DNA from: Desulforamulus ruminis DSM 2154 | GTDB taxonomy: Bacteria > Bacillota > Desulfotomaculia > Desulfotomaculales > Desulfotomaculaceae | Reading direction: 5' to 3' | Assembly (NCBI RefSeq): GCF_000215085.1 | Contig: NC_015589.1 | Coordinates: forward strand, 620,001 to 684,000 | Length of the DNA stretch: 64,000 nt | Shown: positions 1 through 64,000 of the stretch, piece by piece | Numbering within the stretch: the first letter of the stretch is position 1 | Layout of the letters: each line of letters begins with the position of its first letter | Translations under genes and position numbers: made by a program | Notes under the pieces: model-generated | What the model was told of the DNA's origin: nothing | The model's database searches: none | Seen by the model: only the letters and a program-made list of their open reading frames with translations

Positions 1-891
1 GAGCGTTTTGACGTTCGGGTGCGCTTGCAGGAAGAAAATCGCCGGAGTCTGGCGGATTTGAGCAACATTTATCTGCCCAGCAGCCACGACGACTCCATGG
101 TTCCCTTGAGTCAGGTGACGGAAACGGTTTTTGCCACTTCTCCAAGCCAAATCAGCCGTTTTGACCGTACCAAGGAAATTGTTTTATCCTGCAACCTGGA
201 GGGGACTTCTTTAGGCGAATTTAATAAAGTCTTTATGGAGCGAATCGATCAGGAAATGAAAATGGCCCAAGGTTACGACTTCTTTGAGGGCGGTGATGCG
301 GAAATGATGGGTGAAACCTTTACTGTGATGATCCTGGCCCTTATTACCGCCGTGCTATTTATCTTTTTTATTCTGGCAGCCCAATTTGAAAGTTATATTG
401 ATCCCTTTTCCATCATGCTGTCCCTGCCCATGGCCGTAGTAGGGGCCATTCTAGGGCTGCTCCTTTTTAACAGTGATCTAAGCATCATGTCTATGATCGG
501 CATTATCATGTTAATGGGTCTGGTTACCAAGAACGCTATTCTGTTGATTGACTTTACCAAGCAGGAACGGGGCAGAGGTGTGGAACGGAACGAAGCCTTG
601 TGTAAAGCTGCATTAACACGCTTACGTCCGATTATCATGACCTCCACCGCCATGATTCTTGGCATGACGCCTTTGGCACTGGCCCTGGGTCCCGGTGCCG
701 AAGGGCGGGCGCCTATGGCTCATGCCATTATTGGCGGGCTGATTACTTCCACCCTATTGACTCTGGTAGTGGTACCCGTTATTTATAGCCTGCTGGATGA
801 CTTCAAGCAAAAGAGTCATAAAATAAAGGAACGAGTTTTCTCGCGGTCATCGGATAGCAAGGTTACGGAAGAGACTGTTAAATCCATTTAA
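1..891 (+). CDS. RND efflux transporter, C-terminal part (gene begins before the window)
   Basis: The frame is open from base 1, so the gene starts upstream and only about the last 296 residues are seen. They match the C-terminal half of an AcrB/HAE1-type inner-membrane drug/proton antiporter: a docking-domain end, then the last membrane helices, including AAQFESYIDPFSIMLSLP, MGLVTKNAILLIDF and the RLRPIIMTSTAMILGMTPLAL segment, followed by a charged cytoplasmic tail. The family pumps lipophilic compounds out with a membrane-fusion adaptor. A second, complete RND gene lies at 6321-9455 on the other strand, so the region carries two related pumps. The family assignment is firm; the substrate is unknown. 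Confidence 0.93.
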   Translation, partial: ERFDVRVRLQEENRRSLADLSNIYLPSSHDDSMVPLSQVTETVFATSPSQISRFDRTKEIVLSCNLEGTSLGEFNKVFMERIDQEMKMAQGYDFFEGGDAEMMGETFTVMILALITAVLFIFFILAAQFESYIDPFSIMLSLPMAVVGAILGLLLFNSDLSIMSMIGIIMLMGLVTKNAILLIDFTKQERGRGVERNEALCKAALTRLRPIIMTSTAMILGMTPLALALGPGAEGRAPMAHAIIGGLITSTLLTLVVVPVIYSLLDDFKQKSHKIKERVFSRSSDSKVTEETVKSI

Positions 892-906
892 AAAAGGGTT
901 AAAAAT

Positions 907-935
907 AAACCGGGGTTTGAGCAAACCCCGGTTTT
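907..935. terminator. Bidirectional hairpin terminator
   Basis: AAACCGGGGTTT and AAACCCCGGTTT form a perfect GC-rich stem around GAGC, with A-rich and T-rich flanks. It sits between the convergent RND gene and the symporter gene and can stop both transcripts. Confidence 0.85.
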
Positions 936-947
936 GTGTGTTGTTCT

Positions 948-2249
948 TTATGCAGGAATACCTTCATCAATTTTTCCGGCTTCCATATCGGCAATGGCTT
1001 GATGATATTTTTCTAAATCAAACTCTCCCTGCCATTTGGAAACGGCAATGGTGGCAACGGTGTTACCAACCATGTTGGTTAAGGCCCGGGCTTCGTTCAT
1101 AAACCGGTCAATACCTAGAATGAGAGCCATGCCTTCTACGGGGATGGTACCCATGCTGGCAAGAGTGGCACCTAATACTACGAAGGCACTGCCCACCACG
1201 CCGGCTCCGCCTTTGGAGGTTACCATTAATACTGCCAGAAGCATCAGTTGATGGCTTATATCAATAGGGGTGTTGGTAGCCTGGGCGATAAATACCGCTG
1301 CCATGGTGAAATAAATGGCTGCACCGTCCAGGTTAAAGGAGTATCCGGTGGGAATAACCAGACCGGTTACGGATTTAGAGCAGCCCAGCTTCTCCAGTTT
1401 TACCAGCAAACGGGGCATTACAGCTTCTGTGGTGGCGGTCCCCAGAGTGATAAGAAGTTCTTCTTTAAAGTATTTGATTAGCTTCCATAGGCTGACACGG
1501 GACCATACAGTAACGGCACCTAGAACGAATACGACGAATAAAATACAGGTAAGATAAAAGCCGCCCATTAATTTACCAAGGGACCATAATGATTCGATTC
1601 CGTACTTACCGGTGGTAAAACCGATGGCGCCAAAGGCGCCAATGGGAGCGACCTTCATAACAAAGCCAACAATTTTGAATAAAATATCAGAGATATCGTG
1701 AAGGAAGGTGTGCATTCTTTGCCCATGTTCACCAAGGCCGGACATGGCAAAAGCAAACAAAATAGCAAACACCAGAACTTGAAGAATATTGCCTTTGGCA
1801 AAGGAGTCAACAACATTAGAAGGAATAAGATCCAGAATGAATCCCATGAGGCCGGGGGTGTGTTCCGCAGGTTTAGCGGTGGTTACAATGGAGTCTGCCG
1901 CACCTTTCAGGCTGGCCACATCTACGTTCATACCAGCACCAGGTTGGAGCACGTTCACTACAACTAAACCAATGAGCAGGGCAATGGTGGATATAACCTC
2001 GAAATATACCAGTGTTTTTATACCCAGTTGGCCTACTTTTTTCAAGTCGCCCACGCCGGCAATTCCTAACACAACCGTTACAAAGACAATGGGTGTAATC
2101 ACCATCTTAATCAGTTTAATAAACATGTCTCCAAGGGGTTTCGCGCCTACACCCAGCTCAGGATAAAAATGGCCCAGCAAAACACCAAGAACAATGGCAA
2201 TGATAACTTGTACATATAAAGTGCTGAGCAGTTTTTTTACTTTATTCAT
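948..2249 (-). CDS. Dicarboxylate/amino acid:cation symporter (DAACS family)
   Basis: This 433-residue protein has about eight hydrophobic membrane segments and the two signature regions of the GltP/DctA family: GTATTEAVMPR (re-entrant loop region) and PTGYSFNLDGAAIY. The family brings C4-dicarboxylates, glutamate or aspartate into the cell with Na+ or H+. The ATG start has a GAGGAGG ribosome site eight bases upstream. It runs in the same direction as the lyase operon at 2591-4038 but is separated from it by a terminator and a 300-base gap holding a perfect inverted repeat, so it probably has its own promoter and regulator. The substrate is not determinable from sequence; sulfonate or C4-acid import would fit the neighbours and is an inference only. 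Confidence 0.92.
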   Translation of the reverse strand: MNKVKKLLSTLYVQVIIAIVLGVLLGHFYPELGVGAKPLGDMFIKLIKMVITPIVFVTVVLGIAGVGDLKKVGQLGIKTLVYFEVISTIALLIGLVVVNVLQPGAGMNVDVASLKGAADSIVTTAKPAEHTPGLMGFILDLIPSNVVDSFAKGNILQVLVFAILFAFAMSGLGEHGQRMHTFLHDISDILFKIVGFVMKVAPIGAFGAIGFTTGKYGIESLWSLGKLMGGFYLTCILFVVFVLGAVTVWSRVSLWKLIKYFKEELLITLGTATTEAVMPRLLVKLEKLGCSKSVTGLVIPTGYSFNLDGAAIYFTMAAVFIAQATNTPIDISHQLMLLAVLMVTSKGGAGVVGSAFVVLGATLASMGTIPVEGMALILGIDRFMNEARALTNMVGNTVATIAVSKWQGEFDLEKYHQAIADMEAGKIDEGIPA

Positions 2250-2317
2250 TTTTCCGGCCTCCTCTTTTTTAAACCAAGCTGTTTAATTGGTTATTCAGTT
2301 CGTTGATCGTCACCGGG

Positions 2318-2351
2318 GGCACAATATACTTTGTATGCTAAATATTGTGCC
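2318..2351. promoter_or_regulatory. Perfect inverted repeat upstream of the symporter gene
   Basis: Ten-base arms GGCACAATAT (2318-2327) and ATATTGTGCC (2342-2351) are separated by 14 bases and lie about 70 bases upstream of the symporter start. There is no U-tract, and the position fits an operator for a dimeric regulator. The rest of the 2250-2540 gap shows only AT-rich sequence. Confidence 0.5.
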
Positions 2352-2542
2352 AGTGGTAGCCCATTCTGAGCTGCTTAGATACGGGTATCAGTTCTAATTC
2401 CTAAATAATATTGGTTAATATCGGTATAATTTAAAAGAAATTACCAATAAATACTTCTGATATAGAATGGATTGCCAAAATAACAGTTGAACTTCCAGGA
2501 ACGATTAATAAAATTTGTCGAATTATTCACATTGGAGATTTG

Positions 2543-2575
2543 AAATAAAGGTACTGAAGGTCAGTACCTTTATTT
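2543..2575 (-). terminator. Terminator of the lyase operon
   Basis: AAATAAAGGTACTGA pairs with TCAGTACCTTTATTT across a short loop, directly after the stop codon of the large lyase subunit. The stem is A/T-rich at its base. Confidence 0.75.
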
Positions 2576-2590
2576 CGTTCAGTCGCCGGA

Positions 2591-3751
2591 TTAAGCGGAA
2601 CGATACAACTTGGTCAAAACAAACTCCTTATGACCCAGGGTTTCCGCATTGGTCATCCGGCCGTTCAAAGTGCGGATCATGATGTCCATCAGCGCATCCG
2701 CCGCTCCGTCCAGATCCATCTCGCCCCGCAGAATGCCGCTCAGATCTACGTCAATGTGCTCCGACATGGTAGATACCGTAATGGGGTTCGCCGATACCTT
2801 AATCACCGGCAGAATGGGGTTCCCTACAATGTTCCCCTGGCCGGTGGGGAAGAAGTGGCATACCGCTCCCGCGGCGGCCATCAGGGTTAAGCACTCCGCT
2901 GCTGCCGAGGAGGTATCCATAAAGTGCAGCCCTTTCTTCGTGGGCGCTTCCGCCGGAGCCAGCACACCCTGTACTTTCGCCACTTTACCGATCTTCTGAA
3001 TGTTGCCCAGGGCTTTTTCCTCAATGGTGGTCAAACCCCCGGCAATGTTCCCCTGGGTGGGCTGAGTACCGCACAGATCCACACCCTGGTCCAAAATGAA
3101 CTGGTTGTAAGCCGTCCAGGTCTTCATGAACTCTTCCCTGATTTCCGGCGTCGCGCAACGCTCCGCGACCAGATGCTCCCCGCCGGTCACTTCAGAAGTT
3201 TCCCCGAAGAACAAGGTCAGGCCCATGGGATCCAAACGGTCGTATAAACGGCCGATGGAGGGATTGGCGGCCAGGCCGGAAGTGGTATCCGACTCACCGC
3301 ACTTGGTGGAAATGGTTAACTCATCAATGCTGCATTCTACTCTTTGCAGTCCGGTGGCATACTGAACGAATTCCTTGGCTTTCCAGGAAGCCTGCTCCAC
3401 GGTTTTAAAATCCCCGTTGCGCTCAATGGAGAAGCCCGCCACCGGCTTGCCGGTCTTAGCAATGCCTTCCACAATCAGATTGGTCCAGTTGGGTTCAATG
3501 CCGATGACCACGACCGCCGCTACGTTGGGGTTGCAGCCGGTGCCGATCAAAGTACGGAAATGCAGTTCCAAATCTTCACCAAACTGCAGACGGCCGTAGG
3601 GATGGGGCAGGGCCATGGTGCCCTGGACATGCTTGGCCACCGCTTCACAAGCAGCGTTGGAAATATCGTCCACAGGTAAAATAATGACGTGATTGCGGCA
3701 GCCGACGGCGCCGTTCTCCCGGCGATAGCCATAAAAAGTGGGGATAGACAT
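2591..3751 (-). CDS. UxaA-family lyase, large subunit (possible sulfolactate sulfo-lyase SuyB)
   Basis: About 386 residues match the C-terminal catalytic part of the altronate/galactarate dehydratase (UxaA) superfamily, with [31 protein letters not shown] and FPTGQGN segments rich in conserved Cys, His, Asp and Glu expected to bind a metal. In this superfamily a separate small SAF-domain subunit plus a large subunit is typical of (2R)-sulfolactate sulfo-lyase SuyAB, which releases sulfite from sulfolactate; altronate dehydratase is usually a single fused chain. The gene follows the small subunit with a gap of only 8 bases. The ATG at 3751 is preferred because AAAGGTGG lies about 9 bases upstream; a GTG at 3766 is possible. 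The sulfo-lyase role is an inference. Confidence 0.82.
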
Positions 3752-3759
3752 GATTGGGT

Positions 3760-4038
3760 TTACCACCTTTCCGTTTTTAAATTATGGGTGTGCACATGCT
3801 CACCCTTTTTAATGGCCTGTACGGTTTTACCGATGGGCACGTGATACTTGATTACCCTTTCACCGGCAGCGATATCTTTCAGGGCGATTTTGTGGCCCAG
3901 GGGAATATCACTGATGGACTGAATCTCAATGGTCTTGTCCGAGTCCTGAACTTTCCCGGTGACCGCTTCGCCGGCTTTAATGTCGGCTACGGCTACACCA
4001 ACCATGTCTGCCAGGTCGTGTACTAGAAACTTAATCAA
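3760..4038 (-). CDS. SAF-domain small subunit of a UxaA-family lyase (possible SuyA)
   Basis: This small protein of about 92 residues has an SAF-like beta-clip fold as in the N-terminal domain of altronate dehydratase. Visible family features are the [14 protein letters not shown] segment, the [17 protein letters not shown] segment and a histidine-rich end [14 protein letters not shown]. The start is chosen at a TTG at 4038, eight bases after AAAGGAGGAG; the longer reading back to 4083 would contain the ribosome site itself. It is translated just before the large subunit in one operon, so the two probably form a complex. The promoter just upstream is covered by three direct repeats. Confidence 0.8.
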
Positions 4039-4084
4039 CGAAAACTCCTCCTTTTGTAGGCAATTGCTTGATAATTTCCACAAA

Positions 4085-4126
4085 GGTATGTGATATTAGG
4101 TATGTTATAATAGGTATGTGGTATTA
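4085..4126. repeat. Three tandem 14-bp repeats over the lyase operon promoter
   Basis: Three adjacent 14-base units (GGTATGTGATATTA, GGTATGTTATAATA, GGTATGTGGTATTA) lie without gaps. All keep GGTATGT and an AT-rich second half. They span the -35/-10 spacer, the -10 box and the likely transcription start, the position expected for a repressor binding in tandem. Confidence 0.75.
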
Positions 4127-4135
4127 TCATTTCAA
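4107..4135 (-). promoter_or_regulatory. Predicted sigma-A promoter of the lyase operon
   Basis: Read on the minus strand, TTGAAA (4130-4135) and TATTAT (4107-4112) are separated by 17 bases. The TTG start of the small subunit lies about 65 bases downstream. Confidence 0.6.
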
Positions 4136-4483
4136 TTCTAATTAATTTTTTTTGTTAAGTCAAAATTAAAATGTCTCATATATGACCTTGTTCTAAGAAA
4201 TTCTTCACAATGGTCCTGAAAGGTCCGTGAGAAATCTAAATAATAAAATTTGTCACACTATGGCATATTGTAAAATTGGCTTTGTTCTAATAGAATCTTT
4301 TAAATAATGAGAAAATAGGAGATTTGAAATTATAAATAAATAAAATTTTGTCACTACTATATGGCGAATGCTAAACTGCCCATTATTAAAATAAAAACTT
4401 AAACAAAAAAGGAAGCGGAAGGATTCATAACTTATCTTGGACAGGGAACCCTAAATTGAAGAAAAATTTGTGGGGTGAATTTT
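4136..4483. other. AT-rich intergenic region without a gene
   Basis: No supported reading frame is seen. The region holds two similar segments beginning AATAAAATTTGTCAC (about 4243) and AATAAAATTTTGTCAC (about 4337), and a copy of GGAGATTTGAAAT (about 4318) that also occurs near 2535. The start of the carboxypeptidase gene lies at its right end. Confidence 0.6.
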
Positions 4484-5686
4484 TTGAGACCAGTCATACG
4501 GGGAACCGTTTTTATAGGCCTTCTTTTGTTTTTAATTACTTTTCAAGCACCCATAGGCTCTGCAGCAATGGCAGTCAAAAATGATGTTTTCATGATGGTT
4601 GAAGAGCTTCCTGCCGTTACCGAGGTGGGAAGCTTTAACCCAGGCCAAGAGCTTAGCTTATCCGCAGCATCCGCCGTGGTGATGGATGCTGACACCGGGC
4701 AGGTGCTGTATGCCAAAAATTGCCACCAGCCTAAGCCCATTGCCAGCACGACCAAAATTATGACCGCCTTGGTAGCCATTGAGTGCGCCAGTCTAAAAAG
4801 TATTGCCACCATCAGTCCCCATGCCGCCGGTACCGAAGGAAGCAGTATTTATTTAAAGGCCGGAGAAAAATTGGTGCTGGAGGAACTTCTATTTGGGGCG
4901 CTTTTGCATTCCGGAAATGATGCCTGCGTTGCCATTGCTGAACACGTGGCTGGCAGAGAGGAAGTTTTCGTTAACTTTATGAATTATAAGGCTTACCGCT
5001 TGGGCGCTAAAAATACTCACTTTTGTAATACCAATGGACTGCCCAATGACCAGCATTTCTCATCCGCCTTCGATTTGGCCTTAATAACCTGTAATGCCCT
5101 GAAAAACCCGGTTTTCAACAGGATGGTGGCCACCAAAACCCATTCCATTACGGGGCCTGAAGGAAAACGGTTTTTAAGCAATACCAATAAAATGCTCTGG
5201 AGCTACCAAGGGGCCAATGGAGTAAAGACCGGGACGACCGACGCCGCCGGCAAATGCTTGGTTTCTTCCGCCACCCGGGACGGACGCCGTTTGATCGCCG
5301 TGGTGCTGCACAGTGAGGACCGTTGGGGGGAATCCATCCGATTGCTGAATTATGGCTTTGAAAGGTTCCAGAACCGGACCGTAGCGGTACAGGGAGAGGC
5401 TTTTTCGACCATTGGCATTAAAGAGGGAGAGAAGAGAACCGTGCCGGTAAGCGTAGCGCAGAATATTGTGGTTGCTTTACCCGTAGACAAAGAAGAAAAG
5501 GTTGAAAGAATTATTATGATGGAACCGGAACTCCGTGCTCCGGTTCGGCCCGGACAGGCGGTTGGCAAGCTGCAAGTATTGGTGGAGGGCGAAATGGTGG
5601 GTCAGGCCGATTTAATTACCATGGAGGGAACCCCTAAGCTGCCCGCTTACCAAATGATGTGGCATAAAATTTGGAATAAGATATAA
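4484..5686 (+). CDS. D-alanyl-D-alanine carboxypeptidase (DacF/PBP5 type)
   Basis: This about 400-residue secreted penicillin-binding protein trims the terminal D-Ala of peptidoglycan stem peptides. It has an N-terminal signal sequence ending near APIGSAAMA, the acyl-enzyme motif STTK, the SGN triad motif (SGNDACVAIA) and KTGTT, followed by a C-terminal beta-rich PBP5_C domain from about residue 295. The preferred start is TTG at 4484, eight bases after GGGG; a GTG at 4475 overlaps that ribosome site. It stands alone, with a strong terminator after it. In spore formers such enzymes act either in vegetative wall turnover or in forespore cortex maturation; the sequence does not decide which. 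Confidence 0.93.
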   Translation: MRPVIRGTVFIGLLLFLITFQAPIGSAAMAVKNDVFMMVEELPAVTEVGSFNPGQELSLSAASAVVMDADTGQVLYAKNCHQPKPIASTTKIMTALVAIECASLKSIATISPHAAGTEGSSIYLKAGEKLVLEELLFGALLHSGNDACVAIAEHVAGREEVFVNFMNYKAYRLGAKNTHFCNTNGLPNDQHFSSAFDLALITCNALKNPVFNRMVATKTHSITGPEGKRFLSNTNKMLWSYQGANGVKTGTTDAAGKCLVSSATRDGRRLIAVVLHSEDRWGESIRLLNYGFERFQNRTVAVQGEAFSTIGIKEGEKRTVPVSVAQNIVVALPVDKEEKVERIIMMEPELRAPVRPGQAVGKLQVLVEGEMVGQADLITMEGTPKLPAYQMMWHKIWNKI

Positions 5687-5725
5687 AAAGCATGGTCTGC
5701 AAGAGAAGCAGACCATGCTTTTTTA
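5685..5725. terminator. Terminator after the carboxypeptidase gene
   Basis: AAAAAGCATGGTCTGC pairs with GCAGACCATGCTTTTTT around AAGAGA. The stem is perfect and has a T-run on both strands, so it can serve both convergent genes. Confidence 0.9.
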
Positions 5726-5731
5726 AGCGTA

Positions 5732-6166
5732 TTAAAAATATTTCCCTAAAAACTCATGTTTTGCACAATTACCGCAGGCGCAGGACAAGGTTACGTTAAC
5801 AAGGTCATTCACATATTTAAAACCCGATTGTTCCAACCATACTTTCACTTCAATATCCTGACCGCCGCATTGATTACAGGACAGCTTAATGCCTTTAGGA
5901 AGCGGCATAAAACTGTCTGCTTTGGCCGAGCCTTTCATTTCTTCATCCATCTCAAAATAATGATAGGATAAATTTCGGCATTCTTTCGATGAGCAGAAGA
6001 TGGTAAGGCAAAGACTTTTCAGTTCTTTATTATTTAAAAATTCAACCTCAGGCAGAATTTCTGCTCCATTGCTGCCGCAGAGGCTGCAAAACTGCTCAAA
6101 ATCGCCCGGCAGGCTAAAATCATCCAGTTTTTCTGCTGTAAATCTTAAATTCTTAATTGTATTCAA
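5732..6166 (-). CDS. Cysteine-rich probable zinc-binding protein
   Basis: I do not recognise a named family. The protein of about 144 residues has four cysteine pairs or near pairs: CSLCG near the N-terminus, CSSKEC, CNQCGGQ and CACGNC near the C-terminus. This is the pattern of two zinc ribbons. It has no signal peptide or membrane segment, so it is probably cytoplasmic. The preferred start is TTG at 6166, eight bases after AAGGTGG; the GTG at 6178 overlaps that site. It is monocistronic and convergent with the carboxypeptidase gene. The function is unknown. Confidence 0.65.
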   Translation of the reverse strand: MNTIKNLRFTAEKLDDFSLPGDFEQFCSLCGSNGAEILPEVEFLNNKELKSLCLTIFCSSKECRNLSYHYFEMDEEMKGSAKADSFMPLPKGIKLSCNQCGGQDIEVKVWLEQSGFKYVNDLVNVTLSCACGNCAKHEFLGKYF

Positions 6167-6290
6167 TGGTAAAACCACCTTGTAAGAATCATTCCTTATT
6201 ATAATTTAACAAAATTTTTGGTTTTCCTCTAGGTCTATTGTCTTGTTTATAAAATGTTTTATTTTAATTCATTTTTCAGGGGAAATGGAA

Positions 6291-6315
6291 CAGGCTGCTC
6301 TGGATGAGCAGCCTG
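6291..6315 (-). terminator. Hairpin after the RND pump gene
   Basis: CAGGCTGCTC and GAGCAGCCTG form a perfect 10-bp stem with a 5-base loop just past the RND stop codon. The following U-tract on the minus strand is weak. Confidence 0.65.
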
Positions 6316-6320
6316 TTATG

Positions 6321-9300
6321 TTATGCTTGTTTAGATTTAAACCGGGGAAGCTTAATTTTGCTGAACTTAGCAGGCAGCTTTTTACCCAGATCATCAAAGA
6401 GGGTGTAAACTACCGGCACCAGTACCAGTGTAATCAAGGTGGAGAAGGTTAAACCAAAGGCAATTACGATGGCCATGGGCGCCTGGGCCTCGGAACCCTC
6501 GCCGCCGCCAAAGGCCATGGGCAGCAAGGCCAGCGTGGTGGTTAAAGCTGTCATCAGAATGGGGCGCAGGCGGACCGGGCCGGCCATTAAAATGGCTTCG
6601 TTGCGCTCATGCCCCCGTTTACGCAGCGTGTTAATATAGTCCACCAGCACAATGGCGTTATTTAACACAATCCCGATCAGCATAATGGCCCCGATTAAAG
6701 CCGTCACACTGATGGGGTTCCCGGTGACTCCCAGTCCAAAGATAACCCCGATAAAGGTGGGAGGCAGGGAAAACATGATGATAAAGGGCTGGAACAAAGA
6801 CTCAAACTGGGCGCACATAACCATAAAGACCAGCACCACCGAGAGCATCAGAGCCATTCCCAGACTGGCGAAGGATTCCGCCATATCCTGAGACTGCCCG
6901 CCAAATTTAATAGTATATCCTTCCGGCAAAGCCAATTTATTAATTTCTGCGGTGACATCTTTAGTCACGCTACCCACATCCCGGCCCATTACATCGGCGG
7001 TAATCCGGACCTCGCGGCTTTGGTCGGTACGGGAAATTTCAGTGGGCGCCTGATGCGACTCCACGCTAGCCACCGCTGATACCGGGACTCTGGCTCCGGT
7101 GGGGGAAACAATGGTCAGGTTAGACAAGGTGTCCACACCTTTTCCGGCATCCTCCGGGGTGATCATGCGTACATCCACCTCGTCGTCACCGGTACGCATT
7201 TGGCTCACCACTTTCCCGTCAAAGGAAGTACTGACGGCTGAAAGGATTTGGCTGGCTGACAGTCCGTAACGGGCAGCCTGTTCCCGATCTACAACGATCC
7301 TCACCTCGGAACGGGCTTCGGTTAAAGAGTTTTCAACGTTGCGGGTTCCTTCAACTCCTTTTACGGTTTCAACCAGCAAGTCTCCCAACTGATTCAGTAC
7401 ATCCAGATCGTCCCCGCGAATAGCGATGTCCACCGCCGTACTGCTGGGACCACCGGAACTATCCGCAAGATCGATGCTTATATCTGCGCCTGGGATATCC
7501 ATCACTGCCTGGCGCAGTGTCTCCACTGCCTGCTCGGTTGTAATGTTCCGTTCCTCTAAGGGTTTCAGCTTAATATGCAGGCTTGCTTGATCACCGGAGC
7601 CGCCTCCGAGGAAAGACAGCATCCCTCCGGTTCCCACCGTGGTAGAGATCCGTTCAATTTCCTTGATCTGATCCCGGGCCAGCTTTTCCAAATCTGTAGC
7701 CACCTTGGAGGTTTCCTCCACCTTAGTACCGGTGGGCATCTCGATATTTACGCTGATTTCCCCCTGATCCATGGTAGGTATAAACTCGGTACCAATGAAT
7801 GGGGTGGCAACAATACTGAGAATCAAAAGAGCCGCGGTCAAACCAACCACTTTTTTACGATTACCCAGAGCCCAGTGCAAAAGTTTTTCGTACCAGACAT
7901 TTAACTTTTCAATAAACCGTCCGAAAAAAATGACCGGATTTTTCGTTTTACCCTCCGGCAGTACTTCATCCGCCGGGGAAACATTTTTCAACAAACGGGC
8001 GGACAGCATGGGAACCAGAGTTAAAGCGGCAAAAAGAGCTGCGATATGCGAGAAGCTTACGGTCAGGGCCATGGGTTTAAATAAAATACCCGCGATGCCC
8101 TCCACAAAAATAATGGGCAGAAACACTACGACCTGGGCACCGGCGGAAGCTGTGACCGCTGTACCCACCTCGGCAGTGCCTAATTTAGCTGCTTCAATAA
8201 TCCCAAAACCGTTTTGGCGATAGCGATAGATACTTTCCAAAACCACCACGGAAAAGTCCACCAGGGAACCTATACCCAGGGCCAGACCTCCCAGAGACAG
8301 CATGTTAATGGTTTGTCCGGCAAAATACATCAGCGAGAAGGTGGCAATGATGGAAATAGGTATGGCCAGCCCCACCACCAGCGTGCTGCGGAAGTTGCGT
8401 AAAAACAGATAAAGGATGATAACCGCAAAGAGTCCGCCGATCACACCGTGATGGACAACATTATTAATAGAGTCCTGAATAAATTCGGACATGTCAATTA
8501 TAGTAATGATCTTAACCCCGTTCGGCAGGGTTTTATTTAAAGCCTCAACCTGGCTCAATACCTCTTTGGCTACCTGAACGGTATTGGCCCCGGTAGATTT
8601 CATGACATCGATCCCCAGTGACGGAGTGCCATCCACAAAAGAAAAACGCTCCTCTTCTTTAAAGGAATCTTCGATGGTTGCCAGGTCTCTCAGGGCGATG
8701 GAACTGCCACTCGGAAGACTGACTTGAACTTGTTTTAATTCTTCCAGATTGTTATACTCACTGACCACCCGGATGCTTGTTTCATTGGAGCCTTTGTCCA
8801 CCAGGCCGGCGGTACCGGTGATGTTGTCAGAGGCCAAAGCCTGCATAATTTGAGTGGTGCTCAAACCATAGGCTTCCATTTTAGCCGGATCTAAAATTAC
8901 TTTGATCTCACGGGTTTTGCCCCCGCTGACATTTACGGAAGCCACGCCATTAACCCGCTCCAGGCGGGGTTGAATGGTGTCCTCGGTAATTTTTTTAAGT
9001 TTTACAACATCGGTCTCAGGACCGGTTACCGAGAATGTAATAATGGGTTGCTGGTTGGGGTCCAGCTTCATCACCCGGGGTGAACTTGCGTCATCGGGCA
9101 GCATACCCCTTACAAAGTCAATTTTCTCCCGCAAATCAATGGTGGCGTTGTCCATATTGGTGCCCCAGTTAAATTGAATAATTACCATTGAATTGCCGTT
9201 TTGCGAGCGGGATTGGATCTCTTTAACATTTCCGGTTGTGGCTACAGCCGACTCAATGGGTTTGGTGACCAACTCTTCTACTTCCGCCGGGGCCGCCCCT

Positions 9301-9455
9301 TCATAAGAGGTAGAAACAATGGCAATGGGAAGTTCCATTTCCGGGTAAAGATCCACCGCCAGACGGGGTAAGGAAAAGAGCCCCAAAATAATCAGAGCAA
9401 TGATGAGCATGGAAATGGCCACCGGGCGGTCCACAGAAACATCTGCTATTTTCAC
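6321..9455 (-). CDS. RND family multidrug/hydrophobe efflux transporter (AcrB/HAE1 type)
   Basis: This full-length 1044-residue protein has the family layout: one N-terminal helix (ISMLIIALIILGLFSLPRLA), a large extracytoplasmic porter loop, a block of membrane helices, a second large loop and a second block. The segment LGGLALGIGSLVDFSVVVLE is the helix region that carries the proton-relay acid residue. The start is GTG at 9455 and overlaps the stop codon of the adaptor gene by four bases (GTGA), so the two are translationally coupled. With the TetR gene at 10622-11197 they form one operon. RND pumps in single-membrane Firmicutes usually work with a lipoprotein adaptor and no outer-membrane channel. 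The substrate is unknown. Confidence 0.95.
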   Translation of the reverse strand: MKIADVSVDRPVAISMLIIALIILGLFSLPRLAVDLYPEMELPIAIVSTSYEGAAPAEVEELVTKPIESAVATTGNVKEIQSRSQNGNSMVIIQFNWGTNMDNATIDLREKIDFVRGMLPDDASSPRVMKLDPNQQPIITFSVTGPETDVVKLKKITEDTIQPRLERVNGVASVNVSGGKTREIKVILDPAKMEAYGLSTTQIMQALASDNITGTAGLVDKGSNETSIRVVSEYNNLEELKQVQVSLPSGSSIALRDLATIEDSFKEEERFSFVDGTPSLGIDVMKSTGANTVQVAKEVLSQVEALNKTLPNGVKIITIIDMSEFIQDSINNVVHHGVIGGLFAVIILYLFLRNFRSTLVVGLAIPISIIATFSLMYFAGQTINMLSLGGLALGIGSLVDFSVVVLESIYRYRQNGFGIIEAAKLGTAEVGTAVTASAGAQVVVFLPIIFVEGIAGILFKPMALTVSFSHIAALFAALTLVPMLSARLLKNVSPADEVLPEGKTKNPVIFFGRFIEKLNVWYEKLLHWALGNRKKVVGLTAALLILSIVATPFIGTEFIPTMDQGEISVNIEMPTGTKVEETSKVATDLEKLARDQIKEIERISTTVGTGGMLSFLGGGSGDQASLHIKLKPLEERNITTEQAVETLRQAVMDIPGADISIDLADSSGGPSSTAVDIAIRGDDLDVLNQLGDLLVETVKGVEGTRNVENSLTEARSEVRIVVDREQAARYGLSASQILSAVSTSFDGKVVSQMRTGDDEVDVRMITPEDAGKGVDTLSNLTIVSPTGARVPVSAVASVESHQAPTEISRTDQSREVRITADVMGRDVGSVTKDVTAEINKLALPEGYTIKFGGQSQDMAESFASLGMALMLSVVLVFMVMCAQFESLFQPFIIMFSLPPTFIGVIFGLGVTGNPISVTALIGAIMLIGIVLNNAIVLVDYINTLRKRGHERNEAILMAGPVRLRPILMTALTTTLALLPMAFGGGEGSEAQAPMAIVIAFGLTFSTLITLVLVPVVYTLFDDLGKKLPAKFSKIKLPRFKSKQA

Positions 9456-10582
9456 TTAGAGGCACCCCCCAGTTCCTTTACCACTTTCACTTTCTGTCCT
9501 TCACCCACTAGGCGGTTGCCGGTAACAATAACGGTTTGCCCCTGTTTTAAGCCGGATGTTATTTCGATGGACTCTCCGGAGGTGACTCCAACCTTGACGG
9601 AAACCTCTTTCGCTTTACCGTCTTCTACGATAAATACGGAATACTGACCATCCTTTTCCAGAACCGCATCCACGGGGAGGGCCAAAACGCCGGAGGAAGT
9701 ACCGGTGGATAAATTTAACCGGGCCACCATGCCGGGCTTTATTTCACCCTTTTCATTGGGCAGTTGAATTTCCACAACAAAAGCCCGGGTGGCCGGATCT
9801 GCTTTGGGGGACACCGAAAGAACCGTTCCATTAACGGTTTTATTCAAGGCTTTAATGGTTACGGGTACTTTGCTATCGGCTTTAATAGCATCCACTACGT
9901 TCTCCGAAACGTTAACCTTCACTTTAGTGGTGCCCATTTGAACTACAGTGATCGGCGACGCCTGGGGACTGACCATTTCACCCGGATCCACGTTAACGGC
10001 AGCCACCACCCCGTCAATGGGCGAAACAATGGTGGCATTATTATAATTGTCCTGGGTGGTATTCAGGGTAGCTTGAGCTTGCCGTACCTGAGCTTCAGAA
10101 ACTTTTAAATTGGTTTGGGCGGTTACCAGTCCGCTTTCGGCTTGCTCAAATTCCAACTTGGAAATGGCCTGGGCCTCATAAAGGGAGGTTTTTCTTTCAA
10201 AATTGATTTGCGCATCCTTTAATGCCTGCTGGGCGTGCTCCAGGTTAGCCTGAGCCAAGGCGAGTCCCGCCTCGGCTTGATCCAGGGCGTTACGGGCATC
10301 ATTCCCTTCCAACTGAATGAGGACCTGACCTTTATGTACCGTATCTCCTACTTTGACCGGCACTTGCTCTACACGACCTGTTACTTTAGGCATTACATTC
10401 ACATCTGCGCCGGCAGCCACTTCTCCGGTGGCGTTTAAAGTATGGGTGAGATCGGTGGTGGAAATTTTTATGGTTTCTACCGGAACTAATTTTTCTTCCT
10501 GAGCCTTTGGTTTTTCCCCACACCCCGTTAAGGAAATGGCTAGTACTACGAACAAGCCCACCACATATAACATCCGCTTCAA
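9452..10582 (-). CDS. Membrane-fusion adaptor of the RND pump, lipoprotein
   Basis: This 376-residue protein is an AcrA/HlyD-type periplasmic adaptor. It has a lipoprotein signal with the lipobox LTGC (Cys 21), a split biotinyl-lipoyl domain (GEVAAGADVNVMPKVTGRVE and the VSPIDGVVAAVNVDPGEMV half), an alpha-helical hairpin with Ala/Gln/Glu-rich heptads at about residues 105-175, and beta-barrel and membrane-proximal domains at the C-terminus. TTG at 10582 is the start, with AAAGGAGC about 8 bases upstream. It lies 40 bases after the TetR gene and overlaps the pump gene, so regulator, adaptor and pump are probably made from one message. Confidence 0.94.
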   Translation of the reverse strand: MKRMLYVVGLFVVLAISLTGCGEKPKAQEEKLVPVETIKISTTDLTHTLNATGEVAAGADVNVMPKVTGRVEQVPVKVGDTVHKGQVLIQLEGNDARNALDQAEAGLALAQANLEHAQQALKDAQINFERKTSLYEAQAISKLEFEQAESGLVTAQTNLKVSEAQVRQAQATLNTTQDNYNNATIVSPIDGVVAAVNVDPGEMVSPQASPITVVQMGTTKVKVNVSENVVDAIKADSKVPVTIKALNKTVNGTVLSVSPKADPATRAFVVEIQLPNEKGEIKPGMVARLNLSTGTSSGVLALPVDAVLEKDGQYSVFIVEDGKAKEVSVKVGVTSGESIEITSGLKQGQTVIVTGNRLVGEGQKVKVVKELGGASK

Positions 10583-10621
10583 AATAAATAGCTCCTTTCA
10601 ATATAAAAAGTTTTTAGCTAA

Positions 10622-11197
10622 CTAAGGTACACTGACTCCCGTAAGAAAAATGTTCAGTGTTTCCCTTGTGGTCTCTTCTAATAATTCCTTATTTCGATGT
10701 AACAAAAATTGCAGGCTTAGACCATCAAAGATGGCGAAAAAGCAAAGGGTGAGAACTTTGGGGTTAAGGGACTTAAATTCCCCTTTCGCAATCCCTTCCT
10801 CAATAATTTTAAAGATAAAATTTGTGGGCTGGTCTATATCCATATTCATTTTATCAATGGTTTCTTGATCCTTACTTTGCAGCAGAAACTCCAGCATTAA
10901 GGCGGAAATGGAGGTGTCAATATTTCTAATACGCTGCTCTGTAAATAACGTTAGCTTGTCTGCTGTGGAATGGGTTTTGTTCACGCTGGCTAGGTAGTTA
11001 TGGCGCCACTGGTTAACCCAACGTTCAAAAAGATAGAGGAAAATATCTTCTTTACTCTTAAAATGCCAATAAATGCCTCCTTTACTAACCCCGGAAGCCT
11101 TAACAATTTCGTCTACGGAAGTTGCACCATAACCGGACGCTAAAAAGCAAGATAAAGCGGCATCGGCGATGATGTCTTTTTTGGGTTTATTCTTCAA
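10622..11197 (-). CDS. TetR family transcriptional regulator of the efflux operon
   Basis: The first about 55 of 191 residues form a TetR helix-turn-helix (DEIVKASGVSKGGIYWHFKS), and the rest is an all-helical ligand-binding and dimerisation domain. The TTG start at 11197 has a strong AAGGAGGT site upstream. A 20-bp inverted repeat lies between the promoter and the gene, and the adaptor and RND genes follow 40 bases downstream. The natural reading is an autorepressor that is released when a pump substrate binds. The ligand cannot be read from the sequence. Confidence 0.92.
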   Translation of the reverse strand: MKNKPKKDIIADAALSCFLASGYGATSVDEIVKASGVSKGGIYWHFKSKEDIFLYLFERWVNQWRHNYLASVNKTHSTADKLTLFTEQRIRNIDTSISALMLEFLLQSKDQETIDKMNMDIDQPTNFIFKIIEEGIAKGEFKSLNPKVLTLCFFAIFDGLSLQFLLHRNKELLEETTRETLNIFLTGVSVP

Positions 11198-11216
11198 AAT
11201 ACGACCTCCTTCTCCA

Positions 11217-11236
11217 AACAGACCAGTCAGTCTGTT
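11217..11236. promoter_or_regulatory. Probable TetR operator
   Basis: AACAGAC and GTCTGTT are perfect inverted half-sites with a 6-base spacer, placed just downstream of the -10 box of the efflux operon promoter. Position and symmetry fit the operator of the adjacent TetR protein. Confidence 0.7.
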
Positions 11237-11239
11237 TTG

Positions 11240-11268
11240 ATTGTATAGTTAGTAGAAAGGTCTGTCAA
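11240..11268 (-). promoter_or_regulatory. Sigma-A promoter of the TetR-adaptor-RND operon
   Basis: On the minus strand TTGACA (11263-11268) is followed after 17 bases by TACAAT (11240-11245). Both boxes are close to consensus and the operator overlaps the expected transcription start. Confidence 0.8.
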
Positions 11269-11703
11269 TAAGTTTACATCATAGAAAACATGATAAATTT
11301 TAGCAAAAGATGTTTTATTGGTTGTCAACAGAATAAGAGGCCGTTATTCACTTTTCTCACGGGTATGATCCAGTTTTTTACCTCCAAACAAGTAAAAGTG
11401 GAATGCCGGTTTTGACAAACCTTTAGAAAAGGTCGGTAAATATGTTGCCCCTTTCGCAGTGTAAAAAAGATCTGAAAGAAAGACTTCTTATTATAAGACG
11501 AAGTATTGAATAAAATAATGACATGCCGTTAAAATTAGAAAGAATAAGAATTTATTAAATTAATATTAGGAAATTAAAAAATTTGAAAAGATGCCATAAA
11601 TTTATGATTGCCATGACCAGTTGATCTCTGCTATGATAAAAAGCGCGCTGCCGCTAATGATCTGGATTAAGCGGGCGGGGCAATAAAGTTTTGAAAAAAG
11701 TTC
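11269..11703. other. Intergenic region before the rRNA operon
   Basis: No gene is supported here. The sequence is AT-rich, without long hairpins, and leads into the tandem rRNA promoters. Confidence 0.6.
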
Positions 11704-11732
11704 TTGCATTATGATTGGATAAGTGTTAACAT
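11704..11732 (+). promoter_or_regulatory. rRNA operon promoter P1 (predicted)
   Basis: TTGCAT (11704-11709) and TAACAT (11727-11732) are separated by 17 bases, about 295 bases upstream of the 16S gene. An A-rich stretch precedes the -35 box, as expected for an rRNA UP element. Confidence 0.5.
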
Positions 11733-11770
11733 AATAAATGTCGCTGCAAGGCGCAAACAAAAATTACCAC

Positions 11771-11799
11771 TTGATAATGAGGTATAAAAGTGGTAAACT
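11771..11799 (+). promoter_or_regulatory. rRNA operon promoter P2 (predicted)
   Basis: TTGATA (11771-11776) and TAAACT (11794-11799) are separated by 17 bases, 67 bases downstream of P1. Tandem promoters are usual for rRNA operons of Firmicutes. The leader that follows contains the 5' arm of the 16S processing stem (11859-11890). Confidence 0.6.
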
Positions 11800-12026
11800 A
11801 AAATTCCGGTTGCGGGACCGGAGAAAACAAAGAAGAGACCTTGAAAGAGGTCGAAGCTGGTCTTTGAAAACTAAACAGAACGATGATGGATGAAAAGCGG
11901 GAAGCCAAAGTCGGGTGAGAACCCGAGAGTAGGCGGACCAAAAACAATCCTCGTCAAAGCGTGAAAACGCTAGCGAGTAATTCAGAACACAAGAGCAAAT
12001 CAACTCTTGAAAATATTTTAGGATAT

Positions 12027-16752
<4,726 letters not shown>

Positions 16753-16810
16753 GAAACGACCTTTACGAAAAGCGCTGTTTAGTTTTCAGGGAATGAATAA
16801 GTCAATAAGT

Positions 16811-16927
16811 TTCTGGTGACGATACCGGAGGGGATACACCTGTTCCCATCCCGAACACAGCAGTTAAGTCCTCCAGGGCCGATGGTACTTGGGGCTCACG
16901 CCCCTGGGAGAGTAGGTCGTCGCCAGA
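16811..16927 (+). rRNA. 5S ribosomal RNA
   Basis: About 117 bases start with TTCTGGTGACGATACCGG and end with CGTCGCCAGAA, so the 5' and 3' ends pair. The internal CCCATCCCGAACACAG motif is typical of 5S RNA. It follows the 23S gene by about 60 bases in the same transcript. Confidence 0.95.
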
Positions 16928-16936
16928 ATATTTTTT

Positions 16937-16966
16937 AACCCCACTGCCTAAGCAGTGGGGTTTGTT
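16937..16966 (+). terminator. rRNA operon terminator
   Basis: AACCCCACTGC and GCAGTGGGGTT form a perfect stem followed by TTTGTTATTT directly after the 5S gene. Confidence 0.9.
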
Positions 16967-16988
16967 ATTTGTAAATATGACTTTTTTC

Positions 16989-18314
16989 CTATCCATCTAC
17001 ATCTGAAACAACTTCAACTTGCTGGGGAATAAAGTTTGTTCCGGACCATTTTAAAGTGGTTCTTACATAGCCAATGGTCTCGGCATTATATCGTCCAATG
17101 ATTCTTTGCAGTGCGATAAGTTCCAAAATACCGTCCTGATCAACGTCTACGGGATTAAGTCCGCCCAAGCCAAGTACGCTGCCTTCCGTGGGAGTAATTA
17201 ATCTTCCGCTGGTATCGTATAGGTCGGAAAATTCCTCCTTGTAATTGCTGATGTCCAAGGTAAAGGTCCGATTGCCATTGATTTGAGCTACCCGAACCTG
17301 ATAGTTATCTTGAAAAGTCACTTGGAATTGACTGCTGGCATTAAATTGGTCATAGTCAAACATTTTCACCAGGCGATTATCCGTCACCGAATAGACGTAA
17401 GCAAATAAATAGCCGCCACTGCCGCCGGAATCCATCCGCAGCAGAATATCCGGCACTTGATCCCCGGTAAAATCCCCTAAAAATAAATAGGCACCATAAC
17501 CGGAGTTTGAAGGAGGAGTGGTGCAGATGGTATTGGCTGTTTTGCCATCTTCCACGCATAAAGTGATGTTTTCGGAAAAAGGGCTGTCCGGATCCGGTTT
17601 ATCCCCCCTCAGAAGAATTCTGTCCGGGGTTCCGTCTCCGTTGACATCCGCTTCTGCGGAATCAAGTACAACCTGTCCTGAATTAGACGGATTCCCTGGA
17701 GGATCGTCGTCTGTATTTAGATAGGAGACGCCATCCAAGGGCGTCAGAAGCTGTAGTGATGGATTGCCGCTGCTTAGCCCAATCATATAGGCACTATAGG
17801 CTCGCCCGGCGGAGAGGCTTTGATTCGGAACATTTAAGATGACATTACTGGTATCGGCAAGCTGGGTCTGTAAAGTGTAGGTGCCGGGAGGAAGGGGCGT
17901 ATAGTCTGTGCTTTGTTGATAAGAAACATTAGAGAATAGAGTCCTTTGATCCGGCAGTGTAACATCTACAGCAGGCGTGTCGGGAGAAAGATGAACAAAT
18001 TTAAGCAAAACCCCATTGGGGTTCAGCGGTGTAGCGGGCTGGTCGGAAATAGCCCGTAGCGCCGTTGCGGATTGCTTACCGGTTATGGCTAGGGTTTGTA
18101 TGGAGTCTGGTGGGATAGTCAGGTTGGTTTCCAGTACCGGCTGTTCTCTGGAGCCGGCCGGATAGATTTGGATGTTGTAATTGCCTGTTTGGACCGGCCG
18201 GTATTCTGTAAAATTTCGGTAGCTTAGGCCTGTGGCGATCCGATCGTTATTGGCATAGACATCCATCGGAGGGCTGTCCGGAGAAGCATGCAGTATTCTA
18301 ATATAAGAAGACAT
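16989..18314 (-). CDS. DUF4397 and FG-GAP/VCBS-like repeat protein
   Basis: This about 441-residue protein has two DUF4397 copies (SYIRILHASPDSPPMDVY near the N-terminus and LLKFVHLSPDTPAVDV near residue 107). These are followed by calcium-loop repeats of the FG-GAP/VCBS kind: DVNGDGTPD, DFTGDQVPD and DVDQDGILE. Such proteins are normally extracellular or cell-surface, but no classical signal peptide is visible. ATG at 18314 is chosen over the upstream TTG at 18323 because AAAAGG is too close to the TTG. It lies downstream of the TauE-like gene in the same direction. The function is unknown. Confidence 0.8.
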   Translation of the reverse strand: MSSYIRILHASPDSPPMDVYANNDRIATGLSYRNFTEYRPVQTGNYNIQIYPAGSREQPVLETNLTIPPDSIQTLAITGKQSATALRAISDQPATPLNPNGVLLKFVHLSPDTPAVDVTLPDQRTLFSNVSYQQSTDYTPLPPGTYTLQTQLADTSNVILNVPNQSLSAGRAYSAYMIGLSSGNPSLQLLTPLDGVSYLNTDDDPPGNPSNSGQVVLDSAEADVNGDGTPDRILLRGDKPDPDSPFSENITLCVEDGKTANTICTTPPSNSGYGAYLFLGDFTGDQVPDILLRMDSGGSGGYLFAYVYSVTDNRLVKMFDYDQFNASSQFQVTFQDNYQVRVAQINGNRTFTLDISNYKEEFSDLYDTSGRLITPTEGSVLGLGGLNPVDVDQDGILELIALQRIIGRYNAETIGYVRTTLKWSGTNFIPQQVEVVSDVDG

Positions 18315-18413
18315 TCGAATCAACGCCTTTTCTACAATATACTCTATAATATGTTAGAAAAGGCTAAATGTGCCAAATAGCAAGGCCGATGTATGAGAGA
18401 TCCAGCTTTGATG

Positions 18414-19160
18414 TTAAGATTGGCTCATGAGCGAGGTAATCACAGCGTATACCGATGTGCTGAAGACCAGCAGGGAGACGCCCTGTTGAAACTTGGGCTG
18501 ACTGACCTTGGGAAAAATAAGATATCCCAGATGGCCGCCCAGGATGGCCAGGGGGATTAAAGATAAAGCCGTAAAGACCGTATTCTGATCCACTCCGCCT
18601 AAATAAATCAGTAAAGAAAGACTGCACAGGTAAGCCAGGATAAAATAGGCTGCTGTTGTGGCGCGAAAGTGTTCTTTAGGAAGTTTCTGATTGCTGAGAA
18701 AGAGAATTACAGGAGGTCCCGGCATACCCACGCTGGAGGTTAAAAAGCCGGAGATGGAACCGGCCGTAGCCTCCCAGATCCTGCCGGCTACATTTTTTGC
18801 CGTGGCTCCGCTAATAAGGATCAAACTGAAAATGCCGGTCACCAGACCAATAATAAGTTTTAAAAGATGCACATCGGAAGAAAAGAAAACATATGCGCCT
18901 AGGGGAATCCCCAGGATGCTTCCCAAAAATAGGTTTTTGACCACAGGGACCAAAACCTGTTGGCGTACTTTAAAGGTAAGGGAAGAAAGAGAGGCAATGG
19001 AAATAATGGCGTTAATAATTACAACGTGATGGGGATCGTAAATCAGAAGCAGTAAGGGCATTGATACCAAAGCAAAACCAAAGCCGGTGATTCCCTGGAG
19101 GGATGCGGCAAGAGCCACGATGAAGGCGGAACCGAGCCAGGGCAAAAGATTTTCAAACAT
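18414..19160 (-). CDS. TauE/SafE family membrane exporter
   Basis: This about 248-residue protein has some eight hydrophobic helices in two related halves, with family features GITGFGFALVSMPLLLL near the start and SSVGMPGPPVILFL in the middle. The family exports sulfite, sulfoacetate or other organosulfur anions. The reading frame is open back to 19271, but that extension lacks a ribosome site, and ATG at 19160 gives the normal family length. It lies between hexokinase and the DUF4397 gene on the same strand. A sulfite role would suit a sulfonate- or sulfate-using organism, but the substrate is unproven. Confidence 0.88.
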   Translation of the reverse strand: MFENLLPWLGSAFIVALAASLQGITGFGFALVSMPLLLLIYDPHHVVIINAIISIASLSSLTFKVRQQVLVPVVKNLFLGSILGIPLGAYVFFSSDVHLLKLIIGLVTGIFSLILISGATAKNVAGRIWEATAGSISGFLTSSVGMPGPPVILFLSNQKLPKEHFRATTAAYFILAYLCSLSLLIYLGGVDQNTVFTALSLIPLAILGGHLGYLIFPKVSQPKFQQGVSLLVFSTSVYAVITSLMSQS

Positions 19161-19284
19161 GATAAAAGAGGTCACTTCCTTGTTGCAATGTAAAGCAGAA
19201 TCATAGGGAACTATTTTTATTATATCTGGGTAATGACAAAAATGTAAGAGAATAAGATCAAATAAAATCACCCACCGTCAAAAA

Positions 19285-20625
19285 TTAAACAGTGGGTTTT
19301 GATGATTCCCCATCATGTAGTGTTGTTGCGGCTGCAATGGCGGCCCCAACACCGGAACCACCCCGGGTCAGTTTGAGGGTTACTTTGTGGGAACAGTTAC
19401 TGTAGAAACCGGTTAAAATTTCTTGGACATGGCTTGTAAAGGAATTCATTTTTTCAAATAAAGTACCGTCTACCGCAATGATGTGATCCGATCTAAGTTC
19501 AGGGTCTATCTGCTGTAATATGCCAATATAAGTAGCGGCAACCAGTTGGGCGGACCGGGCGGTAACCAGAGCGGCGACGGTTTTTAGGGCCTGACGTTCT
19601 TCCAAGGATGAATAGAAGATACCCCAGTTGGAATTTAACCACTGAGAAATTTTTTCTAAATGGGGGGTTCGGTCTTCAAGAAAACAGGACAGGTCAACCG
19701 CCTTGATGGAGTGGGGCCTTTCCATAAAGTCTGGAATTTGGCGGAAGAACAGAAGATTGCTGCTGATAAGATGACCTAGAATCAACCGGACGATTTCGCC
19801 AATATAGCGGCCGGAAACGGCCTTTTCCAGGAATTGCTGGCCGGGATCTTCACTGGATTGATCCAGCATGCTATCGAAGGGGGTAAGGGGTATTTTGTTA
19901 AAATTACCTGATTCCAGATTGATAATCATGGATTGACCGGTTAAAGGATCTTTCGGCTCGATATAACAAGTGTTATGTCCGGTACCGCAAATAGACCCGA
20001 TGTGGGCCCGGGGATTGGCGTAGGATGCCGTTAAAAGGGTGGCCGTCGTATCATTGATAATGGCAACGGGCTTAATGTTTACCATATGATTACGGTGCAG
20101 TGCCTGCTCCAGAAGCCCTGTTACTTCGTGTCCTTCCACACCGGCGGTATTAAATTCCTTGGTCCAGTTGATTAAAACCGCACGGTTTGCATCCAACTGC
20201 CGGCAGGGAAAGGAGAAAGTATGACCCAGAAGGTAGGTGGATCCCGGATCGATCATTTCCTTTATGCGGTGAGCGATAAAATCAAAAAGATCCGCTGCGG
20301 TAGTTTGTTTTGAGGTATAGTTATATAATCCGGAAGGGTCTATGAGGAGAAAGGAGCGTGATTGTTTTATTTCATAGAGGCCCCGGCCCAATAGCTGAAC
20401 AATTTGCAGCCGTACATTGGTTCCACCGAAATCAATGCTAAAAAAGGTGCCTGTTTCTTGCCCCACAGGTTTATTTAAAAAGGTAGGAAGCATTTTAAGA
20501 GAGCTGTTTCCGCCTGAACCGGCCATCATCTCCTGTTGAAAATTCCGGGCCAAGGCCAGTAAATCTAAATTCAAAAAAAGGGTTTTTAGGTATTCCAATT
20601 GCCCCACTAAAGTTTTCGGGTTCAT
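19285..20625 (-). CDS. Hexokinase of the eukaryotic type
   Basis: This 446-residue protein carries the full motif set of eukaryotic-type hexokinase rather than bacterial glucokinase. It has the phosphate-1 loop IDFGGTNVR at residues 64-72, the sugar-binding segment TFSFPC near 136-141, NWTKEF near 153-158, the catalytic region INDTTATLL with Asp 192, the phosphate-2 loop GTGHNTCYIE near 214-223, NLESGNF near 236-242 and the late DGTLFEKM adenosine-site region. It should phosphorylate hexoses with ATP in the cytoplasm. The ATG start has AAGGGA upstream. This family is uncommon in bacteria, though present in some Firmicutes and spirochaetes. It is followed by a weak hairpin overlapping the stop codon. 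Confidence 0.9.
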   Translation of the reverse strand: MNPKTLVGQLEYLKTLFLNLDLLALARNFQQEMMAGSGGNSSLKMLPTFLNKPVGQETGTFFSIDFGGTNVRLQIVQLLGRGLYEIKQSRSFLLIDPSGLYNYTSKQTTAADLFDFIAHRIKEMIDPGSTYLLGHTFSFPCRQLDANRAVLINWTKEFNTAGVEGHEVTGLLEQALHRNHMVNIKPVAIINDTTATLLTASYANPRAHIGSICGTGHNTCYIEPKDPLTGQSMIINLESGNFNKIPLTPFDSMLDQSSEDPGQQFLEKAVSGRYIGEIVRLILGHLISSNLLFFRQIPDFMERPHSIKAVDLSCFLEDRTPHLEKISQWLNSNWGIFYSSLEERQALKTVAALVTARSAQLVAATYIGILQQIDPELRSDHIIAVDGTLFEKMNSFTSHVQEILTGFYSNCSHKVTLKLTRGGSGVGAAIAAATTLHDGESSKPTV

Positions 20626-20730
20626 CTTTTCAGTCCCTTTTCTTTTGAATCAATATTTTCGTTCCAGAAGAATAATCCTAAATGCAGTCAGGTTGCAGCC
20701 TGTCAAGTTTCCCTTACTTTTGGCGTACCA

Positions 20731-21303
20731 TTAAAACCAATAATCCGGATATTTTCGCTGGGACGAACAATTGTTAAACAAGGCTGCAATCAGAACCAGC
20801 AGAGCGGCCCCTAAAGCCACGGGGGAAAATATGTAGCTAAAGTCCTGCCGGGTGAATACGGCCATAAAGGCAGTGGCTCCGCCGGGAGGGTGGAGGGTAT
20901 GAGTCAGGTTCATAAAAAGAATTGCCAGACTGACACCCAGGGCGACGGTCCACCAGTCATTCCCGAATAACTGATAGGTTATGACTCCCGCTATGGCAGA
21001 TACCGTATGTCCCCCGATTACATTTCTAGGCTGCGCCATGGGTACATGGCAGGCAGCGAATAAAAGAACGGCGGAAGCCCCCAGGGAGGGTACCAATAAA
21101 GGCAGGCTATGATTGGTATTTAAAAGGGCAATAAGGCCAATGGCCAAAAAGCTGCCAACTCCCGTAAAGAGCAGGTTTTTAAGTTGTACCGGCTGGGGAG
21201 CAGGGCATTTGCCGCCCCGCATTTTGCACAGGTATAATGATAGTATTGCCGGACTGGGCTTTTTAAGATAAGCTGCCGAAGCAGAAGATTTATTTTCTTC
21301 CAT
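20731..21303 (-). CDS. HPP family integral membrane protein
   Basis: This 190-residue protein has four to five hydrophobic helices and the motif TLHPPGGATA that names the HPP family, plus VPSLGASAVLLFA and PRNVIGGHTVSA. HPP proteins are transporters; a plant chloroplast member moves nitrite, and bacterial roles are mostly unknown. The ATG start has AAGGAGATG upstream. It is oriented away from the Rrf2 gene, with which it shares a 240-base divergent promoter region. Confidence 0.85.
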   Translation of the reverse strand: MEENKSSASAAYLKKPSPAILSLYLCKMRGGKCPAPQPVQLKNLLFTGVGSFLAIGLIALLNTNHSLPLLVPSLGASAVLLFAACHVPMAQPRNVIGGHTVSAIAGVITYQLFGNDWWTVALGVSLAILFMNLTHTLHPPGGATAFMAVFTRQDFSYIFSPVALGAALLVLIAALFNNCSSQRKYPDYWF

Positions 21304-21480
21304 GAGGGCATCTCCTTATGAAGTGTCTGGGCAGAGTCTGCAATGAGTTATCTTTATTTTCGGGGTATGATCAAGGATTTTTAGACGGCTATTTATAAAA
21401 TTATAACGGTTGCTCTTTGAGTATACCGTTAAAAAGATCACAGAGTTTATGTCTGCTTGACGACAATTTTTATTTTTATT

Positions 21481-21510
21481 TTGACTTGCGTCCGGTTCCT
21501 GCTACATAAT
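21481..21510 (+). promoter_or_regulatory. Possible promoter of the Rrf2 regulator gene
   Basis: TTGACT (21481-21486) is followed after 18 bases by CATAAT (21505-21510), 35 bases upstream of the ATG at 21545. The rest of the divergent region (21304-21480) shows no gene. Confidence 0.45.
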
Positions 21511-21544
21511 TGGTTTAAATAAGTCCCGCCAAGGAGATTTCAGT

Positions 21545-21970
21545 ATGCAGATCAACAGGCAAACAGAGTATGCCATTCGAACTATATTAGAATTAGCCAA
21601 ACAGCCCTGGGGGAGTATGATGAATGCCAGGACCATATCGGAGAAGCAAAAGATACCGGAGGTTTTTCTTAAAAAAACCATCCAGTTGCTCTCCCGTGGC
21701 GGGTTGGTGATTACCCAGCGGGGAACTCAGGGAGGCGTAAAATTGGCCCGCTTACCCCAGGAGATAACCCTCGGGGATGTAGTGCTGGCCATTGAAGGGC
21801 CATTGGCTTTAAATCCCTGCTTGAACGATCAATATCATTGCGAAAATAAACCGGAGTGTCAGGTTCACCGAATCTTAAGACGGACCCAGAATGCGGTGGC
21901 CCGGGAATTAACCAGGGAAACCTTTGCCGATATTTTAGCAGGTCGAATTTTTTACGAAATTGATTCTTAG
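21545..21970 (+). CDS. Rrf2 family transcriptional regulator, probably Fe-S sensing
   Basis: This 141-residue protein has the N-terminal winged helix of Rrf2 regulators (QTEYAIRTILELA, ISEKQKIPEVFLKK, TQRGTQGGVKLAR). Three cysteines at positions 92, 99 and 105 are placed as in IscR/NsrR-like members that bind a [2Fe-2S] or [4Fe-4S] cluster. This supports sensing of oxygen, nitric oxide or iron-sulfur status. The start is ATG with AAGGAGATTT upstream. Downstream in the same direction are a ferritin-like protein and rubredoxin, which are natural members of an oxidative-stress regulon; that link is inferred. Confidence 0.9.
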   Translation: MQINRQTEYAIRTILELAKQPWGSMMNARTISEKQKIPEVFLKKTIQLLSRGGLVITQRGTQGGVKLARLPQEITLGDVVLAIEGPLALNPCLNDQYHCENKPECQVHRILRRTQNAVARELTRETFADILAGRIFYEIDS

Positions 21971-22154
21971 TATATGAAAAAATGTCCACCGTTGTTTATT
22001 AGACAGATAATCGAGGGAAACTATAAAAAAACTTGGTAAGATTCGATTTTAAACTGTTGAAAAACAGGGATTCGGGGGATTTGGAAGAATAATACTTAAT
22101 ATTTGCTCGGCTTACCTTAGCTTTAGTTTTAATCAAATAGGGGGTGAGAATGAT

Positions 22155-22676
22155 TTGAACCAATGTTTCAATCTTTCGACCGTTGTAGACCTGGCCGCCA
22201 GCAACAGTGTTAAGGGTGTACAATATTACCGGAGAATGCAGGAAATGGCTGAAGATTCTGTGGCCAGAGAAATCTTCCACCGCCTGGCTGAAGAAGAAGG
22301 AGAAGAACAACGGGCTTTATTAAAGGTAGCCCGGGCAGAAGCCGAAAAGGAACAGAACGGCATGAACGAGCAGACCTATTGTTACTTAAGTGCCTTGGGC
22401 GACGAGCTGAAGTTTCCCTATGACTATCTTGAAGAATTTAAGGCCGTAAGCCCACGGGAAGCCCTGGAGATTGGCATTCAGGCTAAAAAGGACGCCATTT
22501 TGCTGTATCATGAGTTCTTAAACCGGTGCGTATCCCAGGAGGCCAGGAATATTCTGCTGCATTTGCTGGAGAGCGAGCAAAGGAACCTGCTGGAGCTGCG
22601 GGACTATATGCGGGAAATATGTCCAACGGGATGTAAATATCCCCCTAAAAATGGAAATACTGATGATCAATTATAA
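22155..22676 (+). CDS. Ferritin-like (rubrerythrin-type) four-helix protein
   Basis: This 173-residue helical protein has paired carboxylate motifs spaced as in ferritin-like di-iron proteins: EIFHRLAEEEGEEQ in the first half and LLHLLESEQRNLLELRD in the second. The C-terminus has two cysteines (CPTGCK) but no full rubredoxin domain. The rubredoxin follows as a separate gene 39 bases downstream, so the pair may act as a split rubrerythrin that reduces peroxide. The start is TTG after GGGGGTGAGAATGAT; an ATG at 22150 is out of frame. Confidence 0.85.
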   Translation: MNQCFNLSTVVDLAASNSVKGVQYYRRMQEMAEDSVAREIFHRLAEEEGEEQRALLKVARAEAEKEQNGMNEQTYCYLSALGDELKFPYDYLEEFKAVSPREALEIGIQAKKDAILLYHEFLNRCVSQEARNILLHLLESEQRNLLELRDYMREICPTGCKYPPKNGNTDDQL

Positions 22677-22715
22677 AATTTTTGTTAAATATTTCTGTTA
22701 AGGAGGAAACCATCG

Positions 22716-22871
22716 ATGTCTAAATATGAATGTGATGTGTGCGGCTATATCTATGATCCGGCCAAGGGAGAAGGGGACATCCCCCCGGGTACCGCCTTTG
22801 AGGACCTTCCCGAGGATTGGGTTTGTCCTGAGTGCGGGGTAGGCAAGGAGAACTTCAGCAAAATAGATTAA
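22716..22871 (+). CDS. Rubredoxin
   Basis: This 51-residue protein has the two rubredoxin knuckles CDVCGY and CPECGVGK that hold one iron with four cysteines, and the conserved [15 protein letters not shown] segment between them. It is a small cytoplasmic electron carrier. AGGAGG lies 9 bases before the ATG. It directly follows the ferritin-like gene and is closed by a good terminator, so the two probably form one transcript working in peroxide or oxygen reduction. Confidence 0.97.
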
Positions 22872-22876
22872 TCTCT

Positions 22877-22914
22877 AAAAAGCCACGAGGATACTTTGTA
22901 TTCCGTGGCTTTGG
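22877..22914 (+). terminator. Terminator after rubredoxin
   Basis: AAAAAGCCACGAGGATAC and GTATTCCGTGGCTTT form a stem with a short loop and a T-rich tail. Confidence 0.85.
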
Positions 22915-22945
22915 TTTGCGTCTGCATGATAAGTCTATTTAAAAT

Positions 22946-23864
22946 TTAGTCCCTTTCCTCAGCAGCAGCCGTTGCTTCCATAAATCTTTTAATGGATTTT
23001 GAAACTTCGTCCCCATGTCCGGTTATTAAATGGCCGCCTGTGGCAAAGAGAGACGTTTGAGGATGTACTCGGGCAATAAATTTTTCTACTCCTTGGAATT
23101 TGGCCATAGCATCATCCTTAGCATGTACAATTAGAATCGGCACGGTAATTTTTTCCACCGGATAATTATCATAGTTTATATCCATGTCTAAATTTGTAAT
23201 GGTTATGTCTGCTTCTATCCCGGGTTTACGAGGCCTTACCGGAAGCATGGTTTCATACAGATCCTTGGCGACAGTAGAACCAAACATGCTATTTAAAGCG
23301 AATTTCAAATATTTCACTGTAAACCACATGGGAAAATCGTTTATTAACAGGGCGGGAGCCCCTTGTATTTGGGAAATTTCCTCACGGGACCTTTTCGCTG
23401 TGGGAACACCGGATGACAATAAAATTAATCCCTTAATACGTTCCGGATAGTTTAGAGCCAGTTTTATTCCTGCTGCCCCACCGGCAGAGGATGCAATCAC
23501 AAAGGTTTGTTGAATGCCCACTTTATCCAGCAGGGCCACATAGGCCTTGGCCTGATTTCCGGGAGTAGGTGTAGATGGTAAGCTGGAACTGGGATAGCCA
23601 AAGCGTGACGGCGCCAGCTTCCGACATTCATCTCCCAGTATCTGCGTTAATGAAACAAATGCCTGGCCGTATCCCCCAAGGATACCGTGAGCGAGAAGCA
23701 CAGCTTCTCCCGTTCCAAAATCAAGATAGCTTACCTTCCCAAACTCGGTATCCGTGGACTTAACCGGATCCAAGCCTTTTATAAGCCCGGCGAATATCTA
23801 TTTTATACTGGATGACCGCAACAAGAACAATTACAAGAACAACAGATAAAATGACCGCCCACAT
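22946..23864 (-). pseudogene. Membrane-anchored alpha/beta hydrolase with a single-base frameshift
   Basis: The open frame 22946-23773 encodes an alpha/beta hydrolase: oxyanion region LLAHGILGG, nucleophile elbow ASSAGG, acid HAKDDAMAKF and catalytic His in GGHLITGH. Its only possible start is a TTG with no spaced ribosome site. In the next frame, an ATG at 23864 opens a 34-codon reading with a strong membrane helix (VILSVVLVIVLVAVIQY) ending in DIRRAYKRL, then a stop. Dropping one G in CTTGGATCC (about 23768) joins the two into a continuous protein reading AYKRLDPVKST. The gene is therefore either disrupted by a one-base insertion, or the base is a sequencing error. The long hydrolase frame shows no other damage. 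Confidence 0.75.
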
Positions 23865-24007
23865 ATGTCAGCACCATTTTCTTTTCTGTTTTTATTCCCT
23901 ATTTTAACAAAGATTTTGTATATCCCCCAGATTGGTCAAGGTCTTTTGAAGTAAGTTGATGCGAAACTGCCCCGGAGCAAGAGATTGGGATGACAGTTTA
24001 TCCTGCT

Positions 24008-25183
24008 TTATTCAGGAGAGTTTGTTGCCGGTTCTTGATTCGGCTTGGGGCGGGGTGGCCGAGGGCCTAGGTATTGGTAATACTGGCATTCCACCCGACC
24101 ATTGTATAATTTACGTTTTTTATCAGCCGGCCGGCCAAAAAGTTTTTCAAACTGAGAGTAAGAAGTAATGACAAAACAGGACCAGGTATCGAAGTGATGG
24201 GTATAGGTTTCCCCCATTTCCCGGTATAGTTTTTCAACCTCCCGGGCCTCTCCCAACCGCTCTCCATAAGGCGGATTGGTGATGATAAAGCCATATTTTT
24301 GCTTGCTGCGGACCTTGGCCACCGGTACCTGCTGAAAGTGGATGGAGTTCTCCACTCCGGCTTGCCGGGCGTGGTAGCGGGCTAGGCTCAATACTTCTTT
24401 ATCAATATCCGTACCGTATATTCTTAATTTTGCTGCCCGGTCGGCCAGGTCCAAAGCTTCCTGGCGGGCCTTAAGCCACAGGGTTTCAGGAATGACGGGC
24501 CAGGATTCTGCCGCGAAGGTCCGCCCCAGGCCTGGAGCCAGATTGTGTCCTATAAGGGCTGCTTCAATGGGGATAGTACCCGAACCGCAGCCTGGGTCCA
24601 ACAGGACCCGGTCCGGATACCAGCGGGCAATGGAGATTAATCCGGCAGCCAGGGTCTCCTTGATGGGAGCCCGGCTGGACAGCTTACGGTAGCCCCGCTT
24701 ATGCAAACCGGCGCCGCTGGTATCAATGGTCAGCGTGGCCATATCCTTCAGCAAAGCCACCTCAATAGTGTAGCGGGGACCGGTTTCATCAAACCACTCT
24801 TTCTTATAAACCTGTTTCATTTTTTCAACCACTGCTTTTTTTACAATGGCTTGGCAATCCGGCACGCTGTGCAGTTGAGATTTAATAGATTTACCCTCCA
24901 CTGGGAAATGAGCGTTTTCCGGCAGCCAATCCGGCCAGGGAAGTGCTTTGGTTTGCTGAAACAATTCTTCAAAGGTGCTGGCCCGAAACTCACCCATCTT
25001 GATAAGCACCCGGTCGGCGGTACGAAGCCAGAGGTTTCCCCGGCATACCGCCAGCTCGTCGGCTACAAAAGTAACTCTGCCATTTTCCACCTTTACATCT
25101 TCATAACCCAGGGATTTTACCTCGTAGGCCACCACCGATTCCAGCCCAAAAGTGGCAGTGGCAATTAATTCTATTTTAGTCAT
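24008..25183 (-). CDS. THUMP-domain RNA guanine/adenine methyltransferase (RlmL N-half/YpsC-like)
   Basis: This about 391-residue protein has an N-terminal THUMP-type RNA-binding region (residues about 50-160) and a Rossmann methyltransferase with the SAM loop LLDPGCGSGTIPIEAA and the catalytic motif NPPYGERLG. It matches bacterial class I 23S rRNA N2-guanine methyltransferases related to the N-terminal half of RlmL. ATG at 25183 is chosen because GAGGAG lies 8 bases upstream; a TTG two codons earlier is too close to it. It is transcribed alone towards the hydrolase gene, with a gap of about 140 bases. Confidence 0.9.
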   Translation of the reverse strand: MTKIELIATATFGLESVVAYEVKSLGYEDVKVENGRVTFVADELAVCRGNLWLRTADRVLIKMGEFRASTFEELFQQTKALPWPDWLPENAHFPVEGKSIKSQLHSVPDCQAIVKKAVVEKMKQVYKKEWFDETGPRYTIEVALLKDMATLTIDTSGAGLHKRGYRKLSSRAPIKETLAAGLISIARWYPDRVLLDPGCGSGTIPIEAALIGHNLAPGLGRTFAAESWPVIPETLWLKARQEALDLADRAAKLRIYGTDIDKEVLSLARYHARQAGVENSIHFQQVPVAKVRSKQKYGFIITNPPYGERLGEAREVEKLYREMGETYTHHFDTWSCFVITSYSQFEKLFGRPADKKRKLYNGRVECQYYQYLGPRPPRPKPNQEPATNSPE

Positions 25184-25406
25184 AACCAATACTCCTCAGG
25201 ATGTAATTGATCCATCTTGCTTGCTATTGTTTCCTCTAAACACCAAGTTTACCACTTCTTATTTATGGAATACAAGATAAAACGCAGAAAGGAATAATAG
25301 CGTAATATTCCTTGTTATTTCCTGCTTTTTGGCCGGTTTTTGGAGCATACTGATGAAAAAGCTGCAAGTTTGAGTGGTAATTGAGCTAAAATAATTAATT
25401 TTTGTA

Positions 25407-25435
25407 TTGAAACTGGCACAGGGTTAAAGCATAAT
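25407..25435 (+). promoter_or_regulatory. Predicted promoter of the ferredoxin gene
   Basis: TTGAAA (25407-25412) and CATAAT (25430-25435) are separated by 17 bases, about 58 bases before the ferredoxin start. Confidence 0.55.
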
Positions 25436-25493
25436 TAAGTTAACCCAACTGGTTGTCTAACCGGGGAGATAATTTCAAAGGAGGAACTTAATT

Positions 25494-25685
25494 ATGTTCA
25501 TGGTAACAATCGACAGAGATAAGTGCGACGGCTGTGCAGCCTGTGCTGATGCTTGCCCTGCAGGGATCCTGGGGATGCTTGATGACGGCAAAGCCGACGT
25601 AACCGGTGAAGCTTATGATTGCATGGGTTGCGAAACCTGTGTAGCAACCTGCCCTAACGAGTGCTACACAGTTACCGAAGTATAA
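25494..25685 (+). CDS. Ferredoxin, 2[4Fe-4S] type
   Basis: This 63-residue protein has two cluster motifs, CDGCAACADACPAG and CMGCETCVATCPNE, each CxxCxxCxxxC(P). It is a soluble low-potential electron carrier of clostridial type. The start ATG lies 9 bases after AAAGGAGG. It has its own predicted promoter and is closed by a hairpin. Several anaerobic redox pathways could use it; the context does not single one out. Confidence 0.96.
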   Translation: MFMVTIDRDKCDGCAACADACPAGILGMLDDGKADVTGEAYDCMGCETCVATCPNECYTVTEV

Positions 25686-25702
25686 TTCAATAAAAATAAT
25701 AT

Positions 25703-25735
25703 AAAACTGCCAGTCCGTATGGACTGGCAGTTTTA
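25703..25735. terminator. Bidirectional terminator after ferredoxin
   Basis: AAAACTGCCAGTCC pairs with GGACTGGCAGTTTT around GTAT. It lies between the ferredoxin gene and the convergent DUF1540 gene. Confidence 0.9.
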
Positions 25736-25746
25736 TATTTCAATGC

Positions 25747-25902
25747 TTAGAATTCTTTTGGTTTAAAGGTGTTGCAGGCGGTATTGTCTGTAGTAGAAAC
25801 ACGCTTGGTGCCACTGGATAAAACTTCTATGCCGTCTGCGTGGCATTCAAAATTTTTGTTGTAATGGCACTCTTCTACTTTGCATTGGGATACTTTAGAC
25901 AT
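25747..25902 (-). CDS. DUF1540 domain small cysteine protein
   Basis: This 51-residue protein (start MSKVSQCKVEECHYN) has the DUF1540 pattern: CKVEEC, a second Cys-His near the middle (FECHADG), and a final Cys in TACNTFKP. Members are small, probably metal-binding proteins widespread in clostridia and of unknown role. ATG at 25902 is preferred over 25908 because GGGAGGTGA is 9 bases from it. It is convergent with ferredoxin. Confidence 0.85.
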   Translation of the reverse strand: MSKVSQCKVEECHYNKNFECHADGIEVLSSGTKRVSTTDNTACNTFKPKEF

Positions 25903-26181
25903 ATGCATTCACCTCCCAAAATAAATTCTTTTTATATTTTCTCCACTGTTGAAGAAGTTATGATTCTTGTTTTATCCCAGATAAGCAAAGGATTACTGTT
26001 TTTTTTCTTTTTGTGAAAAAGAGTTACTTTTCGTATAAGTTCCCGGAACAATATAAAAAATGGTGGATTTTTCCTCTCATTGACAACCCTTGAAAGTTTC
26101 TGTCGGAATAAAATGCTACAATTGTTAATATTTACCTGTTATAATTTAGCCAGACAAAACATATAAAGGGGTGCCTTAGCA

Positions 26182-27045
26182 GTGGGAAAGAAAGTAACAT
26201 TCTCTGAAGGAGCAGAGTTATTAGGGGTGCCAATCAATACCATTAGCAAGTGGTTTAGTCAAGGAATGTTTAAAAACGTGGAACTGGACAGAAGCAATAT
26301 TGGCAGTCCGACTTATTTATTGAGGGTAGAGGAATTGTTGGCCATAAAAGATGCCCTGGAAGCTGAATTGAAAGGGCGGGAAATGGCTAAACAGGAAATT
26401 GCTGCAGCTCAGGAAAAAAATAAAGAAAAGAAGGATGAAGAAATAAACGTAGCCAGGAGGAAATTAAGTTTGGTAAAACCAAGCGGCAAGAAGCAAACGC
26501 CCCAAGAGAGTAAAAACCTTTCCACCGATAAAGAAAAAGAAATTGTTTTAAGAGTTCAGGAGGACATGGCCCTAAGTTTAATCAATACACTGGTTTCATA
26601 TTTAAATAATTTTGAACAAAATTTTTTACAGCATTTGGAAGAGCAAGCGGATAAAAATATGGTGAAATACAATACCATGGCCATCGAACACCTGGATACA
26701 TTAAAAGAGATGTCGGTTAAAATGGAGACTGTGGTGGATGCTTTGCTGAATATGCCTCAGAAGGTTACCGAGGATACGGCAAAAGTAGTGAATGAAATTA
26801 AGGAAATGATTCCAGACTTAAATCATTTGGGGAGTAACCCGGAGGCCAATGAGAAGCTGGAGGCCTTTGGGCGAAAGCTGGACAAACTCAGCGAAGAAAT
26901 CAAAGATACCAAATGGGCTGTGGTCAAGATGGCCCGGGAAAATAATAAGCCCGGCAAAAAAATCAAAAAAGGCAGTAAGTTGCCTACCTTTGGTGTTCCC
27001 GGGTTGGTTATGGGCATTGGAAAAATGTTTAGACTGGGTAAATAA
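26182..27045 (+). CDS. HTH and coiled-coil protein of unknown function
   Basis: I do not recognise a named family. The first about 60 of 287 residues look like a MerR-type DNA-binding helix-turn-helix (VTFSEGAELLGVPINTISKWFSQG). It is followed by a very charged Lys/Glu linker (residues about 60-115), long helical heptad stretches (about 120-235) and a basic C-terminal tail ending in a hydrophobic patch (GVPGLVMGIGKMF). The start is GTG with AAAGGGGTG upstream. This layout suggests a DNA-binding protein that also oligomerises or touches the membrane. It is a single-gene unit with a terminator after it. Confidence 0.75.
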   Translation: MGKKVTFSEGAELLGVPINTISKWFSQGMFKNVELDRSNIGSPTYLLRVEELLAIKDALEAELKGREMAKQEIAAAQEKNKEKKDEEINVARRKLSLVKPSGKKQTPQESKNLSTDKEKEIVLRVQEDMALSLINTLVSYLNNFEQNFLQHLEEQADKNMVKYNTMAIEHLDTLKEMSVKMETVVDALLNMPQKVTEDTAKVVNEIKEMIPDLNHLGSNPEANEKLEAFGRKLDKLSEEIKDTKWAVVKMARENNKPGKKIKKGSKLPTFGVPGLVMGIGKMFRLGK

Positions 27046-27046
27046 A

Positions 27047-27070
27047 GCCTGCAATCGCAGGCTTTTCTTT
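27047..27070 (+). terminator. Terminator after the HTH coiled-coil gene
   Basis: AAGCCTGC and GCAGGCTT form a stem around AATC, followed by TTCTTTTC, right after the stop codon. Confidence 0.85.
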
Positions 27071-27225
27071 TCTATAGGCTATTTTATATTTTTAGACATA
27101 TTGAACCTATCTTTTGAAAAAAATAAAATCATCTCCTAAGCTTTTTAATTCCTGTAAAATAAATTTCCCACTGAGCCAAAATGAAGCACTTTGTAAATAT
27201 CTGTTTTTTAATCGATATCCCTTCA

Positions 27226-27234
27226 TGTTATAAT
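27226..27234 (+). promoter_or_regulatory. Extended -10 promoter of adhE
   Basis: TGTTATAAT is an extended -10 element with a perfect TATAAT box at 27229-27234. A weak TTTAAT box lies 16 bases upstream. It places the transcription start near 27241, about 95 bases before the likely start codon, and rules out translation from 27233. Confidence 0.6.
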
Positions 27235-27334
27235 GCTTCAAATATATGGATTATCTTTTCGCATTTTCTTGATTTACAAAGTATTACCGGTTGTTCTAGG
27301 GAAAACTTATCTATTCATAATGGGAGGTGCTTTT

Positions 27335-29920
27335 GTGGAGAAAGATGAACAACAAATTTCAGCAATGATTGACAGGCTGGTGGAAAATGCGAAATTGGCC
27401 CAGGAGGAGTTCCTGAAATTAAGCCAGGAACAAGTGGATCATATTGTAAAAATGATGGCTATGGCAGGGCTGGATAAACACATGGAACTGGCCAAGCTGG
27501 CGGTGGAGGAGACCCAAAAGGGAGTCTACGAGGATAAAATCACCAAAAATATTTTTGCCACTGAGGAAGTATACCATAGTATCAAATACGAAAAGACCGT
27601 AGGGGTTGTTAACGAAAATCCCGAGGAAGATTTTATGGAGGTAGCGGAGCCCATTGGCCCGGTAGCTGCGGTTATCCCCGTAACCAATCCCACCTCCACC
27701 ACCATGTTTAAAGCATTAATTTGTATCAAGACACGGAATCCGGTTATTTTCAGTTTTCACCCCGGAGCCCAGCGCTGCAGCTCCGAGGCAGCCAAAATCA
27801 TGCTGCAGGCAGCCATTGAGGCCGGAGCGCCGCAGCACTGCATCGGCTGGATTGAACAACCGTCCATCCAGGCCACCCAGAAACTAATGGCCCATCCGGG
27901 AGTGGCTTTGATTCTGGCCACCGGCGGGGCAAAGCTGGTATGCTCAGCCTATAGTTCCGGAAAACCTGCCTTGGGTGTAGGACCCGGCAATGTTCCCTGC
28001 TATATTGAGAAAACCGCCCACATCCGCCGGGCGGTAACGGATTTAATCATGAGTAAAACCTTTGATAACGGCCTTATTTGTGCCTCGGAACAAGCGGTCA
28101 TCATAGACCGTGAAATTGCCGATGACACCATACAGCGAATGAAAGAAAACGGTTGTTATTTTTTAAACCCTGCTGAGGTGGAGCAGTTAACCAAACTGGC
28201 CACCCATGGGGATTGCTGCCATATCCGTCCTGAAATTGTGGGTAAGTCCGCTGTCACCATTGCTGAAATGGCCGGTCTGGCGGTACCTCCGGATACCAAA
28301 ATTCTGGTGGCGCCCTTGGAAGGAGTAGGACCCGATTATCCTCTGTCCCAGGAGAAACTGTCTCCGATCCTGGCCTTGTATGTTGTGGAGAACAGTGATG
28401 AGGGAATTCGGCGCTGTGAAGAGATGGTGGAGTTTGCCGGACTGGGACACTCGGCCGTCATTCATTCCGAGAACCAGCAGGTAATTGAACAGTTCTCCAG
28501 GAGAATTAGGACCGGCCGGATTATCGTCAACTCTCCCAGCACCCACGGAGCCATCGGAGACCTTTATAATACCAATGTTCCTTCTTTAACCCTGGGTTGC
28601 GGCTCCATGGGACGGAACTCCACCACCTCCAATGTCAGCGTGCACAATTTAATTAACATTAAACGGGTGGCCATGCGTAAGGAAAAATTACAGTGGTTCA
28701 GAGTGCCCGAGCGCATTTATTTTATGCCTGGTTCGGTTCAGTATCTAAGCAAAATGCCCGGTGTGGAGCGGGTCCTGATTGTGACGGATAAAGTGATGGC
28801 CGATCTGGGTTACGTGGATAAAGTCATTTATCATCTGAGAAAGCGTCAAAATGACGTTCATATTGAGGTCTTTGACGGCGTGGAACCGGATCCGCCCATG
28901 GAGGTGGTAGCCCAGGGGGTGGAAAGGATGAAGCGATTCCTTCCGGATACGCTGATTGCCCTGGGGGGAGGCTCCGCCATTGACTGCGCCAAGGGCATGT
29001 GGCTGTTTTTCGAATATCCTGATGTGGAATTTGAGCATCTGAGGTTAAAATTCTTGGATATTCGCAAGCGCACCTATAAATACCCCAAGCTGGGCCGCCG
29101 GGTCCAACTGGTGGCCATTCCCACCACCAGCGGCAGCGGTTCGGAGGTCACGGCCTTTACGGTCATTTCCGATAAAGGCAAACAAATTAAATACCCCCTA
29201 GCCGACTATGAGCTCACACCGGATGTGGCCATTATTGACAGTGATTTTGTCATGTCCATTCCCCCCAAGGTTACGGCGGATACCGGTCTGGATGTTCTAA
29301 GCCATGCTATTGAAGCCTATGTTTCGGTGATGGCTTCCGATTATACCGATGGACTGGCCTTAAAAGCCATTGAACTGGTATTCCGGTATCTTCCCAGGGC
29401 TTACAAGAACGGCCGGGACAAGGAAGCCCGGTTTAAAATGCACAATGCCTCGGCCATTGCCGGGATTGCTTTTACCAATGCCTTTTTAGGGATCAACCAT
29501 AGTCTGGCTCATAAGCTGGGCGGACAGTTCGGCATTCCTCATGGCCGGGCCAATGCACTGTTGCTGCCCCATGTCATTGAGTATAACGCCACCTTGCCAA
29601 GCAAGTTTGTCTCTTTTCCCAACTATACCTTTTATGTGGCGCCGGAAAAGTACCGCCAGATTGCCAAACATCTGGGGTTGCCCTGCAGTACCGAGCAAGA
29701 GGGTGTCCGCAGTCTGATTTCAGCCATCCAGGACTTAATGAAAGAACTGGAAGTTCCTCAAAGCATTGCAGAATGCGGAGTTGAGAGGAGCCAATTTGAA
29801 GGAGTGGTTCATGAATTGTCCGAGAAGGCCTTTGAAGATCAGTGCACCACCTCCAATCCCCGCATGCCTTTGATTTCGGAACTGGAAGAAATTTATCGCA
29901 AGGCCTATGTTCGAGGGTAA
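27335..29920 (+). CDS. adhE: Bifunctional aldehyde-alcohol dehydrogenase AdhE
   Basis: This about 861-residue two-domain enzyme reduces acetyl-CoA to acetaldehyde and then ethanol with NADH. The N-terminal CoA-acylating aldehyde dehydrogenase (residues about 1-440) has its catalytic Cys near 249 in NGLICASEQAV and the nucleotide region GVGPGNVP. The C-terminal iron alcohol dehydrogenase (about 455-861) has GGGSAIDCAKG, PTTSGSGSE and the iron ligand set in DTGLDVLSHAIEAYV, NHSLAHKLGG and IPHGRANA. GTG at 27335 is chosen, with GGGAGG 7 bases upstream. The longer frame from 27233 begins inside the promoter. The protein usually forms long filaments called spirosomes. It is monocistronic. Confidence 0.96.
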   Translation: MEKDEQQISAMIDRLVENAKLAQEEFLKLSQEQVDHIVKMMAMAGLDKHMELAKLAVEETQKGVYEDKITKNIFATEEVYHSIKYEKTVGVVNENPEEDFMEVAEPIGPVAAVIPVTNPTSTTMFKALICIKTRNPVIFSFHPGAQRCSSEAAKIMLQAAIEAGAPQHCIGWIEQPSIQATQKLMAHPGVALILATGGAKLVCSAYSSGKPALGVGPGNVPCYIEKTAHIRRAVTDLIMSKTFDNGLICASEQAVIIDREIADDTIQRMKENGCYFLNPAEVEQLTKLATHGDCCHIRPEIVGKSAVTIAEMAGLAVPPDTKILVAPLEGVGPDYPLSQEKLSPILALYVVENSDEGIRRCEEMVEFAGLGHSAVIHSENQQVIEQFSRRIRTGRIIVNSPSTHGAIGDLYNTNVPSLTLGCGSMGRNSTTSNVSVHNLINIKRVAMRKEKLQWFRVPERIYFMPGSVQYLSKMPGVERVLIVTDKVMADLGYVDKVIYHLRKRQNDVHIEVFDGVEPDPPMEVVAQGVERMKRFLPDTLIALGGGSAIDCAKGMWLFFEYPDVEFEHLRLKFLDIRKRTYKYPKLGRRVQLVAIPTTSGSGSEVTAFTVISDKGKQIKYPLADYELTPDVAIIDSDFVMSIPPKVTADTGLDVLSHAIEAYVSVMASDYTDGLALKAIELVFRYLPRAYKNGRDKEARFKMHNASAIAGIAFTNAFLGINHSLAHKLGGQFGIPHGRANALLLPHVIEYNATLPSKFVSFPNYTFYVAPEKYRQIAKHLGLPCSTEQEGVRSLISAIQDLMKELEVPQSIAECGVERSQFEGVVHELSEKAFEDQCTTSNPRMPLISELEEIYRKAYVRG

Positions 29921-29950
29921 TACCCATATAGAGAAAAATTGCCTCATGGG

Positions 29951-29988
29951 AACCCGGGATACCTTAAAACAAGGACCCGGGTTTTATC
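29951..29988 (+). terminator. Terminator after adhE
   Basis: AACCCGGG and CCCGGGTT, with extra pairing in CCTT/AAGG, form the stem, followed by TTATCTTT. Confidence 0.85.
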
Positions 29989-30254
29989 TTTGAGGTTTAT
30001 TCTAGGGGTTGCCGGACAAAAAAGACGCCCCTGAAAGGGGCAATGAACAGAGGAGGGTCGTGAATCTATTTTAACTATACGATTTATATCTCACATCCTT
30101 CTTACAACGGCATTACAAATTTATAAATTGTCAAAAAGTGAAGGATTTTCCGCTGCTGTAATGGATTTGTCAGATGGTTGCAATGCCCTTGCCATGGTTG
30201 GTTAGAAAAAAAGTGTTAAAATAACGCAAAGGTGAAAAAGAGGAGGTGAACTGG
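29989..30254. other. Intergenic region with a hairpin and a very short frame
   Basis: A GC-rich hairpin GCCCCTGAAAGGGGC lies at about 30027-30041, followed by AGAGGAGGG and a 4-codon frame GTG AAT CTA TTT TAA. The layout resembles one at 37600-37660. No longer gene is seen. Confidence 0.4.
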
Positions 30255-30905
30255 TTGACTCTGCGTAGAGAAGTCAGCGGACTGCTTAAAGAGGCCCGGT
30301 ACGACCAACTGGTTGCCCGGACCATGGAAGAGCGGGGCATGATTAAATATCTTTTTCAGCCCTTGTACCATCCCTATGGAGCGGAGCGCTGGAGAGCCAT
30401 CCGGGCTTTAGGACTGGTAAGCAAGGAACTGGCAAAGGAAGATCCCGTGGCTGCCAGGGAACTAATTCGAAGGCTGCTGTGGTCCATGAATGACGAATCC
30501 GGGACTACCAGTTGGAGTGCGCCGGAAGCCATTGGGGAGATGATTTATCATAACCCCGACCTATTTCAGGAGTATATTTCCATCGTGGTTCACGCCTCGG
30601 AGGAAGAAATCTTTCACCGGGGCATCGCCTGGACCTTGGGCCGGGTTGGACCTGCTAAGCCGGACCTCGTCCGGGAATTTATACCATTATTGATTCAGTT
30701 TCTAAATCATTCCCAATCCGAGGTAAAGGGTTATGCCGCCTGGGCCCTGGGCCAGATTGGCGTCAAGGAGGCTCTGCCCCATTTGGCCAACCTGCTGGAT
30801 GACTCCGGTGCGGTGGAGGTATATGAGGAACCGAAAGTGACTGTAAAAAGCGTAAATCAATTAGTCCGAGAAGCCATAGAAAAAATAAAGGGCTGTCCTG
30901 GCTAA
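30255..30905 (+). CDS. HEAT-repeat protein (DVU0298-like)
   Basis: This about 216-residue all-helical protein has HEAT/PBS-lyase-type repeats, clearest at GIAWTLGRVGPAKPDLV and SEVKGYAAWALGQIGVKEALPHL. The overall length and N-terminal region look like the HEAT proteins found in sulfate reducers (DVU0298 family); that match is from memory. Such proteins are scaffolds or act with electron-transfer complexes. The start is TTG at 30255, 6 bases after GGAGGTG; the GTG at 30246 is part of the ribosome site. There is no signal peptide or membrane segment. Confidence 0.75.
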   Translation: MTLRREVSGLLKEARYDQLVARTMEERGMIKYLFQPLYHPYGAERWRAIRALGLVSKELAKEDPVAARELIRRLLWSMNDESGTTSWSAPEAIGEMIYHNPDLFQEYISIVVHASEEEIFHRGIAWTLGRVGPAKPDLVREFIPLLIQFLNHSQSEVKGYAAWALGQIGVKEALPHLANLLDDSGAVEVYEEPKVTVKSVNQLVREAIEKIKGCPG

Positions 30906-31008
30906 AAAATATGGCTTCTTGTGTATTTTTATGTATTTTTGTGAAATATTTACCCCCGCCGCTTCGTCTTACTTAATGGGAGAAAATATTTACAATGGAG
31001 GACAGAGG

Positions 31009-32304
31009 ATGGAGTTAGAGTTAGAGAACCAAAAGGCGTTGGGTAAATGGACAAAAATAAAAGGTCGTATCAAAGGATTACCACGGTGGCTGAAGTGGAC
31101 AACAGTAATCCTTTTGGGATTAGGCGTTTTGGCCGGGATTCTTTTCAGCAGGCCGGACTCCGGCAATGGGCTTCCGATGGAAACAGCCAAGGTGGAAAAA
31201 AGAGGCATTGAGCAGAGTATTGTAGCCAATGGCGGACTGGACTCCGAGAACAAACAGGAGTTTTTTACCCCGGAGGACAGCACCTTGATGGAATTGTCCG
31301 TGAAGGTGGGGGACCGGGTCCGCAAGGGTCAGGTATTGGGCCGGTTGGATACCATGGAGTTAGGACGTCTTAATGAAGAGGCCAATGCCAAGCTGGCCCA
31401 ACTGGAGGCGGAGCTGGTACGGGCCCGGGCCAACGATGACGGATTAAATCTGGCCCATGCGGAGGCTGCCTTTAATAAGGCCAAAAATAAGCTGGAAAGG
31501 ATTACCTACTTACATAAAGAAGGGGCGGTGACCGTGGAGGAACTGGAAGCCGCCAAAGTGGAATTTACTCAGGCTCAGGCCGATTATAAAGGAGCTGAAA
31601 TTAAAGCCCGTCAGGGCGCCGGAGCCAAAGAAATCTCTTCCGTGGAAGCCCAGGTTAGCCTGGCTAAGCAAGAGGCAGCCAAGGCCAGAGAGCGCCTGGA
31701 ATTGGCCACCTTTGTTTCCGATATGGACGGGGTGGTGCTTTTTGTGGGAGCGGAAGAGGGAAACCGGGTTTTGGAAGGAAACCGGATCCTGGTGGTGGGC
31801 AGTATGGATAAACTGGAGGTCACCGCCAATATTAATGAAATTGATGCCGGCAGCCTGCAGGTGGGTCAACCGGTGAAAATAACCTGTACCGCCCTTCCGG
31901 AAAAGGAGTTTAAGGGTGAGGTAAGCCGGGTGGCGGCAGCAGCCATTTCTCAGCAAAGCAGCCAGGGACAGTCCGATAATGTTCATGTTCCCGTAACAAT
32001 AAAATTGCTGGGAGATATTTCAGGGCTTAAACCGGGTTTTACCGTGGATTTGTATATTACCACCATGAAAAAGCAGGAATTGCTGACCGTACCCTTTGAG
32101 GCATTGGTGGACCGTCAGGGAAAAAAGCTGGTTTTTGTGGTTGAAAATGGCGTGGCCCGGGAGCAGGAGGTAGAAACCCAGAAGGGTAATGAACTGTATG
32201 ATGAGGTTGTATCCGGCTTAAAGAACGGGGATGTAGTAGTGCTCAACCCCCCGGCCGGCTTTAAGAGCGGCCAGCGGGTAACCGCAGGTGAGAAAAATGA
32301 TTAG
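31009..32304 (+). CDS. MacA/HlyD-type efflux adaptor of an ABC exporter
   Basis: This about 431-residue protein has one N-terminal membrane anchor (WLKWTTVILLGLGVLAGILF) and then the adaptor fold: lipoyl half (LMELSVKVGDRVRKGQVLG), a long alpha-helical hairpin rich in Ala, Glu and Lys (about residues 115-215), the second lipoyl half (VSDMDGVVLFVGAEEGNRV) and beta-barrel domains. The start is ATG at 31009, 7 bases after GGAGG; the reading from 30919 has no ribosome site. It overlaps the ATPase gene by 8 bases. With the two genes that follow it forms a MacAB-like tripartite exporter, probably for a peptide, macrolide or lipid-like compound. Confidence 0.92.
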   Translation: MELELENQKALGKWTKIKGRIKGLPRWLKWTTVILLGLGVLAGILFSRPDSGNGLPMETAKVEKRGIEQSIVANGGLDSENKQEFFTPEDSTLMELSVKVGDRVRKGQVLGRLDTMELGRLNEEANAKLAQLEAELVRARANDDGLNLAHAEAAFNKAKNKLERITYLHKEGAVTVEELEAAKVEFTQAQADYKGAEIKARQGAGAKEISSVEAQVSLAKQEAAKARERLELATFVSDMDGVVLFVGAEEGNRVLEGNRILVVGSMDKLEVTANINEIDAGSLQVGQPVKITCTALPEKEFKGEVSRVAAAAISQQSSQGQSDNVHVPVTIKLLGDISGLKPGFTVDLYITTMKKQELLTVPFEALVDRQGKKLVFVVENGVAREQEVETQKGNELYDEVVSGLKNGDVVVLNPPAGFKSGQRVTAGEKND

Positions 32305-33031
32305 GGTTGTTGACCTGAAGAAAATTTATCATACCGGTTCCGTGGCGGTCCAGGCCTTGCGCAGTGTTTCTGTGCATGTGCAGCAGGGACAGTTTGTGGC
32401 GGTTATGGGGCCTTCGGGTTCCGGCAAGTCAACCTTTATGAACCTGCTGGGCCTGTTGGACCGTGCCACCTCAGGAACCTATCAATTAGACGGCCAGGAA
32501 GTATCCGGTTTATCTGATAATCAGTTAGCTAAGGTGCGTAATTTAAGAATTGGCTTTGTTTTTCAAACCTTTAATTTACTACCCAGACTAACGGCTCTGA
32601 AAAATGTTGAACTGCCCATGCTTTATGCCGGGATAAGACCGGCAGAACGGCGGCGTAGGGCCATTACCGCCTTGGAGCGGGTGGGGCTGGGTGACCGCAT
32701 TCATCATCAGCCTAATGAATTATCCGGCGGGCAAAACCAGCGGGTTGCCATTGCCCGGGCCCTGGTGAATCAGCCCTCGGTAATTCTCGCCGATGAGCCC
32801 ACCGGAGCCTTGGACACCCGGTCCGGGGAGGAAATTATGGCCATTTTCCAGCAACTGCACCGTGAGGGAGCCACCATTGTGCTGGTGACCCACGAACCGG
32901 ATATTGCCAGGCATGCTCAACGAAATTTACATTTCCGGGATGGTCTGCTGGTCCGGGATGAAATGATTGCGGACCCGGTGGATGCACGCCAGGTGCTCAC
33001 TTCTTTGGCTGAAGAGGTGAGTGTAGGATGA
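32297..33031 (+). CDS. ABC exporter ATPase (MacB/LolD type)
   Basis: This about 244-residue ATPase has Walker A GPSGSGKST, a Q-loop region FVFQTFNLLPRLTALKNVELP, signature LSGGQNQRVAIARAL, Walker B VILADEPTGALD and the switch His in LVTHEPD. The pattern is that of the MacB/LolD/FtsE group, which powers transenvelope export with an FtsX-like permease. ATG at 32297 is chosen; a GTG at 32288 is in the same frame. It overlaps both neighbours, including an ATGA overlap with the permease, so the three are coupled. Confidence 0.95.
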   Translation: MIRVVDLKKIYHTGSVAVQALRSVSVHVQQGQFVAVMGPSGSGKSTFMNLLGLLDRATSGTYQLDGQEVSGLSDNQLAKVRNLRIGFVFQTFNLLPRLTALKNVELPMLYAGIRPAERRRRAITALERVGLGDRIHHQPNELSGGQNQRVAIARALVNQPSVILADEPTGALDTRSGEEIMAIFQQLHREGATIVLVTHEPDIARHAQRNLHFRDGLLVRDEMIADPVDARQVLTSLAEEVSVG

Positions 33032-34212
33032 ATTTTGCTGAATACATTGTTGTTGCCCTGGAGGGCATTCGCAATAGTAAGCTGCGGTCGGTCTTAACCA
33101 CCCTGGGTATTGTGATTGGCATTGCCGCAGTCATTGCCGTGGTTGCGGTGGGCCAGGGAGGGCGTGCCCTGCTGATGAAGGAAATGGAGAGCTTCGGCAC
33201 CAATATGTTTGTTGTCTATGTAAATTCCCAGGAGGGCGAACCCATTCGACCCAATGATATCCAGGAAATGGATGTCAAAGTAATTAAACAGTTGGTTCCT
33301 GAAGTCCAATACCTGACTCCGGTATGCTATTCCAGCGACAAAGTCCGTGGTACCCAGGGGGAAAAGAGTGTTCAGGTGCTGGGTACAAACTCGGATTATG
33401 CCGGGATTAAAAACTTCGAGACCCGATGGGGAAGATTTTTCAATGAAAGTGATAATGATGCGGGAAGACGGGTTGTGGTGCTGGATGAGGAACTGGCCAC
33501 AGGAATATTTGGCCCGGAAAATCCCGTAGGGCAGCGGGTCATGATCGGTAAAAACTCTGCACTGGTGGTGGGAGTGCTTAAAAAGAAAGATTCCGCCCTG
33601 GGTTTTGATTCCAGGATGAGGGCCTATATCCCCCTGTCCTACTGGAAGTATTTAAATCCCCAGACAATTATCTACGAATTAAACGGCGGATCTGCCAGCA
33701 AAGAGCAGGTTTACCAGGCCATGGACCGGACGAAAAAAATTCTGGAGCGGAGGCATAACGCCCCTAACCGTTACATCACCTTCAGTATGGAACAGGAGAT
33801 CCAGGCGGCCAACAAGATTACGGGCATTATGACCCTGGTAATCGGGGCCATTGCAGGAATTTCCCTGCTGGTGGGGGGGATTGGCGTAATGAATATTATG
33901 CTGGTCTCAGTGACCGAAAGAACCCGTGAAATTGGTATTCGCATGGCCCTGGGAGCCCGAAGACGGGATATTTTGGTGCAATTTTTAATCGAGGCCATTG
34001 TTCTTTGCGTGTTGGGCGGAGTGATCGGCATTATTTTAGGTTACGGCGGCGCTTGGATTATTGCCAAGGTGGCCAAGTGGCCTCCCCTGGTTTCCTGGTG
34101 GATTGCTCTGGGTGCGTTCCTCTTCTCGGCGGGGGTGGGGGTGTTTTTTGGTATTTATCCTGCCAACAAGGCCTCCAAGCTGGACCCGATCCAGGCTTTA
34201 CGAAGGGATTGA
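33028..34212 (+). CDS. ABC exporter permease (MacB/FtsX type)
   Basis: This 394-residue permease has one N-terminal helix (LTTLGIVIGIAAVIAVVAV), a large extracytoplasmic MacB_PCD domain (residues about 50-265) and three C-terminal helices of FtsX type with the family segment VTERTREIGIRMALGARRRDIL. MacB-like permeases couple ATP use in the cytoplasm to movement of the outer domain and the adaptor. It is the last gene of the adaptor-ATPase-permease operon. An imperfect hairpin (GGCTTCCG ... CGGAAGTCC, about 34241-34279) follows. Confidence 0.95.
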   Translation: MNFAEYIVVALEGIRNSKLRSVLTTLGIVIGIAAVIAVVAVGQGGRALLMKEMESFGTNMFVVYVNSQEGEPIRPNDIQEMDVKVIKQLVPEVQYLTPVCYSSDKVRGTQGEKSVQVLGTNSDYAGIKNFETRWGRFFNESDNDAGRRVVVLDEELATGIFGPENPVGQRVMIGKNSALVVGVLKKKDSALGFDSRMRAYIPLSYWKYLNPQTIIYELNGGSASKEQVYQAMDRTKKILERRHNAPNRYITFSMEQEIQAANKITGIMTLVIGAIAGISLLVGGIGVMNIMLVSVTERTREIGIRMALGARRRDILVQFLIEAIVLCVLGGVIGIILGYGGAWIIAKVAKWPPLVSWWIALGAFLFSAGVGVFFGIYPANKASKLDPIQALRRD

Positions 34213-34356
34213 CCGTTGTAAGAACAAAAATTTCTGCAAAAGCTGGGCTTCCGTCACACCATCCGGTATGGTCGGAAGTCCTCTTTTGTGTTTAAAATAA
34301 AGGAAATGATTGAATCTCTGCAGAAAGAATGCTGAAATAGATTTTGGAGGCAGTCC

Positions 34357-35277
34357 ATGAAAAGCGATAGCCCAATGAGTATAAATCCCTACCTGATACT
34401 TTTGCTGGGAGTACTGGCATCCGGGTTTTCCAGTATTTTTACTAGAATGGCCGAGGCGCCACCGCTGATTATCGCCTTTTTCCGGCTGGGATTTACGGTT
34501 TTGCTCATTGGTGTGCCTACTTACGTCACCGGGCGCGCTGAGCTGGCTAAAGCCAGGCCCAGGGACTTAAAACTGGCTTGTCTGGCCGGAGTGTTTCTGG
34601 CGTTGCACTTTGCCGTATGGATTACCTCCTTGCGCTATACGTCCATTGCCAGTTCCACTGTCCTAGTCACCATGCAGCCTTTATTTGTCATCATCGGAGG
34701 CTATTGGCTGTATCAAGAACGGATCAATGCCGTGGGGCTGCTGGGAGCCGTCCTGGCCCTGGCCGGCAGTGTTGTTATCGGAGTCAGTGATTTTCGTTTG
34801 GGAGGTCAGGCCCTCTACGGAGACCTGTTAGCCTTTTCCGGGGCCATTTTCCTAGCCGGCTATGTGCTCATTGGCAGGGAACTGCGGGCCAGGATGTCTT
34901 TGCTTCCTTACACCTTTATGGTTTATGGAGCAGCAACTCTGGTACTGCTGATTTTAAACATGGTCGTTCAGTCGTCCTTCTATCCTTATCCTTCTATGAC
35001 CTGGGTCTGGTTTCTGGCCCTGGCGGTGGTGCCCACCATCTTTGGGCACTCCATCTTTAGCTGGGCTTTAAAATATGTTAAGGCGGCGGTGGTGTCCGTC
35101 AGCATTCTGGGAGAGCCGGTGGGGGCAACCATTCTGGCTTATTTAATCTTTGGTGAAGAGCCTGCCCTGCTGCAGTTGGCAGGGGGGCTCGTCATCATTG
35201 CTGGATTATATATTTTTATTTCTTCCCAGAATCAACAGGGTGGCATGGATAAGCAGCTACCCTTACAGGAGGGGTAA
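34357..35277 (+). CDS. EamA/DMT family transporter
   Basis: This 306-residue protein has ten predicted membrane helices in two EamA repeats, with the family segments SGFSSIFTRMAEAPPLIIAFFRL and EPVGATILAYLIFGEEP. DMT permeases export amino acids, metabolites or sugars, and the substrate cannot be told. The ATG start has TTGGAGG upstream. The MGMT gene begins 3 bases after its stop codon and is probably co-transcribed. Confidence 0.92.
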   Translation: MKSDSPMSINPYLILLLGVLASGFSSIFTRMAEAPPLIIAFFRLGFTVLLIGVPTYVTGRAELAKARPRDLKLACLAGVFLALHFAVWITSLRYTSIASSTVLVTMQPLFVIIGGYWLYQERINAVGLLGAVLALAGSVVIGVSDFRLGGQALYGDLLAFSGAIFLAGYVLIGRELRARMSLLPYTFMVYGAATLVLLILNMVVQSSFYPYPSMTWVWFLALAVVPTIFGHSIFSWALKYVKAAVVSVSILGEPVGATILAYLIFGEEPALLQLAGGLVIIAGLYIFISSQNQQGGMDKQLPLQEG

Positions 35278-35280
35278 AAT

Positions 35281-35805
35281 TTGCGGTTACAGATTATCCA
35301 CACATCGGCGGGCCTTACCGCAGCAGCCTGGGCCAAAGGAAAGCTGCTGGGACTAACGCTGCCCCATGAAAACCTTGAATCGGCAGCCGATACCCTGAAA
35401 GGATATTTGAAGCTACCCTTGCGTGGGATGCTGCCCCTGCTGGAGCAAACCGATCCTTGCCAGCAGCGTCTGGTCCGGGATTTGGAGCGATATTTCTCCG
35501 GTGAGGCGATTTCTTTTGACGTTCCTCTGGATTGGGACCGTGTAACCCCTTTTCAGCAAAGGGTTCTCAAAGTGGTTGCGGAAATTCCCTACGGAAGGTC
35601 TTTAAGCTACGGTGAAGTTGCCAAAATGGCTGGTTGCCCCAGGGGTGCCCGGGCTGTTGGCGGGGCCGTGGGGGCCAATCCTTGGGTTTTAGTGGTTCCC
35701 TGCCACCGGGTGCTGGCCTATGGTCATGGCCTGGGCGGGTTTGGCTGTGGTTTAGCCTGGAAGGAAAAACTTTTACAATTAGAAAAAATCTCCTATCAAA
35801 AATAG
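35281..35805 (+). CDS. ogt: Methylated-DNA--protein-cysteine methyltransferase (Ogt/MGMT)
   Basis: This 174-residue DNA repair protein removes O6-alkyl groups from guanine and transfers them to its own cysteine. The active site is intact: PCHRVLAYG near the C-terminus. It is preceded by the DNA-binding helix segment IPYGRSLSYGEVAKMAGCPRGARAVGGAV with the arginine finger. The start is TTG at 35281 after GGAGGGGTAAAAT, which lies within the end of the transporter gene, so the two are coupled. Confidence 0.93.
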   Translation: MRLQIIHTSAGLTAAAWAKGKLLGLTLPHENLESAADTLKGYLKLPLRGMLPLLEQTDPCQQRLVRDLERYFSGEAISFDVPLDWDRVTPFQQRVLKVVAEIPYGRSLSYGEVAKMAGCPRGARAVGGAVGANPWVLVVPCHRVLAYGHGLGGFGCGLAWKEKLLQLEKISYQK

Positions 35806-35978
35806 CCGTGCATAAGCCCGGCTATTTTAGGTGCCGGCCATAAAATTTTTAAAGGGCCGGAGGTGTGCTGAGGCGAGGGAACTTCAGGTTTTAGCAATTA
35901 AAATTTATAAAATGGTAATAAATACCAAACAAAAGGCATATACTTTTCTGAGGAAGTTTTTTTAAAAGGAGGGGTATT

Positions 35979-36827
35979 GTGCCTAGAATTTTAATACCCG
36001 CTGTGTTGTTCATCGTTTTGCTGATTCCTTTGTCTCCTGCCGGTGCTGCTCCTGCCCTGGCCTTGGACGGGCAGTTGTTGGCTTTCCAGGAAGAACCGGT
36101 GATACTGGAGCAAAAGGTGATGGTTCCCATCCGACCTATTTTACAGGAAATGGGCTGGCGCTTAGCCTGTGACATGGAGGAAGGGGTGGTTTATGCGGAA
36201 AGGTCTGCGAACAAGATACAGATCTTCCTATGGCAGCCTGCAGTGGTTAAAAACGATGCGGAAGTAAGTTTGACTGCCGTACCCCAACTGATTTACGGAC
36301 ACACCATGATGTCCCTGGAGGATATCTGTAGATTAACCGGAGCACAGGGAACCTGGGATGCCCAGTTAGAGCTGGCCTCTTTCTTTTCACCCGTTGAAAT
36401 GACCAGGGAAGGCGTAGTAAGAAGCTTATTGGCTGCGGACAGGCAATTGATGCGTGTAGAATATTATAATAACCAGGATTTTCTAAAACACTGCAGCATT
36501 GCCCCCTCTCCTAAAATCAACAGCAAAGAAGAATTGATAAATTTTTTGGGATCTTACTGGTCCCCGGAATATATCGAAAGAATTTGGCAGGCAGGTTCCC
36601 GGGAAAATGTTTTTATAGGCTTTTTTAGAGACGGGGTGACTCCCCTGGACTATCAAAAGGAAATTTCGGTAGTGGAACTTGCCGGAACCCAAGCCAGGAT
36701 TGAGGCCAAACTGCCTGTGTGGTGGGGAGGAGAAGGAGATGCAGAACAATTTGTAAACCGGGTTTACACCCTAATAAAAGACCCTGAAGGGAAGCTGCTT
36801 ATAAAGGATATTCAAATTGAGGAGTAA
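35979..36827 (+). CDS. Secreted protein with a copper-amine-oxidase-N-like domain
   Basis: This 282-residue protein starts with a signal peptide (LIPAVLFIVLLIPLSPAGAAPA). A beta-rich domain of the copper amine oxidase N-terminal type follows (residues about 25-130; VMVPIRPILQEMGW is the family hallmark), as is common in secreted proteins of spore-forming Firmicutes. The C-terminal half (about 140-282) is of a type I do not recognise. The start is GTG at 35979 after AGGAGGGG. It is probably cell-surface or secreted; no enzyme function is implied by the domain name. Confidence 0.8.
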   Translation: MPRILIPAVLFIVLLIPLSPAGAAPALALDGQLLAFQEEPVILEQKVMVPIRPILQEMGWRLACDMEEGVVYAERSANKIQIFLWQPAVVKNDAEVSLTAVPQLIYGHTMMSLEDICRLTGAQGTWDAQLELASFFSPVEMTREGVVRSLLAADRQLMRVEYYNNQDFLKHCSIAPSPKINSKEELINFLGSYWSPEYIERIWQAGSRENVFIGFFRDGVTPLDYQKEISVVELAGTQARIEAKLPVWWGGEGDAEQFVNRVYTLIKDPEGKLLIKDIQIEE

Positions 36828-36870
36828 AACCAATGAAGGACCGGCCAAAGGCCGGTCCTTCATTGGTTTT
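36826..36870. terminator. Strong bidirectional terminator
   Basis: A near-perfect 21-bp stem (AAAACCAATGAAGGACCGGC and its complement) closes on AAA, with T-runs on both sides. It overlaps the ends of the secreted-protein gene and the convergent 52-residue gene. Confidence 0.93.
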
Positions 36871-37027
36871 ACTGGATATTATTCTTTTGTTCCCTGCAGG
36901 ACAAAAAGGTTTTACAAACCTGGCGGCCAATGGGAGCGCCCATCATGGTTGCAATTCCCAGGCCAAAGGCAAAAGCTGTGGGAAAAACCCACCAGGAATG
37001 GTGTGTACTTTGCGAAAAGTTTTTCAT
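36869..37027 (-). CDS. Small 52-residue membrane-associated protein, unknown
   Basis: The frame begins MKNFSQSTHHSWWVFPTAFA and has one hydrophobic stretch (WWVFPTAFAFGLGIATMMGA), then a basic tail with two cysteines (RQVCKTFLSCREQ). AGGGATTT with GGAGGG lies upstream of the ATG at good spacing, and the frame ends within the shared terminator. I recognise no family. A second tiny hydrophobic frame lies 75 bases upstream on the same strand. Confidence 0.6.
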   Translation of the reverse strand: MKNFSQSTHHSWWVFPTAFAFGLGIATMMGAPIGRQVCKTFLSCREQKNNIQ

Positions 37028-37102
37028 ATAAATCCCTCCATTATTATTTTATCTTAATGGAGAAGGTTTATCCTGTTGAAATTATGCATTCCATTGTATT
37101 TA

Positions 37103-37180
37103 CTACCATTTATTTCGTTTGGACCATCTTGAGAGTATAATATAACCGACAATCAAAAGGAGAATAATAATTTTTCCCAT
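37103..37180 (-). CDS. Tiny 25-residue single-helix membrane protein (predicted)
   Basis: The frame MGKIIILLLIVGYIILSRWS plus a basic end has one hydrophobic helix followed by Arg/Lys residues. GGGGTGAT lies just before the ATG. The length is too short for family recognition. It resembles two other tiny membrane frames at 47692-47766 and 49216-49293. Confidence 0.4.
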   Translation of the reverse strand: MGKIIILLLIVGYIILSRWSKRNKW

Positions 37181-37351
37181 GGTTATCACCCCGCTATAGG
37201 CATTTTCGTGATCTGTAATAAAAATCCTTGTTCATATAAGAAATATTAAATGTTTTGTTCTGGGTTATCAGGAATTATTTCACTGTAATTTTTTTATTTC
37301 CTTTTAATCGGTTCATGGTATAATCGACTACGGAAGGAGGGAATCCGGCAA

Positions 37352-37507
37352 ATGCGCAAAATTAAAAGAAACATGGATAGAAAATCCATGGACAAGGTTA
37401 GACAGGAAAGATTAGAGAATGCCAATAATGGTTTTAAAAAAATTTTACTGGCCTTCAGCGGCGGTTTGTTACTTATAACAGCAGTAATTTTTGCAACCCG
37501 TATGTAA
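37352..37507 (+). CDS. Small 51-residue membrane protein, unknown
   Basis: The protein starts MRKIKRNMDRKSMDKVRQER, a strongly basic N-terminal half, then has one hydrophobic helix (ILLAFSGGLLLITAVIFAT). AAGGAGGG lies about 9 bases before the ATG, and a terminator follows 6 bases after the stop, so the unit is complete. The topology would leave the basic half in the cytoplasm. I recognise no family. Confidence 0.65.
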   Translation: MRKIKRNMDRKSMDKVRQERLENANNGFKKILLAFSGGLLLITAVIFATRM

Positions 37508-37511
37508 ATGA

Positions 37512-37540
37512 AAAAACCCGGTCGCCGGGTTTTTATACTT
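37512..37540 (+). terminator. Terminator after the 51-residue protein gene
   Basis: AAAACCCGG pairs with CCGGGTTTTT around TCG, followed by ATACTTT. Confidence 0.85.
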
Positions 37541-37776
37541 TCTATAGGAATTTAAAAAACATTCTTCAAGGGGCAGGAGGGTTCTCCTCCCCGGAAAAAG
37601 AATGTCGCCCCGGAGGCAAAGGGCGACAGGCATAAGGAGGAGGTATGTTTGTAGGTTAATGAGCTTTTAAATCTTGACATTAAATCATGTGCGGCATTTT
37701 TGTTTTTTAGAACCGGTAATAATGTCCATAATAAGTAAAGACAGAGACCATACCCGGCTCCTTGATTGGCAGGGGG
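37541..37776. other. Structured intergenic region, unexplained
   Basis: ACATTCTT (37559-37566) pairs with AAGAATGT (37599-37606) around an inner GGAGGGTTCTCCTCC hairpin. A second stem GTCGCCC/GGGCGAC follows. Next comes AAGGAGGAGGT and a 4-codon frame ATG TTT GTA GGT TAA at about 37644. No known riboswitch consensus is recognised. Confidence 0.4.
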
Positions 37777-38196
37777 TTATTCAATCAGAAAATTTTCTGA
37801 TTTGAAATTACTATAGTATCTACCGGAGTAAGCTGTAAATTTTAATACACAATAATCCGGGTCTGTTACACCTAATGGATAATATATGGTATCTCCTTCA
37901 CGCCAAATCATTTCTTTAGAGGCATGATCTTCAAGGACCTCCATGGTTCCCTTTAACATTACACCTCTAAAAAATCTTTTGTCGCAGAAGTATACACTTG
38001 ATTTTGAATTTTTTCTATACTGTCCTGCTCTCATGGATGAAGTGTTGGTAGTAAAATAAAGAACCTTAATACCCTCTCTCTTGCGAGGAGGCAGCATGGC
38101 TTTCATATTAGGAAAGCCTTCGTCATCTACGGAACTGATAAAAGCAATACCCTGTTTATCAATTATGTTGCCTATTGTTTTTTCTGCATCTCTCAT
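37777..38196 (-). CDS. Pyridoxamine 5'-phosphate oxidase-fold protein
   Basis: This 139-residue protein has the split-barrel flavin-binding fold of the PPOX family: N-terminal helix, FISSVDDEGFPNMKAMLP strand pair, VLYFTTNTSSMRAGQY and SSVYFCDKRFFRGVMLKGTMEV. Members bind FMN or F420 or act in general stress. The true PNPOx catalytic role is not implied at this length. The start is ATG with CAAGGAGTG upstream. It is a single gene. Confidence 0.85.
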   Translation of the reverse strand: MRDAEKTIGNIIDKQGIAFISSVDDEGFPNMKAMLPPRKREGIKVLYFTTNTSSMRAGQYRKNSKSSVYFCDKRFFRGVMLKGTMEVLEDHASKEMIWREGDTIYYPLGVTDPDYCVLKFTAYSGRYYSNFKSENFLIE

Positions 38197-38450
38197 TTTA
38201 ATACACTCCTTGTAACGAAATGATATAAGAAATATATCATTTCATAACTAAATCGTACATAACATACTTTTTTGCGAGATATTTTCCTTTTTAAGCCAAA
38301 AGCCTGATGTTCCATGTAATCGGTAGACACTATGTCTTTTATAATAATAGACCTTGGTCCTCCAAATATAATTTTGAATAGTGTTGCGTAACTTATCTAC
38401 AAAACTAAAAAAGCTCAAGCTCGCTTGAACAAAAGAGCCTGAACATATAA
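38197..38450. other. Intergenic region without a supported gene
   Basis: The sequence is AT-rich with no ribosome site in front of a credible frame. I see nothing else in it. Confidence 0.5.
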
Positions 38451-38508
38451 AACGACGGCCGATGTTTGGACATTCCGGAAAGAATGTTTCCAAACATCAA
38501 CCGTCGTT
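38451..38508 (-). terminator. Long-stem terminator of the propeller-like protein gene
   Basis: ACGACGG(..)GATGTTTGG-ACATTC pairs with its complement up to CCGTCGTT. Read on the minus strand the stem ends in TTTTATAT. It is unusually long for a terminator and could also be a remnant of an inverted-repeat element. Confidence 0.6.
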
Positions 38509-38581
38509 CAATGTGGAAAGTTAGGTCAAAAAAGATGCAGGTCATTCGCTGGCCCGTCTATTTAACCTCCGAATCCTTAAC

Positions 38582-40168
38582 TTACTTCAATTTGGTACTG
38601 CAAATCGTTCCCGTTGTCCGATTGGCAAAGGTTACCGCCGTTCCCGTTATATCGATGCTGCCTATCCGCGTGGTGTCCGAAGTTTTAAAAACCACGGCAC
38701 CCGACTTATCAAAAATCATAATCCGGTACTTTGACAGTTCCGTTTCCTCAAAGGTGCAAATCAGATATTCATTTTGATCACCGGCAATTTTCATTCCTTC
38801 TAACACTGCCCCGTCGTTTACGTTTTTACCGTCATCATCGTAAAGGTTTCCATTTTCGGCATTCTCCCAGTAGCCCTTTCCGTTGAGAACTGCAAAGCTC
38901 CGGATTTCGACGGACGGCTGTGTTAGCTGCTTAACGAATTCTTCGTTTCCATTTTTTATGGAAATCCGATACAATGCGCCTTCACTCACGTAATACAGAT
39001 AGTCCCCTTCCTGCTGGAAGCCCATCGCTTCGTGCCTGCTCATTCGTACCGTTTCATTGGTATTGATGTTCACTCTGTAAATGCCGTTCTTCTCTGTCGC
39101 ATCTTCCTTCATATTGAAGGCGAGGATATAGAGATTTTCTCCGTCGAGAACAACATCATCCGATCCGCCGCCGCCTCTTCCGTCAGGCTCCACCTTCCAG
39201 GACCAGCCATAGAGATAATCCTGATCTCCAACCGGAATGTATTCCTCGCCAATTTTCCTGTAAAGGTTGCCTGAACCTGGCGCGTGTCCTGTCCAGTAGG
39301 TAAACACTTTATCACCAAAGGTTTTGACCTTGCTATAGCCGTTTTGTAGTTCCGTGGTGCTGCCGTCATCGTTGAGCCTGAAGATGTGGTCTGACCCCAT
39401 TATTGCGCCGCCTGTATGATAAAACAGGTGTGCCTCTCCGTTTTCAACATAGAGTCTGACATAATATAATACGTCGTTGACGGGCAACTGATAAACTGTT
39501 TTTGTCTTTGTGGGATCGGACAGCAGCGCCTGTATGATCTGTCCTTTTTTCCCTTGATAGTAGATATATTTTTTTGTCACCGTAGTGCTGTTTATCTTCC
39601 CGTCGTCATCCTTCAATATGTCGCTTCCGCCGAAGCTCGTTTGTTCAAGCTTGGGGTTGTCGGATTTGATGATGAGCCCTTCCTTAGGACTGAAATTGTA
39701 ATCCCAGCCAAATTCATTGACTGCAAACTCCCAGGTCATGGGAAAATAAGTAATATCTCGGAAGGACAGGAACGGATATTGTTGCTTAGTGTTGTCCACG
39801 ACCTTACCGTTGACTTTAATCGGAAAGGTCGCCACTGTCGCCTTGTAGCTTCCCTTGTTTGTCGTCGACGAAGAATACGGCAAATACGCAGCGGTGATGT
39901 CTGTTTTCTCAATGGCAAGTCCCTCCGCATTGCCCTTCCACTGTGTTTCCAGTCCGAGGACGCGGCAATCATTGTAGGTCATGGGGAAATATGTGATATC
40001 GTTGTACACGATAAAGGGATATTTGCTCTTACCAAGATCGATCTTGACCCCATTGACCGTAACAGGATAGGTCGGCACTGAGATGGTGACGGTCTTTGCC
40101 GTCTGTGCTCCATAGACCGATACCGGCAGCCCTGTTGTAACTAATACTGTGATTACAAAAAGTGCCAA
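38582..40168 (-). CDS. Secreted two-domain (CuAO-N-like) and beta-propeller-like protein
   Basis: This about 528-residue protein has a signal-peptide core (ALFVITVLVTTGLPVSVYGAQ), two copies of a beta-rich module with the repeated phrase DITYFPMT (near residues 56 and 124), then a long beta-rich part with repeated YYVSEG/LYRI-like blades as in DUF5050-type propellers (about 190-528). The first standard start is the TTG at 40168, but it lacks a spaced ribosome site and the usual positive N-region. The frame runs upstream through IIKGKTKKL to an ATT at 40195 just after GGGGGGTGAT, so a non-standard ATT or ATA start is possible. It is probably cell-surface. Function unknown. Confidence 0.75.
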   Translation of the reverse strand: MALFVITVLVTTGLPVSVYGAQTAKTVTISVPTYPVTVNGVKIDLGKSKYPFIVYNDITYFPMTYNDCRVLGLETQWKGNAEGLAIEKTDITAAYLPYSSSTTNKGSYKATVATFPIKVNGKVVDNTKQQYPFLSFRDITYFPMTWEFAVNEFGWDYNFSPKEGLIIKSDNPKLEQTSFGGSDILKDDDGKINSTTVTKKYIYYQGKKGQIIQALLSDPTKTKTVYQLPVNDVLYYVRLYVENGEAHLFYHTGGAIMGSDHIFRLNDDGSTTELQNGYSKVKTFGDKVFTYWTGHAPGSGNLYRKIGEEYIPVGDQDYLYGWSWKVEPDGRGGGGSDDVVLDGENLYILAFNMKEDATEKNGIYRVNINTNETVRMSRHEAMGFQQEGDYLYYVSEGALYRISIKNGNEEFVKQLTQPSVEIRSFAVLNGKGYWENAENGNLYDDDGKNVNDGAVLEGMKIAGDQNEYLICTFEETELSKYRIMIFDKSGAVVFKTSDTTRIGSIDITGTAVTFANRTTGTICSTKLK

Positions 40169-40422
40169 TAATTTTTTCGTCTTTCCTTTTATAATATCAC
40201 CCCCCTATTTACCTTTTCTTTTGATAGAGATTTTACACACTGCCATAATATCAGTTCTTCGCTTTTAACTCAATGACCATGTCTTTTGGTAAAAAAACGT
40301 AACATTTTTCTTAAGTTTCAAATTATACTGGATTCCGGGCTCGTTTAGGAGATTTTACTTTTTTTATTAAGAAATAAAATATCAAAGTCCACGAAGCAGG
40401 TTTGTGATACATCACAATCTCT

Positions 40423-40461
40423 AAAAAACAAAACAAGCCAAACATCTTACTGTCTGGCTTG
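40423..40461 (-). terminator. Terminator of the tRNA-Val/tRNA-Asp transcript
   Basis: On the minus strand CAAGCCAGACAG pairs with TGTTTGGCTTG, followed by TTTTGTTTTTT. Confidence 0.8.
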
Positions 40462-40483
40462 CTTTGATATCTTTCGATAAAAC

Positions 40484-40560
40484 TGGCGGAGCTGACGGGA
40501 GTCGAACCCGCGATCTCCTGCGTGACAGGCAGGCATGTTAGGCCACTACACCACAGCTCC
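40484..40560 (-). tRNA. tRNA-Asp (GTC)
   Basis: The 77-base cloverleaf with encoded CCA begins GGAGCTGTGGTGTAGTGG. The anticodon arm CCTGC-CTGTCAC-GCAGG gives anticodon GTC. The T-arm GGGTTCGACTCCC is intact. Confidence 0.95.
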
Positions 40561-40566
40561 AAAAAA

Positions 40567-40642
<76 letters not shown>

Positions 40643-40709
40643 TTACGTGACTCGCAAGACTTATATTAACAAAATTACAACGGATAGTCAATGTTATTTT
40701 TACTCAAAT

Positions 40710-41081
40710 TTATTTTTTCTCCCATTTATAGAATATTGCCCCGCAGTTGCAGCCGTAGGTAACCCGGTCCGTTTTTATCCCTTCAATGATGCTGAGAATG
40801 GTTACAGGGCCGTCGGCAGAGTATAGATAAGATTTACATTGGGGGCAATATTTGTTGAATCCCCGTTGTTTACCATAGATATAGGCGATGTCTTTATCCG
40901 CTGTGCAATGTACAGAAAAAGAACCGTAGTTATAATGGGAAATGTGGTGTTCATCCAGTAGGGCACGGATATTCAACAACATGATTTGCCGCTGCCTTCC
41001 GTTCTTAGTTTTGAGAAAGGTAAAGATGGATGTGTAAACTTCATTCACTTGAGAAGGGAATGGCAATACCCTGCAAGACAA
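40710..41081 (-). CDS. Small zinc-ribbon-like protein, unknown
   Basis: This about 123-residue protein has CPQC in the middle and CNCGAIFYKWEKK at the end, a likely zinc-binding ribbon, and several HY/HH residues (DEHHISHYNYG). The start is TTG at 41081, 7 bases after AAGGGAGG, and a good promoter lies 46 bases further up. A shorter start at ATG 40982 is possible, and the frame is open to 41177 but without a ribosome site there. It lies between two inverted identical tRNA-Val genes and may be co-transcribed with tRNA-Val and tRNA-Asp. Function unknown. Confidence 0.6.
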   Translation of the reverse strand: MSCRVLPFPSQVNEVYTSIFTFLKTKNGRQRQIMLLNIRALLDEHHISHYNYGSFSVHCTADKDIAYIYGKQRGFNKYCPQCKSYLYSADGPVTILSIIEGIKTDRVTYGCNCGAIFYKWEKK

Positions 41082-41126
41082 AAAAATTCCTCCCTTTTGT
41101 ACAATGGCCATAAACATAGTATAAAG

Positions 41127-41155
41127 ATAGTATATACAATGGGTGCCACTGGCAA
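41127..41155 (-). promoter_or_regulatory. Promoter of the zinc-ribbon gene and tRNA-Val/Asp
   Basis: On the minus strand TTGCCA (41150-41155) and TACTAT (41127-41132) are separated by 17 bases. Confidence 0.6.
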
Positions 41156-41176
41156 ACTTGAGGAGGAGATCATGCA

Positions 41177-41205
41177 TTGACTTGCGTATGCTTTTTTGCT
41201 AATAT
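41177..41205 (+). promoter_or_regulatory. Promoter of the tRNA-Val/tRNA-Thr transcript
   Basis: TTGACT (41177-41182) and TAATAT (41200-41205) are separated by 17 bases and lie 13 bases before the tRNA-Val gene. It is divergent from the promoter at 41127-41155. Confidence 0.65.
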
Positions 41206-41217
41206 ATTTTTTATTAC

Positions 41218-41293
<76 letters not shown>

Positions 41294-41298
41294 GACAG

Positions 41299-41374
41299 GC
41301 TGCTATAGCTCAGTAGGTAGAGCGTATCCTTGGTAAGGATAAGGTCACCGGTTCAATCCCGGTTAGCAGCTCCA
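41299..41374 (+). tRNA. tRNA-Thr (GGT)
   Basis: The 76-base cloverleaf starts GCTGCTATAGCTCAG. The anticodon arm TATCC-TTGGTAA-GGATA gives GGT, and CCA is encoded. It lies 5 bases after tRNA-Val. Confidence 0.95.
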
Positions 41375-41385
41375 TATTTTTCTTC

Positions 41386-41413
41386 GGTTTTGCCTTGAGC
41401 AAAACCTTTTTTT
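41386..41413 (+). terminator. Terminator of the tRNA-Val/Thr transcript
   Basis: GGTTTTGC and GCAAAACC form a stem around CTTGA, followed by seven T. Confidence 0.9.
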
Positions 41414-41479
41414 ATTTTTAAGCATTGTCAAGTGCTACATTTTAAGCGGAAAATTAATTAAGCAAGCTGTTTTAAAGGG

Positions 41480-43144
41480 TTATTTGGCGGGAGAATCCAA
41501 CAATTTGTCGGCTTCCTGCAAGGTGCAGGGAATTTCGTGGGTCAAGGTCATGGCAATGTTTTTCAAGTGTTCGCTAATTTTTATATAACAGTTCATTAAA
41601 TCCGTTTGCACAAGGCTAATGGATTCTTGCTCCTCTGTATCTTTTTGCATACGGGCGATATGGCTCATTTGCAGGCGGAATTGAAAATCAACCAGGTTTT
41701 CCTGTGATTCCTTGGCCTTATCCGCCATATAGCAATTGTTGGTGGCAACGGCCGTATTCACAACCTGAAGTAATTGAACGGTTTTTTGATGCAGGAGCAG
41801 CATTTCCTTTTGATCCATAGGATTAAATTCCAGGTTTTTCATGGTCATATTCTCCGCTTTACCAATGATATTTCTTTCCACCACATCCCCGATAAACTCA
41901 TATTCCCGTACAATATGGATCAGTCCCATGGCACGGTTAAATTCATCCTGGATTAAGTGATGCCTTAATAATTTGGTAAGATAGTCGTTGGTGGCCAAAG
42001 ACAACCGGTCGACTTTATCTTCCTTTTGCAGAATTTTATCCGCTTTATCCTGATTGAAGGATTGCAATAAGGGATAGATGGATTGAACCATATCCTGGAT
42101 ATGATCGGAGATATGAATAATTTCTTTTGTAGCCATGCCAATGGCCAGGTCGGGGCTGGACAACAGATTTTCATCCAGGTACTTGGGTTTCACTTGGTCA
42201 AGGTCATCCTTTCTATCCGGGACCAGGATTTCAAGAGCCTTGGCAAAGTACTGAATAAAGGGTAAGAATAGTATGGCCATGGTAATATTAAAAAAGGTAT
42301 GGGTATTGGCCACCTGAAATCCGGGGGAAGCGGTGAAAGAAGAAATCAGTTTGGATAATTGGCTGACGAAGGGGAAAAAAAGCAATACCCCGGTTATTTT
42401 AAACAGAAAATGGGCGATGGCTACCCGTTGAGACTCCCGGGATGATCCAACACTGGACAGCAGGGGGGTAAAGCTGGTGCCGATGTTTGCCCCGAGCAGC
42501 ATATAAATGGCCGGCTGCAGAGCAATCATATGCTGCATGGCTAAAAGCATAATGATACCAATGGTGGCGGCGCTGCTGGACATCAGAAAGGTGAAGAGGG
42601 CTGCCAAGGCAATATCCAACAAGGGATGATTGCTGATGTGTATTAAAATTTGACTAAAGCTTGGGTCGTTTTTTAGTGGGGACATGGTATCGGACATAAT
42701 TTTTAAGCCCAGGAACAATAGGCCAAAGCCGATGATGGCCAGGGCCATGCGTTTTCTGCGATTGGTTTTGGACCATAAAAATAAAAAAGTGCCTATGCAA
42801 ATGATGGGAAGGGACAGTTCCGTTACTTTCAAGGCAATGAGTTGAGCGGTGACGGTACTGCCGATGTCCGCCCCAAGAATAACCGCCAAAGCGTTTCTTA
42901 AACTGATGATGGAAGCGCTGGTTAACCCGATGAGCAACACCGTGGTGGCGGTGCTGCTTTGAAATACCAAGGTAATCAGCGTACCCAGGGCCAACCCGGA
43001 AACTCTGTTTTTAGTGAGATAAATAATTGTTTCGCGAAATTTTTTACCGGCTATTTTCTGTAAATTATCTTTCATTAAGGACATGCCGTATAATAAAAAG
43101 CCTACCCCGCCGATCATACTGAAGACCGTATTTTGCCAAGTCAT
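41480..43144 (-). CDS. Na+/phosphate cotransporter family protein with PhoU-like domain
   Basis: This 554-residue protein has two Na/Pi symporter repeats. The QSST motif appears as LVFQSSTATTVLLIGLTSAS in the first and as LMSSSAATIGIIMLLA plus LLGANIGTSFTPLL in the second. A cytoplasmic PhoU-like helical domain follows from about residue 340. The family takes up phosphate with sodium. The ATG start has GGGGGCGG upstream. It stands alone, downstream of no obvious Pho box, and faces the tRNA cluster. Confidence 0.93.
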   Translation of the reverse strand: MTWQNTVFSMIGGVGFLLYGMSLMKDNLQKIAGKKFRETIIYLTKNRVSGLALGTLITLVFQSSTATTVLLIGLTSASIISLRNALAVILGADIGSTVTAQLIALKVTELSLPIICIGTFLFLWSKTNRRKRMALAIIGFGLLFLGLKIMSDTMSPLKNDPSFSQILIHISNHPLLDIALAALFTFLMSSSAATIGIIMLLAMQHMIALQPAIYMLLGANIGTSFTPLLSSVGSSRESQRVAIAHFLFKITGVLLFFPFVSQLSKLISSFTASPGFQVANTHTFFNITMAILFLPFIQYFAKALEILVPDRKDDLDQVKPKYLDENLLSSPDLAIGMATKEIIHISDHIQDMVQSIYPLLQSFNQDKADKILQKEDKVDRLSLATNDYLTKLLRHHLIQDEFNRAMGLIHIVREYEFIGDVVERNIIGKAENMTMKNLEFNPMDQKEMLLLHQKTVQLLQVVNTAVATNNCYMADKAKESQENLVDFQFRLQMSHIARMQKDTEEQESISLVQTDLMNCYIKISEHLKNIAMTLTHEIPCTLQEADKLLDSPAK

Positions 43145-43310
43145 AAGACCGCCCCCAATGAAAAAAATAATGTTAAAAAAATGTTAATTTTATTAAGGAT
43201 ATGTAAAATAATTAATTCGTGCAAGCTTTAATTATAATTATATTAAGTATAAATTCTTAAGTAAAAGCCCTTTGACGAGGTTTTTCTTCTTTTGTTAACG
43301 GTTCCGGGGC
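43145..43310. other. Divergent AT-rich region
   Basis: No gene is seen between the Na/Pi gene and the tRNA-Thr promoter. The region should hold the Na/Pi promoter on the minus strand. Confidence 0.45.
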
Positions 43311-43339
43311 TTGCATAATCAACGAGCTTTTGGTAGTAT
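43311..43339 (+). promoter_or_regulatory. Promoter of tRNA-Thr (CGT)
   Basis: TTGCAT (43311-43316) and TAGTAT (43334-43339) are separated by 17 bases, about 54 bases before the tRNA. Confidence 0.6.
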
Positions 43340-43392
43340 AGCTATGGATCAATTTCCACTTAAAAGGAGCAAGGTTTGCTTTCCTTATATAC

Positions 43393-43468
43393 GCTACCGT
43401 GGCTCAGTTGGTAGAGCAGCTGATTCGTAATCAGCAGGTCGCCGGTTCAAATCCGGCCGGTAGCTCCA
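43393..43468 (+). tRNA. tRNA-Thr (CGT)
   Basis: The 76-base cloverleaf begins GCTACCGTGGCTCAG. The anticodon arm GCTGA-TTCGTAA-TCAGC gives CGT, and CCA is encoded. Confidence 0.95.
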
Positions 43469-43476
43469 AGGTTATT

Positions 43477-43520
43477 AGGCTGAAACAGTGCAGGATCGTA
43501 TCTGTTTCAGCCTGATTTTT
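43477..43520 (+). terminator. Terminator after tRNA-Thr (CGT)
   Basis: AGGCTGAAACAG pairs with CTGTTTCAGCCT, followed by GATTTTTTT. Confidence 0.9.
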
Positions 43521-43618
43521 TTATGCTGCACTGAAAACAATGTCAGATGAAGTATTGATTAAATTACCGATTATTTATATTTTATATGCCTTCTGGGCGA
43601 TAAAGCGAATTTACTGCA

Positions 43619-43647
43619 TTGACCTAATGATAGTGCCATGATAAAGT
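43619..43647 (+). promoter_or_regulatory. Promoter of the methyltransferase leader
   Basis: TTGACC (43619-43624) and TAAAGT (43642-43647) are separated by 17 bases. Transcription from here gives a leader of about 210 bases before the methyltransferase start. Confidence 0.65.
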
Positions 43648-43673
43648 AAGTTAAAGAAAAAGGGAGTGTATTG

Positions 43674-43691
43674 ATGTCGGTAATTCTGTAA
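43674..43691 (+). CDS. Leader peptide MSVIL
   Basis: ATG TCG GTA ATT CTG TAA follows AAAGGGAGTG at a good spacing and lies about 20 bases after the predicted transcription start. Its last codons and stop overlap the 5' arm of a long stem, as in leader peptides that sense ribosome stalling. The peptide has no role of its own that I can infer. Confidence 0.6.
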   Translation: MSVIL

Positions 43692-43825
43692 GGATTTAAG
43701 TTAAGCGCATGAGATGAGCAGTTGTTCTGCTCTTGTTTGTGTTGTCAAAACTGCCTTACAGATTGAACGAACATCCATTTTTATAATGGTGTAATTTGTA
43801 GCGCAGTAGTATACTGCGCTTTTTT
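43686..43825 (+). promoter_or_regulatory. Attenuator leader with stem and intrinsic terminator
   Basis: CTGTAAGG (43686-43693) pairs with CCTTACAG (43754-43761), enclosing a GAGCAG/CTGCTC hairpin. A terminator follows: AGCGCAGTA-TACTGCGCT (43800-43820) with a run of six T. It stands 40 bases before the methyltransferase start codon. The arrangement of leader peptide, upstream stem and terminator is that of ribosome-mediated transcription attenuation, as known for antibiotic-resistance genes in Firmicutes. Confidence 0.7.
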
Positions 43826-43866
43826 GTTTTCTTTCTATAGGGCGAAAATTAGAAAGGAAGATTATC

Positions 43867-44592
43867 ATGTATTCATTTACAGACCAGTTTATGTCCAACG
43901 ATAAAAATGCAGAGTTCTTAAAAGCCACTATGATGGGGCCAAACGCCATGCGATTGGCAGAGGAATTGGCGTCACACCTGAACATCAAAGAGAATATGCG
44001 AATCCTTGACCTCGGTTGCGGGTGCGGTCTTTCCACACTTTTGTTAGCAAAAAAATATGGTGCGTCCGTTTTCGCTGCCGACCTTTGGATTTCGCCCACT
44101 GAAAACTATGAGCGTTTTCAGTCTATCGGGATTGAGGATAAGACTGTTCCGATTTCTGTAGACGCGACCAAAGGTTTGCCTTTTGCAAACGGATATTTTG
44201 ACCTGTTGTTCACCGTCGATGCCTATCATTATTTCGGTGATACGGCAGAAATGCTCCCGTCGCTCATTCCTTTTGTGAAAAAGGGCGGCTATATCGCCGT
44301 GGCTATTCCCGGATTAAAATACGAATTCGGGGAAAATATTCCCGAGGCAATGCAGCCGTTTTGGAATAGCGAGGTGGAAAGAACCTTGCACTCTCTTGAT
44401 TGGTGGAAGGATTTATGGCAGAGAGCAGAGGGCATTGAAATGGTAGACATTCGTGAAATGGCTTGCTGCAAGCAGGCATGGAGAGAATGGCTGACCGCCT
44501 ACCATCCCGTTGTCGCTGGTGACATCAAAATGATGGAGGCCGAGGGCGGCAAGTATTTTAATCTAGTTCAGTTGATTGCTAAAGTCGTTTAA
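43867..44592 (+). CDS. SAM-dependent methyltransferase under attenuator control
   Basis: This 241-residue class I methyltransferase has the SAM loop ILDLGCGCGLSTLLLA (motif I), an acidic end of strand 2 (VFAADLW), the motif II region LPFANGYFDLLFTVDAYHYFG and LIPFVKKGGYIAVAIPG. It resembles small-molecule methyltransferases of the UbiE/cyclopropane type more than Erm-type rRNA methylases, and the substrate is unknown. The ATG start follows AGAAAGGAAG. The long leader with a peptide and terminator suggests induction by a translation inhibitor or amino acid shortage. The neighbouring tRNA-Thr and slightly different codon use hint at acquisition by transfer, which is only suggestive. Confidence 0.85.
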   Translation: MYSFTDQFMSNDKNAEFLKATMMGPNAMRLAEELASHLNIKENMRILDLGCGCGLSTLLLAKKYGASVFAADLWISPTENYERFQSIGIEDKTVPISVDATKGLPFANGYFDLLFTVDAYHYFGDTAEMLPSLIPFVKKGGYIAVAIPGLKYEFGENIPEAMQPFWNSEVERTLHSLDWWKDLWQRAEGIEMVDIREMACCKQAWREWLTAYHPVVAGDIKMMEAEGGKYFNLVQLIAKVV

Positions 44593-44746
44593 TTATATTT
44601 TCCGTGTTGCCGTTTACCTTAGTGCCCAAGGGCGCGCCTAATAAGCATAATGCCAAGTCCACGAAACACCACTTACAAAATATGGTATTATGAGGCTGCT
44701 GTGGAGGCGGGAACAGAGGCAATTCATAAGAAATAGGTGTACTTTC
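44593..44746. other. Intergenic, no gene supported
   Basis: No ribosome site or credible frame is seen in either direction. Confidence 0.45.
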
Positions 44747-44778
44747 AAAAAACATGTCCAAATTGAGGACATGTTTTT
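44747..44778. terminator. Bidirectional terminator
   Basis: AAAAACATGTCC and GGACATGTTTTT pair around AAATTGA. It lies between the methyltransferase and the convergent pseudouridine synthase gene. Confidence 0.85.
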
Positions 44779-44796
44779 GCTTTTGCTTGAATGCCA

Positions 44797-45696
44797 TTAC
44801 AGTGAAGCGTCCAGGACTCGAACCATATCTTCCGGCAAAGGGATTTGAAAAGATAAAGCCTGGCTTGTTCTCGGGTGCAGGAAACTGATTTGGTCGGCGT
44901 GTAGACAGTGCCGTTTTATTTGGGCCATAGGACCGCCGTAAAGTTGATCTCCCACTAAGGGATGCCCCAAGTGAGCTAAGTGGACTCTGATCTGATGGGT
45001 CCGGCCTGTTTCAGGCATTAAACGGATCATTGTACAGGTTGGAAAATGTTCTAGAACCTTTATGTAGGTTACCGCCCGTTGGCCTTCCCCGGAAATTTGC
45101 CGCTTGGTGGTTTTTCCCTCACATTTCTCCATCGGTAGATCCACACAGCTTGGCAGGTCCCTGAAGCTTCCGTGAACCAGCGCGATGTAGGAGCGGGATA
45201 GTTTTTTCTGCTGCCTCTGAAGAAATATTTTTTGAGCGCTAAAAGAGTTTTTAGCCACTAAGACAAGCCCCGAGGTGTTGCGGTCAATCCGATGGACCGG
45301 GTGAAAGCTTGCCTGCTGCCGCTCCTGAGACCAGTGATAAAGAAGCCCGTTGGCCAAGGTTCCCGAGGGGTGGGCCAGGGTGGGATGGACGCAGAGGCCG
45401 GGGGGTTTATTGACCAACGCCATATCCTGATCTTCATACAGGATTTCCAGCGAGAGCGGTTCCGGTTTTAAATAGGGATTATCCGGCGGGGCGGGATAAA
45501 ACAAAACCACCTCATCGCCGGTGGCCACCGCCTTGCGCCAGGTGGCCTCGTACCCATTGCACAGGATTTTCCCCTTGTTTCTGAGCTTTTTAAGGGCTCT
45601 GTCGGAGATATCCATGGATTTAAGAAATTCTCTTATGGGTTTGCCATGGTGGATTTCTTCTACTTTTAAGACAACTTGATTGTGTGCAAAATTCAA
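44797..45696 (-). CDS. RluA/RluD family pseudouridine synthase
   Basis: This about 299-residue enzyme converts uridine to pseudouridine in 23S rRNA or tRNA. An N-terminal S4-like RNA-binding region is visible (SDRALKKLRNKGKILCNG). The catalytic motif HRIDRNTSGLVLVAK contains the catalytic Asp, and the late segment RTHQIRVHLAHLGHPLVGD is typical of the RluA group. The start is TTG at 45696, with GGGGGGA seven bases upstream; the longer frame to 45732 includes that ribosome site. The target uridine is not predictable. Confidence 0.92.
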   Translation of the reverse strand: MNFAHNQVVLKVEEIHHGKPIREFLKSMDISDRALKKLRNKGKILCNGYEATWRKAVATGDEVVLFYPAPPDNPYLKPEPLSLEILYEDQDMALVNKPPGLCVHPTLAHPSGTLANGLLYHWSQERQQASFHPVHRIDRNTSGLVLVAKNSFSAQKIFLQRQQKKLSRSYIALVHGSFRDLPSCVDLPMEKCEGKTTKRQISGEGQRAVTYIKVLEHFPTCTMIRLMPETGRTHQIRVHLAHLGHPLVGDQLYGGPMAQIKRHCLHADQISFLHPRTSQALSFQIPLPEDMVRVLDASL

Positions 45697-45867
45697 TTCA
45701 GTTCCCCCCATAGCAGTTCTGCTCCCTGCCAAAAGAATCTATCCTGATTATACACGTAGTTTTTTAGGTTGTTAAATCATTTTCAATGGAAAGAGGAGAA
45801 CGGCTTAAAAATGAGGAATTTATAAAAAAACATAGGATTAGCGCCGTAATCAATCTGCAGCCGGAGT

Positions 45868-45897
45868 TTGCTAAATAAGGTCATTTTTAAGTATAAT
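45868..45897 (+). promoter_or_regulatory. Predicted promoter of prfC
   Basis: TTGCTA (45868-45873) and TATAAT (45892-45897) are separated by 18 bases, about 93 bases before the ATG at 45990. Confidence 0.55.
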
Positions 45898-45989
45898 TTT
45901 AAAGTCTGCAGAAAGAGCGGACGGATCGTCTTTAATTTGTAGTGGATCCACTTTTTATTCGGCCAGAATCGGAGGATGTTAAACGTAGT

Positions 45990-47573
45990 ATGAGTCAGAT
46001 ACTCAATGAAATTCAGAGAAGGAGAACTTTTGCCATTATCTCTCACCCGGACGCCGGTAAAACCACACTAACAGAGAAATTGCTTCTCTATGGCGGGGCA
46101 CTGAGGCTGGCCGGCACGGTTAAATCCCGGAAGTCAAAACAACATGCGGTGTCCGACTGGATGGAGCTGGAGAAACAGCGGGGTATTTCGGTCACCTCCA
46201 GCGTGCTGCAATTTGAATATCAAGGGCATAAAATCAATATTTTGGATACCCCGGGGCATCAGGATTTCAGTGAAGATACCTACCGTACCCTGATGGCGGC
46301 GGACAGTGCCGTGATGCTGATTGATGCAGCCAAGGGTGTGGAAGAACAGACTAAAAAGTTGTTTCATGTATGCCGTAAAAGAGGGATCCCCATTTTTACC
46401 TTTATTAATAAAATGGACCGGCATGGCAGGGAACCCCTGGACTTGCTGGATGAAATCGAAAAAGTATTGGATATTAAATCCTATCCCATGAATTGGCCCA
46501 TTGGCCGGGGCAGGGAATTTACCGGTATTTTTGAGCGGCAGACTGCCAATATTGAACTTTTTACCGGCAACGGCCATGGTTCCACCGTTGTGCCCACCCG
46601 GCGGGGGGATTTAACCGATCCGGCCATTGTGGGGTCCATGAGCAAAGCGAGCTATGAGTTATTAGAGGAGGATTTGGAACTGCTGGATATGGCCGGGGAT
46701 CAGTTTGATCTGCAGCAGGTTGCCAGAGGGGAACTGACTCCGGTTTATTTCGGCAGTGCTCTTACCAATTTCGGCGTTAGGGCCTTTTTAGAGTCCTTTA
46801 TTCAATTATCTCCGTGCCCCCATGAAAAGGACTCCAGCAGTGGGCCAATAAACCCGGAACAGCAGGAGTTCTCCGGCTTTATCTTTAAAATTCAAGCCAA
46901 TATGGACCCCGCTCACCGGGACCGCATTGTCTTCTTGCGTATTTGTTCCGGGGTATTTAACCGGGGCATGATGGTTAAACATGTTCGTACAGGCAAGAGT
47001 ATCCGTTTATCGCAATCGAAACAATTTATGGCCCAGGATACCAACACGGTGGAAGTGGCCTACCCGGGAGATATTATTGGTATCTATGACCCGGGTGTAT
47101 TTCGGATTGGTGATACCATAACGGAAAAAAGTAAATTTTCCTTTGAAGCCATTCCCAAATTTCAACCGGAACTTTTTGCCCGGGTACACCTGCGGGATGC
47201 CATGAAACGCAAGCAGTTTGTTAAAGGGATTGAACAACTTACGGAAGAAGGAGCGGTGCAGCGTTTCCGGCATCCGGATGTTGGACTGGAGGCACCCATT
47301 ATCGGGGCTGTGGGCATGCTGCAATTTGAGGTGTTGGAGTACCGCCTCACCCATGAGTACGGCGTGGACATCCAACTGGATCACCTGCCCTTTACTTTGG
47401 CCCGCTGGGCCGCTGGAGATAATCTGACGCCTCCCATGTTGAAATCCGCTGACAATCTGGTTTTAAAAGATGATGACGAGAATCTGGTGGTCTTGTTTAG
47501 AAATCAATGGTCTTTTAACTGGGAGGTAGAGAGAAACAAGCGGGTAACTTATCTGGAACAACCTCCGGCCTAA
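45990..47573 (+). CDS. prfC: Peptide chain release factor 3
   Basis: This about 527-residue GTPase recycles class I release factors from the terminated ribosome. It has the G1 loop SHPDAGKTTLTEK, G2/G3 region KQRGISVTSSVLQF and DTPGHQDFSEDTYR, the G4 motif FINKMDRHGREP, and then the RF3 domains II and III with DRIVFLRICSGVFNRGMMVKH and GAVGMLQFEVLEYRL. ATG at 45990 gives the usual family length (about 529); the frame is open 16 codons upstream. The gene is monocistronic. Confidence 0.97.
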   Translation: MSQILNEIQRRRTFAIISHPDAGKTTLTEKLLLYGGALRLAGTVKSRKSKQHAVSDWMELEKQRGISVTSSVLQFEYQGHKINILDTPGHQDFSEDTYRTLMAADSAVMLIDAAKGVEEQTKKLFHVCRKRGIPIFTFINKMDRHGREPLDLLDEIEKVLDIKSYPMNWPIGRGREFTGIFERQTANIELFTGNGHGSTVVPTRRGDLTDPAIVGSMSKASYELLEEDLELLDMAGDQFDLQQVARGELTPVYFGSALTNFGVRAFLESFIQLSPCPHEKDSSSGPINPEQQEFSGFIFKIQANMDPAHRDRIVFLRICSGVFNRGMMVKHVRTGKSIRLSQSKQFMAQDTNTVEVAYPGDIIGIYDPGVFRIGDTITEKSKFSFEAIPKFQPELFARVHLRDAMKRKQFVKGIEQLTEEGAVQRFRHPDVGLEAPIIGAVGMLQFEVLEYRLTHEYGVDIQLDHLPFTLARWAAGDNLTPPMLKSADNLVLKDDDENLVVLFRNQWSFNWEVERNKRVTYLEQPPA

Positions 47574-47691
47574 GGGAATTTTGTATTGTTTTAAATTTTC
47601 ATAAAATTAAAGGGAATTGCTTCATGAGATCGAATTAAAACAGTAAAATTGTTCTAAATATTAAAAGGAGAGACTTGCAGGAGGTGATGTC

Positions 47692-47766
47692 ATGGATGCA
47701 GGAATCATGATGATTCTTTATATCCTTTGCCTGCCATTTCTTATTTTAGCCATTGACAGAGCATAA
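47692..47766 (+). CDS. Tiny 24-residue membrane protein (predicted)
   Basis: The frame starts MDAGIMMILYILCLPFLILA and ends IDRA. It is nearly all one hydrophobic helix. AGGAGGTGATGTC lies right before the ATG, and a strong terminator follows 8 bases after the stop, so the unit is complete. I recognise no family. Confidence 0.6.
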   Translation: MDAGIMMILYILCLPFLILAIDRA

Positions 47767-47773
47767 AAAGGGT

Positions 47774-47804
47774 AATGCCGCCTAAATGGGCGGCATTTTT
47801 GTAT
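47774..47804 (+). terminator. Terminator after the 24-residue protein gene
   Basis: ATGCCGCC and GGGCGGCAT pair around TAAAT, followed by TTTTTG. Confidence 0.9.
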
Positions 47805-47827
47805 GGGATTCTATTTTATTTCTCCAT

Positions 47828-48013
47828 TTATTTTTTGGATTGGTCAAAGGATAAGGTATTATAAGCTTCCGCCAGTTCTCTTAACAGAGATTCATTATCC
47901 GCATCCAAGCAATTTCTTTGATTCAGGTTGACACAATTTTCAATAGGACATTTAAAACAACTCATGATTTGGCATTTAATGCATTCGCAACTGAAACAAT
48001 TAGCCCAATCCAT
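47828..48013 (-). CDS. Small cysteine-rich protein, unknown
   Basis: This about 61-residue protein has eight cysteines in 33 residues (CFSCECIKCQ, CFKCPIENCV, NCL), ideal for zinc or an iron-sulfur cluster, and then a short acidic helix. ATG at 48013 is preferred, after AAAGTAGG. The upstream ATG at 48034 has no ribosome site and would include that sequence. It has no signal peptide. I recognise no family. Confidence 0.55.
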   Translation of the reverse strand: MDWANCFSCECIKCQIMSCFKCPIENCVNLNQRNCLDADNESLLRELAEAYNTLSFDQSKK

Positions 48014-48617
48014 TTGTTTACAACCTACTTTCATTACAAAATAAAAAAACAGAGATGAATCCCCCTGTTTTTAGTTTTGGCAGCCTGGCAATCATACCGA
48101 ACTTGGCTTAGACCCATGGCTTTGCGCCCCCATTTTTCAATGGATTTGCCTTTTCATACTATTTAACTAAGTAAATTATCAACCGAATCTTATCTACATT
48201 TTATAGAAAAAAACAGGTTTATTCAATATTTGTGTAACAATTTTAAGAAAAAAGCCAACCCATTATTGAGGGATTTTCAAATTTTTATTATTTATATTCA
48301 TGTGTATTGTATTCATGCTAGAGGTCCGTTGAAATATTCTTTTTCTTGCTCCTATAGTAAAAATCTTAAAAAATATGCATCTCAGTTCATACGCAAGGGC
48401 ACACGGTGTTTACCGCCGTCCTTGTTTGTTTTTAAAGAGAAATAACTAGGGGGAAGTTGTTCTATGTCCAGGAGCGTATTAATAAAATTATGAATGATAT
48501 TAGTCTGGAAAAGCTGAATTCCGGCAGCGAGCTGGAATCAAAATAGATATAAAATAATATTTGTTTTTAATTTAAACCTAGTTTAAATAATAATTTTGTA
48601 TACAGTTGTACAAGACA
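48014..48617. other. AT-rich region with no supported gene
   Basis: A weak hairpin (AAAAACAG ... CTGTTTTT, about 48047-48076) lies at the left. A short frame of 29 codons at about 48461-48546 has no spaced ribosome site, and the 71-codon frame at 48230 is A/T-driven. I see no real gene. Confidence 0.5.
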
Positions 48618-48667
48618 CAAAAAGGTATCAATGAACTCGATGGATGCAGGTTCGTTGATACCCTTTT
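48618..48667. terminator. Long hairpin terminator
   Basis: AAAAAGGTATCAA.GAAC and GTTC.TTGATACCCTTTTT form a long stem with flanking A and T runs. There is no clear gene directly in front of it on either strand. Confidence 0.7.
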
Positions 48668-48820
48668 TACACTAGACAGTTATTTCAGGCATTAACGGAT
48701 AACAAATATCTGTAAACAATCTTAATTCCCTCGCCAATTTAGGAAAATGACACTCTCCAAGAAGAGTTGCGATGCACTTTACAAATAGCAGAAGGCCTGC
48801 ATCGCAAGCCCCCTGAGGTC

Positions 48821-49138
48821 TTATTCTTCTACTTTTTCGGTATCGTCCCCATATCCTTTTTCTTCCTGATATTGCTCCTCATCCCCGTGACCGCTTTCAT
48901 CCTCTAGGTCGGTCTGTTCTTCTTCCGCCGGTGTGACTTCCCCGGGGTTAGCTTCTTCTTCCAGGCATTCCGCTACCGCCTTAAACAGGATTTTATAAAC
49001 TTCCGCAGTATTTTCAGCCAGAGCCTGTAATCCCTGAATTTTAGGTTCTATTTTTACTTCCTTGGCCTCAAAGGCCTGTTCCAGTACCATCAGGGTCAAC
49101 TCTGCGGCAATTTGCGCTGTGTTGTTTCCATCAGCCAT
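48821..49138 (-). CDS. Small acidic-tailed protein, unknown
   Basis: This about 105-residue protein has a helical first part (AAELTLMVLEQAFEAKEVK, then a second helix around VYKILFKAVAECLEEE) and a very acidic C-terminal tail rich in Glu, Asp and Gly from about residue 63. ATG at 49138 follows GAGGAGGTG at 5 bases. I recognise no family. The tail suggests either cation binding or contact with a basic partner. Confidence 0.6.
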   Translation of the reverse strand: MADGNNTAQIAAELTLMVLEQAFEAKEVKIEPKIQGLQALAENTAEVYKILFKAVAECLEEEANPGEVTPAEEEQTDLEDESGHGDEEQYQEEKGYGDDTEKVEE

Positions 49139-49215
49139 CCGAACACCTCCTCTCAAAAAATTTGCTGAATACTTCTACAGAAAGAATGGAAAATCCTGTA
49201 TTTAAAAACACAAAT

Positions 49216-49293
49216 TTAGCGGGCCCGTTGCGTTCTCCAAAATAAATAAAAGTAGGGGCTGAATGTTATAAGGGCAACCAATAAGATTTCCAT
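49216..49293 (-). CDS. Tiny 25-residue single-helix membrane protein (predicted)
   Basis: The frame starts MEILLVALITFSPYFYLFWR and ends TQRAR: one hydrophobic helix and a basic end. GGGGAAGTGCAT precedes the ATG. The layout is the same as the 25-residue frame at 37103-37180. The rest of the 49139-49499 gap is AT-rich and shows nothing else. Confidence 0.4.
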   Translation of the reverse strand: MEILLVALITFSPYFYLFWRTQRAR

Positions 49294-49499
49294 ATGCACT
49301 TCCCCTTTCAATTTTTTATTGAGTGATACTATATCATTTAAATATTTTATTTTAAAATTATTGATAAAAGATTAAGACTTTATGAACTTTTAAAAAAATA
49401 GTCTTGAAATACAGCCTTGACGATGTTTTTTATGACACGATATACTCAAAAGTAAGATTTTAGTTCAAGAAAAAATGCTTGTAGGATGAAAGGTGTACT

Positions 49500-50060
49500 A
49501 TGAACATCGGTATTGATTTAGACGGCACTGTAGCGGATAATCTGGAGCTTTTGGTTGAAACCTTAAATCAACATTGTGGAAAAAGACTGGTTGGCGATGA
49601 AATACGTCAGTATGACCTATGTAAAACCTACTGTATTTCTGAAGAGGAATTTATTGAATTAATGGAAACCAAAGAAGAAGAAATTATTGTGCAAAGCCCG
49701 GTTGTTCCCATGGCCCGGGAATATATTGAAAAATTAGCCGGTCAGGGATGGCAGATCCACATTATTACGGCCCGGCATCCCAGGTATCATGAGATTACCA
49801 GGAAGTGGCTTGAAAGAAACGACATTCCTTTCTGCGGTCTGCATTTGCTGAATTCCCATAACAAATTGCAGACATGTCAAAACTTAGGGGTTAAAATGAT
49901 GGTGGAGGATAACATACACAACGCCTATCAGTTGAAAGCCGGCGGGATTCCAACCATCCTGTACGAGGCTCCCCATAACCGTTATTGGTCCTGGCAGGGA
50001 ACCCGCTGCAAGACCTGGAAAGAAATATACCAGACTATTGAGACAAAATTGGATAAATAA
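49500..50060 (+). CDS. HAD-superfamily 5'-nucleotidase-like protein (NT5C type)
   Basis: This 186-residue protein starts with the HAD nucleophile motif GIDLDGTVADN, has IHIITARHP (motif II region) in the middle, the motif III Lys region (SHNKLQTCQNLG) and MMVEDNIHNA (motif IV acidic pair replaced by VED.). This is the pattern of the small 5'(3')-deoxyribonucleotidase group. It should hydrolyse phosphate from nucleotides or a related small molecule in the cytoplasm. The ATG start has AAAGGTG upstream. It is a single gene, and the exact substrate is unknown. Confidence 0.85.
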   Translation: MNIGIDLDGTVADNLELLVETLNQHCGKRLVGDEIRQYDLCKTYCISEEEFIELMETKEEEIIVQSPVVPMAREYIEKLAGQGWQIHIITARHPRYHEITRKWLERNDIPFCGLHLLNSHNKLQTCQNLGVKMMVEDNIHNAYQLKAGGIPTILYEAPHNRYWSWQGTRCKTWKEIYQTIETKLDK

Positions 50061-50247
50061 CCGGAAGATTTAAAAAGCATTCTCGAAAAGGGAATGTTTT
50101 TTGTTTTTCCAGGGTTTGAACAGGAATTATCATTTTTGTAACGAAATACCTATCATGCACGCTAAGATACAGTTGCTGGGAGTAGTCGAATACCTGTAAG
50201 GCGGAATTGCAGGAATTCGAGTGGTTTCAAAAGAAGGAGGGTCCTTA

Positions 50248-52686
50248 TTGAAAAAAAGGTTATTGATAATTCTTTCTATGCTGGTGGGTCTATGGGTGCC
50301 CATGACTTCCGCTTGGGCAGGTCCCTTTAAAGATACTGCCGGCCAGTGGTGGGAACAGCCCATTGCCGAATGTTATGCCGCTGATCTTTTAAGCGGAAAA
50401 AGTGCCGGGATCTTTGCGCCTAAAAGTCCCGTAACCCGGCTGGAGTCCGTGGTTATATTAAACCGGGCCCTGGGTCACCGGAGTGAGGCGGATACTTATA
50501 GCATGTCCCAGGGTGGCTACAACTTCCCTGCTAATTTTCCGGAATGGGGAAAAAAGAATGTGGCCTTTGCGGCGGATCAAGGTTACATTTCCAAGGCCGG
50601 AATTGCTAGTATGGAACCTAAACACTCGGCCAGCAGAACAGAAATTGCCGTACTGTTTGCCAATGCCTTAAAATTATCGGCAGACGGTTATGAATTAACC
50701 TTTGCCGACAAGTCAGCCATTCCAAGCAATTTACAATCTTATGTGGCGGCTGCGGTAAAGCACGGGATTATGGTAGGCAAGGCCGGCAACAAATTTGATC
50801 CCAATGCCAGTGTAACCCGGGGTGAAATGGCGGCCATTATTGCCCGTCTCTTTGAAAATGGACAAATCAACCCCAATCCGGACCAGTATTTTGTAGCTGC
50901 AATCAGTTCGATAGACACGGCGGCTAAAAAGATTACCGTGGTTAAAGGGGGACAAACCCTTACCTACAGTCTGGCTGCGGATTCCGTTCAGTATCGTAAC
51001 GGGGCTCAGAGCAATTTAAGTTCCTTCAAAGCCGGAGAAAATGCCAAAATCGTGCTGAATGACAGCAAAGGGGTAAGTTTTCTGGCTTACACCACAGCCA
51101 GTCCGTCCGCCGGAAACATCTCCATCACCACCAACTATACGGGTACCATCCGGGGGCTGATATCCGGAAACCCTTGGTCCTTGTCCTTCCAGCCGGATAG
51201 TGGAACCTTAAATTCTTATCCTTTGCTGAGCACCGTAAAAATTACCCAGGGTGGGGCAGCTAAGGATTTGACGGCTTTAACCAACGGTGCCAGAGCGGAA
51301 ATTAAGGTGACCGGAGGCAGTGTGGCCGAGATTAATTTGCTGAACACGGTATCGGGAAATGAAACCAAGGCTTACGTGGTCAATATGTACCTGGATTATA
51401 TGACCGTTCGCTACGATGACGGAACCACCCAGGAAATCAACAAGTCTTCTGTAGCTTCCGGCTTCTATCAAATGCCCAGGGGGCAAAGAATTGCCATCAG
51501 CAAAACGGGAGGGGTTATCACCGGCATTACTCCGCTGGATGAGGTAAGAAAGATTTTTGGCGAAGTTGTCAATACCGGCAGTTCCGGCATCACCATCGAA
51601 GATCTGGACGGTTATGAGCGGGCCGTTGACCTGGCCAGCGGCTACCGGGTAAAGGATGAAGAGGGAGATACCATCGATCTGGACGACCTGGAAAAAGGGG
51701 ATGAGGTGGAGATTGAGATCAACAGCCAGGAGGATGCGGTGACCATCCGGCTGACCGATGGAGGCTCTTCCTCCTCCTCTGATCTGGAAGGGGAAGTTAT
51801 GGATGTGGATACTTCCGGGGACTACAGCATTAAAATTAAGAAAGCCAACGGCAGCACCAAAACCTATGATGTGGAAGATGACGTGGACGTTTATGACGAA
51901 GATGACGACGACCTGGACTTTGACGAGATTGACGAAGGGGACTATGTGAAGTTAAAGCTGGACAGCAATGATGACGTAACCCGGATTAATATCCTGGATG
52001 TGGAAGTGCTGGAGGGGGAAGTAACCGAACTGGATACTTCCGGAAGCCTGGGCATCACCATTGAAGATTCCGATGGGGATGAAGAGGATTATGAGGTGCT
52101 TTCCAAGGTAGACGTCTGGGAGGACTCCAAAAGCCGGGATTTCGACGATATTCGTGAAGGTGACCGGGTTCGCCTGATCCTCAATGAGGACGGGGATGTT
52201 TATCTCATCAACATCCTGGATGAAGATGATTCCGACGACGACGACGGCACCTATAAAGGGACTCTGGTGGGTCTGGATATTGACGACGACGAGCTGAAGC
52301 TTAAAAAGAGCGGAAAAACCACTACCTACACCTTGGCCAGGAAGGTGGAGGTGGACGACGGGGATTTGGAACTGGACGAATTGATTATCGGTTGTGAGGT
52401 TGAAATCGAGGTTGAGGACGGAGAAGTTGAGACCATAGAGGTGACGGACGACGAGGATATAGAAATTGAAGGTGAATTATATCGTATCGGGTCAGACCAT
52501 ATTCAACTGGAGCAGGAGAACGGATCGGACTCCCCCGCAAGGCACAAGTTTTATTTTGACGACGACGCCGATCTGGAGGATGACGAAGGGGATTCCATCG
52601 ATATCGATGACTTGGAAGATTTTGAAGGAGATGACGTTGCCATCGAACTGGAAGATGGCAAGATCGTTTACCTGGAAGTGAAGTAA
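50248..52686 (+). CDS. S-layer homology protein with tandem acidic repeats
   Basis: This about 812-residue secreted protein has a signal peptide (LLIILSMLVGLWVPMTSAWA) and three SLH domains at about residues 20-210 (FKDTAGQWWEQPIAEC, WGKKNVAFAADQGYI, LQSYVAAAVKHGIMVG) that bind pyruvylated cell-wall polymer. A beta-rich middle follows (about 215-430). From about residue 434 come five related modules of about 65-72 residues, each starting with an (E)GEV/EGEL-like strand and ending with an aspartate-rich loop such as DVYDEDDDDLDFDEIDEGD. The repeats are extremely acidic and probably bind Ca2+ or other metals. The start is TTG at 50248 after GGAGG. It is likely a surface-layer or cell-wall component. 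Confidence 0.88.
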   Translation: MKKRLLIILSMLVGLWVPMTSAWAGPFKDTAGQWWEQPIAECYAADLLSGKSAGIFAPKSPVTRLESVVILNRALGHRSEADTYSMSQGGYNFPANFPEWGKKNVAFAADQGYISKAGIASMEPKHSASRTEIAVLFANALKLSADGYELTFADKSAIPSNLQSYVAAAVKHGIMVGKAGNKFDPNASVTRGEMAAIIARLFENGQINPNPDQYFVAAISSIDTAAKKITVVKGGQTLTYSLAADSVQYRNGAQSNLSSFKAGENAKIVLNDSKGVSFLAYTTASPSAGNISITTNYTGTIRGLISGNPWSLSFQPDSGTLNSYPLLSTVKITQGGAAKDLTALTNGARAEIKVTGGSVAEINLLNTVSGNETKAYVVNMYLDYMTVRYDDGTTQEINKSSVASGFYQMPRGQRIAISKTGGVITGITPLDEVRKIFGEVVNTGSSGITIEDLDGYERAVDLASGYRVKDEEGDTIDLDDLEKGDEVEIEINSQEDAVTIRLTDGGSSSSSDLEGEVMDVDTSGDYSIKIKKANGSTKTYDVEDDVDVYDEDDDDLDFDEIDEGDYVKLKLDSNDDVTRINILDVEVLEGEVTELDTSGSLGITIEDSDGDEEDYEVLSKVDVWEDSKSRDFDDIREGDRVRLILNEDGDVYLINILDEDDSDDDDGTYKGTLVGLDIDDDELKLKKSGKTTTYTLARKVEVDDGDLELDELIIGCEVEIEVEDGEVETIEVTDDEDIEIEGELYRIGSDHIQLEQENGSDSPARHKFYFDDDADLEDDEGDSIDIDDLEDFEGDDVAIELEDGKIVYLEVK

Positions 52687-52756
52687 AGGGTCGCAAAAAA
52701 ACCGGAATGGTTGGATTGCGCAACCCTTTGTTTTCCAAAAAAATAAATAAAAAGAG

Positions 52757-52859
52757 AATAGAACGCGGATTTTACGGATTTCCGCGGATTCTCACGGATT
52801 TTATAATTTATAATAAAATCCTTGTAGATCCGTATCATCCGTTCAATCCGTGTTCTATT
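52757..52859. repeat. Long imperfect palindrome with CGGAT units
   Basis: The left arm AATAGAACGCGGAT... and the right arm ...ATCCGTGTTCTATT are complementary over about 45 bases with mismatches, around an AT-rich centre. Each arm contains several CGGAT(T) units at about 10-base steps. Similar intergenic palindromes are known to me from many bacterial genomes as dispersed repeats. It is not a transposase gene. Confidence 0.7.
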
Positions 52860-52938
52860 TCTTATCAGCCCGGTTGTTCGCCGGGTATCTGCCGTTCTTC
52901 AAGCGCTATGCAAAGTCGTTTTGCCACTGTCCCTTTTT

Positions 52939-53202
52939 TTATCTTTTATATCCTCCGAGGCTAAGGAGGGAATCGTAGAAGTCCAGTTCAGAAACCTGCA
53001 AATCGTCCCTAGGGTCTTCGGAAGGGGATTTATAAACCTGGCCGGTGGCTAAACTGGCCATGTCTCTTTTAATCAATAAACGAATATACTGGCTCCGGTT
53101 GGTTTCTTCAAAGGAACCTCGATTGATCTGAGTAATCTTTTTATCCAAATATTCAATTAGATCTTCCGGTATACTAATGGTAATGGTTTTGTGCCTGCGC
53201 AT
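52939..53202 (-). CDS. Ribbon-helix-helix DNA-binding protein
   Basis: This 87-residue protein has a CopG/Arc-type N-terminus (KTITISIPEDLIEYLDKKI, then a second helix with NRSQYIRLLIKRDM) and a short unknown tail. Members are dimeric repressors, often of antitoxins, plasmid or mobile-element genes, but no toxin gene is adjacent. The ATG start lies 8 bases after AAAGGAGG. It is divergent from the XRE gene at 53416. Confidence 0.85.
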   Translation of the reverse strand: MRRHKTITISIPEDLIEYLDKKITQINRGSFEETNRSQYIRLLIKRDMASLATGQVYKSPSEDPRDDLQVSELDFYDSLLSLGGYKR

Positions 53203-53415
53203 GGTATGGCCTCCTTTGCTTTGCTGGACTGGTTATGCTATATCTTATGTTGAATTATTAAGATTAAATAACCTGAAATGGAAAAAGCAAGTAAAATTCT
53301 CTTTTATATAAACCGATTTTCATGCCTGGCTAATATCAGAAAAATTACCAGTTATACCTCTGCAAGATGGGATAATAATATAGGAAGGAACATTTGAAAA
53401 GGAGGTTGCCATATC

Positions 53416-53724
53416 GTGTATAGCCCAAGAGAAATGGGCCTCAGGATTAAGCAGGCCCGCGAGAACAGGGCCAAAAGAAGCGGCCAGCCCTTTACTCAAA
53501 AAATGCTGGCCTTTAAGATAGGAGAAACATCCAAGTGGGTACAAAAAGTTGAAAAAGGAAACTTTTATCCCGAGTGGGATCCCCTTAATTTAATAGCAGA
53601 TACCTGCGGCGTTCCTCTGGATTTTATTACCGGGGAGAAGCTGGAAAGTGAAGTTGATTATGAAGAAGCCATTCACGGTGGACGGGTGGCAAGAACCATC
53701 AAAAACGAAGAATTGCATGTTTAA
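53416..53724 (+). CDS. XRE family helix-turn-helix regulator
   Basis: This 102-residue protein has a Cro/CI-type DNA-binding domain over its first 75 residues (MGLRIKQARENRAKRS, KMLAFKIGETSKWVQKVEKG, LNLIADTCGVPLDFITG) and a short acidic tail. The start is GTG about 11 bases after AAAAGGAGG. It probably represses its own promoter region shared with the divergent RHH gene. The target is unknown. Confidence 0.88.
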   Translation: MYSPREMGLRIKQARENRAKRSGQPFTQKMLAFKIGETSKWVQKVEKGNFYPEWDPLNLIADTCGVPLDFITGEKLESEVDYEEAIHGGRVARTIKNEELHV

Positions 53725-53794
53725 TTGGCAGGGATATTTTACAAAAATAATGAAGACTTCCGCCTGAATTGGGCGGAAGTCAAATATTTTACAA
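53725..53794. terminator. Hairpin between the XRE and zinc-ribbon genes
   Basis: GACTTCCGCC and GGCGGAAGTC (about 53756-53780) form a perfect stem around TGAATT, with T/A-rich flanks on both sides. It serves as a bidirectional terminator. Confidence 0.75.
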
Positions 53795-54094
53795 TTAGTA
53801 TCTGTTTTTAATGTCTTGGAAGCATTCACGACAGTATACGGGTTTGGTACCGCTGGGCTGGAAGGGAACTTGTGTGGCAGCGCCACAATTGTCGCAGATG
53901 GCGTCATACATTTGACGTTGAGTAGAACGGTAACCATCATTACCCTGGGTACGCTGTTTACGTGCAGCCCGGCAGGCAGGACAACGGGAAGGATCATTTT
54001 GGAAGCCCTTCTCGGCATAAAACTCCTGCTCCCGCGCAGTAAACACAAAATCGGCTCCACAGTCACGGCAATTTAAAGTCCTGTCAGAAAACAA
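53795..54094 (-). CDS. CxxC-x17-CxxC family zinc-ribbon protein
   Basis: This about 99-residue protein has a first ribbon CRDCGADFVFTAREQEFYAEK ending in CPACRAARK and a second one, CDNCG...PVYCRECF, with the CxxC spacing typical of a small zinc-ribbon family common in clostridia and deltaproteobacteria. The TTG at 54094, six bases after GGGGGAG, gives the normal start just before the first ribbon; a GTG at 54133 extends it. The function is unknown, perhaps nucleic acid or protein binding. Confidence 0.8.
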   Translation of the reverse strand: MFSDRTLNCRDCGADFVFTAREQEFYAEKGFQNDPSRCPACRAARKQRTQGNDGYRSTQRQMYDAICDNCGAATQVPFQPSGTKPVYCRECFQDIKNRY

Positions 54095-54268
54095 ACCTAT
54101 CTCCCCCGAATAATGGAACTCCCTAAATTTCACGGTGCCAACCCTGAACTACCCAAAAGGACACCGATTAAATTTCGGAGGGGATAGCCGAGAGCCAGAC
54201 GGTAAAAACTTTAGAGGCAGTTCCAGTATACCACCAATAATAGGAAAAAATCAATCGTTCTTTAAGGA

Positions 54269-55216
54269 TTAAGCGTTGGCAAATTCGGTAATGAGACGAT
54301 CAAAGATGGTTTTTACAGGGAGAATATCTTTAATCCGGTGCACGTTTTGACCGCAGAAAACCAACCCCTCGTCGATGTATCCGTCACGGCTGTTGACCAG
54401 AGCATCCATAATGCAGAAGGACTGAGAACAATGCTTGAGGCATTCCCTGCAGTTTTCCGGTTCCGGGGCATCATTGCTGAAAATACGGGATACCAATTTG
54501 TTTTTTAAAGCTCTGCCCGGTAAGCCAACGGGGCTAAGAATCTCAACCACATCTTCAGGCCTGGACTGAAGATAAAGTTTCTTGAAAGCATCGGACACGG
54601 TGCACTCCACACTCATTACAAAACGAGTGGCTAATTGTACGCCATCGGCCCCAAGACGAACCATTTCTGCAATACCCTTACCATCCGTAATCCCACCGGC
54701 TGCAATTACAGGAATGTTAACGGCAGCTTTAATTTCCGGCAGAATATCTTTTACGGAACGATCTGTTCCAAGGTGACCGCCGGCCTCTGTTCCTTCAGCC
54801 ACCACCGCCGCAGCGCCAAGTTTTTCAGCCAGTCTGGCTACCTTCGCGCTGGAAACAATGGAGACAATGGGAACATTGGCTTCTTTGCCCCAGGGAAAAA
54901 TGTCCCTGGAAAAGCCGGCACCGGTAAAAATCATATCAATTTTTTCATCAATAGCGGTACGAACGATTTTGGCAAATTCCTTGGCGGCAAACATAATGTT
55001 AATGCCGATAATTCCCTTGGGGGCTATCTGTCGGGCCTGGCGGATTTCCGTCCGCAGTTCCTCCGGGTCCATTCCGGTGGCCCCGATGACGCCAATTCCG
55101 CCCGCATCTGCCACAGCGCCGGCCAGGGGGGCAGTGGATACCCTGACGGCCATTCCCCCCTGAATAATGGGGTATCTGGGGGTAAATCGTCCGATCGATA
55201 AAGTGGGAAATTTCAC
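54269..55216 (-). CDS. Nitronate monooxygenase / FabK-like flavin enzyme
   Basis: This 315-residue TIM-barrel FMN protein belongs to the 2-nitropropane dioxygenase-like family: PIIQGGMAVRVS at the start, GVIGATGMDPEEL, EGTEAGGHLG (phosphate-binding loop region) and IPVIAAGGITDGKGIAEM. A cysteine-rich insert near the C-terminus (CRECLKHC, CIMD) is not part of the basic fold and may hold a metal or cluster. Members oxidise alkyl nitronates or reduce enoyl-ACP (FabK), and the sequence alone does not separate the two. The start is GTG at 55216 after AAGGAG. It is a single gene. Confidence 0.85.
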   Translation of the reverse strand: MKFPTLSIGRFTPRYPIIQGGMAVRVSTAPLAGAVADAGGIGVIGATGMDPEELRTEIRQARQIAPKGIIGINIMFAAKEFAKIVRTAIDEKIDMIFTGAGFSRDIFPWGKEANVPIVSIVSSAKVARLAEKLGAAAVVAEGTEAGGHLGTDRSVKDILPEIKAAVNIPVIAAGGITDGKGIAEMVRLGADGVQLATRFVMSVECTVSDAFKKLYLQSRPEDVVEILSPVGLPGRALKNKLVSRIFSNDAPEPENCRECLKHCSQSFCIMDALVNSRDGYIDEGLVFCGQNVHRIKDILPVKTIFDRLITEFANA

Positions 55217-55412
55217 TTAACTTACTCCTTCCATAAACCAATACATACCTTTTTATTAAAACAAAAAAGAACGAAATTTGCAAACAAAGCTTAACAATTT
55301 AGCCAGTTTTTAAAACAAATTTTTTAAATTCCATTATTACTATAAATTATAACCATTTTTAACGCTATCATTTTGTTTCTAAAACATTAATAAAAATAAA
55401 ATGCTGTAAAAT

Positions 55413-55445
55413 AAAAAGACTCCCCGGGATTCCAGGGAGTCTTAA
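55413..55445. terminator. Terminator after the CotJC-like gene
   Basis: AAGACTCCC.GG pairs with CC.GGGAGTCTT around GATT, with A and T runs outside. Confidence 0.8.
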
Positions 55446-55471
55446 TAAAGGGATGATTAAGCCTATTGCAG

Positions 55472-55999
55472 CTAATAAAATTTCTTTTGCTTACAAAAAT
55501 CCTGTACTTCCATCAGGGTTTCCCCAAAACGCTGGAAGTGCACAATTTCCCTCTCACGCAGCCAGCACAGCACATCTTTTACACAGGGATCGTCGGTTAA
55601 GCAAAGAAGGTTTTCATATACCGCCCGGGCCTTTTGCTCAGCGGCCAGGTTTTCATGCAGATCGGCTACCGGATCGCCGGTGGCCGATACATAGGCCGCA
55701 ACCCAAGGGACTCCGGCAGCATTTTCCCAGTATAAGGATTTGCCATGGTCCGCGTAATGGGCTCCCAGATCCGCCGCCTTAATGGCTTCCACCGAGGCCC
55801 CTTCCAACAGCTTATAAACCAGAGTGGCTACAATTTCCATGTGCGCCAGTTCTTCAGTTCCAATATCCGTTAAGACCCCTTTGGCTTTACCGGTGGGCAT
55901 GGTATAGCGCATATTTAAATAGCGCAGAGAGGCGGATAATTCGCCCTCTGGACCACCAGACTTCTGTTTTTGCAGGCGGGAGAAACCCAGTGTTTTCAA
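55472..55999 (-). CDS. CotJC/manganese-catalase-type protein, apparently 5'-shortened
   Basis: This 175-residue ferritin-like protein has GPEGELSASLRYLNMRYTMP, TDIGTEELAHMEIVATLVYKL, the LGAHYADHGKSLYWENAAGVPW segment and ENLAAEQKARAVYENLL with REREIVHFQRF. These carry the paired Glu/His ligands of the manganese catalase/spore coat CotJC family. Family members normally begin with about 30 more residues (an MWxYEKKLQ-like start); here they are replaced by an unrelated KTLGFSRLQKQKS segment after a TTG with no ribosome site. The gene may be truncated at its 5' end. No cotJA or cotJB neighbour is present. Confidence 0.75.
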   Translation of the reverse strand: MKTLGFSRLQKQKSGGPEGELSASLRYLNMRYTMPTGKAKGVLTDIGTEELAHMEIVATLVYKLLEGASVEAIKAADLGAHYADHGKSLYWENAAGVPWVAAYVSATGDPVADLHENLAAEQKARAVYENLLCLTDDPCVKDVLCWLREREIVHFQRFGETLMEVQDFCKQKKFY

Positions 56000-56210
56000 G
56001 GGTTCCGAGGAGATAAAAAATTTCAGTGCTATTATTTATAAATATAATATTCTTTATCTGCGAAGTAAAGCAGGTTACATAGCTTCAGGAAGGATAGCAA
56101 AGATTTTTAATTTGTTTTTCGCGATTTCCGAATTAATAAATGTCATTGAATTCTCAGGAACAATTCATCCTGAGGATTTTTGTTTTTATAAGGGAAATGG
56201 GGAGTCAGGG

Positions 56211-56411
56211 ATGAATGAACAGCTGGGTTTACCTCTAACAGGTTCTCTGGTTATTCGGGGTCAGTGCCCAGCTTGTAAAGGCAACTCAATACAAATTTTC
56301 AAATCTCAAAAAGTCATTTATTTTCTATGCCAATATTGCCTTCACAAATGGTACAAAAAAATAAAAGGAAAAGAGAGTGGATTTAGTGTATTGGATAAAA
56401 GTAAAAAATAG
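56211..56411 (+). CDS. Small zinc-finger-like protein, unknown
   Basis: This 66-residue protein has CPACKGN and, 24 residues on, CQYCLHKWYKK: one CxxC-CxxC zinc ribbon with a basic end. ATG at 56211 is chosen, after GGGGAG; the upstream frame from 56112 has no ribosome site. Its 3' end overlaps the next gene. It may be part of a small accessory cluster that leads into the conjugative element. Confidence 0.6.
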   Translation: MNEQLGLPLTGSLVIRGQCPACKGNSIQIFKSQKVIYFLCQYCLHKWYKKIKGKESGFSVLDKSKK

Positions 56412-56601
56412 GAAGACTAAGAGGATAAAAAACTATATAGACATTTTAATTAAGCTGGGGAGAAAGCGGCTGAATATACTGGAGTCGAAGGTGGGGAGAA
56501 CTCACCCGAGGGTTGTAAAATGCAGCCAATGGCTTGATAAGCCTGTGCTTAAGGCGCAGAAAAAGCAGCCCTATCAGAGTGGCTTAAAATGCTGCATATA
56601 G
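56377..56601 (+). CDS. Spo0E-like aspartyl-phosphate phosphatase
   Basis: This 74-residue protein has the Spo0E pattern: a first helix IDILIKLGRKRLNILESKVG, a short turn THPRVVK and the hallmark SQWLDKPVLKAQ (SQxLD). Spo0E proteins dephosphorylate Spo0A~P and delay sporulation. The GTG/ATG start at 56377 lies inside the end of the zinc-finger gene, so the ribosome site GGAAAAGAGAG is weak and the start is uncertain. It overlaps the next gene by 13 bases. Confidence 0.7.
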   Translation: MDLVYWIKVKNRKTKRIKNYIDILIKLGRKRLNILESKVGRTHPRVVKCSQWLDKPVLKAQKKQPYQSGLKCCI

Positions 56602-56774
56602 TTTCCATTCTTAAGAAAGAAGAGTCATTTATCCCTCCACCTGGAAGTTGTTGGAATCCAAAAAGATTGATGGATTATAATTGCGAGGGATGTAAGTATA
56701 GGGATAATTGTACTCACCCCAAAAAAGGACAATGGAATAGTTCGGAGAAAAAGAGATTGAAAAAAGTGCAGTAA
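56589..56774 (+). CDS. Small cysteine-rich protein, unknown
   Basis: This 61-residue protein has four cysteines: SCWNPKR, and a cluster CEGCKYRDNCTH of the kind that holds zinc, then a basic tail. ATG at 56589 overlaps the Spo0E-like gene end, so the two are probably co-translated. I recognise no family, though small proteins with this Cys pattern often sit next to Spo0E genes or in phage-like regions. Confidence 0.5.
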   Translation: MLHIVSILKKEESFIPPPGSCWNPKRLMDYNCEGCKYRDNCTHPKKGQWNSSEKKRLKKVQ

Positions 56775-56894
56775 GAACCAAGGTGCTAGCCCACTGGGGG
56801 CGTAGTTATAAGAAAAAATCATAAGCACCTTAAAAGAATATCAAATAACATAAAAACCTGATAAACTAAAATTTATATTAAGGTGGTAATGAGT

Positions 56895-57359
56895 ATGAGA
56901 GAAGATCTAAAAGACCTCTGGAGCGAGCATGGAGAACAGGCTCATGAGGAATTCTGGAGAGAGTCAAAAAGGCTCTCCCAGGGAGAAGAACCCAGACCCA
57001 CTTGGCTCTCCGTTCTATATAGTTTATATCACGAAAATTATAATACGGCACAGATTATCATGAAGCGTTGCCAAAACGATTTTCTGGCGCAAAAGTTATG
57101 GAAAGATTGCATGGTGAGTATAGAGAACCAAGAACAAGAGACTTCGAAAATTGATATGGATAAACTCTTTTCGAATATAGATTTTAGATATAAGTTAACC
57201 GTATATTTAGGGAATATTACCAAGCCAGAAACGGTCGAGGCGGTCGATAGTTATTTTTTTGAAAAACCAAAGGAAATAGAGATTCAAAAAGCCGTAAAAG
57301 ACATTATGAGATATACCCGGTTACCGGTGATTTCTAAGGAACTTAAGGAGATAACATAA
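56895..57359 (+). CDS. Hypothetical soluble protein, unknown
   Basis: This about 154-residue acidic helical protein starts MREDLKDLWSEHGEQAHEE and has no signal, membrane segment or known motif that I can see. ATG at 56895 lies 8 bases after AAGGTGG; two earlier starts are too close. It is followed by a terminator and is the last gene before the denser conjugation-type region. Function unknown. Confidence 0.55.
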   Translation: MREDLKDLWSEHGEQAHEEFWRESKRLSQGEEPRPTWLSVLYSLYHENYNTAQIIMKRCQNDFLAQKLWKDCMVSIENQEQETSKIDMDKLFSNIDFRYKLTVYLGNITKPETVEAVDSYFFEKPKEIEIQKAVKDIMRYTRLPVISKELKEIT

Positions 57360-57369
57360 AAATTATTAC

Positions 57370-57413
57370 TGCCCTTCGGCCAAATTTTAAAACGGCTGAA
57401 GGGTATTTTTGTT
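57370..57413 (+). terminator. Terminator after the 154-residue protein gene
   Basis: CCCTTCGGCC..AAATTTTAAAACGGCTGAAGGG forms a long stem, followed by TATTTTTGTTTTT. A second inverted repeat (ACGGGAG ... CTCCCGT, 57422-57455) follows just downstream. Confidence 0.8.
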
Positions 57414-57499
57414 TTTAGAGGACGGGAGATTTTTAGATGGCTCCAAACTCCCGTTATCTTGAGATTTCAGGTCGTGGAGACTTGAAAAGGAGGGAAAAA

Positions 57500-57724
57500 A
57501 TGGCATCTGTATCTTTATGTAATCTGTGCGCCATGGCGGTACCGCAACTCTGCCCTTGGATTGCACAGGGGGACCGGTCTGGGCTGGATTACCGAAGAAA
57601 GGATTCAACCCAGTTTGAGATTATTATGGTGACCGGTTGCCCCCGGTTCCGGCAAGGGACTCTCCCATCCTTGGGAGGGGGCGAGGCAGGGACAGATAAA
57701 ACGTTTACCGAGAGGGTGGGATGA
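57500..57724 (+). CDS. Small conserved element-type protein, unknown
   Basis: This 74-residue protein starts MASVSLCNLCAMAVPQLCPW, with CxxC and a further Cys, then SGLDYRRKDSTQFEIIMVTGCP. It is probably zinc-binding. ATG at 57500 follows AAAAGGAGGG. It overlaps the next gene (ATGATGA), indicating coupling. Its position at the head of the conjugation region suggests an element-borne gene; the family is not named to my knowledge. Confidence 0.6.
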   Translation: MASVSLCNLCAMAVPQLCPWIAQGDRSGLDYRRKDSTQFEIIMVTGCPRFRQGTLPSLGGGEAGTDKTFTERVG

Positions 57725-57936
57725 TGATTAAAAAAATTCAAATCGTCACTACCCAATGCAAGCGGTGCGGCAAATCGTTGGTAAAAACCAATCGTTCCCT
57801 GTACGGCATGGAAGAACTCAAGGTAAAGTTTGGGGATATCTGCTCCGATTGTATGTCCAATGAGGAATTGGGGGAAATACTCCGGGCACAAGGCACCGGT
57901 CTTCTCGGACATCTACGATCTGGCCGGGGGCGGTAA
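57721..57936 (+). CDS. Small zinc-ribbon-like protein, unknown
   Basis: This 71-residue protein has CKRCGKSL near the N-terminus and CSDCMSNEELGEIL further on, one probable zinc ribbon, and ends with a basic Gly/Arg tail. It is overlapped by the stop of the preceding gene, so they form a unit. I recognise no family. Confidence 0.6.
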   Translation: MMIKKIQIVTTQCKRCGKSLVKTNRSLYGMEELKVKFGDICSDCMSNEELGEILRAQGTGLLGHLRSGRGR

Positions 57937-58024
57937 TGATCTGAAAACACATTCCAACGCAGCGTTTAAAACAAAAATTGAGGGATGTGATAAAAAATGA
58001 TAAAGCCGCCAATCAGCCGGATGG

Positions 58025-58228
58025 GTGGAAAGTTTAGTATGGGGCTTTATTATATTACTGTTATGGGCTTACGAGTTCTTAATCTTACCTGATTTACATT
58101 CAGGAAGAACTTCTGCTAAATTTAAACTGTATTCTAAAATATTCTTCCTCACCTATTTATTTGTCGCGTTCTTATACTATGGAGAAAATTACACCTCATT
58201 TTTGTTAAACGTCCTACAGCTTACTTGA
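58025..58228 (+). CDS. Small membrane protein, unknown
   Basis: This 67-residue protein has two hydrophobic helices (LVWGFIILLLWAYEFLIL and IFFLTYLFVAFLYY), with a short basic loop between them. The GTG start at 58025 has only a weak ribosome site; another short frame from ATG 57997 overlaps it and has a better but too distant site. The assignment is tentative. Confidence 0.4.
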   Translation: MESLVWGFIILLLWAYEFLILPDLHSGRTSAKFKLYSKIFFLTYLFVAFLYYGENYTSFLLNVLQLT

Positions 58229-58320
58229 TCAATGCCTGTGCAGATAGCATGGGCATTTTTATTTTTAGGAGACTTACCGGTAGCAGGGAGACCGGTAGGT
58301 TGCGGATCACTCTCCCTTTG
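58229..58320 (+). promoter_or_regulatory. Structured leader before the transfer genes
   Basis: ATGCC.TGTGC/GCAT.GGCAT followed by TTTTTATTTTT is terminator-like (58232-58262). It is followed by an ACCGGTA ... ACCGGTA element and GGGAG/CTCCC pairing (58273-58318). The series of hairpins leads into the terminator at 58321 and suggests control of the operon that follows. Confidence 0.45.
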
Positions 58321-58353
58321 TAAGCCCCGCATGGGTCGAATGCGGGGCTTTTT
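58321..58353 (+). terminator. Terminator before the transfer operon
   Basis: AAGCCCCGCA and TGCGGGGCTT pair around TGGGTCGAA, followed by eight T. The first gene of the transfer operon starts 27 bases later. Confidence 0.9.
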
Positions 58354-58379
58354 TTATATACCAGAAAGGGGGTGTTGCC

Positions 58380-58496
58380 TTGAATAGCAAAAAGAGAAAG
58401 GCCATCCGGAGAAACATAAAAAAAAGCAAAGGAGGGTCAAAGGGAAAGGGAAAAACCGAACTTTGGCCGGGACGTGGAGGCGAAGCCGATGCTTAA
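58380..58496 (+). CDS. Small 38-residue basic peptide, unknown
   Basis: The frame starts at TTG 58380, seven bases after AAAGGGGGTG, and encodes an extremely Lys/Arg-rich peptide (NSKKRKAIRRNIKKSKGG). Its stop overlaps the start of the pilin-like gene (GATGCTTAA), which implies coupling. It is too short for a family call, but the ribosome site is strong. Confidence 0.45.
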   Translation: MNSKKRKAIRRNIKKSKGGSKGKGKTELWPGRGGEADA

Positions 58497-58830
58497 ATGG
58501 GTTCCTGTATGTGCGGTACTCCTTGCAGGTCTAATCACGGCGGAGCCATCCTATGCCGCCACCGGCTTTATCCAAGGGGGAATAAACCTCATCGAGCTTC
58601 TAAAATATGTCGTGATCATCGCCTGCCTTTGCGGTATCATCCATGAAATGTTTACAAAACGAAATATCCTGCTTATGCTGGGCCTGCTGGGCGTGACCGC
58701 CCTTGTTTTCTACCAGGTGGACCCTGTTGCGCTGAAAAGCCTTGGTCACAAAATTATGTCCATCGTCGCGCCCGGGACTCCCACGGATGCGACCCCGGTG
58801 AATCCGGCAGTCCCTGAAAATACTCCGTAA
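58489..58830 (+). CDS. Pilin-like membrane protein (TrbC/VirB2 or TcpD-like)
   Basis: This 113-residue protein has a signal sequence (WVPVCAVLLAGLITAEPSYA) and two hydrophobic helices (YVVIIACLCGIIHEMF and LLMLGLLGVTALVFYQ), then a Pro/Thr-rich tail. That is the layout of conjugation pilins and small TcpD-like membrane proteins. ATG at 58489 is eight bases after GGAGG. It starts the series of transfer genes. The homology is by layout only. Confidence 0.6.
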   Translation: MLKWVPVCAVLLAGLITAEPSYAATGFIQGGINLIELLKYVVIIACLCGIIHEMFTKRNILLMLGLLGVTALVFYQVDPVALKSLGHKIMSIVAPGTPTDATPVNPAVPENTP

Positions 58831-58844
58831 AGAAGGTGTTAAAA

Positions 58845-59927
58845 ATGAAAAGAGCTCTGCTGCTCCTGTTCCTCCTGCTGGCATTTCCCACCCTTTGCCT
58901 GGCATCCGACAACAGCCTCTACTACAAAAACGCCCGAATGACCGGCAAAGTCATTTTCTATGACTCCGGACAGGAATCGGCCGTTGTCTATGGCTCCATT
59001 TATGTTGAGAAACAAAACCTGGCCTGGGAACTCATTCAGTCCCAAAAATTTGAACGGGTGATCCCCGTAACCGCCGAAGCGAAAAAAAGCCTGTTAGACA
59101 ACCTGAATCAAACCGTGGAAATGGAAGGGTCCCTGGATCGTTGGGCCGGTCAAAACGATGAAATCTTTCAGGCTAAAAAGGTCACTCCCAAAGACCTGGA
59201 TATAGACACTCCGAAGTGGTATGCCCTGGGAAAGACCATTAAGCCCGAGCGCGTTTACAAAACCAACCTATACGGGGTCAATGACTTTGTTGACCGCCTG
59301 GCCGCCCTGGCGGAAGCCATGGAAGATAAGTCGGATTTGCCAGCCATTCGCAGAGCCTTCCAAAAAAACTGGAATTTCAAATGGTGCCTGCTGAAAGACA
59401 CCAAGGCAAACGAAGATCAAATGCAGGGCGTGGGGGGCTGGCAGATCTATGAAGGGCTGGTGGGACTGGACAACTGCTACATCGAACAATCCCCCATTAT
59501 CCGTAAGCACCTGGATGCCTTTATGGACGCCGCCGGCCCCGGAGGCGGAACACCGGAAAAGGAAGGTCAAGCCCTGATGTGTGCAACCATCCGCGCCTCC
59601 CGGGATGAAAGGGGAAAAATCATCAGCCTGACCGCCTCCGGCCCTTTGTATGACAGCTTGCCCGGATTTCTGCAGGCTTTAAAAAATCCCACCGGCCTCC
59701 ATCGGGAGACCTGGCGGCTGGAGGGCTGGAGTGAAGCCGAGGCCAAAGAAATGGAGGGGCAGCTCTGCTGGCTTTCCGGCAGCCGGCAGTGTGTGTACGA
59801 AACCAACGAGAAGGGGAAAAAAGTTCTGGTGGATCAATATTACGCCCTATCCAACTACCTGACCCGGGATGACTTTGACCGCACCCTGGATGCCGGCCGG
59901 GAATTTATCGGTGAAGGGGGCGTCTAA
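58845..59927 (+). CDS. Secreted protein of the conjugation region, unknown
   Basis: This about 360-residue protein has a signal peptide (ALLLLFLLLAFPTLCLA) and a soluble body without recognisable domains. The first part (about 25-125) looks beta-rich, with a strand pair around KVIFYDSGQESAVVYGSIYV. The remainder is mixed helices and strands, with Cys pairs CLLKD, NCYIE, LMCATI and QLCWLSGSRQCVYE. ATG at 58845 follows AGAAGGTG. It is directly followed by TcpC and is a plausible surface or mating-channel component. Its function is unknown. Confidence 0.65.
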   Translation: MKRALLLLFLLLAFPTLCLASDNSLYYKNARMTGKVIFYDSGQESAVVYGSIYVEKQNLAWELIQSQKFERVIPVTAEAKKSLLDNLNQTVEMEGSLDRWAGQNDEIFQAKKVTPKDLDIDTPKWYALGKTIKPERVYKTNLYGVNDFVDRLAALAEAMEDKSDLPAIRRAFQKNWNFKWCLLKDTKANEDQMQGVGGWQIYEGLVGLDNCYIEQSPIIRKHLDAFMDAAGPGGGTPEKEGQALMCATIRASRDERGKIISLTASGPLYDSLPGFLQALKNPTGLHRETWRLEGWSEAEAKEMEGQLCWLSGSRQCVYETNEKGKKVLVDQYYALSNYLTRDDFDRTLDAGREFIGEGGV

Positions 59928-60851
59928 TTGAACCTCAATCGCAGACTGCTTTACCGCAACATCGCCGGCGCGCTCCTGTGGGGCTTTCTTTTCCTGGTGC
60001 TGATTCTTTCCGTCCGGAGCGTCAATACCGTGAACAAAACCGGTGAAATTGCCGCCACCGCCATCACCCGGCAGCAGGAAAAGACCCTCAACGAAGTACG
60101 GGAAGTGGCCCGGGCCTTCGCTGTGGAGTGGGCCACCTGGAACGGCAGCCAGGAAAACTACGGCCGCCGCCTGGCGGCATTCCTGAAGCAGGGAACAACG
60201 CTTCCCCAGCCGGCAGAAGCCATCCAGGAGGTATCCTCCTCCTCCGTCATTGGGGTCCAGGAAATTGATCCGGATCTATACCGGGTAAAGGTGCTGCTGC
60301 ATACCCGCCGGCTCACTCCGGTGAACACCGGGGAAGTCCATGAAACGCTTGTGGCCATCACCCGGAAAGATTTAGAGGACCTGCGTTCCCAAGAGACAAT
60401 CGACACAGAAAACACCCAGGGCTGGGTGGACCAGCTGATCTGCGTGGAAACCGTGGTCAACCGCGCCGAAGATCCCCCAACCATTGCCGGAATGCCGGTT
60501 TTGATCGCGGAAACCCAGGAAAAAGGCTCCCTGTTAAAAACCGACTGTACCAAAATTGCCTCTCCGGAAATCGTAACCTTTGTCAACCAGTTCCTAACCC
60601 TATACTACAGCGGGCAGCCCTTAAATCAATTCATCGTGGCGGAGGCCGATATCCAGCCCCTGGCCGGAGAGTGGAAACTGGAAAGCGTCAGCCGGGTTCA
60701 GGCGGACGATGAAAAACAACCGGGCAAACTCCTGGTGGAAGCTATCGTTTCCGGCCCCGGCATCGGTGCACTCAACCAGATCCTATATATTAAACTGCAT
60801 CCGGGAGAAGGAAACGGCTACCTGATTGAGGACATCGGATCAGGTCTGTAG
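59928..60851 (+). CDS. Conjugative transposon protein TcpC (ConB/VirB8-like)
   Basis: This 307-residue bitopic membrane protein has one N-terminal helix (IAGALLWGFLFLVLILSV), a short periplasm-side coiled region and a two-domain NTF2-like extracellular part (about 60-307), as in TcpC of pCW3 and Orf13/ConB of Tn916/ICEBs1. TcpC-type proteins build the mating channel at the membrane. The start is TTG at 59928, right after the preceding stop, with GAAGGGGGCG upstream. The next genes are TcpD-, TcpE- and VirB4-like, in the order known from ICEBs1. Confidence 0.8.
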   Translation: MNLNRRLLYRNIAGALLWGFLFLVLILSVRSVNTVNKTGEIAATAITRQQEKTLNEVREVARAFAVEWATWNGSQENYGRRLAAFLKQGTTLPQPAEAIQEVSSSSVIGVQEIDPDLYRVKVLLHTRRLTPVNTGEVHETLVAITRKDLEDLRSQETIDTENTQGWVDQLICVETVVNRAEDPPTIAGMPVLIAETQEKGSLLKTDCTKIASPEIVTFVNQFLTLYYSGQPLNQFIVAEADIQPLAGEWKLESVSRVQADDEKQPGKLLVEAIVSGPGIGALNQILYIKLHPGEGNGYLIEDIGSGL

Positions 60852-60878
60852 ACCACGCTGGAAGGAGGTGAGACCCTT

Positions 60879-61187
60879 ATGGATCGGATGAAACAAATGA
60901 AAATGCGTCAATGGGCACCCGTTCTCTTCTGGGTGTGTTTCTTTTTCCTGGCGGCACCCGGAATGGCCTTTGCAGACCTCAAAGAAGGGGCCGGGAATAC
61001 CAAGGAAGTCTTTGCACAATATGTGATCATCGCCGTCTTAATCGTAACCATCGTGGCTTTTTTAAAAAAAGAGCTGGCCAAAGCCGTTGTAGCCGCCGTT
61101 ATTGGCGCGATCATTTTGTTTGTAACGGAAATTGACCAACTGAAAAGCATTGGCAAAAGCATTGTCGATTTAATCTTTGGAAAATAG
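60879..61187 (+). CDS. TcpD family membrane protein (ConC-like)
   Basis: This 102-residue protein has a signal-like helix (WVCFFFLAAPGMAFA) and two further hydrophobic helices (YVIIAVLIVTIVAFL and AVVAAVIGAIILFV). Its size, layout and place between TcpC and TcpE fit the TcpD/ConC family of small conjugation proteins. ATG at 60879 follows GGAAGGAGGTGAG. Its helix pattern resembles the pilin-like protein at 58489, so the two may be related by duplication. Confidence 0.75.
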   Translation: MDRMKQMKMRQWAPVLFWVCFFFLAAPGMAFADLKEGAGNTKEVFAQYVIIAVLIVTIVAFLKKELAKAVVAAVIGAIILFVTEIDQLKSIGKSIVDLIFGK

Positions 61188-61236
61188 GAAGGATGCCGGC
61201 TGCGGTATCCTTCTTTCATGTCAGTGAGGTGATTTT

Positions 61237-61614
61237 TTGGAACAGGAACAGACATTTCAAAGCTATAAATCACTGTTCAAAATTAACTTTACAATTTATA
61301 ACTTTGGGGACCGGACCCTTCCGGTTCCCATTCCACTGGAGATCATTGCGATGATGGCCATTTTCTTTATCCCCTTTTATCCGGTTGGATCGCTGCTGCA
61401 GCCGGAGCACCCGGTTATGTGCACCCTGTTTTTATCCGGACTGGGCGCCTATGTTTTAACCAACGTTGACCTGCAGGGCAAATTTATGCCGGCTTTTTTC
61501 TTTGATTTTTTTAACTACCTTACCAAGCCCAAAGTAATCAATTTTGCCGGCGAAAGAATTAAGCCGGGCAAGAAATTACGGGCTAAATGGATCATGGGCG
61601 AGGTGATGGAATAG
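61237..61614 (+). CDS. TcpE family conjugal transfer membrane protein (ConD-like)
   Basis: This 125-residue protein has two hydrophobic helices (IIAMMAIFFIPFYPVG and MCTLFLSGLGAYVL), followed by the basic motif LTKPKVINFAGERIKPGKK. This is the TcpE/ConD pattern with its conserved end. The start is TTG after GAGGTGATTTT. The next gene begins on the last base of its stop codon, so translation is coupled. Confidence 0.85.
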   Translation: MEQEQTFQSYKSLFKINFTIYNFGDRTLPVPIPLEIIAMMAIFFIPFYPVGSLLQPEHPVMCTLFLSGLGAYVLTNVDLQGKFMPAFFFDFFNYLTKPKVINFAGERIKPGKKLRAKWIMGEVME

Positions 61615-64000
61615 TGGTGTTTCCCCTGGTCGCCTTCAAGAACAATATTGTTTTCAATCAGCAGGGAGAACCCTTTGCCCTGTATCCTCTGAAAAGCTTT
61701 CCCTATAACAATCTGCCGAAGTATATCCGGGAACATGTCATCAAACAGATGGAACAGCTTCTCTGGGGACTGGAGGGCCGCAAGGGGATGCTGCTGTTTT
61801 TATGTGAGGAGCTGTACGTAAGCGAAAGAGAGTATCTGGAGGCTGCCGCCATGGAACCCAGCGAAGAGGCCTTTCGCCATGCCGCCGAGGTGCGCCGGAC
61901 CCTTTTAGCCGGGGCCAGAAAACGCCGCAAATACCTGGCGGTCCAACTAAGCGCCACCGCCCTGGAAGATGACTGGAGAGCCTTTTTAATGGAGTGCCGG
62001 GATACCGTGATGGGGGCCTTTTGCGGGACGGAACGCTGGCTGCTCAATTCCCAGCGGCTGCAAAAAGCCCTGGAGTCCGAAGAAGAGTTATTTAAAAAAA
62101 TCCGCCATGCCACCCACGGCCGGGCCGTCTTCGCCGACCTGGATTTTATCCTCCGCCGCAACACCAAACGGGTTGGGGTTTTACCGCCTCCTTTAGCTTC
62201 CCGGGACGGAGGACATTTTACCCCGGCCATACTGTCGGCCTTTTCGGACGGCTGCAAAATAGACGGCCGGCCGCCCACCTACATCACCATCCGTAACGGT
62301 TCGGACGAAGTCCAGTACCAAACCTTCATCACCTTTCCGGACGTCCCCAGGGAACTTCCTCTGACCGGCGCCGAGTGGCTGGCCTCCCTGGATGTCATCG
62401 GAATGGCGGTGGATGCGGCCGTCCATTTTGAAATTACCAAGTCGCACAAAGCCAAAAAACAGGTACTTACTCGGCGGAAGTTTCTTAAAGGCCAGATCAA
62501 AGAGGCGGAAAGCGGCAATGACGAGGCTAGTGAGGAGGAAAATGATGCTCTCCACCGGGCGAAAAACCTGATCAGCCGACTGGGCTCGGGAGAGCCCTTG
62601 TCCAAATTCTCCACCGTCATCGGCCTGGCCGACCGGGATCTAAAGACCCTCCGGGCCAACGCCAATACCCTGAAAGAAACCTATTCAACCCGGGGGTTTT
62701 ATGCCGTGCGGCCCATCGGAGATCAACTGAAGTGCTTTTACTCCTTCATTCCCGGGTCCAAACCGGCGGCGCCGATGATCCAGGCCAATCCCGGATTTCT
62801 GGCTGCCGGCGGTCCGTCGGTTTCACTGGATCTGGGCGATGAGACCGGCCCTCTGCTGGGCTGGACCGGGTCCTTCCCGGTGCACTGGAAAGCCGGCTAT
62901 GCGGCCAGAATCCTGAAACGCTCCAATGCCAGTTTTATCGCCGGTGCCCTGGGCGGCGGAAAAAGCCTGCTCATTAAATACCTGATTTATCTGGCCTACC
63001 TGGCCGGGGCCTACGTTTTTGTGATTGATCCGAAAATGAATGAATACGCCGTACTGGAAAAGCTGTTTCCGATCACGAAAATCGATCTTTGCCCCGGTGG
63101 GAAAGACCAGTTGAATCCCTTTATGATCTCCTGCGACCCACTTACCGCCAAGGGCATTGTCACCGACTATCTGTTTATTGCTTTAAATATCCGGGAGGAT
63201 AACGATTCAAGGCGAATCGTTGTGGGAAAAGCCGTGGAAATGACGGCAGCGTTACCCCCAGAAAAAAGAAACATGCACTCCTGCCTGGAAGCTTTTCGGG
63301 AGATCCAGGAAATCCTCCCGGATCAAAATCTCCGGGAAGAGGCCTACAAATGTGCCCTGCTGCTGGAGGACATCCGAAACAGCGACCTGGGACGGCTGGT
63401 TTTCGGTACCGGACACACCCAGAATATCGCCCGGGCTACCGTGGTCAACATGCAGGGACTGCCCCTGCCGGAGTCGGCGGAACGCCTGAAACTGGGCATC
63501 TCCCCGAATGAACGGCAGGGATTGGGATTGCTCTATCTGGCTTCCACCATGGCCAAGGAGGTGGCCTTTACCCTTCCGCCGGAAATACTGAAGATTATTC
63601 CCATTGATGAATCATGGATGATGCTGAATATCAGCGAAGGAAAACGGGTCATTGATTCCCTGATCCGCAAGGGCGCCCGAAGTCACGGGGCCATACCAAT
63701 ACTAGGCACCCAGAATACCACGGATGTCGAGGACTTCCAAGGTTTGAGAAATAACATCAGCTACATTTTTACCTTCCGGACGGCGGAAAAGAACGAGATC
63801 AAAGCCAACCTTGATCTGCTGGGGGCGGATATGGATGAGGAGGCGCTGAAAACCGGCCTGGCGGCGCAGTATCCCAACCTCAGCAGCGGCTGGTGCATCA
63901 TGCGAGACGCCCTGGGCCGCATTGGAAGAGTCTACATTCACCCCCATCCGGAAGATCTCATTGACCTCTTCGACACCTCACCCAAGGAGGCGAAGAAAAA
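61614..64000 (+). CDS. VirB4/TcpF-type conjugation ATPase (runs past the window end)
   Basis: The frame from GTG 61614 stays open to base 64000, giving at least 795 residues, so the gene is partial. It has the AAA-type transfer ATPase core: Walker A GALGGGKSLLIKY near residue 444, FVIDPKMNEYAVL, Walker B IIPIDESWMML, and the motif LGTQNTTDVEDFQGLRNN late in the protein. A long N-terminal region of about 430 residues precedes it. It matches ConE/VirB4 ATPases that power assembly and use of the mating channel. It overlaps the TcpE stop by one base. Confidence 0.88.
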   Translation, partial: MVFPLVAFKNNIVFNQQGEPFALYPLKSFPYNNLPKYIREHVIKQMEQLLWGLEGRKGMLLFLCEELYVSEREYLEAAAMEPSEEAFRHAAEVRRTLLAGARKRRKYLAVQLSATALEDDWRAFLMECRDTVMGAFCGTERWLLNSQRLQKALESEEELFKKIRHATHGRAVFADLDFILRRNTKRVGVLPPPLASRDGGHFTPAILSAFSDGCKIDGRPPTYITIRNGSDEVQYQTFITFPDVPRELPLTGAEWLASLDVIGMAVDAAVHFEITKSHKAKKQVLTRRKFLKGQIKEAESGNDEASEEENDALHRAKNLISRLGSGEPLSKFSTVIGLADRDLKTLRANANTLKETYSTRGFYAVRPIGDQLKCFYSFIPGSKPAAPMIQANPGFLAAGGPSVSLDLGDETGPLLGWTGSFPVHWKAGYAARILKRSNASFIAGALGGGKSLLIKYLIYLAYLAGAYVFVIDPKMNEYAVLEKLFPITKIDLCPGGKDQLNPFMISCDPLTAKGIVTDYLFIALNIREDNDSRRIVVGKAVEMTAALPPEKRNMHSCLEAFREIQEILPDQNLREEAYKCALLLEDIRNSDLGRLVFGTGHTQNIARATVVNMQGLPLPESAERLKLGISPNERQGLGLLYLASTMAKEVAFTLPPEILKIIPIDESWMMLNISEGKRVIDSLIRKGARSHGAIPILGTQNTTDVEDFQGLRNNISYIFTFRTAEKNEIKANLDLLGADMDEEALKTGLAAQYPNLSSGWCIMRDALGRIGRVYIHPHPEDLIDLFDTSPKEAKK

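Follow-up and report, generated by a model that had tools for sequence, protein, structure and literature searches.

The window analysed here, a stretch of 64,000 nucleotides from the genome of Desulforamulus ruminis DSM 2154, contains a gene whose product joins SLH repeats to a row of modules, several of them strongly acidic. The locus raises the question of whether this product is a dedicated cation- or mineral-binding coat, as the initial annotation had suggested, or a structural element of the cell surface.

The gene, its product and the predicted wall anchor

By its open frame and translation, the gene at window positions 50248-52686 (forward strand) encodes an 812-residue protein from a TTG start. 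The ORF listing opens the frame at an earlier GTG (50221); the start at 50248 is favoured because of the position of the Shine-Dalgarno sequence, the hydrophobic N-terminus and the ATG or TTG codons found at the equivalent place in the orthologues. The features of the N-terminal part are:

50236..50240, forward strand: Shine-Dalgarno GGAGG, 7 nt before the TTG, read from the sequence
50248..50319, forward strand: signal peptide, residues 1-24, cleavage site placed by eye, equivalent N-termini in the orthologues
50320..50862, forward strand: SLH anchor region, by Pfam and by resemblance to 6bt4 and 3pyw, SLH structures from Sap

Pfam recognizes two SLH repeats, near 50323-50445 and 50701-50832, which flank a divergent SLH-like segment, and the PF00395 match of the protein stands at 71.5 bits against a cut-off of 20.8 (E 5.7e-20); SLH repeats above the Pfam cut-off thus follow a signal peptide that was judged by eye. 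The SLH region is likewise present in 59/59 scanned members of the array family, the scan of the 63 frames leaving out the two without an N-terminus, L022 and L023, and the two L088 frames, one of which is complete. The same genome encodes the wall-polymer pyruvyl transferase CsaB (TIGR03609, E 2.3e-92, 309.5 bits against 213.1), together with 14 open frames bearing SLH repeats, counting this gene and its paralogue, i.e. 13 others. The signal peptide, the SLH repeats and the genomic CsaB in combination support a predicted anchoring of the protein at the surface, as the initial annotation had proposed.

The module array and its predicted fold

The remainder of the chain is a tandem array. The initial annotation had counted five modules of about 70 residues; the tandem repetition stands, and the count is corrected to eight because three further modules, M1-M3, follow the SLH part ahead of the five acidic ones. 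The modules, all on the forward strand, are:

50884..51135, forward strand: M1, residues 213-296, near neutral (profile comparison, array model)
51136..51366, forward strand: M2, residues 297-373 (profile comparison, array model)
51367..51549, forward strand: M3, residues 374-434, short (61 aa), OB-type by predicted fold only
51550..51783, forward strand: M4, residues 435-512, acidic (profile comparison, array model)
51784..52008, forward strand: M5, residues 513-587, with DEDDDDLDFDEIDEGD (profile comparison, array model)
52009..52248, forward strand: M6, residues 588-667, folded as a single module (pLDDT 89.7)
52249..52458, forward strand: M7, residues 668-737 (profile comparison, array model)
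52459..52683, forward strand: M8, residues 738-812, C-terminal (profile comparison, array model)

The profile-profile scores of the 28 module pairs were set against 224 column-shuffled nulls, whose mean was 10.7 and whose best score was 20.3. Eighteen pairs beat every null, with M5-M6 at the top (150.5), so that the repetition is above chance; the other ten, namely all seven pairs with M3 as well as M1-M2, M1-M8 and M2-M8, do not beat the best null. Through the pairs that beat every null, M1, M2 and M4-M8 are linked into one sequence family, M3 being tied to the other modules by its predicted fold only. With a profile grown over relatives, the window protein shows seven modules and each of five related loci (L016, L018, L019, L020 and L021) shows eight, and a phmmer search of the PDB with M3 alone gave a single match at E 0.89. 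The (E)GEV starts and Asp-rich loops described in the initial annotation are present, the latter in the outer five modules.

Structure prediction of single modules, also proposed there, was carried out for M6 and for 34 further modules from the window protein and five loci. The M6 model (pLDDT 89.7) has strands at 2-9, 14-19, 25-38, 53-58 and 64-70, with a short helix preceding 53. This is a barrel of five strands whose third and fourth strands are joined by a helical turn, and a single module is thus confidently predicted to be a small barrel of the OB type. A Foldseek search with M6 returned mostly OB proteins (best E 0.026). The first row from VIA-align is 9fs9, at a Z of 7.9 (rmsd 2.6, 68 aligned, 25% identity), where a Z under 8 may reflect merely a common arrangement; level with it are CusF (Z 7.9, 60 aligned, 20% identity), an engineered OB protein and single-strand binding proteins, a tie within the common range that weighs against reading the resemblance to 9fs9 as a sign of a structural coat. 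M3, as folded in the array model, aligns to the OB domain of EF-P (Z 9.4, rmsd 1.8, 60 aligned, 8% identity). The 600-aa array model itself has a pLDDT of 79.5 and a pTM of 0.34, so that it fixes no overall shape, extended or otherwise, and a Foldseek search with the whole array retrieved OB arrays (ribosomal S1, cold-shock repeats) alongside unrelated propellers, at TM-scores no higher than 0.15 by query length.

The resemblance to 9fs9 extends to sequence. In PDB searches by module profiles 9fs9 came third, at E 0.0054, after two AbrB-type chains, which slightly outscore it in that search, a further point against the structural reading; with a second module profile it came first (E 0.0036, AbrB-type chains 0.0042), and with a profile of 50 non-genus modules third, at E 0.18. 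The matched 9fs9 fragment, itself chosen by the search, beats 2000/2000 shuffles with each of the three profiles. A common origin of the module and the 9fs9 domain is, as far as these profiles go, a likely but tentative reading. In the available text on it, 9FS9 is described as spanning residues 765-844 of the Viridibacillus arvi S-layer protein, a self-assembly domain that forms the four-fold axis of the lattice (PMC11410804); the available text of a second paper gives V. arvi Slp1 as lacking an SLH domain and having a pI of 9.25 (PMC4902306). The 1,016-aa protein of one paper was equated with the Slp1 of the other by species and length. The shared features are the small barrel fold of Slp1 domain VI and a weak sequence-profile match across the whole module. 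In V. arvi, however, the four-fold axis is formed by one domain of this kind, whereas the window protein has eight modules in tandem, and Slp1 is basic and without SLH, whereas the window protein is SLH-anchored with an acidic outer part. This divergence of full-length Slp1 (PMC4902306, as far as its available text goes) counts against a direct transfer of its role to the structural reading; it also implies that the barrel assembly of V. arvi needs neither acid nor SLH.

A second point of comparison is the SLH-anchored S-layer proteins such as Sap of Bacillus anthracis, in which several beta domains in series come after the SLH part; those of Sap are beta-sandwiches. The SLH part of the window protein matches 6bt4 and 3pyw, and PDB searches gave no sequence match between its modules and Sap.

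In the window protein, none of the Pfam families listed covers a whole module above its cut-off, and its NCBIfam matches lie below cut-off only, one of them at residues 369-404. LysM_OapA (PF04225) reaches a whole-protein score of 32.1 bits against 22.3, with the best stretch covering positions 40-81 of an 85-position profile and no single stretch passing alone. CusF_Ec (PF11604) scores 20.0 and 22.0 bits, below its cut-off of 27. DUF5666 (PF18914), which we take to share a similar Gly, Ile and Val pattern with the modules, is absent from the 8 families listed for the window protein at E <= 10, a range in which the HMMER filters remove the majority of matches weaker than 0.1. Among the families listed for the relatives (25 of 35), LysM_OapA is matched by 28/59 members (best 3.6e-17), CusF_Ec by 9/59 and DUF5666 by 4/59 at E <= 0.01 (best 5.7e-9 and 1.7e-4, respectively), and NEAT (E 6.1e-7) and, weakly, EF-hand_8 (E 4e-4) by 1/59 each. 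We read most of these matches as probably reflecting shared small-barrel patterns.

CusF is a single-domain, soluble, periplasmic Cu/Ag-binding OB protein with a metal set of Met, His and Trp. The OB fold and the CusF_Ec matches in 9/59 members (among the families listed) would suit an account of the barrels as binding modules for wall or host sugars, or for Cu/Ag as in CusF. We consider this account very improbable: the CusF_Ec matches of the window protein stay at 20-22 against 27 bits; the metal set is missing from M4-M8, which by eye hold in all one Met (M5), one Trp (M6) and two His (M8); and the modules have no strongly conserved polar column besides glycine.

Relatives and charge along the chain

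An orthologue is present in 9/9 genomes of the genus examined, the own genome included, and the arrays of nine aligned rows (eight orthologues and the own-genome paralogue) are 48-62% identical to that of the window protein. In genome G002 the orthologue appears as two overlapping frames (L023 and L024) with the break between anchor and modules, in a draft genome of 72% completeness. At E <= 1e-5 the array profile matches 77/113 genomes of the order (40/55 genera; 58/80 good-quality genomes) and 83/398 sampled genomes of the phylum (63/266 genera). The family was assembled from 62 loci, which gave 63 frames carrying at least two modules each; the final alignment holds 437 module matches, and a reversed-sequence control for the module profile produced 32 weak matches, none below 0.01. 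An antisense frame, L042, with a single weak module match (E 0.0058) was dropped from the family. The 60 N-terminally complete proteins carry 5-10 detected modules, which begin around residue 225-300 and continue to the C-terminus. The paralogue (L011, at G000:C1:2728633-2730891) has seven modules by profile and little charge. In another relative (L031:3710-3790), a short, almost purely acidic low-complexity linker replaces M2, and one of M5/M6 is missing.

The initial annotation had called its five modules strongly acidic. This is accurate for M4-M8, which have a net charge of -101, a pI of 4.05 and 34.9% D/E; M1-M3 stand at net +4 (pI 9.18), and the SLH part has a net charge of 0. The acidity of the window protein is thus confined to M4-M8, where D/E make up 49% of loop and helix positions versus 25% of strand positions, with the strands taken from the array model.

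Across relatives the amount of charge varies widely. Over the last 380 residues the net charge is -100 for the window protein, -86 to -59 for five orthologues, -17 for three others and -22 for the paralogue. Among the 63 frames of the order, array charge ranges from -35.9 to +0.2 net per 100 residues, the window array being the seventh most acidic at -16.5. These two ranges, -35.9 to +0.2 in the order and -100 to -17 in the genus, rule out acidity as the defining feature of the family. The converse idea, of an acidity that is simply unconserved, was dropped as well, since the direction of charge along the chain is kept: in 54/60 N-terminally complete proteins the wall-distal 5/8 of the array is more acidic than the proximal 3/8, a split picked after inspection of the window protein. 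The mean distal-minus-proximal charge is -9.59 per 100 aa, a value reached in 0/2000 permutations of module order. As the proteins are related, 54/60 does not amount to 60 independent cases; the mean difference is negative in 16/16 groups (15 families and one locus without a family), four of which are weak (-0.9 to -3.7). Thus, on these sequence comparisons, the direction of the bias, i.e. greater acidity away from the wall, appears to be kept across the relatives.

The conserved columns of the 437 modules hold hydrophobic residues or glycine. The column richest in acidic residues has 61% D/E overall, 77% in the ten most acidic proteins and 45% in the ten least acidic; that no column exceeds 61% argues against a conserved cation site. 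Searches of the window protein with two motif patterns found neither an RTX GGxGxD nor a complete EF-hand loop; one partial DxDxSG, without the closing Glu, lies at residue 519 and reads (I/L)KTSG in 5/10 rows of the array alignment.

These observations bear most directly on the proposal of the initial annotation, a surface coat whose acidic modules mainly bind Ca2+, Fe2+ or mineral surfaces. Polyanions in general bind divalent cations, and the charge of M4-M8 (net -101, with 49% D/E in the loops), the distal bias kept in its direction, and the single EF-hand_8 (E 4e-4, weak) and NEAT (E 6.1e-7) matches, each in 1/59 relatives among the families listed, would fit such a function. Against it stand the absence of a conserved acidic column above 61%, the retention of the modules in members with a net charge near zero, the weakly charged paralogue in the same genome, the lack of GGxGxD and the partial DxDxSG at residue 519 that is (I/L)KTSG in 5/10 rows. 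We regard a dedicated coat of this kind as unlikely: three low-charge orthologues and the paralogue keep the scaffold, and the two motif patterns searched showed no RTX repeat and no complete EF-hand in the window protein. The distal half may plausibly bind cations in a non-specific way, given the conserved direction of the bias. As to mineral contact, Desulfotomaculum ruminis DL-T is described in the available text of PMC3569383 as a rumen sulfate reducer that stains Gram-negative, and a rumen isolate gives no special reason to expect contact with sulfide minerals.

Gene surroundings and the proposed role

The region upstream of the gene holds two candidate elements:

50137..50165, forward strand: candidate promoter, TGTAACG, 16-nt spacer, CGCTAA, from the genus upstream alignment
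50183..50223, forward strand: leader hairpin, directly upstream of the Shine-Dalgarno sequence (fold z -4.77, 0/200 shuffles as good)

GTAACG is kept in 6/8 aligned genus upstream regions; CGTC stands at the -10 position, 16 bases on, in 4/8 of them and not in the window. The layout presumably resembles that of ECF-sigma promoters. Scans of 49950-53000 for sigma-70-type promoters and for terminators came out near the shuffled expectation (5 vs 4.0 and 5 vs 3.9). The hairpin has z values of -2.98 to -3.82 in L017, L019 and L021, a moderate -2.08 in L016 and a non-significant -0.41 in L018, and is missing in L020 and in the aligned L024. In its alignment 84.5% of cells are paired versus 13.7-38.0% for slid controls; of 500 shuffles, 14 reached the percentage paired, 9 the covariation score, 137 the count of double-change pairs and 315 the count of pair types. 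The exact hairpin pattern occurs once in the genome, and a riboswitch in the leader was set aside as no Rfam family matched. Both the conserved promoter and the hairpin are missing upstream of the paralogue.

Among the short flanks of the loci, a 5'-nucleotidase-like frame (NT5C) recurs in 6 genus loci (the window included) and in L044; other flank clusters fall within one family, are ABC ATPases, or are apparent antisense frames of arrays. Directly 3' of the gene, at 52785-52832, lies an imperfect inverted repeat with two 23-nt arms that are 78% complementary. Further upstream on the reverse strand, a c-di-GMP-I riboswitch (48076-48160, 78.8 bits against 35) precedes a 68-aa cysteine-rich open frame (47828-48034), and a 111-aa open frame with a very acidic tail (48821-49156) had no Pfam match at E <= 0.01.

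The codon adaptation of the gene is 0.658, above 18/29 window genes, on a measure that separates poorly, the ribosomal and elongation-factor reference genes spanning 0.645-0.791. With so middling a value, codon use does not support a major S-layer protein. This bears on a further alternative, in which the protein is a lattice-forming S-layer subunit of D. ruminis assembled via its OB barrels in the manner of V. arvi domain VI. The fold shared with 9fs9 and the weak sequence match, the SLH anchor, the presence in 9/9 genus genomes and the paralogue in the genome point in that direction; the middling 0.658, the 13 other SLH frames of the genome and the fall of 9fs9 to E 0.18 with the non-genus profile point away from it, and we judge it improbable. 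Codon use unlike that of a dominant S-layer protein, the 13 other SLH frames and the array pTM of 0.34 also tell against our own structural reading. For a related organism, D. reducens, the available text of PMC4137172 reports S-layer proteins of unknown function in surface extracts. Among the papers searched, none joins the terms SLH, OB-fold and S-layer.

The reading that we favour, tentatively and at somewhat less than an even chance, is that the protein is an exported, SLH-anchored structural coat or stalk of eight OB-type barrels with an outward acid gradient. A structural coat is likelier than a dedicated mineral binder because the relatives share the string of barrels and the charge gradient and no fixed metal site. 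Its anchor domain, export signal, repeats, modelled barrel fold, wide conservation and direction of charge are taken as established at the level of sequence and prediction; docking, outward extension, packing and an electrostatic role of the array are what we infer from them. In such a coat the SLH region would dock onto the pyruvylated wall polymer made by CsaB, and the eight small beta-barrels of the OB type would reach outward in a row from the wall; those near it range from neutral to basic, and strong acidity marks the outer five. Like charges should then hold the outer part away from the anionic wall, so that it would offer a polyanionic, hydrated outer face, and neighbouring chains might possibly be packed through barrel-barrel contacts as in an S-layer. 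A broader proposal, that the tandem-OB SLH proteins form an unnamed, order-wide class akin to the V. arvi four-fold-axis barrel, building an oriented S-layer or brush whose gradient is tuned by lineage from near zero to about -36 per 100 residues, is conceivable and on balance doubtful.

The array is widespread (77/113 order genomes, 83/398 sampled phylum genomes) even though none of the Pfam families listed for the window protein covers a whole module above its cut-off. If the gradient and the barrel packing hold, the family would illustrate a simple rule for keeping wall-anchored chains extended and would provide a case of tuned surface charge on a retained fold. The sequence comparisons support a predicted row of OB barrels, tethered to the wall and growing more acidic outward, as a widespread layout of surface proteins, and they would make the protein a candidate envelope component of the sulfate- and metal-reducing Desulfotomaculum-type bacteria, whose envelope is little described.
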